Virus record (IMG/VR): IMGVR_UViG_3300031788_000066
Coordinates: 1 to 33,994 of that record
DNA from: a virus
DNA length: 33,994 bases
Strand: one strand, 5' to 3'
The notes under the pieces: generated by a model
The model's database searches: none
The model's input: the letters and a program-made list of their open reading frames with translations, nothing else
Told to the model about the DNA's origin: nothing
In this document: piece by piece, positions 1-33,994 of the stretch
Position numbering within the stretch: the first letter of the stretch is position 1
Layout: the number at the start of each line of letters is the position of its first letter
Made by a program: the position numbers and the translations under genes

Positions 1-148
1 ACAAACTTGGTAGACCTCGACCCTCAGTTGTATACGGCTGGCGGAAACTCCGTATCGTTCGATACCGACAAGCTTGACCACCAGCGAGGTTGTGAACGTT
101 CTTAACACGCCATCCGTTACATTCTCCGCAAGCATCCAGGGCCGCTAA
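1..148 (+). CDS. C-terminal end of an upstream gene, frame interrupted
   Basis: Partial gene running in from the left edge. One frame is open from base 1 and reads protein-like sequence (LYTAGGNSVSFDTDKL) until a stop at 103-105. The next frame reads TTSEVVNVLNTPSVTFSASI and stops at 146-148, seven bases before the protease start. Joining them by skipping one base after the CTT at 73-75 gives one smooth protein end, so either there is a one-base insertion in the sequence or a +1 shift. By position it would be the gene before the prohead protease, often the portal in such phages, but nothing in the short end proves that. Confidence 0.4.
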
Positions 149-154
149 ACGATC

Positions 155-1726
155 ATGAGAAAAGAAAAGACAACCGGGCTTAACCTATTCTTCCCGATTA
201 CGAGGGTTGACGAAGAAACTCGAATAGTAGAAGGTGTGGCATTCGCTAACGAACAGGTTCAAGGTGACAAGCGCAAACTCCCTGCGTCGGTACTTGAGCG
301 CGCTACACCTGACTACATGAAGTTCGCGGCTGTCCGTGAGATGCACGGCAAGAATGCAGCAGGCACCGCTCTACCGCTAGACCCGGAGATCGCCCGTCAG
401 TGCGGCGTATTCTGGGAAGACCGAGACGGAAAGCGCGTGGCCGTCTTACGCTCGTACATTTCTGACGACGCGGCATTAAAGAAAGCACGCGACGGCACCT
501 ATAAAGGCTACTCCGTTGGCGTCATGCCTACCTCGGTTCGTGGAAACAATGTGGAGTCATGCACTTGGTACGAGACCTCACTTGTTGACCGTCCAGCTGA
601 CCCAGACGCTCTGCTTTCGATTGCCCGCGCGGATGGCATTCAAGAAGAGGGAGAATGCGCCATTCTCGACGATTACACCAGCGACGATGATCTGCTTTCT
701 CGAATGTGGGGTGACGGAGATTTTGAGCCTATTCTAAGAGCCGAGGATGACGGTCTGGGTGAAATTATCGAACGGCAAAAGACAAAGTGGACAAAAGAAA
801 AGCGTGATGCCCTGCCGGTTAAGAACTTCGCTTGGCCAGAAAAAAGGAAGTATCCAATTGAAGATCAAAAGGATGTCGACGACGCGGCGCGCCTAATCGG
901 TCGAGCGCCCGAAGCAATGCGATCGAAGATCAAGTCGCGTATCATGTCTATCGCGAAGAGGCTTGACCTCAAGATTCCAGAGTCTTGGTCAACGGATGCA
1001 AGCGAGCGAACCGAGACCGATTTTTCGATCATGCGCGGCGCATTTGCCAGCATGATGACGAGCATGATGCCTTGGCGTCTCAGGTACATGGCATTTGACA
1101 CCCTTTCAGATGCTATCGGGATGATTCAAAGCACCACCTATGCTGATCCGTCTCAGATGGAACACGACGTTAGGACCGCTCTCGACGAATTCGCGGAATT
1201 CATCATGCCAATCGTCAAAGACAAGTCCTGGCCAGACGCCGACTGCTTTGATGATATGGATAGTGACGAGGATGCCGAGCGCGGAGCGACGCCGACCCTC
1301 CTTCGCTTAATCCAAGCGAGTCGCAATCAGACGTTCCTCGAAAGAAGGGCTACTGAATCAGAAGCGGTAGCGATTGAGCGACTAGAAAAGATTTCAACTC
1401 TCGAAAGAGAATTGAGTACAGCAAATAGTGAACTCCTTACAGTGCAAGGGCTTGAAAGAGCCGCAAGAGAAGAAGTAGCGAAGCTGTCAAAAGAGCCACA
1501 ACGTAGACCACCAGTTCGAATTACCGAAGGTATAGAGCGCAAATGGGGATCTATGTTGCCAGACGACGACGCAGCGGAAATCAAGCGTCTTCAGGACGAA
1601 CACGCGGGCATTATGTCCCGCAGACTATCCATGACGGCAGGAGAGCGTGAAAATGCTTCTCACCGGCTAATCGTGCTCGAACAGCAGATAACCCGCCTCG
1701 GCGGCAGAGTCTACGCAAACCAATAG
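155..1726 (+). CDS. Prohead protease (XkdF-like) with C-terminal scaffold-like region
   Basis: Cleaves scaffold and capsid protein inside the assembling prohead. Residues 10-160 match the phage serine protease type: His64 in the motif REMHG, Ser120 in GYSVGVM, and Glu140 just before SLVDRPADPDA fit a His-Ser-Glu triad. Residues about 220-280 (FAWPEKRKYPIEDQKDV, then a basic helix) look like the DUF6582-type module often attached to phage proteases and capsid proteins. Residues about 390-515 are charged heptad-like helices (ERLEKISTLERELSTANSEL), a probable coiled coil that could act as scaffold. At 523 residues it is more than twice the usual protease length, which supports a protease-scaffold fusion. 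The major capsid gene follows 13 bases later. No clear ribosome binding site precedes the ATG. Confidence 0.85.
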   Translation: MRKEKTTGLNLFFPITRVDEETRIVEGVAFANEQVQGDKRKLPASVLERATPDYMKFAAVREMHGKNAAGTALPLDPEIARQCGVFWEDRDGKRVAVLRSYISDDAALKKARDGTYKGYSVGVMPTSVRGNNVESCTWYETSLVDRPADPDALLSIARADGIQEEGECAILDDYTSDDDLLSRMWGDGDFEPILRAEDDGLGEIIERQKTKWTKEKRDALPVKNFAWPEKRKYPIEDQKDVDDAARLIGRAPEAMRSKIKSRIMSIAKRLDLKIPESWSTDASERTETDFSIMRGAFASMMTSMMPWRLRYMAFDTLSDAIGMIQSTTYADPSQMEHDVRTALDEFAEFIMPIVKDKSWPDADCFDDMDSDEDAERGATPTLLRLIQASRNQTFLERRATESEAVAIERLEKISTLERELSTANSELLTVQGLERAAREEVAKLSKEPQRRPPVRITEGIERKWGSMLPDDDAAEIKRLQDEHAGIMSRRLSMTAGERENASHRLIVLEQQITRLGGRVYANQ

Positions 1727-1739
1727 GAAATTTAAGAAC

Positions 1740-3191
1740 ATGAACTTTTCAGGAGTAAATTTTGACCCTCGGCTTGGCAGCTTCCGAGCTGCACATCTAT
1801 CGGAAGGATGGGCAACCGGTGCTTCGCCTTTGCCGATTTCGCGCGGCATTTATACGGCAGGAATGACCGACGACATCCAGCGGCGAACGGCCATGATGGA
1901 GCGCGGAGAATTCGGAGGTGTCGATCCTTCTCAATTCTTGATGCAACTCCAGATGGACGTGCTTGCAAATATCAGCCGCGCGCAGACATCGGGCAACATC
2001 CCAACGCGGCAAGACCTTGAAGCCCCGGCGACGATGATTATTCCGCTGGATACACCGGTGCGAAATAAGTTGCCGCGTTCAATCGGATCGGGTCTTGCGT
2101 CTCAGTGGTTCACCGAGACGAGTCTAGGCGGCGGCTACGGCGTCTCCACAACCATACCAAGCGGTACAGCGTCTGCGACACAGACATTTGCAAACACCAA
2201 TGGTATGCAGCCGGGAATGTCTTTGTTCTTCTCGCTCTCGAACATCTATGCAATTGTTTCCAGCGTCACGAGTTCAACCGTTGCTGTAATGACGAGTTCG
2301 ATTACGACCACTACGAACGACGTGGTCACCATGGGACCATACGCAGAGCTTGGACAGAATCCTCAGCAGGCATTCTTTGCGGAGTCTGGCGCCCCTGCCA
2401 ACGCCTCGGCGGTTTACCTTGAGATCACGAAGAGCTACAAACTGCTCGGCACACTCGGCTCAATTACTGGTTTGGCTATGGCGGCTGGTGCCACCTTCGA
2501 TAATCAGTTGGCTGAAGAGAAGCGGGCGGCTATCTTTCGAACGATGCTTACGGAGGAGTTCGCTCTTATCAACGGTAGCTCGACAAGCGTTCTACCTCCG
2601 TTTGGTGACGGCACCAACGCTCTTGGATTTGATGGTTTCATCAACCTCATTAGCACGGCAAACGGTACGCCGGGTTCGCACATCCAAACAGCGGTGGGAG
2701 CCTTAACTCTTGCCCACCTAGATGCGCAGACGACCCGAGTTCACAATGACGGCGGACGCGATCAGTACATCATCTGCAACGCTCAAGAATCCCAGTCGAT
2801 GGTTCATCTGGCAACCGGGTCTGGATCGACGAATCGAATCGTCACGCAGACCGCTAATATCACACTTGGCGCGACGGCGGCGTTCTACATGCAGCCAGTA
2901 AGCGGGCAACTTATCCCGATTCTGACATCGAGGTTCTGCCCAGCGGGAACAATTTTGTTCTGCTCTGAGCGAGGTCCAGACGGTATGGTCGCGGCTGACG
3001 TTCGCGTTCTGCCTCAAGTTCAGTTACCAGAGCTGGCACCTAACCAACCAATTCAAGGCTATACCGCGCAGGAACTTGCGCCTGCAATCGCATCGCCGCA
3101 GGTATATCCGTTCATCGTGAGTGTCTACGAAGTTCTTCGAATGAAGAACAACTACGTGTTCGCCAAGAGCACTGGCGTGACGGCGGTCTAG
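1740..3191 (+). CDS. Major capsid protein
   Basis: Forms the icosahedral shell. Evidence is position right after the prohead protease, length (483 residues), and sequence pattern. Residues about 85-130 (PATMIIPLDTPVRNKLPRS then a QWFTETSLGGG stretch) resemble the N-arm/E-loop region of HK97-fold capsid proteins, and the C-terminal VYEVLRMKNNYVFAKSTGV resembles their final P-domain strand. A Ser/Thr-rich stretch at about residues 135-200 may be an inserted surface domain. AGGA at 1727-1730 gives a good ribosome binding site about nine bases before the ATG. A stem-loop follows the stop codon. The HK97 fold is inferred from general knowledge of the family, not from a structural comparison. Confidence 0.85.
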   Translation: MNFSGVNFDPRLGSFRAAHLSEGWATGASPLPISRGIYTAGMTDDIQRRTAMMERGEFGGVDPSQFLMQLQMDVLANISRAQTSGNIPTRQDLEAPATMIIPLDTPVRNKLPRSIGSGLASQWFTETSLGGGYGVSTTIPSGTASATQTFANTNGMQPGMSLFFSLSNIYAIVSSVTSSTVAVMTSSITTTTNDVVTMGPYAELGQNPQQAFFAESGAPANASAVYLEITKSYKLLGTLGSITGLAMAAGATFDNQLAEEKRAAIFRTMLTEEFALINGSSTSVLPPFGDGTNALGFDGFINLISTANGTPGSHIQTAVGALTLAHLDAQTTRVHNDGGRDQYIICNAQESQSMVHLATGSGSTNRIVTQTANITLGATAAFYMQPVSGQLIPILTSRFCPAGTILFCSERGPDGMVAADVRVLPQVQLPELAPNQPIQGYTAQELAPAIASPQVYPFIVSVYEVLRMKNNYVFAKSTGVTAV

Positions 3192-3200
3192 TCTGAACAA

Positions 3201-3232
3201 CAACCCGCTTGGAGTGATATCTACGCGGGTTG
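3201..3232 (+). promoter_or_regulatory. Stem-loop after the major capsid gene
   Basis: CAACCCGC (3201-3208) and GCGGGTTG (3225-3232) form a perfect 8-bp stem with a 16-base loop, ten bases after the capsid stop codon. There is no T-run after it, so it is not a classic terminator. It may stabilise the abundant capsid message or act as a processing site. Confidence 0.5.
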
Positions 3233-3246
3233 ATACGGAGCAAAAC

Positions 3247-3618
3247 ATGGTTCAAGAAAGACAATTAGTAAATACATTCAAGGCACCTCCAGTCGGATCT
3301 CAGGAAACGGCCGCCAACTTCAAAAAGTTCACCGTAGAACGGTCGGACTTCATTGAGTTGCCGGGATGCCTCAGTGTTACCGAGATTCGGTTAGACGGGC
3401 ACATAATCCCGCCATACGAAGACCGGGAAGTTCTTGCAAATACAACGGGAGCGACGAAGCCTATCAGGGTCCAACTTTACAGCTTGCAGGATTCGATTCA
3501 TGGGCCGATCCTTATGAGGTCTGAGCAATCAAACGACGGTGCTTGGCAGGCAGGATCTACCATCTGGGTTTCCGGTACATGGCAAGACGATCAGCCTGCC
3601 ACGAGCGGCAAGAAGTAA
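3247..3618 (+). CDS. Small head-associated protein, function unknown
   Basis: A 123-residue protein with no recognised domain. It sits between the major capsid gene and the head-tail connector gene, where many phages encode a decoration or minor head protein, so a structural role is a reasonable inference. The sequence is beta-rich and ends with a short lysine tail. I chose the ATG at 3247 because GGAG at 3237-3240 is six bases upstream. A GTG at 3214 in the same frame lies inside the upstream stem-loop and is less likely. Confidence 0.7.
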   Translation: MVQERQLVNTFKAPPVGSQETAANFKKFTVERSDFIELPGCLSVTEIRLDGHIIPPYEDREVLANTTGATKPIRVQLYSLQDSIHGPILMRSEQSNDGAWQAGSTIWVSGTWQDDQPATSGKK

Positions 3619-3627
3619 TACGGCAAC

Positions 3628-4305
3628 ATGGCAGAAAGCGCATACCCCACGGATAGCCAAATTTCGACATTTGTGACTAACTCTGGGGTTGTTCTGCCAT
3701 CCGGATACGTTTTCACAAACTACGGAGCGGCGGCGTCCGCGTGGTGGGAGGAGCAAACCGGCTACCAGCCGTTTTTGCAGACCGCAAGCGCGACTAGGAC
3801 GTTTAATCCTCCAGGTGATCAACCTAAGAATCGCTCGTGGACTAACCTGCAGTGGGGCGGCGGCACCATTCTAAACCTCAATGCCGCAATAGCTAATCAG
3901 GCCGCCTTTGTGTCTCTCAGCGTTCAAGGCGTTACTGCCGCGTGGACTTTAGGCACAAATTTTTGGCTTGAGCCAATCAACGCTCCAGCGCAAGGCCAAC
4001 CTTACACTCGCATTCGATTCTCCTATCCAATATATGGCGCGGCGTACTGCGTTTCTGTTACCGCTTTATGGGGATGGGGCGCAACAATACCGGAGGATGC
4101 TTTCCAAGCCATACTTCGAAAGGGCGCTCAGATGGCGATGGTCGATATTCTTGAGGGAATCGCCACTGCAACGCTGTCCATCTATCAGGGCGACGAGCGG
4201 TTTGTTATTGAACCGCGCATTCTGATGAAGTCGGGTGAGGGATGGGGGCTTTATGCAGATAGGGCGGCTGAGCGGTACAAATTCCGAAATTGGGGGCTGA
4301 TTTGA
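3628..4305 (+). CDS. Head-tail connector (adaptor) protein, HK97 gp6-like
   Basis: Probable adaptor ring that binds beneath the portal. The part at about residues 145-180 (ALWGWGATIPEDAFQAILRKG) matches the pattern of gp6-like connector proteins, in which a short beta segment leads to a helix with Pro-x-x-(A/V)-(F/K)-x-A-I-L. The N-terminal half is longer than in most gp6-like proteins (225 residues in total) and has several Trp residues. Gene order (capsid, connector, head closure, tail completion, tail terminator, tube) strongly supports the call. The stop overlaps the TTG start of the next gene as TTGA. Confidence 0.65.
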   Translation: MAESAYPTDSQISTFVTNSGVVLPSGYVFTNYGAAASAWWEEQTGYQPFLQTASATRTFNPPGDQPKNRSWTNLQWGGGTILNLNAAIANQAAFVSLSVQGVTAAWTLGTNFWLEPINAPAQGQPYTRIRFSYPIYGAAYCVSVTALWGWGATIPEDAFQAILRKGAQMAMVDILEGIATATLSIYQGDERFVIEPRILMKSGEGWGLYADRAAERYKFRNWGLI

Positions 4306-4667
4306 ACCTTCAGTCAGTGGTTCTGCAGAGATGCCGCGCGGCCAGCACGGGCAATATGACGAGCACGGGGCAGCAGCTTTTACTTACCACAACGAAGAAC
4401 CCGGACGGCTCGGATGCGTCAACCTTTACCGCGCAGACGCCGACATTCAAGTGCAACCTGCAAGAGGTAAGGGGCAACTCTTTGCCGCTTCCGTTCTCAG
4501 ATATTGATCTAGCGTTCTACAAACTGTTCACGCCTTACACCATCGTGTTTAAGGCGCGAGATAGGGTCACGGTTGACGGAATAACCTACGAGGTTCAGGA
4601 CACAGACCTTTACAGATCGCCCGACCAGATTAGTCATGTCTATCTGATATCGAGAACACAGCTATGA
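4302..4667 (+). CDS. Head-closure (stopper) protein candidate
   Basis: A 121-residue protein between the connector and the gp10-like gene, where siphophages encode the head-closure protein. The region FKARDRVTVDGITYEVQDTDLY is typical of the small beta-barrel in such proteins, where a loop of type V-x-V-D-G-x-x-Y-x-V is common. I chose TTG at 4302 because it overlaps the preceding stop (TTGA) and has a G-run (4292-4296) five bases upstream. A TTG at 4290 in the same frame is the alternative. The next gene starts in an ATGA overlap. Confidence 0.6.
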   Translation: MNLQSVVLQRCRAASTGNMTSTGQQLLLTTTKNPDGSDASTFTAQTPTFKCNLQEVRGNSLPLPFSDIDLAFYKLFTPYTIVFKARDRVTVDGITYEVQDTDLYRSPDQISHVYLISRTQL

Positions 4668-5206
4668 TTGATCTCCAAGTTCAGGCAAACTTTCCAAGGC
4701 TAGCCGCTTTCTCAAGGAACCTGCAGGATGCGATGATAGTTGGCGTTCAGGCGGCAGCGGTTGAGGTTGAGCTCATCGCTATTTCGGAAGTGCTACTTTA
4801 CGAAGCATACGACACTTACGCTCTCATGGAGTCGATTTACGTCAGCGTCTACGGCTATTCGACTTACGAGGAAAAGGCGGACATGGCAGCGGACGCCGCA
4901 TTAAACAACCCAACGAACTGGCCAGATATTCGGCAGACAAAAATATTTAATGGTGATGATCCATATTTAGTTTTGGATCCGAAAGTAGAGAGCCAATCGC
5001 GGTACGACGCGTGGGTAGCGGTCGCAGCAGCGCACGGGAAATATGTCGAGAACGGCTATCTTTCTTGGTACAACAATTGGGTGCCCGCTCGCCCATTCTG
5101 GCAGGCCACAGCAGACCGCGCACGGCCAGAAGTGCTTAGAATACTAAGCGAAGCGTTAAATCAGGCACAATACGGAAGAGCTACGGCGCTTCCGGCAATT
5201 CCTTAA
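4664..5206 (+). CDS. Tail-completion protein, HK97 gp10-like
   Basis: Probable neck or tail-completion protein acting at the head-tail junction. The C-terminal half has the family pattern: HGKYVENGYLSWYNNWVPAR then PFWQATADRARPEV, comparable with the Y-x-x-Y-V-E-x-G ... P-A-R-P-F motif of HK97 gp10-like proteins. The helical N-terminus is usual. A middle section at about residues 60-110 rich in Asp and Asn seems longer than in typical members. It starts in an ATGA overlap with the previous gene, so translation is probably coupled. Confidence 0.65.
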   Translation: MIDLQVQANFPRLAAFSRNLQDAMIVGVQAAAVEVELIAISEVLLYEAYDTYALMESIYVSVYGYSTYEEKADMAADAALNNPTNWPDIRQTKIFNGDDPYLVLDPKVESQSRYDAWVAVAAAHGKYVENGYLSWYNNWVPARPFWQATADRARPEVLRILSEALNQAQYGRATALPAIP

Positions 5207-5229
5207 AATTCATGTAACATAGGCGCAAT

Positions 5230-5646
5230 ATGCACATCTCACGAAGATCGGTTTTAACTTCAGCTTTCCTGGCCTCTCTCGTCGCGCTTATTCCGCAATA
5301 TTTCCGAAAGGCGTTCACACCTAAGCACCCAGAGATAACGCTTGCGTCGCTTGACCGCGAGTCCGACTTCGGTCCCGACGACATCCTCCAATCGATTGTC
5401 GTATCGAAGCACGACTCAGACGAAATGGTCGAGATTGCGACAGGAAGGCGCGGAGGACATGCATCGCGCAGAATCGTTGATCCAGCCACTAACAATTCCA
5501 TACCTCCGACAGTGACAGGGTTCATGAGTTGGAGACATGGCACCCTTGCAAAGGTCATTGCAAGCGACGGCATTCAAAAGGGACACGTTCTCTTTGTCGT
5601 AAAAGGGAAGGATATTTACACGGTAGAAAAGGAAATCACTGTCTAA
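5230..5646 (+). CDS. Membrane-anchored or exported small protein inserted in the head-tail operon
   Basis: A 138-residue protein of unknown function. The N-terminus (SRRSVLTSAFLASLVALIP) has twin arginines followed by a hydrophobic stretch of about 15 residues, so it resembles a Tat signal or an N-terminal membrane anchor. There is no clear cleavage motif after it. The remainder is soluble and beta-rich. Phage head-tail genes are normally cytoplasmic, so this looks like an accessory (moron-type) gene placed between the gp10-like and tail-terminator genes. Surface roles such as superinfection exclusion are possible but unsupported. Its stop codon directly abuts the next ATG. Confidence 0.65.
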   Translation: MHISRRSVLTSAFLASLVALIPQYFRKAFTPKHPEITLASLDRESDFGPDDILQSIVVSKHDSDEMVEIATGRRGGHASRRIVDPATNNSIPPTVTGFMSWRHGTLAKVIASDGIQKGHVLFVVKGKDIYTVEKEITV

Positions 5647-6087
5647 ATGTACGATCAGCAAGCAGTCGATACTTGGGTTTACGGGCAACTTTCAGCCGAC
5701 TCTACGCTGATAGCCATGCTTCCTTCCGGTGCGTCGAGCATCTATAACCAAAAGCCACCCGCTGGCGTTTTGCCGCCATACATCATTTTCAATGCGGTCC
5801 CGTCTCCTGATACAAAGACCAATGGTAACGTCCGCGTGATATCAACGTGGAATGTGTCGGCGCAAATGGTTATAATTGATCCAGACACAGGAAAGCCCGT
5901 TGCGGACAGTGCGGCGGCTCTCATTGACCAAGACATGTTTACCGGTGGCGTTTCTCAAAATGGTTTTTGGATCATTTGTTCACGAACCAAGGCAATTAAC
6001 CTTGCGCCGGACCAAAGGGACCGTCTGTACCGCTATGTCGGCGGGAACTACAAGATTGATCTAAGGCCAATGTCTCAGCCGAGCTAG
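5647..6087 (+). CDS. Tail terminator protein (DUF3168-like)
   Basis: Caps the tail tube and joins it to the head. The protein (146 residues) fits the DUF3168 pattern: a short helix (VYGQLSADSTLIAML), then IYNQKPPAGVLPPYIIF, comparable with the I-Y-x-x-x-P-P-x-x-x-x-x-P-Y-(I/V)-(V/I) motif, followed by strands and a C-terminal YRYVGGNYKIDLRP. Position between the gp10-like gene and the tail tube gene is the usual one. The ATG directly follows the stop of the preceding gene. Confidence 0.7.
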   Translation: MYDQQAVDTWVYGQLSADSTLIAMLPSGASSIYNQKPPAGVLPPYIIFNAVPSPDTKTNGNVRVISTWNVSAQMVIIDPDTGKPVADSAAALIDQDMFTGGVSQNGFWIICSRTKAINLAPDQRDRLYRYVGGNYKIDLRPMSQPS

Positions 6088-6101
6088 GAAACGAAAACGA
6101 A

Positions 6102-6554
6102 ATGGCAATCACTTATGAAGCCGCAGCTAGTCTGCTTGAGGATGTGGTCGGGACTGTTAGCTATACGGCTGGTACCGGCGATACGGGAGTTTTATCTACT
6201 TACGCAACGTCAATAATTGTCAACCTCGACAAGGTGACTATCAAACGCTCGATGGACAATTCCGACCATAGCGGAGGACAGAATCCGGAAAAGATCATGC
6301 GTGGGACAAAGTTCGACACGCAGACAGACATTGACCTAAAGTTCTACGTTGACGCCAATACGGCTGTTTTTTTGCCAGGTCTTCAGGTTAAGTTTGCCGC
6401 AGTCGTCACCATCGGAGAGCACAACGTCGCAGTAACGATTTTCGGAATCATCACTGATATCGACAATGAATTCGCTGGTCCTTCAACAATGAAGATCAGC
6501 ATCAAGCCTTATGCTGTTGGCGGAAACGCCTCATACACAGCGGTCTACACCTAA
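6102..6554 (+). CDS. Major tail (tube) protein candidate
   Basis: Expected subunit of the tail tube. The call rests on position, directly between the tail terminator and the frameshifted chaperone gene, and on a beta-rich 150-residue sequence with alternating strands (TDIDLKFYVDANTAVFLPG, then VVTIGEHNVAVTIFGIITDI). The motif GPSTMKISIKPYAV near the end suits a tube-protein beta-sandwich. No decisive family motif was seen. It is at the short end for a siphophage tube protein. Confidence 0.6.
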   Translation: MAITYEAAASLLEDVVGTVSYTAGTGDTGVLSTYATSIIVNLDKVTIKRSMDNSDHSGGQNPEKIMRGTKFDTQTDIDLKFYVDANTAVFLPGLQVKFAAVVTIGEHNVAVTIFGIITDIDNEFAGPSTMKISIKPYAVGGNASYTAVYT

Positions 6555-6559
6555 ACATC

Positions 6560-7000
6560 ATGGCAAGTCTCAGGTCGCAACTCGGAAAAAAACTATCCTA
6601 CAAAACGGCTGTGGCCGAATACCAGGGAGAAACATATCAGTTCGGAGGGTTCCCTTCGAGTTCCATGGTTCTGGACCAAGGAATGCCTGACGCTAAGGCC
6701 GAAGGCATTTGCAAATTGTGGAATGTCCAATTCTGCCCTGAAGGTGCAGACGGGCGGAAGATTAGCCCAGTTCCCGAGACATTTACGCCCGGGAACCTTC
6801 CTCAAATCAAAGCTGTTCTGCATTATCTAATCCAGGCAGAAGGCGAAGATCCGCTTCAGCTAACGGACATTGCCGACATCTTTTCGACTTCCCCGGGACT
6901 ATTTGCAAATCTCTACGCAGCGGCGATGAATGTTATGACCGCATCCAATGTCGTGGAAGTGGCAGCGGGAAACTTGCCAGCCGAAGAGACTGCGACCTAG
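6560..7000 (+). CDS. Tail assembly chaperone, short form (gpG-like)
   Basis: The short product of a two-form chaperone gene. It binds the tape measure protein during tail assembly and is not in the finished virion. The 146-residue protein is largely helical with a Leu/Ile-rich second half, and it lies just before the tape measure gene. Near its end the heptamer GGGAAAC (6967-6973) is in the correct zero-frame register for a -1 slip, and the -1 frame is open for another 62 codons, as in lambda G/GT. Six bases separate the start from the preceding stop. Confidence 0.75.
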   Translation: MASLRSQLGKKLSYKTAVAEYQGETYQFGGFPSSSMVLDQGMPDAKAEGICKLWNVQFCPEGADGRKISPVPETFTPGNLPQIKAVLHYLIQAEGEDPLQLTDIADIFSTSPGLFANLYAAAMNVMTASNVVEVAAGNLPAEETAT

Positions 7001-7161
7001 AGGTATGGGTTGTTAAAACCACTGGCAAACCTACTTCAGTTCTTCGGCGTGAAGGTTGGACTTCCCAAGAAATAGCGGATGCGGTGGGAGCGGGGTATAT
7101 ATTTCAAGCGGAGTTCGAGCAACGCATGGTTGAAATAATAAAAAGGTTGGTGCCGAGATAA
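6560..7161 (+). CDS. Tail assembly chaperone, long form (gpGT-like) by -1 frameshift
   Basis: Join 6560-6973 with 6973-7161: 138 codons in the first frame, a slip of one base back on G-GGA-AAC, then 62 codons to TAA at 7159-7161, total 200 residues. The added part (for example DLEVWVVKTTGK and REGWTSQEIADAVGAGYIFQ) looks like genuine protein and fills the space between the short form and the tape measure gene. In lambda the T part recruits the tail tube protein to the tape measure complex. The 4-base ATAA at 7158-7161 overlaps the probable start of the tape measure gene. Confidence 0.75.
6967..6973 (+). promoter_or_regulatory. -1 ribosomal frameshift site GGGAAAC
   Basis: X-XXY-YYZ heptamer in register with the upstream codons GGA and AAC. 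Both tRNAs can re-pair one base back, on GGG and AAA. It sits nine codons before the end of the short chaperone frame. Confidence 0.8.
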
Positions 7162-8339
7162 CCCCTGATATCCTCGCGATCCTGATCACGGTTCGAGGTG
7201 CGCAGCTGGCTGTATCTGCCGTCAATGGCGTTACCGGTGCCTTAACGAGCGCGCAAGTTGCCGCTCGGGCGTTAATCCCAATTCTTCGCGCTTTGGCGGT
7301 TGCCGTCGTCTTTCTTGGCGCTTCGCTAAAGGCCGCTGGCGAGGACGAGTCGATGCGCCTTCAGCTTCAGGCGCTAACGCATGACGGCAGTATTGCGATG
7401 TCCCAGATACGGGCCATACGTGCTGAATCAGAACGCGGGTTGTTCGACAAGGAGGAACTTTTTCAAGCCAGAAAGATTTTTGATGAAACCGGCGCTTCGA
7501 TCAAGGAACTTTTGCCGCTATCAGAAGAGTTGGCCCTGCGATCCAACAAGGGCCTTGATGCTACGTCTCGGATTTTTGCGTCACTAGAAGGCGGCGGTAT
7601 CGCACGTCTTGGCGCCGTTCTTCGTTCTGCCGGTCTAACCGTCGATGCTTTGAGAGGCGCTGGACTTGATGTAACCAAGTCGTATCAGGTCAAGAGTTCC
7701 CCCCAGGAAACACTAAGGGTTCTCAAAGAGCTTCTAAGCAAAGATAGTCTTTCCGATGCGCTAGGCGGATCTCTGAACGCTAGTTCTAAGGGAGCAATCG
7801 CGGCATTAAAGGATCTGTTCAGAAGCATAGGTGACGGTCTTCTGCCGGTCATCAAGCCCGCACTTTACTTGCTAACAGGACTGCTGAAGACCTTCACATA
7901 TCTCAATGACATTACCCACGGATGGTTCGGGAACATCCTTCTTGCTGTGGGCGCGCTCAAGACGATCGGTGTTGTTCTGCCCATCATTGTCGATCTAGTC
8001 GACTGGTTTAAGGTTCTCGCATTCTGGGACGCGCTTTTGGTGGCGCTCAATAACCCTTGGGCTGCAATCGCAAATGCCATTGGCGCAGTCGTAACTGCCA
8101 TCAAGGCGCTTGCAAGCGCAGAAAAACTGGCTGCTGCATGGGCCGCAATCCTTGATGCGCTAGATGGAAACTGGGTCGCGCTTGGCGCGGGCGCTGCCGT
8201 AGCCGCTGCTGTAGGAATCGCTTGGCATTTTGGAAATGCTCAGGAGGGCGAGAAAGACGGTCCTGCCGCTGAGCGTCCACGTAGACGCTCCGACGTTGAG
8301 AATTTACTACAACGTCAACGGGCTAAGCAGTGGGCCTAG
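7158..8339 (+). CDS. Tape measure protein (short)
   Basis: Sets tail length and fills the tube lumen. The frame is open from 7134. The opening ITPDILAILITVRGAQLAVS has the look of a tape measure N-terminus, but no ATG, GTG or TTG occurs before a TTG at 7293. I place the start at ATA 7158, which overlaps the chaperone stop as ATAA, where ATGA would be expected; a conventional annotation would start at 7293. The product is 393 residues, with helical N-terminus, then hydrophobic helices (about residues 215-325, for example GWFGNILLAVGALKTIGVVL) and an Ala-rich end. By the general rule of about 0.15 nm per residue this predicts a short tail near 60 nm. Confidence 0.7.
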   Translation: MTPDILAILITVRGAQLAVSAVNGVTGALTSAQVAARALIPILRALAVAVVFLGASLKAAGEDESMRLQLQALTHDGSIAMSQIRAIRAESERGLFDKEELFQARKIFDETGASIKELLPLSEELALRSNKGLDATSRIFASLEGGGIARLGAVLRSAGLTVDALRGAGLDVTKSYQVKSSPQETLRVLKELLSKDSLSDALGGSLNASSKGAIAALKDLFRSIGDGLLPVIKPALYLLTGLLKTFTYLNDITHGWFGNILLAVGALKTIGVVLPIIVDLVDWFKVLAFWDALLVALNNPWAAIANAIGAVVTAIKALASAEKLAAAWAAILDALDGNWVALGAGAAVAAAVGIAWHFGNAQEGEKDGPAAERPRRRSDVENLLQRQRAKQWA

Positions 8340-8494
8340 AAACTAATGTAAGGCTCGCCGTAGTCGCCGTTTGTGAGCGCAAGAACAGTTGCGGTAATAA
8401 TTGCAAGCGCAAGCAGAATAACCACGGTATCGTGGCTGAGACGCCGATGCACGTGGTTTCTAGTCGGTATTGGTATCCTAAAGCCCGGTGGTAG
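8330..8494 (+). CDS. Small Cys-containing basic protein after the tape measure gene
   Basis: GTG at 8330 overlaps the last ten bases of the tape measure gene and opens a 54-codon frame to TAG at 8492-8494. The product contains CERKNSCGNNCKRK (spacing C-x5-C-x3-C) and ends in YWYPKARW. It would fill most of the otherwise empty space between two large tail genes. No family is recognised and the ribosome binding site is weak, so coding status is uncertain. The hairpin at 8422-8435 (CCACG, GTAT loop, CGTGG) lies inside it. Confidence 0.35.
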   Translation: MGLETNVRLAVVAVCERKNSCGNNCKRKQNNHGIVAETPMHVVSSRYWYPKARW

Positions 8495-8520
8495 CATACG
8501 CATCTAGGATATTTTAGCCC

Positions 8521-11136
8521 ATGCCAGATATTACGGTTCTTCTTAATTACCCTCGAAGTGAAAAGTATCATGCACCGTGGAGTGTCCTAAAGACAGCGCA
8601 CGGGATGTCGTTCTCATATCCTCAGAACGGAGTGTTCTTCAATACCGACACACTTGCGCCTTTTCTTTGGCAAGAACCAAATAGCGGAATCATCATAATC
8701 AAGCCAACATTCTTGACAGCAAAGCGATTTGATCCAGCTTACGTTTCTAAGACATGGTTGATTCCGACTAGCCTAAACTATGGTGGAACTGCCGCAGGCG
8801 GGAGACTTTTCACTTATTTTGGATCGACAGGCACCGACACCGCCGCGCAATCCGAATATGTGATGTCCAGTCCTAAGCTTACGACCATTACAGACACACG
8901 CACTGGATTGGCTGTTGACGGCAACCTTCAGAACTTTATCAACCGCGCTAACTACTCCGCTCAAAGTATGGTATGGAGCCTTCAAACGCAGGTCCAACTT
9001 GCCGCTAACCAGGCATGGTCATTTTTAATCGCTCCTAGCTCCATCCCTCCTGATTTCGCCGACACGTTCTTTATGATCGCGTTTGGAGGGAAATTCATCC
9101 TTGAGATCACCATGGCCGGAATTGCTTACATGTGGGGCGACGTTGACGGCAACGGCACCTACGTTCACATTGACACCTACGTGATGAGAGACGGCGGCGT
9201 GAACATGAACCAAGCCTTTCAGGTGTCCGTCATCCCGCTTTCTAAGCGATTCCTTAGTGTTAGTTTCACGCAAGCGACGGCACCAGGAGTTCACGGCAGG
9301 GCCTCGACTTATGCCAGCAAACCCGACAGTTTCTTGACCGTACTTCGCGGACAAGGCCCTCAGAATCCTGCCGACAACAACCTTGAGCCTCAGTGGGATG
9401 CAGGTCTGGCGCAATGGGTGAAATATCCAGCAGCGCCAATAACAATAGGACTCGTCAGCAACGATTTTGACTATCATTTCGTCATCGCAACCGGATATTT
9501 CCCTGGGTCTGCGACGGCTTACATGGCCAAGGAATATCCGCCTGAAAAGGCGACGTGGAGCGGGATTAACTATACAATCTCGTCATGTTATTACAACCAA
9601 TATGAAGCCGTAGGTGGCACACCGACCGCGATAGGTGTCATTCTGGTTGACCAAAACGGGACGCCGTATGATCCTGCTTCGGGAAATGCGCTTGTATCCG
9701 AAATAAGTCTTTCCCCTTCTTATCCCCTCCAGATCTACACCCCTGAAATTCACGCGTATGGCGTTAGCTACCCGCCATACGTTCAAACTCCGGACTGGAC
9801 GCCTATTGATGTCTCGGAGGACTGGCAACTAATTCGATTCATCCTTTCGACCGATCTAAATGCGCAACGCGTCGAGATGAAGTTGCTGCGAGACAATGAC
9901 TGGCTAAATCTCATGAAAATGGCGGGGCCATGCCGCATTTCGGCACTCAATAATAGCGGAGTATCCCAAGTGCTTTGCGACTTCTACGCAGAACGCCAGC
10001 AGCCGACCGTAGAGGGTTCAAATCAGCTTATCGTAGACCAGTTTGAAGGTCTTGACATGTGGGATCGACTGAATAACTCGCCGCTTCTCATCGAGACCGT
10101 ACTTGAAGGCGACCAAGTGGCAGTTCAGATACAGCAGGCAATTATAGACGCTGGATTCCTTTCGTCTGAGGTGTTCATAGACTATGCCGCGAGCCCAGAA
10201 CTAACGTCGATGACGTTCGGACTTTTAACCAATCCGAACGACATTTTGAGGCCGAATTCAGATACCTCGTGCGGTGACTTCATTCGTAATTGTGCCGAGA
10301 AAATAGGAGTCCAATTCTCTCCGCCGATTCGCGTTCGATGGGTTTCAAACGGGACCGGGGGAATGTGGTGGCGGATCTACCTTGGCCCGATTTACACCGT
10401 GAATACCGGCTACGCTCACGGCAATTGCCAGTTGCGATTCTTTCTCGACGACTCGCTGGTTTCAACCGACACGTACGGTAGCGATCAGGCTAGGTGGCAA
10501 GCTGGCGACTTCATTGTAGTCGGAAATGATGAGTGGACAGTTACCAGACCGATATTCAACGCGATCCTGGCGAGCGCGGCCAAGGGAGTGGACGGCAAAG
10601 AAGGGTCCGAAGTCCGCTACATACCCGCACCTGCCCGCGTGTTAAACGATCCGTCGTATATAGGATTCGAAGGAGGGGAGCGGATAAAGCAACTTGCGAC
10701 CGAGGAGCTTCAGATTTCCCAGACAGCAAATTCAGTCGAGGTGATCGCGCGGCAATACTATGAGCAGAATTACAATCTGAAACGATTGCGGCACCGCGAA
10801 TTTCCCGGCGAGTGGCAACCTGAAGTTGACGTTGATATGTTCGTTGCGATTATCGGCGTTGCTCCTTTTGATAACTCGACAATGGGATACAGCGCGGGAG
10901 ATCCGATCAGTTACGGCGCTTATCGAATTGAGCATATAGACACCGAGATACGCCATGATTTCACCGTCGAGGGCTCCGCTTCGTCGCGTTGGGAGTGGGA
11001 GGGATCATACACTTTGACTTATGTCGGGCCGTACACTGATGCAGGTTTCACAATTAACGGAACAGTAACGCCGCTCAAGATGTGGACGTCTGCGGCAAAT
11101 CTGCCCGATGATTACGACTTGCCAGCGAACTGGTAG
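8521..11136 (+). CDS. Large tail-tip / central hub protein
   Basis: An 871-residue beta-rich protein directly after the tape measure gene, in the place of the siphophage distal tail and hub genes. The N-terminal half (about 1-430) is lectin-like or distal-tail-like beta sequence with many aromatic residues. Around residues 440-560 the pattern ILSTDLNAQRVEMKLLRDND, then EGLDMWDRLNNSPLL, then helices with VAVQIQQAIIDAGF suggests the gp27/gpJ-like hub fold. The C-terminal part continues with beta strands (VEVIARQYYEQNYNLKR). It may combine the roles of distal tail protein and hub, because no separate distal tail gene is seen. The assignment rests on position and general pattern. Confidence 0.6.
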   Translation: MPDITVLLNYPRSEKYHAPWSVLKTAHGMSFSYPQNGVFFNTDTLAPFLWQEPNSGIIIIKPTFLTAKRFDPAYVSKTWLIPTSLNYGGTAAGGRLFTYFGSTGTDTAAQSEYVMSSPKLTTITDTRTGLAVDGNLQNFINRANYSAQSMVWSLQTQVQLAANQAWSFLIAPSSIPPDFADTFFMIAFGGKFILEITMAGIAYMWGDVDGNGTYVHIDTYVMRDGGVNMNQAFQVSVIPLSKRFLSVSFTQATAPGVHGRASTYASKPDSFLTVLRGQGPQNPADNNLEPQWDAGLAQWVKYPAAPITIGLVSNDFDYHFVIATGYFPGSATAYMAKEYPPEKATWSGINYTISSCYYNQYEAVGGTPTAIGVILVDQNGTPYDPASGNALVSEISLSPSYPLQIYTPEIHAYGVSYPPYVQTPDWTPIDVSEDWQLIRFILSTDLNAQRVEMKLLRDNDWLNLMKMAGPCRISALNNSGVSQVLCDFYAERQQPTVEGSNQLIVDQFEGLDMWDRLNNSPLLIETVLEGDQVAVQIQQAIIDAGFLSSEVFIDYAASPELTSMTFGLLTNPNDILRPNSDTSCGDFIRNCAEKIGVQFSPPIRVRWVSNGTGGMWWRIYLGPIYTVNTGYAHGNCQLRFFLDDSLVSTDTYGSDQARWQAGDFIVVGNDEWTVTRPIFNAILASAAKGVDGKEGSEVRYIPAPARVLNDPSYIGFEGGERIKQLATEELQISQTANSVEVIARQYYEQNYNLKRLRHREFPGEWQPEVDVDMFVAIIGVAPFDNSTMGYSAGDPISYGAYRIEHIDTEIRHDFTVEGSASSRWEWEGSYTLTYVGPYTDAGFTINGTVTPLKMWTSAANLPDDYDLPANW

Positions 11137-11146
11137 TTCTAACGGG

Positions 11147-11177
11147 TTCAGTCTAAACCGTGACGGGTTGTGATAAT
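11147..11177 (+). promoter_or_regulatory. Possible promoter with extended -10
   Basis: TGTGATAAT (11169-11177) is an extended -10 element (TGn plus GATAAT). Upstream TTCAGT (11147-11152) could be a poor -35 at 19-base spacing. It lies in the 73-base gap after the hub gene and before two small genes, so it could transcribe them separately from the late operon. Confidence 0.35.
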
Positions 11178-11194
11178 ATCTGCCTACGTTCAAG

Positions 11195-11204
11195 CAAACG
11201 TTTG
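11195..11204. promoter_or_regulatory. 10-bp perfect palindrome CAAACGTTTG, possible operator
   Basis: Self-complementary site between the possible -10 element (11172-11177) and the ATG at 11210. It may be a repressor site or form part of the 5' leader. Confidence 0.3.
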
Positions 11205-11209
11205 GAGTT

Positions 11210-11389
11210 ATGAGGGTCGGACTGGTGAGCCTGTTTAGGCGAAACGCGCCGGTCACGAATTGCGCCACAGTTGAGGCGCGGAGGGAGGCAGTCATCAGCG
11301 CGGGAATCATTGATCAGTTGACGGACTCGCCAAAAGAGCGGTTACTAAGAATTAGCCTTGAGGTTAGCGATCCACGCAATGCATTCTAA
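11210..11389 (+). CDS. Small protein, SLFR-motif pair member 1
   Basis: A 59-codon frame with GGAG two bases upstream of ATG, which is close for a ribosome binding site. The product begins MRVGLVSLFRRNAPVT and continues as a charged helix (SPKERLLRISLEVSDPRNAF). Its first 16 residues resemble those of the next small gene, and the DNA there is also alike, so the pair probably arose by duplication. Function unknown. The possible private promoter upstream suggests accessory genes set into the tail operon. Confidence 0.5.
   Translation: MRVGLVSLFRRNAPVTNCATVEARREAVISAGIIDQLTDSPKERLLRISLEVSDPRNAF
11231..11248 (+). repeat. Imperfect 18-base direct repeat, copy 1
   Basis: CTGTTTAGGCGAAACGCG at 11231-11248 matches CTGTTTAGGGCAAACGCG at 11429-11446 at 16 of 18 positions. 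Both encode LFR-x-NA in the two neighbouring small genes. Confidence 0.6.
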
Positions 11390-11407
11390 TTTAGCAAGGA
11401 AACAACA

Positions 11408-11572
11408 ATGATCAAAAAACTACTGAGTCTGTTTAGGGCAAACGCGACCGCGACCGTTATTGTTCACGAATCGTCGGATGAGGTGAAAATAGAGCGCAAC
11501 GATGATGGCGCATTATCGGCGAAAGATATATCCACAATCCTCCTATCAAAGCGAGCCAAAGCATTTAAGTAA
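11408..11572 (+). CDS. Small protein, SLFR-motif pair member 2
   Basis: A 54-residue product with a good ribosome binding site (AAGGA at 11396-11400, seven bases before ATG). It starts MIKKLLSLFRANATAT, resembling the start of the previous small gene, then a hydrophilic part (SSDEVKIERNDDGALS) and a basic helix (ISTILLSKRAKAFK). The N-terminus could be a short amphipathic membrane-binding or targeting helix. Function unknown. Confidence 0.6.
   Translation: MIKKLLSLFRANATATVIVHESSDEVKIERNDDGALSAKDISTILLSKRAKAFK
11429..11446 (+). repeat. Imperfect 18-base direct repeat, copy 2
   Basis: Second copy of the repeat described at 11231-11248, inside the second SLFR-motif gene. Confidence 0.6.
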
Positions 11573-11812
11573 ATGAGGTCTACCGATTTTGAATACGCAA
11601 AGCAGTCAGAAGGCAAGCTTCGGCATCACCAAAACGTAGCGGGCGAGAGATCCCCGTACACCCGGGGGAAGGCGCTTGCACAACTGATAAACGTCGAACA
11701 ACTTCCGAAGTCGACGTATCTGAATATGGCGTATACGACAGGCACAGCACAGCCAGTTTTTTTCTTCGTTGCGGGATATTCCCGGGTTGATGGCCCTGAC
11801 GTGGTGCGCTAA
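11573..11812 (+). CDS. Doubtful 79-codon reading frame
   Basis: The ATG directly follows the TAA of the previous small gene. The product is hydrophilic at first, then reads MAYTTGTAQPVFFFVAGYS from residue 52. M-A-(Y/F)-T-T-G-T-A is a common beginning of phage tail proteins, so either an internal ATG at 11726 is the true start of a short remnant, or this is a decayed gene. No family is recognised and there is no ribosome binding site at either ATG. The opposite strand is open over the same stretch, which weakens the evidence. Confidence 0.3.
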   Translation: MRSTDFEYAKQSEGKLRHHQNVAGERSPYTRGKALAQLINVEQLPKSTYLNMAYTTGTAQPVFFFVAGYSRVDGPDVVR

Positions 11813-11840
11813 TCAAATCACGGGCGGTGCGGGTCCATTT

Positions 11841-12146
11841 TTAATTGTTTAACGTGAAACAATTGCCGGTTGCAGGCGAGCGACCGGCTTGGCCGGGTCA
11901 GTGTCTCCGTGACGTGGATCATGCGATTCTCGGCGCAACGCGCTCCGAAACGTTTGCCCTCACGAATCGACTCCGGTCGATTGTGAACTATAGCCCTTCA
12001 TAAACAATATTATCGGAGCCCTGGTTCGTGGGTTCAGATAATATTTATTATGACAGGGCGAACTTGTCATTGCCGAGGCCCACCAAACCGGTTGCCGCGA
12101 ACCGGCTCCTGGTAAGGTACAAACAACTTGGAACGAAGCGACAAGT
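11841..12146 (+). ncRNA. Strongly structured non-coding region, candidate structured RNA
   Basis: All three forward frames are stopped. Many stems can be drawn: 11843-11850 with 11857-11864 (8 bp perfect); 11865-11870 with 11883-11888, competing with 11884-11888 pairing 11892-11896; 11932-11936 with 11940-11944; 11961-11971 with 11976-11985, closed by the stable tetraloop C(TCCG)G; 12006-12014 with 12037-12045 (9 bp perfect) continuing after one mismatch as 12016-12021 with 12030-12035. Last, a long bulged hairpin: 12062-12068/12140-12146 (7 bp), 12073-12077/12127-12131, 12082-12085/12110-12113, and 12088-12093/12100-12105. The TGTCA at 12065-12069 can instead pair with TGACA at 12051-12055. 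The region ends next to the start of the large receptor-binding gene. Strand is assumed from transcription. Confidence 0.5.
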
Positions 12147-12342
12147 ATGGCGACATGAGGCATAAGGTGACGACATCCCAGTAAACGGACTCATAGCTAG
12201 TTGGACGCCTCTTCACGTCCAACTTGGAATCACAAATTGTTGTGACTCGATTCTCCAGAGTATTTGGACACCGGACTCGGTAGATATCAACTACTGGCAG
12301 ATCGAGTGCGCATCGGTTCCTACAGGAGGCGGTACGTGGTCG

Positions 12343-15300
12343 GTGCAGATTACCGAGGTCAACGCATACGGACCAACCGGAGGATATCTTAACCTACCCT
12401 TCGGCGGCCTCAGCTATTCCGGGTCTGGCACTTCTGTAACGTGCGATCTCTATTTCAACAATTGGAAGGTTTACGGCACTAATAATGCTAAATGGTATGT
12501 CGTCTGGGACTCGCTCAGCGTCTACGTCAACGGGTCGCTTATGGCAACATTATCGGGAAACAACGTCACATCTGACGCGCTAGGTCCTAGCTGGGTGCCT
12601 ATATTTTCCGGCATCGTGCAGTTTACGGGTAATGGGCAAGTTAATTATTCCTCTTCGGTTTTCGGAGGCTGGCGTTATCAGGTAGCAGGTACGTGGTACT
12701 CAGCGCCAGTCGCAGGGCTTCCACCGATAGCGGATGCACCATTGAGCGGCCCAGGAGTGTACTACTCGATACCACCGGTTTATGGAACCTTTACGGCTCC
12801 ATTTGGTCTGGCTGCTGCGGGTGTTGTCGTCACCAGTTCCACTTATGGAACTCAGATGCAGGTTAGCAATATCGCGGGCACACCGATCAAAACGCAGTCG
12901 GGAACCTTCGTGATGATTCCAAACCTGCCAAAGTCGATTAACCGCCTCAATTCGGATTATGGGGCCACATTCTGGCGATATGCGGTTCCGCAGGTGCAAG
13001 CGTCATCAACACGGACATTCAGCGAGATAAAAGTGCCTGTTTCTGCGGGATGGCACGCTAGTTCAAGTGCTACAACCAACGTAGTCAGTCGTGCGGGTAC
13101 GGGCAGCTACGAGGTCGGACCAACCGTTTCGCCTATCGAATCTCAGTTCTTGCTTCCCAGCTACTGTCTAGGCCAAGTCAGCAACTACGAGCAACTAATT
13201 ATTACGGTGATCGATGGGGTTGTCGTAGCCAGCAACCAGGAGATATTAAACACTGACTACGCGGTGTCTATGGATTCCGTGACCGGCTCAGAGTCGTGGT
13301 CTAGCGGTGCTTATCCTGTTGCACCTTACATGAGCCACGCTGACATTAGGTGCAACTATTTCAACTCGTGCGTTTGTAACCCTCATTGGTCGATTGGGTA
13401 TTACACCGGGCCTTGGAACCTTGAGGGCGCACCGACGACGTGGGAGACCTATTGGGGGTTCATCCGCGAACAGTTCATGTCAGCGCAGGGAAGGCGCAAT
13501 CATATCGTTTCGTGCCCACTAGAGACGAGCGGTTACACTCCATTTTTGGACACCTATTTCCAGAGTCCGACAGGCTACGGTATGCGGTGGATTGGCGTTT
13601 CAAGGTGGCAGACGGACACAGTTTCCCCTTTAAGCAGCTTAACCCCGGATTCGTCATCGTCGCCCAATTGGAGTGTGGTTAGCGGTTCGTGTTCGCTCGC
13701 TTTCGGTGGGACTGTCACAGTCACCCCGATATCATCGGTTTGCTCTTTCCGATTGGCGCTGGAATCGTTCGATTACAGCCCGTTCATGTACGCTCAGATT
13801 TGCCAGTCTATTTTGCTGAACTGGCCCGCAACGAACATCACTACAGCTCAGGTTTATGTCGTTTCGTCTGACGGCACCACACAAACCCTTTTGGAAGTGA
13901 GCCCGTCGGACGGATTCACAACCCCAGCACATACCTACAATTTCCCTCAAGTTCTCGACGCGAAATATGCAGGATCGTGGGGCATTGACAACGGGTACGG
14001 CGTTGTATCCGACACCGGAACGGATTACGCCGCAGGTGGCATGTCTGCGTCGATCATGGGCAGTCCCACTCAGGCAGTTGGATTTGAAATGGAGTTGGGT
14101 CGGCAAGGTGCTTATCTGCTATTCGTCTTCACGCCAACTTCGACGGGAACGACCTTCCAAATTGATTACCCTCAGTTCAACGCGGCCACATCGAAGTTGT
14201 TGCTCCAAGAGAATGGGCAGCTCGCAGATGTCCTATACGCGAACGGGCCAGCTATTCGGCTAGGTAACCACGTTTGGTACAACGGATCGTTTAATGATCC
14301 GCCGTCTAACAGTGGGCTCGGATACAAAGGAACCGTCATCGACTGGCTTGCCGACAAACGCGGATTGTTCTTGGGAGTCACCCCCACCGGTGGCACTCCC
14401 AGTCTGACAACCGAATGCACACAACTTTACGACGCATTTGAAGGGCAATCGATCGGGCAGGTAGACGACGATTCGAATTACTTTTTGCTCCCGGCAGATC
14501 CGTTGCACCCGAACGAATCGGTCTATAAATCCGCTTTGGTTAACTCATGGTCAGAGGTCCCGCCAATGTGCGGGTACCCAACCTTTAACCGCAGTGCGGC
14601 TACATGGCTACCTGCGGCTAGCCTTTGCCAAAGTTCGTGGAGTTGGGTTCAAGTGCCGAGGCGGTTGACCTCAGCAGCCACAAGGGCTGACCTATTTGCG
14701 CCGGACGGCGTGACGATGCTAACAAGCCTTTCATCACTCACGATTGACGGATGGTACGTTACCGAATCGAGCCCTATCATCACAAACACGGAGTCACCTA
14801 ACTTCTGGATTATTACGGTAGCGGCGGGAAACAAGAAGTGGGCCAAAGTCACGCCTTGGCATGGATGGTTCAGCCTATTGACTGTTGGCGCTCCTGCGGA
14901 AGTCGATCTTGCGTGCGATTCTAACGGTATTGTCTATCGGTGCCTTTCCGATGGTTCGCAAATCCTACTACTAAGATTCAACTTTGCCGACGTCAACGAT
15001 ATGTTCACCGCGTTCACGCCGACTAGCAGTGCTCCAACTACGTGCAATAATGCAAGCATAGCTTGCGGTCCCACCAACAAGCTTCTAATCGTTTTTGACG
15101 ATGGCACAACTACTTGGATTATCCGGTCGACCAACGCGGGGCAAACGTGGAGCGCACCGATGAGTGTGGCACCCGGGACGTGGCCAGAACCGGCCATTGA
15201 TGCAATTTCAGCAACTCAGTTTGTCGCTATTTCAGACGGCGCAAACTACAACTGTTGGCGCATGACTACTAGCGACGCTTCCTTTTCGAATGTCGGCACG

Positions 15301-15441
15301 ATATGCGCCGGGTCAGGAGCAAAGGTTGGCCTTACGGTTCGCCAGTCCGTGAAACGAGAACTAATATTCGAAATATCAATCGCTGGCACCGTCCAAAGGT
15401 ACATATCGTACAATATGGGCGTGAACTGGAACGCGAGCTAA
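12343..15441 (+). CDS. Receptor-binding / tail fibre protein with sialidase-like Asp-box repeats
   Basis: A protein of at least 1032 residues, rich in Ser, Thr, Gly and aromatic residues, as in tail fibres and spikes. Near the C-terminus, STNAGQTWSAP and SYNMGVNWNAS fit Asp-box (BNR) repeats of the S-x-(D/N)-x-G-x-x-W type, in strands such as IVYRCLSDGSQILLLRFNF, suggesting a sialidase-like beta-propeller at about residues 830-1032. GTG 12343 is the first ordinary start codon, but coding-like sequence continues upstream in frame to 12166 (for example LIASWTPLHVQLGITNCCDS), just after the structured region. The true start is therefore upstream and non-standard, or a base is missing near 12176-12179. 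Likely role: binding host surface glycans. Confidence 0.7.
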   Translation: MQITEVNAYGPTGGYLNLPFGGLSYSGSGTSVTCDLYFNNWKVYGTNNAKWYVVWDSLSVYVNGSLMATLSGNNVTSDALGPSWVPIFSGIVQFTGNGQVNYSSSVFGGWRYQVAGTWYSAPVAGLPPIADAPLSGPGVYYSIPPVYGTFTAPFGLAAAGVVVTSSTYGTQMQVSNIAGTPIKTQSGTFVMIPNLPKSINRLNSDYGATFWRYAVPQVQASSTRTFSEIKVPVSAGWHASSSATTNVVSRAGTGSYEVGPTVSPIESQFLLPSYCLGQVSNYEQLIITVIDGVVVASNQEILNTDYAVSMDSVTGSESWSSGAYPVAPYMSHADIRCNYFNSCVCNPHWSIGYYTGPWNLEGAPTTWETYWGFIREQFMSAQGRRNHIVSCPLETSGYTPFLDTYFQSPTGYGMRWIGVSRWQTDTVSPLSSLTPDSSSSPNWSVVSGSCSLAFGGTVTVTPISSVCSFRLALESFDYSPFMYAQICQSILLNWPATNITTAQVYVVSSDGTTQTLLEVSPSDGFTTPAHTYNFPQVLDAKYAGSWGIDNGYGVVSDTGTDYAAGGMSASIMGSPTQAVGFEMELGRQGAYLLFVFTPTSTGTTFQIDYPQFNAATSKLLLQENGQLADVLYANGPAIRLGNHVWYNGSFNDPPSNSGLGYKGTVIDWLADKRGLFLGVTPTGGTPSLTTECTQLYDAFEGQSIGQVDDDSNYFLLPADPLHPNESVYKSALVNSWSEVPPMCGYPTFNRSAATWLPAASLCQSSWSWVQVPRRLTSAATRADLFAPDGVTMLTSLSSLTIDGWYVTESSPIITNTESPNFWIITVAAGNKKWAKVTPWHGWFSLLTVGAPAEVDLACDSNGIVYRCLSDGSQILLLRFNFADVNDMFTAFTPTSSAPTTCNNASIACGPTNKLLIVFDDGTTTWIIRSTNAGQTWSAPMSVAPGTWPEPAIDAISATQFVAISDGANYNCWRMTTSDASFSNVGTICAGSGAKVGLTVRQSVKRELIFEISIAGTVQRYISYNMGVNWNAS

Positions 15442-15445
15442 GACT

Positions 15446-16099
15446 ATGAGCGCAAATCTAAACCTGCTTACTCCGAACATGCCGTTCGCGTCGAACATTT
15501 TTAACGACAATGTAAATTGCGCTCAGCTAAACATACAGGCGCAGCAAGGGATTGGCGTCGTTAGCGGAATGACTCTATCGACCGGAGGCGGATCGACTCT
15601 AAATATAGCCTCTGGGATAGTCCAGAACCCTCGAACGGTTGCATATTCAGGAGGGACGTTCACCGTTCCAAGCAACGGCACTTGGTACGTAATGTGTAAC
15701 TGGGTAGCCGGTACGCCAGACCCTTCGACAGGGCTATCGGCTTACACGTTTTCATTTAGTGTTCAGTCGGGACCAACACCTCCTGGAGGCCAAGTCTGCC
15801 TTGGGCAGATCACGATGGCAGCCGGGACGATTACTAACGTCTCGAATGCAGGCCTTCTTGTCATCCCGCATGTGTCTGGCTCCCAATGGATTGCAGGCCA
15901 AAGCAGGATGGTGATAGACGACTCGACCGGGATAACAACGGTGCAAAATCTTCAAGGCAACGTCGCGGTTAAGAATGTTCTTCAACCCGGAGACGCCGCC
16001 GTGATCGATGCGAACTATCAGGTCTCCATCTTCAAATCATTCACCGTGCCACCTGGCGCGACTTTCACTAATAACGGACTTTTTAGGGTAACAACATAA
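15446..16099 (+). CDS. Tail fibre / tip-associated protein
   Basis: A 217-residue beta-rich protein directly after the receptor-binding gene. Residues about 30-75 (IQAQQGIGVVSGMTLSTGGG, then LNIASGIVQNPRTV) follow the G-x-G-V-V-S-G plus I-A-S-G pattern seen in phage fibre and upper-baseplate N-terminal domains. Then come strands with VPSNGTWYVMCNW. The C-terminal part has the short parallel-strand pattern of fibre shafts (MVIDDSTGITTVQNLQGNVAVKN has that look, quoted here only as its outline at about 152-174). Exact role unknown. One base separates its stop from the next ATG. Confidence 0.55.
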   Translation: MSANLNLLTPNMPFASNIFNDNVNCAQLNIQAQQGIGVVSGMTLSTGGGSTLNIASGIVQNPRTVAYSGGTFTVPSNGTWYVMCNWVAGTPDPSTGLSAYTFSFSVQSGPTPPGGQVCLGQITMAAGTITNVSNAGLLVIPHVSGSQWIAGQSRMVIDDSTGITTVQNLQGNVAVKNVLQPGDAAVIDANYQVSIFKSFTVPPGATFTNNGLFRVTT

Positions 16100-16100
16100 T

Positions 16101-16466
16101 ATGGCTGGAACACTTCAAGCTAACGGCGGCGATTTACTTGTCAATTCTATCAGTGGCAATGGCGTACCGTTCACAAAATCGCTATTGACGCTAACATATG
16201 CTGACGCTGACATTACGCTTACATCGGGCCAATATCAGAACCCAACGATTAACTGCATAGGAACAAATACTGCTCAAAGGAAGCTAGTTTTGCCCTTGGT
16301 AGCTGGCGCTGAGTGGTATGTGGCCAACAATGGCACGGGCCAAAACATTCAGGCTATCGGCTCGACAGGTACCGGCATCATTGTCCCGACTACTGACGGA
16401 TGCTTCCTTTGGAGCGACGGTGTGAACATCTATCGAAAGACCCCTAACGCAACGATTACGACATAA
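16101..16466 (+). CDS. Small fibre-like structural protein
   Basis: A 121-residue product placed among fibre genes. The sequence begins MAGTLQANGGDLLVNSISGN, typical of repetitive fibre or baseplate proteins, and ends GCFLWSDGVNIYRKTPNATI. The stretch LVLPLVAGAEWYVANNGTGQ resembles fibre C-terminal domains of the W-x-V-x-N-N-(G/T)-(G/T) kind. No enzymatic motif. Closely packed between its neighbours (one base on either side), so it is part of the same operon. Confidence 0.5.
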   Translation: MAGTLQANGGDLLVNSISGNGVPFTKSLLTLTYADADITLTSGQYQNPTINCIGTNTAQRKLVLPLVAGAEWYVANNGTGQNIQAIGSTGTGIIVPTTDGCFLWSDGVNIYRKTPNATITT

Positions 16467-16467
16467 A

Positions 16468-17052
16468 ATGAAAAAACTACTGCAATCGAAACTTACAATC
16501 CCGCTTTGCGGGTTTTTTGCTTTGTTGTGCCTGATCGGAGCCGCATATCAAGGAAACGGTTGGTATTACAACGCATCGCCAATCACATGCTTTCCCGGGT
16601 CTGCTTGCGCAGGGCAGACGGACATCAACGGCTACCTCAAGGTCAACGTGGCAGCAGGCGGGTCGGCTCCTGTCGGTACGACATGGCTGCAAGACAACAG
16701 TTCGGCAACGGCTGCATCTCCAGGCGTGACAACTCATACTTCCAAAGCATCTGCGGCAACGCTGGATGGCCTACTTGTCTCCAATTACTCGGGCGGTCTA
16801 CTGTATTTCCAGGTCTGGAACACCGCAAGCGCACTGACAAGTGGAACATCAACCGGTCCCGTCCTCGAATACCCGGTTGGCCTTGGTGTCTCATCTTCTC
16901 CAACCATCTTCGCGATAGGCGCGGCATATTGGGGTCCAGGTGGGCTAACCGGTACTTTTACAACTGGACTGACTTGGAGCTTATCGAGCACAAGCCAGCT
17001 CTACACGTCGGTGGCTACGGGCCTAGCATCGGTTGAGGTCGACTACAAATGA
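16468..17052 (+). CDS. Signal-peptide protein in the fibre region
   Basis: A 194-residue protein with a Lys-rich start and hydrophobic core (MKKLLQSKL then [17 protein letters not shown]), i.e. a Sec signal peptide or N-terminal anchor. The rest is beta-rich with Ser/Thr/Gly (for example [15 protein letters not shown]). Export is surprising for a tail component. A perfect intrinsic-terminator-like hairpin with six Ts (16500-16518) lies within codons 11-17, so transcription from upstream may be reduced here. No ribosome binding site is visible. The stop overlaps the next start in ATGA. Confidence 0.55.
16500..16518 (+). terminator. Intrinsic terminator-like hairpin inside a coding region
   Basis: CCCGC (16500-16504), loop TTT, GCGGG (16508-16512), then six Ts (16513-16518). 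The stem is only 5 bp but all G-C. It falls inside the signal peptide coding part of the gene at 16468 and could act as an attenuator within the fibre operon. Confidence 0.55.
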
Positions 17053-19397
17053 AAAAGCTATTTACATCTTTGGTTCTCGTTTTCCTTGCTTGCTTGTCGT
17101 TTGGGCAGAGCAGCGGGATATCCCTTGGGCTTGGAAATTCTATTGTAAAAATAATTCCTGGATTGACGCCTAACTTAACATCTGCGGCTGCGGCAAATAC
17201 ATCGGCAATCAATGCAACAATCGCTTCGGGAGGTTCGTGGAGAATCCCTGTTTCTCCATCACATTCATCTGACATTTATTACGTCAACGGCACGGGTACA
17301 CCTCTAGCTATTGGATCATTAAGAACCCCATCGACATTAATTGTTGACGATGGTGTCTCAATCGTAAACGCTTCTGGATCAAATGGCCCTGTTTTGGTAT
17401 CTTCGGCATTTAACCGGTCATTCGGCACGTGTTCCGGCACGTCTGGGACAAATTCAACACCTATCACGTGGCCCTACGTCGCCGTCAACTTTACAGGCTC
17501 AATATCAGGCACCACGCTGACCGTTTCGGCTGTCTCTACCGGCACATTGGTCGTTGGAATGCCTATTGCTGGATCGGGAGTAACTGCGCCAACTTACATC
17601 AATGCGCTCGGAACGGGGGCAGGGGGAACGGGGACATATACTGTGTCTGTCTCTCAAACGGTTGCATCGGAAGCAATGACAGGTGGAACTGATTACACAT
17701 CGATTGGTTTTGATCTTACGGGAACTGGTCTATCAACAGGATCAGGCGCATCGAATATCCAGCAAGGAGATTATGTTCAAATTACGGGATGGGTAGACAA
17801 CAGTTCAACTACAACCCCGGATTCCGCCTACTACGGTACCTTCTATGTTCTGTCGATACCTACGACAACATCCATCATTGTTAGGCTTGTTCGACAACCA
17901 TCAGCTAGCCCGAGCGTTGCAAACGGTCAATATAGAATCCGTCAAGCTGATCAATACACGACCGTAGAAGGCGGACTTTGGAGTTACGGAAGCAACGCTT
18001 CTACTGGCTACAATAATCACGCCTTAATTTTCGCGGGCGTTGCTGGACTGAATATTAAGCACATTCAGATAACAAACTCTGAGAAATTTGCCTTAAATCT
18101 TTCGCAGTGCAACGGCGCTTGTGTTGAGGATGTCACGGGCGTTGCGTGTAACTCGGATCTCGTTAAGGTCTACGGGTCCGTAAACACATACATTCGGCGC
18201 GTTTATGGCGTCGGCGGTGATGACAGCGTCTCAATTCACACGATTGAGGCGTCTCCCTACACCTCGTACAACCTACCAGGCGCGGGGTCCGACTGCGTTA
18301 ACTGCTGGATAGAGGATTGCGCAGTTCAGAACGGCGCGGGTTTCCGACTTTACCCCACGCATGGCGCATTCAAAATGCTCAACTGTGGAATGAAACGATG
18401 CACCGCAAATGGTGCAATAGGAAACTCTGCGTATAGCGGTAGCTATACGAGTTCTGAAAATGAAGCCCCTTTTGGTATTGTCACGTCGGGAAGCAGTGCG
18501 ACCGGAACACCTTATCTCGATGGAATCGTCTTCGAGGATCTTTACGCGCAGCCGGGAGGACTAAATATATCCCCCATTGTTTATCTAGGGATCAATAATA
18601 CGTGTAGCATGGGATCGCTGACATTCAGTCGGATTCGGACTGGGTTCAAGGATCAGTGGTCAGCCGGTGTGAACGCGGGCGAGATAACAATAGCGGGTGG
18701 TGGGTCTGGAACTATAAACCAAATGAATTTTAATGAGTGCGAATTCATGATGAATGAAGGGTCTCAGTGTGATGCTATTCACTTCGCAACCTCACAACAA
18801 TACAATCAGATAAACGTTACAAGATGTCTATTCAAGGGCAGTTCGACTAATGGTTATGCGTTTAATATGTCATCTATGGTGTCGCAAGCACCAGGTCAAA
18901 TAAATTTTGTAAATTGCGATTTTGACACCTTAAACGGGTGTGTATATGCCCCTACGGTCGCGGTTGGCACCCTCTGGTCACTGATGGGATGCAGAGTCTC
19001 AAATGTCAATATTGGTTTAACCATTCAAGGCAACTCCCAGGTTAATTTAACTGGAAATACTTTCGCTAATATGCACGGGTCCGGAATTATACGAGGATCT
19101 GGCAGTTCGCCTACGATTCTCCTATCTAGCGGAGGTGGTAATGTTGGGAACACCGCATCGGGAAGCAACGGTCTTTTTGTTATAGGATCTGGATCTCCTA
19201 CACTAACGTTCACCGGTTGGTGCAGCGATCTGTTGATAGATATCTCGCAAACAGGCGTCAATCGCGCTAACGGTGCTGTCGTCTGGAACACAAACTCTGC
19301 ACTTGGAACACTTTTGGTGGCTGGACCGGTGGTAGGGGATTCGACAAATACGACTGGGTCATGGCACCTGCTTTACAATCCATCTGCGATCTATTAA
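17049..19397 (+). CDS. Right-handed beta-helix protein with signal peptide (tailspike or depolymerase-like)
   Basis: A 782-residue protein. Residues 1-20 are a Sec signal peptide ([20 protein letters not shown]). Residues about 140-220 contain the module found in many phage surface proteins: [19 protein letters not shown], then [20 protein letters not shown]. The rest shows repeated short strands with Asn, Cys and Gly at regular spacing (for example [20 protein letters not shown] and [19 protein letters not shown]), as in the pectate-lyase-like parallel beta-helix used by tailspikes and polysaccharide depolymerases. The catalytic residues cannot be placed by eye. The signal peptide is unusual for a virion protein and might mean an exported enzyme. 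It starts in an ATGA overlap with the preceding gene. Confidence 0.65.
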
Positions 19398-19449
19398 ATC
19401 GGCGCTTATATCAGGTCGCAAAATCCAACGTTGTTCCCATATTAGGGTA

Positions 19450-19938
19450 ATGCTAAACTACATCAAATCACTTTGGCGCTCATTCTCAGTCTTCTTGGAG
19501 GATGAGCCGCCAACAATCAGGAGCAACACAAACATCATGGAAACAGTAATACCAACCGGTACATCAGGCGAACTCGCTTTGAGTCTCACGTCAACGCCAA
19601 CGGGCGCTATGCTAAAGAAATTCGCGGGAACGAAGATCTACTCTGAGCCAATCCCCGACATTCTTGACAGTTACGCTCAAGAAGAGTTACCCGAACCGCA
19701 GAAGGTCTCTGTCACCGGGTCAATCGGCATGGAAGGGAACAATTTTGTTGGCAAACTGGTACTGATTGACGACCTATCCGCGTTCGGTGTGCCCCCGGCG
19801 CTCACTGTGCAACTATTCTCGTACAATTGCGGATTCTTTGGCGGCATTCTAGCCCGCAAAGCGATCGGCGCCGGTGACTCGGAAACAATTGGATCTCAAC
19901 TTGCTTATGTGCCGCCAGTCACCGAACCGCTAGCGTAA
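19450..19938 (+). CDS. Last gene of the late operon, function unknown
   Basis: A 162-residue protein preceded by a 52-base gap and followed by a strong terminator 23 bases after its stop. The start (MLNYIKSLWRSFSVFLEDE) is an amphipathic helix with aromatic residues. The remainder reads as beta strands (ELALSLTSTPTGAML and LTVQLFSYNCGFFGG). A later ATG at 19537 (METVIPTGTSG) is a possible alternative start. No family is recognised; position suggests a tail accessory or lysis-linked role, without direct support. Confidence 0.55.
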   Translation: MLNYIKSLWRSFSVFLEDEPPTIRSNTNIMETVIPTGTSGELALSLTSTPTGAMLKKFAGTKIYSEPIPDILDSYAQEELPEPQKVSVTGSIGMEGNNFVGKLVLIDDLSAFGVPPALTVQLFSYNCGFFGGILARKAIGAGDSETIGSQLAYVPPVTEPLA

Positions 19939-19961
19939 GTCCGCTACCCATAATCGAAAAT

Positions 19962-19996
19962 GCCCCCGGCTCTTAGTGAGTCGGGGGCTCTTTTTT
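19962..19996 (+). terminator. Rho-independent terminator of the rightward late operon
   Basis: GCCCCCGGCTC (19962-19972) pairs with GAGTCGGGGGC (19978-19988): 11 bp with one G-T pair and the loop TTAGT, followed by TCTTTTTT (19989-19996). It lies between converging operons. On the other strand the stem is followed by only four Ts, so it may work weakly in both directions. Confidence 0.93.
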
Positions 19997-20009
19997 GTGT
20001 TTGGAAGGG

Positions 20010-20171
20010 CTAGTCCGATACGTACAAACCCAGGAGAAGGAATAGTCCGCAACAGGTAAGGCCCGCGATAAGCCAATGGGCATCGTGAAGTATAGGAGCG
20101 GCTATCATGCCTCCCAAAAGCGGAACAAGGGAGAGTGCCGCCATTAACCGGACTACCTTGCGTTTATTCAC
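20010..20171 (-). CDS. Small protein with two membrane segments
   Basis: A 53-residue frame at the very end of the leftward operon. The GTG start overlaps the stop of the preceding gene (GTGA at 20171-20168), a sign of coupled translation. After MNKRK, two hydrophobic stretches follow, VVRLMAALSLVPLLGGMIAA and WLIAGLTCCGLFLLLGLYV, joined by a short polar turn (HDAH). This fits a two-helix membrane protein. A small holin is possible, but no endolysin is nearby, so the function stays open. Confidence 0.65.
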   Translation of the reverse strand: MNKRKVVRLMAALSLVPLLGGMIAAPILHDAHWLIAGLTCCGLFLLLGLYVSD

Positions 20172-20539
20172 GCCTCATCTCTCAACTCTTCGGGCAACGG
20201 AACGTTTGCCGGGTATTCGCGCACGGTGATCCATTCGCCATTTGAGTAGGCGCTGACCTTTACGCCAGCGCGTCCGTGTCTTCTGGCTTTGAACATAGCT
20301 TCTGAGAGCGTAATCGTGGACGCCGGTTTGCCGTTCCATGCCCAGATTTTGCAGGGAATGCTGGCGTCAGCTTCTGCATCCTCTTTGGAGTAATAAACAC
20401 GAATGAAAGGCACTGCTCCTAATATTTCCTTCGCCTCTTCGGTAGGTAATGCGGTGCCACGGCAAGCCCAATACTCCCTCTTATCGGGCCACAATTCAGC
20501 CATAAACGACGGTTCGATTTCTAGTTGCTCTTGGTTCAT
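20168..20539 (-). CDS. Hypothetical phage protein (123 aa)
   Basis: No family recognised. The first third contains ELWPDKREYWACRGTALP and a short acidic helix, and the middle reads FIRVYYSKEDAEADASIPCK, followed by TITLSEAMFKARRHGRAG, so it appears to be a small soluble alpha/beta protein. It starts in an ATGA overlap with the preceding gene and ends in a GTGA overlap with the next, so it is firmly part of the leftward operon. Confidence 0.75.
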   Translation of the reverse strand: MNQEQLEIEPSFMAELWPDKREYWACRGTALPTEEAKEILGAVPFIRVYYSKEDAEADASIPCKIWAWNGKPASTITLSEAMFKARRHGRAGVKVSAYSNGEWITVREYPANVPLPEELRDEA

Positions 20540-20838
20540 ACGGTCACCTCTAAATTAGCAATATATTTGTCAATCAGCGCGGATTCGTTCTCCACCCGTG
20601 GGTAATTCAGTTCACCTAGGTCGAGCAATGAGCGCATCCAGCCTAGACACTCGCGCCTGTTGTCGTCGATCTCCGGGTAGTAGATCGGCTTGCCCTCACC
20701 ATCGAACCAAGCGATAATCTTAGGCTCGTTCGCGGTCGGGATTTCGCGCCAGAAAATGGCGGTTCCGTAGTCGTCGGTGTCGTGGGAAAAGTGGGTGGGG
20801 TCTTTTCGCCATAGGTTGTTGGCATCTGTGATGGTCAT
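20536..20838 (-). CDS. Hypothetical phage protein (100 aa)
   Basis: No family recognised. The sequence has many aromatic and acidic residues (TDDYGTAIFWREIP, then IIAWFDGEGKPIYYPEID) and a helical end (ECLGWMRSLLDLGELNY). The ATG follows the stop of the DUF4406 gene directly, and its own stop overlaps the next start as ATGA. A second frame on this strand over the same stretch (20643-20825) starts one base off and looks like a shadow. Confidence 0.75.
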   Translation of the reverse strand: MTITDANNLWRKDPTHFSHDTDDYGTAIFWREIPTANEPKIIAWFDGEGKPIYYPEIDDNRRECLGWMRSLLDLGELNYPRVENESALIDKYIANLEVTV

Positions 20839-21147
20839 TTATTGCGCCTTCCTTAACCACGTTTCGGCCATTTCGCGCGGCATACCGAGTTCAGTTGCAA
20901 TATGACTTTCGAGACGCGCCCCTTTACTATTGGTCCATCCATCAAGAAAAGCTACTCCGTCGCATGTGAGCATTTGCGCGATATCTAGCCGCATGTAGTG
21001 GCCCCAGGGCTTTCCAGTCTCCGCTCCATTGTCAGCGGGGTTGGCGACATCATATCCAACGGCTCTTAATCTAGCGGACATCTGATTGAAGGCAGGAAAA
21101 TTAAAATCTTTGATACCCGTCATAGGCCCGGCCAAATATAGTTTCAT
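20839..21147 (-). CDS. DUF4406 protein (nucleoside deoxyribosyltransferase-like)
   Basis: The 102-residue protein begins MKLYLAGPMTGIKDFNFPAF, the characteristic opening of DUF4406, followed by helix, VGYDVANPADNG and the conserved LTCDGVAFLDGWTNSKGARL with ESHIATELG. The family is related to nucleoside 2-deoxyribosyltransferases, in which a Glu in the last helix (here within ARLESHIA) is catalytic. Phage members are common in early accessory operons, where a role in nucleotide salvage is presumed but not proven. It starts in an ATGA overlap. Confidence 0.85.
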   Translation of the reverse strand: MKLYLAGPMTGIKDFNFPAFNQMSARLRAVGYDVANPADNGAETGKPWGHYMRLDIAQMLTCDGVAFLDGWTNSKGARLESHIATELGMPREMAETWLRKAQ

Positions 21148-21428
21148 CTCTCAAACTCCTTAACCGGATATGAGCCGGTCTGTCTCAAATTCTCGAACCG
21201 CACGTAATCCTCATGCGATAGGTAAAGCGTGCCGTCTTTCCAGAACCCGGCGACCGGGATTATCGGATTCTTCGGGTCTGGTTTGAGGCGGTCGGCAAGG
21301 GCTTTGACATGCTGATCGTTAAGCATCCATCCAGGATTTTCTGCTGAAACATACGCGGCAATAATGCTAAACCACAGGCATAAGCACACTATCCAAATTA
21401 TCCAAATTAACAAAAAACTATTTTTCAT
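21144..21428 (-). CDS. Membrane-anchored hypothetical protein
   Basis: A 94-residue product starting MKNSFLLIWIIWIVCLCLWF, a single strongly hydrophobic segment (residues 4-25), then a soluble part with AENPGWMLNDQHVKALADRL and VAGFWKDGTLYLSHEDYV. ATG 21428 is preferred because it overlaps the preceding stop as ATGA and has a G-run six bases upstream. A TTG at 21440 in the same frame is the alternative. The small exposed domain could face the periplasm or the outside. Function unknown. Confidence 0.7.
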   Translation of the reverse strand: MKNSFLLIWIIWIVCLCLWFSIIAAYVSAENPGWMLNDQHVKALADRLKPDPKNPIIPVAGFWKDGTLYLSHEDYVRFENLRQTGSYPVKEFER

Positions 21429-21715
21429 GCCAACCCCCAAAGTCTAGTAAATTGCTCCATAGTGTCCTGCATCTCCCGCAAGGCCTCGGCCTCGCTGCAC
21501 ATAGTCTCTACCCACTCCTGGGCTTTGAGAACGGTGTCGAATGGTAGGCTGTCTTTGTATATGCCGTCGATACACCACACACCCAGCGGCCTTCTTAAAC
21601 TGCCGTAAAGCACGTATCCGCTTATTGAGTGTGTCGAATGGTAGAAGGCGTTATTCGGGTAGATCTGCCAACCGTCGCGGGCGACTGCTGGGCCTCCGAT
21701 TATCTCTGTGTTCAT
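21425..21715 (-). CDS. Hypothetical phage protein (96 aa)
   Basis: Start ATG at 21715 is chosen because GGAGGG lies six bases upstream and the start overlaps the tiny frame before it. An ATG at 21799 in the same frame would overlap the previous gene and adds a poor-looking stretch. The product has an aromatic beta-like N-terminal half (DGWQIYPNNAFYHSTHSISG, LYGSLRRPLGVWCIDG) and a helical end (VLKAQEWVETMCSEAEALRE). Unknown function. Confidence 0.7.
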   Translation of the reverse strand: MNTEIIGGPAVARDGWQIYPNNAFYHSTHSISGYVLYGSLRRPLGVWCIDGIYKDSLPFDTVLKAQEWVETMCSEAEALREMQDTMEQFTRLWGLA

Positions 21716-21774
21716 TCTTTCCCTCCAATCGTGTCGTGATCGACGAAAACAACCAAGTCCAGTCGTTTCCCCAT
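21712..21774 (-). CDS. Possible 20-residue mini-gene
   Basis: Frame with ATG at 21774 overlapping the preceding stop as TGATG, GGAGGGG just upstream, and a stop that overlaps the next start as ATGA. Product MGKRLDLVVFVDHDTIGGKE. The double coupling suggests translation, at least to carry ribosomes onward, but the peptide may have no function of its own. Confidence 0.35.
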   Translation of the reverse strand: MGKRLDLVVFVDHDTIGGKE

Positions 21775-22037
21775 CACCCCTCCCAATCCAGCGTCCCATC
21801 AGCCCGCTTTGGCGCGGCCTTGCAGACGGCTATGATGTCGTGTAGCTGAACGTCGGTAAGCCCGTTCATCGTGAGTTTCGGCACGTGCATCCCGGTTCGC
21901 TCGTAAAGATATTTGACAACCTTCGCGCGCTTGGTTTCGATCTGCGGCATTTTGAACAGATGCTTGTCGGGAAGCCATAGCCTCCGTGCGTGAGTCTGTG
22001 CGTCCGCCTTTAGCTTTCGTTCGTCGGCGCGGGTCAT
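21774..22037 (-). CDS. Hypothetical phage protein (87 aa)
   Basis: A small basic helical protein (MTRADERKLKADAQTHARRL, then KMPQIETKRAKVVKYLYERTG) ending in a segment VQLHDIIAVCKAAPKRADG. The high basic content is consistent with nucleic-acid binding, which is only an inference. It starts in an ATGA overlap with the previous gene and ends in a TGATG overlap. Confidence 0.7.
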   Translation of the reverse strand: MTRADERKLKADAQTHARRLWLPDKHLFKMPQIETKRAKVVKYLYERTGMHVPKLTMNGLTDVQLHDIIAVCKAAPKRADGTLDWEG

Positions 22038-22243
22038 GGTTTCACCTCATGCCGCTCCCTCAGTGGTCGGAACTGATCGAGCATGGAAGCGTCGATGATC
22101 CTGAATCGCTCCTTGCCCCGCTTGCCTTTCTGAATGAGGATAGGCAATTCACCGTTCCACGTAGGCGAGACGGCCCATACCTCGTGCCGTGGGCCTTGTA
22201 TCTGGTCGCCAGCCTTTAGATGTCTGAATGATGTTTTGGTCAT
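22034..22243 (-). CDS. Hypothetical phage protein (69 aa)
   Basis: Begins MTKTSFRHLKAGDQIQGPRH and reads as a small beta-barrel-like domain (EVWAVSPTWNGELPILIQKG, then ERFRIIDASML). The pattern L-K-x-G-D-x-I at the start is typical of short phage proteins with SH3-like folds, but no named family can be given. Start overlaps the preceding stop as TAATG, and its own stop overlaps the next ATG. Confidence 0.65.
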   Translation of the reverse strand: MTKTSFRHLKAGDQIQGPRHEVWAVSPTWNGELPILIQKGKRGKERFRIIDASMLDQFRPLRERHEVKP

Positions 22244-22449
22244 TAAATCCTCGTCCTCTGCAAATACTCAACCTCTTGCGCCAGGTCGCGTAGCTTGGTG
22301 TCGAACTCTCCCAGGTTGAAAAATGGCTCTGAGCTTTCGGGCGTAGCATCCCAGCAGCTATCAACCATCTCCTTCACAACCTCCGCGATGACTCTGATAT
22401 CCATGCCGCTTTGAACGATGCGGCGGCTTTCGGTGTAGGGGTTGAACAT
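22243..22449 (-). CDS. Hypothetical phage protein (68 aa)
   Basis: Mostly helical and acidic (GMDIRVIAEVVKEMVDSCWD, then FDTKLRDLAQEVEYLQRTR). No family recognised. Both ends are joined to the neighbours by TAATG overlaps, so it is clearly part of the operon. Confidence 0.65.
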   Translation of the reverse strand: MFNPYTESRRIVQSGMDIRVIAEVVKEMVDSCWDATPESSEPFFNLGEFDTKLRDLAQEVEYLQRTRI

Positions 22450-23093
22450 TATTTCACCCTCTCGACTTCAACCACCATAACCCAGGGGCCATCAGCGAAT
22501 TTGCAAACCGGTTTTTTGCCGTTGATTGAGTCCCATAGCGCGGCGAAAAGCTCTACCGGGCCAGTACGTTTAACTTTGCCCATCTCAAAACCTTTGTCTA
22601 ATCGCTCGTCTCGGTTCTCGTGCCAGCTTGAGGTGCCGCAAAACTCATATCGAAAACCAGGTGCGACACCCTCCGCTATCGCGTCCTCTTCGCTGATCTG
22701 ATTCACCCGTTCGATACGAACGCCGGTCACCTTTAGAGTGATTCGACTTGCCCACTGGGGCATGAATATTGAGGGTCGCCACCTACCGGCGTGATCTGGT
22801 TTTGTGCCTTCTGACGCGAACCATAGCAGTCCGTTGATGGGGATATTCTTTGGTGACAGACGATCGTAAATTGACGATGTTGCCCACGTCTCACGAACCC
22901 AAAGAAGGTCACCGACTTGGTACGGCAAATTGACCATCTCGTACTTTTGCTCGGTGATCTTGGCGCACCAACCGTTTTGATGTTCAAACCATGAGATGTG
23001 AAGCGGTTGAGGCTTGATAACCCTCCGCGTCTGTGTCTTGGCCCCAGAAAGTAGGGCGCGCACCATCTCGCCTTTGAATAAAATTGGTTTCAT
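22449..23093 (-). CDS. ASCH-like phage protein
   Basis: A 214-residue protein of a widespread phage family with an ASCH-like (PUA-related) fold, presumed to bind RNA or modified nucleotides. Matching segments: MKPILFKGEMVRALLSGAKT with QTRRVIKPQP at the start, YQVGDLLWVRETW, RPSIFMPQWASRITLKVTGV, then RIERVNQISEEDAIAEGV, and near the end LWDSINGKKPVC and PWVMVVEVERV. I start at ATG 23093, where the family begins (MKPILF); a TTG nine bases earlier would overlap the preceding stop. Its cellular role is not established. Confidence 0.8.
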   Translation of the reverse strand: MKPILFKGEMVRALLSGAKTQTRRVIKPQPLHISWFEHQNGWCAKITEQKYEMVNLPYQVGDLLWVRETWATSSIYDRLSPKNIPINGLLWFASEGTKPDHAGRWRPSIFMPQWASRITLKVTGVRIERVNQISEEDAIAEGVAPGFRYEFCGTSSWHENRDERLDKGFEMGKVKRTGPVELFAALWDSINGKKPVCKFADGPWVMVVEVERVK

Positions 23094-23094
23094 C

Positions 23095-23376
23095 TTAGGC
23101 AATCTCCTTTAGGTTTGATGTCTCAAATACATGAAAGAAGTAACCTTCAATGAACACCGTCCCGATGAACGTCGGGTTCAGATATGGAATTGGATCACGC
23201 GTGCCGAACACCTCGAATCGACGTGGGACGCAATTTCCCAAATCATCGGGGTCAAGAAACACCCACAATCTAAGGATAATCCCCTGCATCCCGACTGACA
23301 AGGGCTTTGCGCCAACCGGGATGTTTAGATAGATCCCCCCACGCTCAAACGTCAAATCAAACTTGTAAACAGTCAT
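23095..23376 (-). CDS. DUF7352-like phage protein
   Basis: A 93-residue protein. The order of motifs fits the small DUF7352-type family: VYKFDLTFERGGIYLNIPVG, then AKPLSVGMQGIILRLWVFLD, a GTRDPIP segment, and IGTVFIEGYFFHVFE at the end (family pattern I-G-T-x ... H-V-F). The biochemical role of the family is unknown. It starts in an ATGA overlap with the preceding gene. Confidence 0.7.
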   Translation of the reverse strand: MTVYKFDLTFERGGIYLNIPVGAKPLSVGMQGIILRLWVFLDPDDLGNCVPRRFEVFGTRDPIPYLNPTFIGTVFIEGYFFHVFETSNLKEIA

Positions 23377-23597
23377 ACTTTCACCCCGTCAAGCATTTGG
23401 ATAAGCAACCCAGCGAGCTTTTTCACGTCGGGACTCTCGCTTGCCGTCGTCTGTCGCAACATGGCTTTCGCGCAAGGTATCCCGCCTACCTGAATGGCTT
23501 CGACGATCTTTGAACTAATATTCCATGTCGATTGCGTGGGCTGTGCGTTAAGCCACTTGCCCAGGAACTCGAAAACTTCTTTTGGTACTTCGTGCAT
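23373..23597 (-). CDS. Hypothetical phage protein (74 aa)
   Basis: A helical protein (EVPKEVFEFLGKWLNAQP, then PDVKKLAGLLIQMLDGVKV) with no recognised family. GGAGAGG lies about ten bases before the ATG. Its stop overlaps the next start as ATGA. Confidence 0.65.
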   Translation of the reverse strand: MHEVPKEVFEFLGKWLNAQPTQSTWNISSKIVEAIQVGGIPCAKAMLRQTTASESPDVKKLAGLLIQMLDGVKV

Positions 23598-23613
23598 GTT
23601 TAATCTTCCTCTC

Positions 23614-23670
23614 CTAACTCACAAAACAAGGTCGCCCGGTTTCCGCCTCTACCCGGCGCTTGAAGTTCAT
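23614..23670 (-). CDS. Possible 18-residue mini-gene
   Basis: ATG at 23670 overlaps the stop of the gp3-like gene as ATGA; the frame ends at TAG 23614-23616, just before the ribosome binding site of the next gene. Product MNFKRRVEAETGRPCFVS. It is too short to judge as a protein, but it repeats the overlap style of the operon. Confidence 0.25.
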   Translation of the reverse strand: MNFKRRVEAETGRPCFVS

Positions 23671-24812
23671 TCCATCACCAAGGGCGGTTGCCCATCAGCA
23701 AACGGGTCGGTCTTTTCCTCGACTAATTCGCCTTCAACCGTTTCAAGATTTTCCGTTGGTTCGGGTTCTTCCGTTTTTTGTCCGGTCGGTGAGTCGGGAT
23801 CGAATGACGTGGCGAACGCTTGGAACGCTGGCAAATCGGCGCATCTCGCATCAGTCCCGGCTAGATAGACGAGAGCCCAATCCAAATCCCGATCTTTGCA
23901 AATGGCCTTGAATTTCTCATAGTCCGATCTGATTGCACCGTCCGAGAAATTCCAGCCCGCATCCTTAACCGCTTGAGTCGCAAGAACGAAAACCTCGTCA
24001 GTTCGTTTGGCCGTTGGCAAAGCGTTTGCCGTGCCTTGCGTTAGCGCCTGAGTCTCTTGAGGCAGTTGCAATGCAAGCCGCCTGGCCTGACCTTCCATCG
24101 TGTTCTCCATGAGGGCCTTCACGAAGTCGGGAGGGTTCGCGTCTAGTGTCAGTCGAGCGGTTACCCATCTAGTAACTTCTTCACCAACGGTTTTGCTCAT
24201 TTTGTGGATGGTAAGCAGACAATAGGCGTGTTTCAGGCCCATAGAGCGCAAGGTTTCGACCATGCCGTTCACCTCTTTGTTAAATATCACTCCCTTGCTG
24301 GTGAGTTGCCAAAGGGTGATATCTTTAGTGGCAGGCAAAATGACGCGCAATGTTGTCGAAAGGTCGCATTGACGATCCTGTAGGTCCGCTCCAAGCCCAT
24401 CTGGGTCGCAAAGGCACGGAACGATCCCGCGATCCTCGCAGAAAATAATCTTCTTGGCTTTCCGTCTGATTTCGACGTACTTGCATAGAAGACCGTCGCA
24501 TTGGTGGGTCCGCGTCTTGCCGTCGTTCTGAGTGAAATTCTCATCCACGCTTAGCCGAGTGTCCACGATGACGCTAATCTGATTCACTTCGGTCGATAGA
24601 TCCCACTCGCCAGGACGATCCTTCCATGGGCGAAGAATTCCGGGGTAGGCCGCTTTCAGATTTTCCATGGCCGCTTTATCCGGACATGTGAATCTGTATG
24701 TGCTTCGTCCCTCAGGGTGGGTTCCGTCACCACTCTTGTTCGGCACTAGCTCACCGATACGGATGTGTCCGACTCTTGTTTGCGATCTTTGGCGTTCAAT
24801 TGAAATTGGCAT
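23667..24812 (-). CDS. phiC31 gp3-like protein (recombination directionality factor family)
   Basis: A 381-residue protein. The opening (ERQRSQTRVGHIRIGELVPN), the segment RSTYRFTCPDKAAMENLKAA, then PWKDRPGEWDLSTEVNQISV, and a Cys-rich part (Cys105, 110, 125, 133, 135, 149) leading to DLSTTLRVILP match the family of phiC31/phiBT1 gp3, also called hydrolase or metal-binding protein. In phiC31 gp3 switches the serine integrase to excision, but homologues are common in phages beside nuclease and ATPase genes, where a DNA replication or recombination role is more likely. No integrase is in the window. The C-terminus is acidic. GGAG lies nine bases before the ATG. Confidence 0.7.
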   Translation of the reverse strand: MPISIERQRSQTRVGHIRIGELVPNKSGDGTHPEGRSTYRFTCPDKAAMENLKAAYPGILRPWKDRPGEWDLSTEVNQISVIVDTRLSVDENFTQNDGKTRTHQCDGLLCKYVEIRRKAKKIIFCEDRGIVPCLCDPDGLGADLQDRQCDLSTTLRVILPATKDITLWQLTSKGVIFNKEVNGMVETLRSMGLKHAYCLLTIHKMSKTVGEEVTRWVTARLTLDANPPDFVKALMENTMEGQARRLALQLPQETQALTQGTANALPTAKRTDEVFVLATQAVKDAGWNFSDGAIRSDYEKFKAICKDRDLDWALVYLAGTDARCADLPAFQAFATSFDPDSPTGQKTEEPEPTENLETVEGELVEEKTDPFADGQPPLVME

Positions 24813-24825
24813 GATGATTTTCTCC

Positions 24826-26061
24826 TTAACCGAATGGCGCGGGTCTTACCGCTGTCTTGGGCGTCGTTTCCTTCTTGGGTACGCCTAACTGTCGTTGCTG
24901 GTGAGCCTTTGGAACGTTGTCCGCGTAGTCAACCCACTGGCAGAGTCCACGGAATCCGCGAATAGGCGATTCTGATCTTGGGTAGGTGTAGAGTGCGGCT
25001 CCAAGCTGTTTGGCTTTGCTTTCCAGCGTTCCGAACTCTGTTTCGAGTCCCAGTGCCGATGCGTGGGGGCCGATGTGAAGGGAGGCTATGAAGTCGGACG
25101 GCGGCAAGTCGTACTCTTCACCGCTTTCGATAAGCACGATTCTGTCACAAGCTTCGTATGCCGACACTTGGGCCTGAACCGCCTTATGGTTGATTGCGTT
25201 TGAATGCTTAAAATCACACCAGAGGGACACGCTATCTTTGCCCCATGCGCTCGGCCAGTCATATTTGTAGGTGCTTCTGTCGAGTGAGAAATGAGCGTCA
25301 ACGGTGCCAGCGTAGCCGGTCTCGCAAACCTCTAAGCACCATCGCTGCATGGTCTCAGGGAGTTTGTCAAACTGGGCGCGGGTGAGTCCACAACGTCTTA
25401 GCAGGATCTCTTCAAATAGTTCGTGGTCGATCGTAACCGGGATATGAACAACCATCGCCTCTTGCCCAACCGTCGTCCATGTCGGGTTGGCTTTCAGAAT
25501 CCACTCGGACGAGCTGACAGTGTAGGAATAAGCTGCGGCGCAAAGGTCCTCAAGTTCTTTGATAGTTGGCAGGTAATCCGGATTGTTCTTTGGAACGAAT
25601 AAATTTAGCTTAATCGCCTCGTGCCTTAACCACTCCATCATGAGGTCCCGGTCGGGTGCCATTTCAGGGGATGCCCCGTCAATCTTGAGCGCGCACTTGT
25701 AAACCCAGTGGTGCCCCAGCGATCCTATGCGGGCCTTGTGGTCGCGGTACCGTTCGTGGGCGAGCATTCGAACCTTCCAATCCATGATATGGGCTACCGC
25801 TTGCTCCATGCTCATGTGTTTACCTAGCTGACTAGCGCACGATTCCAAGATAACCGGGTCGTCGGTTGGTGTACCTGCGGCGATTAGAAAGCCGATGCAG
25901 TCCAAAGCCGCTTCTTTGCCAGACCACGGAATAAGATGTTGACCGGGCGCGTACCCTAGCTTTGTCGTCACACTTTGGAGAGGGATACCGTGGTATCGGT
26001 AAGAGCCGCCCGAATCTCTTCGGGCGTAGTAGGGGACTTCGATGGCTGAGTTTTTAACCAT
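24826..26061 (-). CDS. PD-(D/E)XK nuclease (RecB/Cas4-like exonuclease)
   Basis: Probable DNA exonuclease of 411 residues. The catalytic core is visible: GTVDAHF with Asp255, then WCDFKHS with Asp283 and Lys285 (the D-x-K element), then AQVSAYEAC with Gln298, the QxxxY of RecB-like nucleases. Glu186 in SSSEWIL precedes them as in the family. The N-terminal SVTTKLGYAPGQHLIPWSGK and GSLGHHWVYK (His117) fit the helical lead-in of phage members. It sits beside an SbcC-like ATPase and the gp3-like gene, so all three likely form a recombination module. Start overlaps the ATPase stop as TAATG. Confidence 0.85.
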   Translation of the reverse strand: MVKNSAIEVPYYARRDSGGSYRYHGIPLQSVTTKLGYAPGQHLIPWSGKEAALDCIGFLIAAGTPTDDPVILESCASQLGKHMSMEQAVAHIMDWKVRMLAHERYRDHKARIGSLGHHWVYKCALKIDGASPEMAPDRDLMMEWLRHEAIKLNLFVPKNNPDYLPTIKELEDLCAAAYSYTVSSSEWILKANPTWTTVGQEAMVVHIPVTIDHELFEEILLRRCGLTRAQFDKLPETMQRWCLEVCETGYAGTVDAHFSLDRSTYKYDWPSAWGKDSVSLWCDFKHSNAINHKAVQAQVSAYEACDRIVLIESGEEYDLPPSDFIASLHIGPHASALGLETEFGTLESKAKQLGAALYTYPRSESPIRGFRGLCQWVDYADNVPKAHQQRQLGVPKKETTPKTAVRPAPFG

Positions 26062-27596
26062 TACTCTGAATCAACCTCCTTAGACTCCAAGCTTTCGGCC
26101 AGCTTCTTTTCAAGGGCTAGTTGCTCGTCGGCGTAGACCACCTCTGGATCGGCTATGCGGCCCTCGTGCAGGAAGTAGTCAACCGTTCGGAATCCTTCGA
26201 CTACTTCACCAGCGGTAACCGCGATCTCCGTAAAGATGTAGGTTTTGGACTCTTCCGCGATCTTGCGAATGATCTCCATATTTTTGGGCGTGATCTTCTC
26301 GCCGTCGCCAAGAGCGAATATCCGCATCATCGGCTTTTCCATCACGCCAAAGCTCGTGGCGAACCGGATCTTGGTTTCAGTGTTGTGCTGCCTCAGCGGT
26401 AAACCGTCAATCCAAATCGCATACTCTCTCTTTTCAGATTCAGGCTTCGACGTGTCGCGGATCTCAAAGCCAGGGAATGCAAATCCCGATGATTGAGCAG
26501 ACTCGAATAGTAGTTTTTTCTTAGCGTTGCGGGCATCAAGAAGTTGTTTCTCAAGATCGGCTCGTCTGGTTTCGGCTTCCTGATATTCGGCCAAAGCCGC
26601 ATCAATACGCTTGTTCTCCCTAACGTTTGCATTCGTGGTGTCAACCGTCTTGATTCTCTCTTCAATCTCGGCGGTGGATTCAGGAACGAATGAATCAAGG
26701 TTCGTTTGAGCGGTTTGCAAGGATTCCTTTGTCTTCTCGTGGATGCCCTCGCATCTCTCAATGTCGGCGCGTTGCGCATTGAGCTTGTCTTGAGCCGCCT
26801 TTAGCTCATCCTGAAGCTTCTTGATAAGGTCTTTGGTTTCGGTCTCGCTCGTTTCGCGGGTTTTGATAGCCTCAGATTCGGCTTTCTCCTGGGCTGTCCA
26901 TTTATCCAAGGCTGATTGCAAAGTGACTTGCTCGGCGTTGTGATTCTGGAGCTTCTGAAGTTCGGCAATCAGCGCGGATGCATCTTCCTCCACTTCGGGC
27001 GCGTCAACCTTTTTCATGCCGGCATTGCGCTTCGTGATTCGGTCGACGTCGGCGTTAGCTACCTTGCGCTTGTCGACTAACTCAGCCTCAAGTGAATCAA
27101 GTTCTGTCGTATCGACCCGGAAAGCGTTGCGGATCGCTTGGACTTGCTCGGCATCTTTCTTTTTTAGGAAGTCTCCGATATCGAACGTGATTGAGCTAAC
27201 AAGGCTCTTTAGGCGCTCGGCGGGTGGAGGACTGGCAAGCGTGGCCCAGCCATCTTCCGTGTTCACCTGGATCTTCACTTCGTAATCGATCTCGCCTTCA
27301 CGTTTGCCTGACTGCACCTTAAAGCACCTGGCAATCACCTTTAAGCGGTCGAACACCAATTCAGCGCGGGCCTCATTTGCTCCTTGTCGAATCGGCAAAT
27401 TATCCGTTGGTTTACCAAGAATCGCCATAGCGATACCCTTGATGAGGCTAGACTTCCCGGCTGCATTGTCACCGCCAAGAGCGATGAAGTATTTGCCGGG
27501 TGGGATGTCTTGCAACAGAACGTCTTTGATTCCCTCGAAATTGGTGAGGGAATACGCGACTAGGGTTAATGGCTTTTTCTCTTGCTGCTCGATCAT
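26061..27596 (-). CDS. SbcC/RecF-like ATPase with coiled coil
   Basis: A 511-residue SMC-type ATPase. The Walker A motif GGDNAAGKSSLIKG is at residues 41-54, after the typical start LTNFEGIKDVLLQDI (L-x-N-F-x-x-I/x-D). Residues about 165-350 are a long coiled coil (for example LIKKLQDELKAAQDKLNAQR). The C-terminal lobe contains IWIDGLPLRQHNTETKIRFA (signature-like) and RIFALGDGEKITPKNMEII where a Walker B hhhhDE is expected; here the acidic pair is replaced by GDGE, which is unusual. Half the size of SbcC. It probably handles DNA ends together with the neighbouring nuclease. Starts in an ATGA overlap with the KTSC gene. Confidence 0.85.
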   Translation of the reverse strand: MIEQQEKKPLTLVAYSLTNFEGIKDVLLQDIPPGKYFIALGGDNAAGKSSLIKGIAMAILGKPTDNLPIRQGANEARAELVFDRLKVIARCFKVQSGKREGEIDYEVKIQVNTEDGWATLASPPPAERLKSLVSSITFDIGDFLKKKDAEQVQAIRNAFRVDTTELDSLEAELVDKRKVANADVDRITKRNAGMKKVDAPEVEEDASALIAELQKLQNHNAEQVTLQSALDKWTAQEKAESEAIKTRETSETETKDLIKKLQDELKAAQDKLNAQRADIERCEGIHEKTKESLQTAQTNLDSFVPESTAEIEERIKTVDTTNANVRENKRIDAALAEYQEAETRRADLEKQLLDARNAKKKLLFESAQSSGFAFPGFEIRDTSKPESEKREYAIWIDGLPLRQHNTETKIRFATSFGVMEKPMMRIFALGDGEKITPKNMEIIRKIAEESKTYIFTEIAVTAGEVVEGFRTVDYFLHEGRIADPEVVYADEQLALEKKLAESLESKEVDSE

Positions 27597-27961
27597 GCTA
27601 CTTCACTTTCCTTAACTTCCATGCCTGCCCAAACTTCGGCGGCTTCCTCGGGAGTTAGTTTCACAAACGGGAACGGATCTTTTCGTAGGCCTACGATGTG
27701 TTTCAGCGCATACGATCCTTCTGAACCGATCTTATAGGGCATCGATTCTTGGCGCTCAATGATCTCCTGTTCGGTCAGCGTTGATGCATAGTCTTTGACC
27801 ATCGTTAGGCCGTTGAATACGGCCTCTGCAATACCAGGTCGGTGATAGCTGTACGTTGCGTTAGGAAACTCCAAAAACAGGAGTTCCTTTTCAGCGTCGA
27901 GCGCGGCGCGGGTGATCTTGCTGGATGAGTTTATGAGTGTGTGATATCTGAGTGTTTTCAT
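27593..27961 (-). CDS. KTSC-domain protein
   Basis: A 122-residue protein whose first half fits the KTSC domain: HTLINSSSKITRAALDAEKE, LLFLEFPNATYSYHRPG and VFNGLTMVKDYAST, comparable with the family order S-x-x-I ... L-x-V-x-F ... Y-x-Y-x-x-V ... The second half is acidic and helical (LTPEEAAEVWAGMEVKESEV). KTSC domains occur with RNA/DNA-handling proteins, but their function is not well defined. ATG 27961 is chosen because it overlaps the stop of the preceding mini-gene (ATGA) and has GAAGGA just upstream. A longer frame from 28072 would read poor sequence through that mini-gene. Confidence 0.75.
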   Translation of the reverse strand: MKTLRYHTLINSSSKITRAALDAEKELLFLEFPNATYSYHRPGIAEAVFNGLTMVKDYASTLTEQEIIERQESMPYKIGSEGSYALKHIVGLRKDPFPFVKLTPEEAAEVWAGMEVKESEVA

Positions 27962-28059
27962 AGTCCTTCTGGCTCCAAATCGCCTGTGAAAATCGGGTCG
28001 GGAAAGCAGGTGCATTCTGCGAGGTCGCAGTAGGGGCAGATGTAAATGTCGTCGTTCAC
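27958..28059 (-). CDS. 33-residue Cys-rich (zinc-knuckle-like) mini-protein
   Basis: GTG at 28059 overlaps the preceding stop as GTGA, and its TGA overlaps the next ATG as ATGA, so the frame is fitted exactly between two real genes. The product (34 codons with stop) contains CPYCDLAECTC, that is C-x2-C-x4-C-x-C, a possible metal-binding knuckle, between MNDDIYI and an acidic end (GDLEPEGL). Its length is unusual for a stand-alone protein. Confidence 0.6.
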   Translation of the reverse strand: MNDDIYICPYCDLAECTCFPDPIFTGDLEPEGL

Positions 28060-28382
28060 TGCGCCCTCTCAATCCGGTCGTCCCGAATCTGTTCGCGGGT
28101 TGGTTGCTCGCCTAGATGCATGGCCGCTACGGTTTTAGCCGCCGCCCTGTGAGATTCGGACGTCTCCGGGTCTACGCCATCCCATGCCGTATCTAGTGCG
28201 AGGGCGAGTCGGTAAATCGTCGCCTCCGCTGATTCGATGGTGTAGCCGATATCGGCGCGAAGAATGACTTCGCGAACGTCTTGCTCCACCGATTTGAGTT
28301 CTTCCGTTAGCCGCCTCATGTCCTCCCTCGCGGCGATCAAATGACCGAGGACTTGGAAGGCTAGGTCTAGTTGGCGATTCAT
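28056..28382 (-). CDS. Hypothetical helical phage protein (108 aa)
   Basis: An almost entirely helical protein: LDLAFQVLGHLIAAREDMRR, then LTEELKSVEQDVREVILRAD and a further helix (ESHRAAAKTVAAMHLG). The first half may form a coiled coil. No family recognised. AGGTGA lies five bases before the ATG, which overlaps the preceding stop as ATGA. It ends with charged residues (IRDDRIERAQ). Confidence 0.7.
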   Translation of the reverse strand: MNRQLDLAFQVLGHLIAAREDMRRLTEELKSVEQDVREVILRADIGYTIESAEATIYRLALALDTAWDGVDPETSESHRAAAKTVAAMHLGEQPTREQIRDDRIERAQ

Positions 28383-28495
28383 GATCTCACCTGTCGTGGA
28401 TTCTCAGATCGGGATTTCTGCCAAGTGCGGTAACCCTTGGATCGCTTCAAATCCGTCTTGGGTCTAACGCCTAATTTGCGTCCGTAAAGGCTCAC
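28379..28495 (-). CDS. 38-residue basic mini-protein
   Basis: GTG at 28495 overlaps the preceding stop as GTGA, and its TGA overlaps the next ATG as ATGA. The product is very basic (MSLYGRKLGVRPKTDLKRSK, then TWQKSRSENPRQVRS), suggesting nucleic-acid contact, which is an inference from charge alone. Confidence 0.55.
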   Translation of the reverse strand: MSLYGRKLGVRPKTDLKRSKGYRTWQKSRSENPRQVRS

Positions 28496-28626
28496 TTCTG
28501 CCCATCCTCTTTGTTCTCGGTTGCGAGAGTAGCGAGGATCTTGTACAGTTGGTCGGTGCTTTGGGCGCTGAGAATGTCAGCGAGGGTGAATGATGGGCTC
28601 CTTTCAGGGCCGTTTGCGATAAGCAT
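28492..28626 (-). CDS. 44-residue first gene of the leftward operon
   Basis: ATG at 28626 with GGAG eight bases upstream; ends in a GTGA overlap with the next mini-gene. Product has a helical centre (FTLADILSAQSTDQLYKILA) and a charged end (TENKEDGQK). An overlapping frame from ATG 28640 on this strand has worse composition and no coupling to the next gene, so I prefer this one. As the first gene after the divergent switch it may be an early regulator or host-directed peptide. Confidence 0.55.
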   Translation of the reverse strand: MLIANGPERSPSFTLADILSAQSTDQLYKILATLATENKEDGQK

Positions 28627-28664
28627 ATCGTTTGCTCCATGCGCTCCTTGTTGGGCGCACCACT

Positions 28665-28693
28665 AATATACACGAAATGTTAGGCGAATGTAA
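28665..28693 (-). promoter_or_regulatory. Candidate promoter of the leftward operon
   Basis: On the minus strand, TATATT (28670-28665) could be the -10 box and TTACAT (28693-28688) a weak -35, 17 bases apart. Transcription would begin near 28657, about 30 bases before the first ATG. The middle and first phased repeats fall on the -35 and the spacer, as an operator would. Confidence 0.5.
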
Positions 28694-28705
28694 GATAAAT
28701 GTTAG
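28676..28705 (+). repeat. Three 8-bp direct repeats at 11-bp spacing, probable operator array
   Basis: AATGTTAG at 28676-28683, AATGTAAG at 28687-28694 and AATGTTAG at 28698-28705. Starts are exactly 11 bp apart, about one helical turn, so a protein could bind all three on one face of the DNA. They lie between the divergent start codons. Confidence 0.75.
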
Positions 28706-28714
28706 ATGTCGCTG

Positions 28715-28720
28715 TATACT
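28715..28720 (+). promoter_or_regulatory. -10 box of the rightward operon (possible leaderless start)
   Basis: TATACT ends eight bases before the ATG at 28728, so transcription would start at or beside the start codon, as for the lambda cI leaderless transcript. No good -35 is seen at the right distance (28692-28697 is AAGATA), which suggests that a protein bound to the upstream repeats activates it. Confidence 0.5.
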
Positions 28721-28727
28721 ATTTTCG

Positions 28728-28922
28728 ATGGACCAACCACTACACGATCAACGGAAAAAGCTTTCTTGGGCTGACAAGGTTGAGATTCATAGTCTCTACA
28801 CAAACCGAACAAAGACAGGGCACACCATGATCAGCCTTGCCGAAAAGTACGGCGTCGTGCGCCAGACCATCGCGCTTGCGGTTGACGAAATCGCGAAGAC
28901 TAAGGAGAAGAAAACCAAATGA
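28728..28922 (+). CDS. Small helix-turn-helix DNA-binding protein
   Basis: A 64-residue protein. Residues 34-55 (MISLAEKYGVVRQTIALAVD) form a helix-turn-helix of the kind L-A-x-x-Y-G-V-x-R-x-T-I, after a basic N-terminus (LHDQRKKLSWADKVEIHSLY), and the end is a Lys-rich tail. It is the first rightward gene after the divergent region, and there is no ribosome binding site before its ATG. It is therefore the best candidate to bind the phased repeats and govern both operons. A GTG at 28632 in the same frame would add a poor-looking extension through the promoter. The next gene starts in an ATGA overlap. Confidence 0.75.
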   Translation: MDQPLHDQRKKLSWADKVEIHSLYTNRTKTGHTMISLAEKYGVVRQTIALAVDEIAKTKEKKTK

Positions 28923-29248
28923 ACAGGCGAGCCGTACCGCTCGAATCATTCGTCGAAATGCTTTCCAAATTGGAGCAAGGCGGCGTTGTTGAAGAGATCG
29001 AAGATCACCTTCGCAATGTTGTCCGCAAGGTCACTGAGACCAACCAGGCGGGCAGCGTGACTATCACCCTAAAGGTCATGCCGGGGAACTCTAAGAAGTC
29101 CTCTAACCAGATTCGCATTGAAGAGAAAGTAGCGTCATCAGTCCCGAGACTGTCGGGCGAATCCATCTTCTTCGCGACCGAAACCGGCGACCTATCTCGC
29201 CACAACCCAGAGCAGGGTGCTCTATCATTCGAAAAGGAGATTAGCTAA
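28919..29248 (+). CDS. Conserved phage protein, partner of DUF2303 gene
   Basis: A 109-residue protein. The pattern SVTITLKVMPGNSKKSSNQI, then a Val/Pro strand and ESIFFATETGDLSRHNPEQG, is known to me from phage proteins encoded directly before DUF2303 genes, here also the case. The start is helical (LESFVEMLSKLEQGGVVEEI). Probably a small alpha/beta protein working with the DUF2303 product; function not established. Starts in an ATGA overlap and ends in TAATG with the next gene. Confidence 0.7.
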   Translation: MNRRAVPLESFVEMLSKLEQGGVVEEIEDHLRNVVRKVTETNQAGSVTITLKVMPGNSKKSSNQIRIEEKVASSVPRLSGESIFFATETGDLSRHNPEQGALSFEKEIS

Positions 29249-30069
29249 TGGCTATTGAAGAAAAATCACTCGCAGATGTTCTTGAATTCGTCCGGGGCAT
29301 GACGGACGGACAAATTAAACAAATCGACGTTGGCGGCGTAGCATTACTGCATTCCAAGGAGACAATCGAAGTCGAAGATCTGCAAGCGATCGTCGATAAG
29401 TATGCTAAGGGGCCACGACGAATCGAAGCCCACATCCAGCTTACCGACGTTGATAGTTTGACGTCATATCTCGCGCGTTTTGGCGACCCTTTCGGGGTAC
29501 CCGCTGACGATCCTATCTTGATTGTGGCCGAAATTAAGGCGGCTAGGATCGTTGCCAAGATCGACTACCACACGCATGATTCACCTTCATGGTGTGGGCA
29601 CACGGCAACCCTTATTTCTCAGCGCACGCCAGAATGGGGCGCGTTCTCGAATGTCAACGGAAAGTTCCAGACGCAAGACGAATTCGCCAGGTTCTTGGAA
29701 AAGTATTCATCCTGGATCATTCAACCCGACGCGGCAACGGTTGTTGAACTCGTCGAGAATTTGGAGGGGACCACTACGGGCACATGGTCGGCAAAACCTA
29801 ACCGAACGAACGGGAACTTTAAGTTCTCGCACGAAGAGGAGACGATAACGACGGTGACTGTGCCGGTGAAGCTTCTAATCGAAATTAAGCCTTTCTATCA
29901 CTCCAAGAGTGAGCCGATAGGTGTGAGAATTCAGCACAAGTTCGTCGGCGGCAAACCTCAGTTTGCGCTCATCATTGACAACATTGAGGAAGTCGAATAC
30001 GAGGCCCTTCTTCAAACCATCCAAGAGGTAGAGACCGCGACCGGCTTACCGGTTCTCGTCGGGCCTTAG
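29248..30069 (+). CDS. DUF2303 (YfdQ-like) protein
   Basis: A 273-residue protein. The family's recognisable core is present: IDYHTHDSPSWCGHTATLIS, then TPEWGAFSNVNGKFQTQDEF with ARFLEKYSSWIIQPDA, and later FKFSHEEETITTVTVPVKLL and IEIKPFYHSKSEPIGVRIQ. DUF2303 proteins are widespread in phages and prophages (YfdQ in Escherichia coli) next to recombination or early genes; their activity is unknown. TAATG overlap with its partner gene shows coupling. A pair of competing hairpins begins at its stop codon. Confidence 0.88.
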   Translation: MAIEEKSLADVLEFVRGMTDGQIKQIDVGGVALLHSKETIEVEDLQAIVDKYAKGPRRIEAHIQLTDVDSLTSYLARFGDPFGVPADDPILIVAEIKAARIVAKIDYHTHDSPSWCGHTATLISQRTPEWGAFSNVNGKFQTQDEFARFLEKYSSWIIQPDAATVVELVENLEGTTTGTWSAKPNRTNGNFKFSHEEETITTVTVPVKLLIEIKPFYHSKSEPIGVRIQHKFVGGKPQFALIIDNIEEVEYEALLQTIQEVETATGLPVLVGP

Positions 30070-30104
30070 TCAATATGGGGCCTTGACTGGCCCCTAGCAA
30101 TTTT
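30068..30104 (+). promoter_or_regulatory. Candidate attenuator: two mutually exclusive hairpins
   Basis: AGTCAA (30068-30073) can pair with TTGACT (30083-30088); GGGGCC (30077-30082) can pair with GGCCCC (30089-30094). Each hairpin hides half of the other in its loop, so only one can form. The second is followed within seven bases by TTTT (30101-30104), like a weak terminator. It starts within the stop codon of the DUF2303 gene. Confidence 0.5.
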
Positions 30105-30116
30105 AGAGGAAACCCC

Positions 30117-30308
30117 ATGAAAAAACGACCTAACCAACTCCACTGGCCCGAATCTGGCTACACGCCAGTTGGCCCCTTTCTCGTTGATAATTGGTCTATG
30201 CCCTACGTTGTCGGGTTGGCTTTCGCCCTGGGCTTTCTGCTGATTCGTGAGATAGTGTTCTGGGCGGTACCGGTCATCGACGGTTGGATTCGGGGGGCTG
30301 GGTGGTGA
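30117..30308 (+). CDS. Small single-pass membrane protein (63 aa)
   Basis: Good ribosome binding site (GAGG eight bases before ATG). After a polar N-terminus (MKKRPNQLHWPESGYTPVG) comes a hydrophobic stretch at about residues 29-52 (PYVVGLAFALGFLLIREIVF) and a Trp/Gly-rich end. One transmembrane helix is likely. Function unknown. Its stop overlaps the GTG of the next gene. Confidence 0.65.
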   Translation: MKKRPNQLHWPESGYTPVGPFLVDNWSMPYVVGLAFALGFLLIREIVFWAVPVIDGWIRGAGW

Positions 30309-30658
30309 ATCCAATCTATCGAACATTAACCGGTGGCATTGAATGCACGATGGAGGGCGGCAAGCTCTTTGTCCGTGAATTTAACGAAGAGAAATCCCGG
30401 TTTAACCGTGGTCCGTGGGTTGAGAATCCTATTTCTAAGGATGAGGCATACGCGAGTTGGCGTAACGCTGCAATCGATATTGAGCGTTTTAGGTTAGGCT
30501 GCATGTACCACTGCCTCACGTCGGAAACCAAGTCGGGCTGGCTTATCGAATACCGATCCCAAGAGCTACGCAGAAAAATTGACGCGCTTACTGTTGAATA
30601 CGAGCAGGCGTTAGCGGACGAGATGGTTGATAGGCCAAAGATTGAGGGGCAACCATGA
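30305..30658 (+). CDS. Hypothetical phage protein (117 aa)
   Basis: GTG at 30305 overlaps the preceding stop (GTGA), and the ATG of the next gene overlaps its end. The product has PIYRTLTGGIECTMEGGKLF, followed by a helical middle (KDEAYASWRNAAIDIERF) and a charged C-terminal helix (ELRRKIDALTVEYEQALADE). A TTG at 30284 in the same frame is the alternative start. No family recognised. Confidence 0.65.
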   Translation: MNPIYRTLTGGIECTMEGGKLFVREFNEEKSRFNRGPWVENPISKDEAYASWRNAAIDIERFRLGCMYHCLTSETKSGWLIEYRSQELRRKIDALTVEYEQALADEMVDRPKIEGQP

Positions 30659-31317
30659 GCCAGCCGTCTATTTTCGATGACAATGGCAACACTAGCCTTT
30701 GCGACCTGCCACGTGATCATCCTAACTACGATCCGTTCGAGACGATTACCTTGGCTGACTTCCTCGCGCCAAAGGAATCCCGAAAGAGAGCAGCCGAAGA
30801 GTCGATGCCAGACGCCCAAGGTGCTTACGATGCGTTTGCGAAGGCACCGGTTAAGAAAGTGAAGATGAAACGCGATAGCGCCCAATTCTCGCGGGCGATT
30901 AGCTATCTGCATGGCCTTTTCCCGGATGTGCCGATGACCGCCTGGGAGAAAACGGAGCACAACGAAACGCTCTACTCTGGGATGCAATTAAAGCGCGATC
31001 TGTGGGGGTTTGCCGACGTGCTTGGCCAGCGAGCGGTTAATCTGCACGACTCGTTCGGTAATCCTGCTACCGCTTGCCAGAACATAGCTTGCCAGATCAC
31101 CACGGTCGACCAGATTGCTCCGCACATCAGGAAATACACGGACGCGACCACCAAAAGCCTGAACGAAGTGCCCACGCTAACGAAGCTGCGGCATTTCCTC
31201 GACTGCGGCAATATCCTAATCATCCTCGGTTACGAGAAAATTGGGGCGCGGTGGGTTGGGAAGCACACGACGGTTACGCATGAGATGTTGGACAAAGCGA
31301 TCCAGCGAAAGAGATGA
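30655..31317 (+). CDS. Possible nuclease of PD-(D/E)XK-like type
   Basis: A 220-residue protein. The segment LKRDLWGFADVLGQ (Asp115, Asp121), followed by ACQITTVDQIAPHIRKYTDA (Gln147), and LRHFLDCGNILIILGYEKIG with ARWVGKH resembles phage proteins of the DLFG-(F/C)-(I/A)-D ... (I/V)-Q-(V/I)-T-(S/T) ... W-x-K-x-G-x-R-W kind, which look like small PD-(D/E)XK nucleases. The usual lysine after the second acidic residue is replaced by Gln-Ile-Thr, as in that group. The N-terminal third is unstructured and basic (KAPVKKVKMKRD). Activity is not assured. Starts in an ATGA overlap. Confidence 0.55.
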   Translation: MSQPSIFDDNGNTSLCDLPRDHPNYDPFETITLADFLAPKESRKRAAEESMPDAQGAYDAFAKAPVKKVKMKRDSAQFSRAISYLHGLFPDVPMTAWEKTEHNETLYSGMQLKRDLWGFADVLGQRAVNLHDSFGNPATACQNIACQITTVDQIAPHIRKYTDATTKSLNEVPTLTKLRHFLDCGNILIILGYEKIGARWVGKHTTVTHEMLDKAIQRKR

Positions 31318-31946
31318 GCGAAATGATGGACAGAGCAAAACCGAAATTGGAATACGGATATGAGTTTTTTGAGCCTAGAAACGTTGACGATTTAGCACCA
31401 GGAATGAGGGTCCACACGGTTGATGGATGGCAATGCGTGGAAGGGTTCGGCCATATCTATTGCGTTTGTGCCATGAGGGTCGGCGCTTATTTCAGCCGCC
31501 TTCGGGTTGTGCCGGGGTTCGAGTTGGTTACTGATATGGAGGCGAAGGCGTTGAAGGGGTGGAAGAGTGACTTCCCTGAGTACGGGCTTCAAGGCCTTGA
31601 ATATGACGGTGTATATACCATCAAAGAGTGGTATGAAGTGGGAGGCACCTTTGGCGTTTACCGCCCGATCCAGGCAGAGCCACAAGAGGTTGAGATTGTG
31701 GCACCGGTCAAGGTTGATTTCTGGACACCTCCTGTGTTCGATGGCTACCAACTCGCTTGTGATTCACACCACGCGGTAGCTGAGGACGGTCTCTACGCAT
31801 TGGAACACGATAATCTGATACCCGTCGCGGATTGGAAACCTAACATTTGGCTTGGTTACCGAATGGCACATGGTCCTCTTTACCGAAAGGTCCAGCCAAC
31901 CTGCCCAACGTGCTGGGCTGTCATCGATGGGGAGTGTGGGGAATGA
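31314..31946 (+). CDS. Hypothetical phage protein (210 aa)
   Basis: No family recognised. The N-terminal half (VDDLAPGMRVHTVDGWQCVE, then YFSRLRVVPGFELVTDMEAK) has the beta pattern of a small DNA- or RNA-binding barrel but nothing specific. The C-terminus ends CPTCWAVIDGECGE (C-x2-C-x7-C), a possible metal site. It overlaps its neighbours by ATGA at both ends. Confidence 0.65.
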   Translation: MSEMMDRAKPKLEYGYEFFEPRNVDDLAPGMRVHTVDGWQCVEGFGHIYCVCAMRVGAYFSRLRVVPGFELVTDMEAKALKGWKSDFPEYGLQGLEYDGVYTIKEWYEVGGTFGVYRPIQAEPQEVEIVAPVKVDFWTPPVFDGYQLACDSHHAVAEDGLYALEHDNLIPVADWKPNIWLGYRMAHGPLYRKVQPTCPTCWAVIDGECGE

Positions 31947-32224
31947 GGGCGACATTCAAATCTAAGCCCTGGAAAGGCAAGAAAGGCGCTGCGAAGCACA
32001 AGTCTCGCTATATCTGCAAAAGGCTGCGAATACCAAGGGTAACGGCCCTTCGTATAGGGAATACCACCCTAATTGGAACGCACAGGCAGACGCGAGAGAT
32101 TTTTCAGAAACTAATAAATGAAACACCGGTTTCTGCGCTACAACGCTTCAAGGACGATCCGCACTTCATGGCTTTCGACTCTGGTCCGCGAACGATAGCG
32201 ATTATTACAGGAGACTCCAAATAA
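31943..32224 (+). CDS. Basic hypothetical protein (93 aa)
   Basis: Starts in an ATGA overlap at 31943. The N-terminal third is highly basic (MRATFKSKPWKGKKGAAKHK, then RYICKRLRIPR), followed by a short alpha/beta part (TREIFQKLINETPVSALQRF and TIAIITGDSK). The charge suggests nucleic-acid binding by inference. A longer frame from 31847 overlaps the previous gene and reads like noise. Confidence 0.6.
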   Translation: MRATFKSKPWKGKKGAAKHKSRYICKRLRIPRVTALRIGNTTLIGTHRQTREIFQKLINETPVSALQRFKDDPHFMAFDSGPRTIAIITGDSK

Positions 32225-32235
32225 ACCCAGAAACA

Positions 32236-32646
32236 ATGACTGACGAGGAACTGAACAGGGCTTGCGCGGAGGTGATGGGGTGGCGCGAAGCTGAATGCGA
32301 ACACGTTAGAGGCGAAGGTTACTACTACAACGCACCGTCTTACCCGGCATTTAGCGTGGGCGTACTGGGAGTGGCTAAACATACTAATAATTGCGACTAC
32401 AGGCCATGGAAACCCGCCACGGACGCGAATCAAGCCTTAGAGGTAGCGGAGTTTGTGCGGGTAAACCTCGACGCTCGGTACTTCTCGGCTTCGCCAAGTG
32501 ACGTGTACAACACTTTTATCGTCAATTGGGAATTTAATGATGGTGAAGCCCAGGTTGAGGGACCCGCCAAGTACGACGAATCCTTCTCCCGCGCTCTGGT
32601 GGTTGCGAGTCTGATGGCGTGGAAAGCGGTTAAGGGAGGGGGATAG
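32236..32646 (+). CDS. Phage ABA-sandwich-like protein (DUF2591-related)
   Basis: A 136-residue protein. The start MTDEELNRACAEVMGWREA and the later DANQALEVAEFVRVNLDARY with ESFSRALVVASLMAWKAVKG fit a family of small phage proteins (an alpha-beta-alpha sandwich) that begin M-T-x-E-E-L-N-x-x-(C/V)-A-E-x-(V/M)-G-W and contain a Y-(T/S)-x-D-x-x-A-A/A-L-E region. Function unknown. Eleven bases separate it from the previous gene; the next ATG directly follows its TAG. Confidence 0.65.
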   Translation: MTDEELNRACAEVMGWREAECEHVRGEGYYYNAPSYPAFSVGVLGVAKHTNNCDYRPWKPATDANQALEVAEFVRVNLDARYFSASPSDVYNTFIVNWEFNDGEAQVEGPAKYDESFSRALVVASLMAWKAVKGGG

Positions 32647-33426
32647 ATGAGCTACCAATGCGTCGTGAATTTCTCCGGCGGCGTGTGCTCGTTTATGGCT
32701 GCAATTCGGGCGGTTGAGCGATTCGGGAAAGCGCATGTTGTCCTGCTATTTGCCGACACCGGTGAGGAGGATGCTGATCTATACAGGTTCGTTTCAGACT
32801 GCGTTAGGCACATCGGATGCGATATTGTCACGGTTAAGAATCCGCTTGGTATGGACGGCATTATTGACTCACACAGGGCGATTCCAAATAACCGAATGGC
32901 ATTTTGCACCCAAGAGTTAAAACAAGAAATCTGTGATGCGTGGCTTAGTGCGAACGCGCCAAATGCGGTTCGTGTATTTGGATTCGATTGGACGGAGGGC
33001 GGCAGAATTGCACGTATAGTCGCCAGATTGTCACCAATTCCGGTGTGGATGCCAATGGCCGATGCTCCGTATCTCATGAAGAACGTGATGTTGGACCGTG
33101 TTCGAGAGTTAGGTATCGAACCACCTCGCCTTTATGGGATGGGCTTTCAGCATAACAACTGTGGCGGAGGCTGCGTTAAAGCAGGTCAAGCTGCGTGGGC
33201 ATTGACATTAGAAAAGACCCCCGATGTCTACGCCAAATGGGAGGCCAGGGAGCAACGGGTCAGCGATCTTCGCGGGAAGCCATGCTCAATCCTTCGCGAC
33301 AGAAGAGGAGGCGTAACGACCCCGCTTTTATTATCCGAGTTTAGAAATCGCGTTGAACAGAGATCCTTCGATCAACTAGATTGGGGATCTTGCTCGTGCT
33401 TTTCAGGAGGGGAATCAAATGAATAA
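32647..33426 (+). CDS. PP-loop ATPase, PAPS reductase-like protein
   Basis: A 259-residue protein of the PAPS reductase/ATP pyrophosphatase superfamily. The nucleotide loop VNFSGGVCSFMAA is at residues 7-19 (S-G-G-x-x-S), followed by LLFADTGEEDADLYRFV, which in the family binds substrate, and NRMAFCTQELKQE with Cys87. Further Cys occur at 172 and 176 (HNNCGGGCVKAG) and 249 and 251 (CSC near the end), perhaps a metal or Fe-S site. Phage members of this group are common. Sulphur transfer or nucleic-acid modification is possible, but no partner gene that fixes the substrate is visible. Confidence 0.8.
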   Translation: MSYQCVVNFSGGVCSFMAAIRAVERFGKAHVVLLFADTGEEDADLYRFVSDCVRHIGCDIVTVKNPLGMDGIIDSHRAIPNNRMAFCTQELKQEICDAWLSANAPNAVRVFGFDWTEGGRIARIVARLSPIPVWMPMADAPYLMKNVMLDRVRELGIEPPRLYGMGFQHNNCGGGCVKAGQAAWALTLEKTPDVYAKWEAREQRVSDLRGKPCSILRDRRGGVTTPLLLSEFRNRVEQRSFDQLDWGSCSCFSGGESNE

Positions 33427-33853
33427 CGAACAGGAAATGCGGGCGGCGTTTGACCGATGGTTTACGGAACTCGGCAAGATCGGAGATCCGTTGCGACGGC
33501 CAGGACTTGTGCGAGAGGCGTTCGAATCCGGTGCCGAGTGGCAGAGATGCCAAATCAAAACCAAGGAGGCGTTCGCGGTGCTAGACCTGATGGACAAGGA
33601 GACCTCACTCAACTTCCCCTCGCCTGAGTGGAGTTTGGAGGTGCCGACTCATGAAGGTTGGTGGTGGAAGCGTCGAGCCCACCTTGTCCTTGATGATGGA
33701 TCGTTTACTTGGCATAAGCCGACAGCCGTTTTTGTTAGAGAAATGGAAGGGGAACTGCGCGATACATCGTGGTCTTGCCCCGAAAATTTGAGGGTGAACA
33801 ATGGCGAACAATGGTGGCCCATCCCGATCACCCCGCCGACAGGAGGTAAGTAA
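33419..33853 (+). CDS. Hypothetical phage protein (144 aa), DUF551-like end
   Basis: ATG 33419 overlaps the end of the PP-loop gene by eight bases. N-terminal helices (MRAAFDRWFTELGKI, then LVREAFESGAEWQRCQIKT) are followed by THEGWWWKRRAHLVLDDGSF and GEQWWPIPITPP at the end, which resembles the W-x-x-x-x-x-x-P-x-P-x ending of DUF551-type proteins. The match is loose. A strong ribosome binding site for the next gene lies at its 3' end. Confidence 0.65.
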   Translation: MNNEQEMRAAFDRWFTELGKIGDPLRRPGLVREAFESGAEWQRCQIKTKEAFAVLDLMDKETSLNFPSPEWSLEVPTHEGWWWKRRAHLVLDDGSFTWHKPTAVFVREMEGELRDTSWSCPENLRVNNGEQWWPIPITPPTGGK

Positions 33854-33855
33854 AC

Positions 33856-33994
33856 ATGAAGGAGCGCATACCGCTAGCCGAAGGCGTGAAGCTCGCCAAT
33901 GAGGTCGTAGCGTTGCTCGAAACGTCGTGCGAGCGGCTAGAGGTCGCGGGAAGTATCCGGCGCCAAAAGGAAACTGTTGGTGACGTCGAGATCG
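33856..33994 (+). CDS. PolX-like DNA polymerase / nucleotidyltransferase, start only
   Basis: Cut by the right edge; 46 codons are seen. AGGAGG (33841-33846) lies nine bases before the ATG. The visible part reads a leading helix (AEGVKLANEVVALLETSCE) and then LEVAGSIRRQKETVGDVEI, which matches the G-S-x-R-R-x-x-x-x-(V/I)-G-D-(I/V)-(D/E) motif of family X polymerases, holding the first catalytic acidic residues. It may be only a small phage nucleotidyltransferase domain. The rest is out of the window. Confidence 0.75.
   Translation, partial: MKERIPLAEGVKLANEVVALLETSCERLEVAGSIRRQKETVGDVEI

Follow-up and report, generated by a model that had tools for sequence, protein, structure and literature searches.

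The window analyzed here is a stretch of 33,994 nucleotides from a single viral record, and it contains a 362-nt non-coding interval, referred to as the leader, that separates a small gene encoding 79 amino acids from a long gene encoding a tail protein (Table 1). The tail gene adjoins genes with matches to tail-fibre PHROGs, and its product is homologous to unannotated proteins of ~1,100-1,170 aa in other phages, with most of its length related to proteins from MW202482, OR075997, and G006. No match to the tail protein was found in Pfam, PHROG or PDB; the receptor-binding role named in a preliminary description of the locus is thus putative. The nearest relative with a matching gene order is IMGVR_UViG_3300010371_000051 (44 kb; hereafter G007). 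Elsewhere in the window, the segment 23667-24812 has a Pfam Gp3-like match (recombination directionality factor-like, PF18897; E 1e-12).

Table 1. Features of the leader and its flanking genes (positions in the window; P, predicted pair probability)
Feature	Position	Strand	Remarks
79-aa gene upstream of the leader	11573..11812	+	Stop codon (11810-11812) is the left border of the element; 62.5% identical to the 79-aa gene of G007
Structured leader, entire non-coding interval, 362 nt	11813..12174	+	No canonical gene assigned; fold z = -3.6; absent from G007
Hairpin H1, 8 perfect bp (AATTGTTT/AAACAATT)	11843..11864	+	P 0.90-0.99 in every context tested
Palindrome A, which can form hairpin H2 locally or pair at long range, as the 5' strand, with 12086-12106	11865..11888	+	Pairing depends on flanks and parameters
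Hairpin H3, C(UCCG)G tetraloop (tetraloop hairpin proper, 11966-11981)	11960..11986	+	P 0.83-0.93
Long hairpin H4, 26 bp, small internal loops	11993..12059	+	P 0.92-0.99; inverted repeat I1; main source of the folding excess
85-base structure, ACTTGTC/GACAAGT closure (12062-12068/12140-12146)	12062..12146	+	Present as sequence
Segment TGTCATTGCC, weak candidate partner of the Shine-Dalgarno and start codon (12166-12175)	12065..12074	+	P 0.00-0.36 by context
Palindrome B (AACCGGTT...AACCGGC), alternative partner for palindrome A	12086..12106	+
TAAGGTGA Shine-Dalgarno (AAGGTGA), about 5 nt 5' of the AUC codon	12163..12170	+	Anti-Shine-Dalgarno duplex, -11.5 kcal/mol
Tail gene (putative receptor-binding), 1,088 aa, probable start ATC (AUC)	12175..15441	+	N-terminal motif and length common to three homologs

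Predicted folding of the leader

The preliminary description had called the segment 11841-12146 densely structured, and both its coordinates and the named stems were confirmed. The minimum fold of this segment is -120.9 kcal/mol; relative to dinucleotide-shuffled sequences its z is -5.3, and none of the 100 shuffles equaled it. Furthermore, the segment contains seven perfect Watson-Crick stems of at least 7 bp, compared with 2.3 +/- 1.6 in mononucleotide shuffles (maximum 6, n = 60). When 352 segments of 306 nt were folded on the plus strand of a near-identical 54-kb genome, those starting at 11935 and 11782 ranked second and third, and 11841-12146 overlaps two of the three most structured segments in that genome. 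These data indicate that the interval is a real, statistically unusual structured stretch of one phage lineage. The most structured segment of the genome lies at ~38400-38760 of L014 (rotated to the window start), where TTTGCGGAGTT/AACTCCGCAAA inverted repeats recur after a helicase/primase-like gene, and is likely a replication origin; the peak at 38404 was rejected as a second copy of the leader, being repeat-rich, origin-like DNA.

The folding excess is unevenly distributed and comes mainly from the single 67-nt hairpin at 11993-12059. The stretch 11991-12062 folds on its own at -33.9 kcal/mol (z = -6.2), and removal of 11993-12059 leaves the leader region with a z of about -1.9. This concentration is in keeping with an unselected spacer, that is, a functionless remnant of a recombination junction holding by chance a long inverted repeat plus a few palindromes; the GC content of the leader, which equals that of the genome (52.5% vs 51.8%), and the lack of the leader in G007 also suit this explanation. 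However, the number of long stems argues against it, as does the tendency of phage genomes to purge spacers, although the latter point is weak because the three contigs that retain the leader are near-identical. A spacer of this kind is regarded as unlikely, while still deserving serious consideration.

The minus strand of 11841-12146 gave a fold z of -4.8, and as it is nearly as stable as the plus strand, energy alone does not assign the structure to a strand; the sequence is compatible with a structure acting as RNA or as DNA. The similar folding of the minus strand, the imperfect inverted repeats at 11865-11900 and 12070-12106, and the abrupt left border would all fit a DNA element, either a small mobile insertion or a recombination or protein-binding site with imperfect terminal inverted repeats, lying between two genes. 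This reading is improbable, because the element is single-copy, with no other copy, as a MITE would have, elsewhere in the genome, in phages or in plasmids, because no target-site duplication was seen by eye at the borders, and because the left border is a gene end, as expected for ordinary modular exchange.

Hairpins 11843-11864, 11960-11986, and 11993-12059 were stable across all contexts tested, and those at 11865-11888 and 12087-12113 were context-dependent. Two segments had been described as able to pair with either of two partners, suggesting a switching structure. For ACCGGC (11883-11888) this was confirmed: the flanks decide whether it enters a hairpin formed locally or a helix formed at long range; this bistability of palindrome A arises from the CCGGTT/AACCGG core common to the palindromes at 11865-11888 and 12086-12106, which allows self- or cross-pairing. 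In the context of the full leader, P for the local hairpin 11865-11888 is 0.96-1.00, and the long-range helix 11865-71/12100-06 reaches P 0.87-0.96 when the region is excised; with Andronescu parameters, the values for the two pairings are 0.59/0.40. With 28 extra upstream bases, the probability of this closing helix becomes 0.00-0.03 with Turner or 0.40 with Andronescu parameters. The closing helix is thus predicted to dominate only without the upstream 28 bases, and under other parameters to be a near-equal alternative; the bistability is by itself no evidence of regulation.

For the second segment, TGTCA, pairing with TGACA at 12051-12055 or with the ribosome-binding site is possible, but the complementarity to the binding site is at chance level, being matched by 82% of shuffled leaders. 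Sequestration of the ribosome-binding site by 12065-12074 was rejected as evidence on this ground. A switch is thermodynamically possible through the shared palindrome core, but no conformer is tied to the start site, and the local structure around the tail-gene start codon is ambiguous in the predicted folds. The full 7-bp closure of the 85-base structure was absent from the lowest-energy folds viewed, in which the inner 5-bp hairpin 12126-30/12142-46 or other pairs formed instead.

Searches for related elements and comparison with G007

Searches of Rfam 15, including group I and II introns, GOLLD, ROOL and riboswitches, gave no gathering matches in the window, and at E <= 5 the sole match was HTT-AS1_3 (19.6 bits, gathering 70) at 11627-11689 on the minus strand. 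Together with the finding of no tRNA or tmRNA by ARAGORN, this bears out the preliminary description, in which no known riboswitch, intron core or tRNA had been recognized. As for retrons or DGRs, no RVT_1 matches were found in the 54-kb genome, whereas positive controls were matched. In DNA searches of phages and plasmids, no match extended over >10% of the leader, the lowest E being about 0.1, and no second copy was found in the genome, phages or plasmids. A 27-mer of a Staphylococcus phage was treated as chance: a recombinase gene with an intron is close by, but the ORF for the intron endonuclease is well separated from the 27-mer. Two candidate hidden proteins were also rejected: a 67-aa minus-strand ORF had no significant Pfam match, no phage relative and no clear codon-position bias, and a ~49-aa GTG ORF (11854-12002) had neither a significant Pfam match nor a clear codon-position bias.

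Viral and genome contigs searched with the tail, neighboring, and terminase proteins revealed the locus only in near-identical contigs and in G007. As there is no homolog beyond the near-identical copies, there are no compensatory changes to count. The flanking genes are mostly 52-70% identical to those of G007 (62% in the 871-aa gene). In G007, however, the ATG of the tail gene overlaps the stop codon of the 79-aa gene (TAATG), with zero intervening sequence, and the DNA similarity between the window and G007 stops exactly at TAAT, 11810-11813. The two tail proteins are alignable only over the C-terminal 177 aa (57%), and this C-terminal match, set against flanking genes of 52-70% identity, indicates that the 5' part of the tail gene was exchanged. 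The leader may have come along when the N-terminal part of the tail gene was swapped, or may have been inserted separately at the same border. Compared with L110 3761-6808, the tail gene is mosaic, the remainder outside the common C-terminal part having been replaced; that part contains RSTNAGQTWS-type motifs resembling BNR repeats. A second insertion relative to G007, whose 871-aa and 79-aa genes overlap, occupies 11137-11572 and contains a pair of small ORFs at 11210-11389 and 11408-11572, which begin alike (SLFRRNA/SLFRANA).

The leader is carried by near-identical contigs of one phage only, in three of which it is unchanged, and no source phage with the same leader was found in the phage, plasmid, and viral-contig searches. 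G006 (26 kb) encodes the same protein families in a different order, with no similar leader. The locus is structured beyond chance, but the earlier proposal of a new regulatory or structural RNA is not borne out by these searches: the one close relative with shared synteny lacks the element, which weakens the proposal, and no homologs were found. Most likely, this is a private leader that came in together with the swapped tail gene; the data do not demonstrate a new family of RNAs.

A free-standing or processed structural RNA acting in trans, of the ornate phage RNA kind and from a family outside Rfam, was also considered. The possible closing helix from 11865 to 12106, which would enclose about five internal hairpins and is favored in the excised region, and the presence of a UNCG tetraloop are consistent with such an RNA. 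The loss of the closing helix with 28 more upstream bases (with Turner parameters), the absence of promoter-like or terminator-like sites on the plus strand of 11100-12500, and the lack of homologs and of a tRNA-island context argue against it, and a trans-acting RNA would be a rather surprising outcome. The leader resembles the GOLLD and ROOL RNAs in being phage-borne and in having an elaborate predicted secondary structure and no known partner. GOLLD and ROOL exceed it in size (GOLLD is often over 800 nt), occur widely, have covariation support, and are often located near tRNA islands (PMC12286853), whereas the structured stretch in the window is about 300 nt, belongs to a single lineage, and has neither a tRNA nor an Rfam match.

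The start codon of the tail gene

The reading frame of the tail gene is open from position 12166 on, and the first in-frame ATG, GTG or TTG is at 12343. From the ATC at 12175 the frame reads I-P-V-N-G-L-I, and homologs start with MxNGLI or similar, giving a common N-terminus (I/M)xxNGLI. Furthermore, the LxxP motif is at residue 72 when counted from AUC 12175, compared with 74, 75, and 67 in three homologs and 16 when counted from GTG 12343. On the basis of this motif and distance, the start was placed at AUC 12175. The anti-Shine-Dalgarno duplex upstream of this codon is the strongest among 19 assigned starts (the rest range from -0.4 to -7.5 kcal/mol), and 1.7% of random positions match its energy. 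The first 59 N-terminal residues alone did not align significantly in two of three homolog comparisons (p 0.03-0.5), and GTG 12343 is preceded by AGGAGG 13 nt upstream (-13.2), so a shorter tail protein is possible. Altogether, the tail gene probably starts at AUC 12175 and not at GTG 12343, a placement that is well supported but not proven. This matters for annotation, because standard gene callers would begin the tail protein 56 residues late.

The Escherichia coli gene infC has a rare AUU/AUC-type start with a strong Shine-Dalgarno. The tail gene shares with infC-type genes a start codon that is weak at the third position and a strong Shine-Dalgarno, but it is a phage tail gene, its start is placed by homology only, and autoregulation of the IF3 type is not implied. 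In vitro, initiation factors sense how strong the codon-anticodon pair is, and mismatched pairs lead to very low product (PMC10158994); an AUC start should therefore be weak.

A structured RNA directly 5' of an ORF with no ATG, GTG or TTG at its homologous N-terminus could also be explained by an unrecognized self-splicing intron or by an IRES-like element giving AUG-less initiation. The intergenic IRES of dicistroviruses is likewise a structured intergenic RNA 5' of a structural-protein ORF without AUG (PMC8002689), and it has activity in E. coli (PMC9458429); unlike it, the leader has a bacterial Shine-Dalgarno and no evidence of a triple pseudoknot, and the virus type is unrelated. No group I or II intron was matched at E <= 5, no exon carrying a start was found upstream, and an ATG would not be restored by rejoining. 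An intron that would link the 79-aa gene and the tail gene as exons was rejected for this reason and because the 79-aa protein has its full length, as it does in G007. As a good Shine-Dalgarno stands at the expected distance from the AUC, neither an intron nor an IRES is needed, and this is the least probable of the explanations considered.

A proposed leader acting in cis

The leader is structured beyond chance, is absent from the syntenic relative, and begins exactly at the upstream stop codon. It also lies on the same strand as the tail gene, with no terminator-like site in 11100-12500. We tentatively favor, at somewhat less than even confidence, the reading that the 362 nt are a lineage-specific structured mRNA leader that acts in cis, upstream of a tail gene whose N-terminal part has been swapped. 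The leader would form the structured 5' leader of the tail gene inside a late polycistronic mRNA, recombination having presumably replaced the N-terminal ~900 codons. In G007, to judge from the overlapping TAATG, ribosomes ending the 79-aa gene would pass into the tail gene; in the window phage, the leader would break this coupling, and ribosomes would enter the tail gene de novo, using a strong Shine-Dalgarno together with a weak AUC codon. Most likely acting in cis, the hairpins would protect or process the mRNA upstream of the tail gene, and could keep the initiation region apart from upstream sequence, resulting in low, independent output of tail protein. Action in cis, a role in mRNA processing or stability, and low output are what we infer from this arrangement.

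Structured 5' leaders and intercistronic regions of bacterial and phage mRNAs likewise have a gene directly 3', stable local hairpins, and a Shine-Dalgarno at the 3' end. They differ from the leader in the window, which has no known ligand, no protein or thermosensor motif, no conserved family, and no terminator-like expression platform. There is a slim chance that the leader is instead an RNA cassette that travels with the tail-protein module and enables AUC initiation independently of the upstream gene; such a cassette would be a bacterial module in which RNA assists initiation on host-recognition genes that can be swapped. So far, the evidence points to an unusual leader specific to one lineage and not to a new RNA family. 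If functional, the leader would show how a tail gene acquired horizontally can carry its own translation control with it on replacing a gene that depended on an overlapping start.
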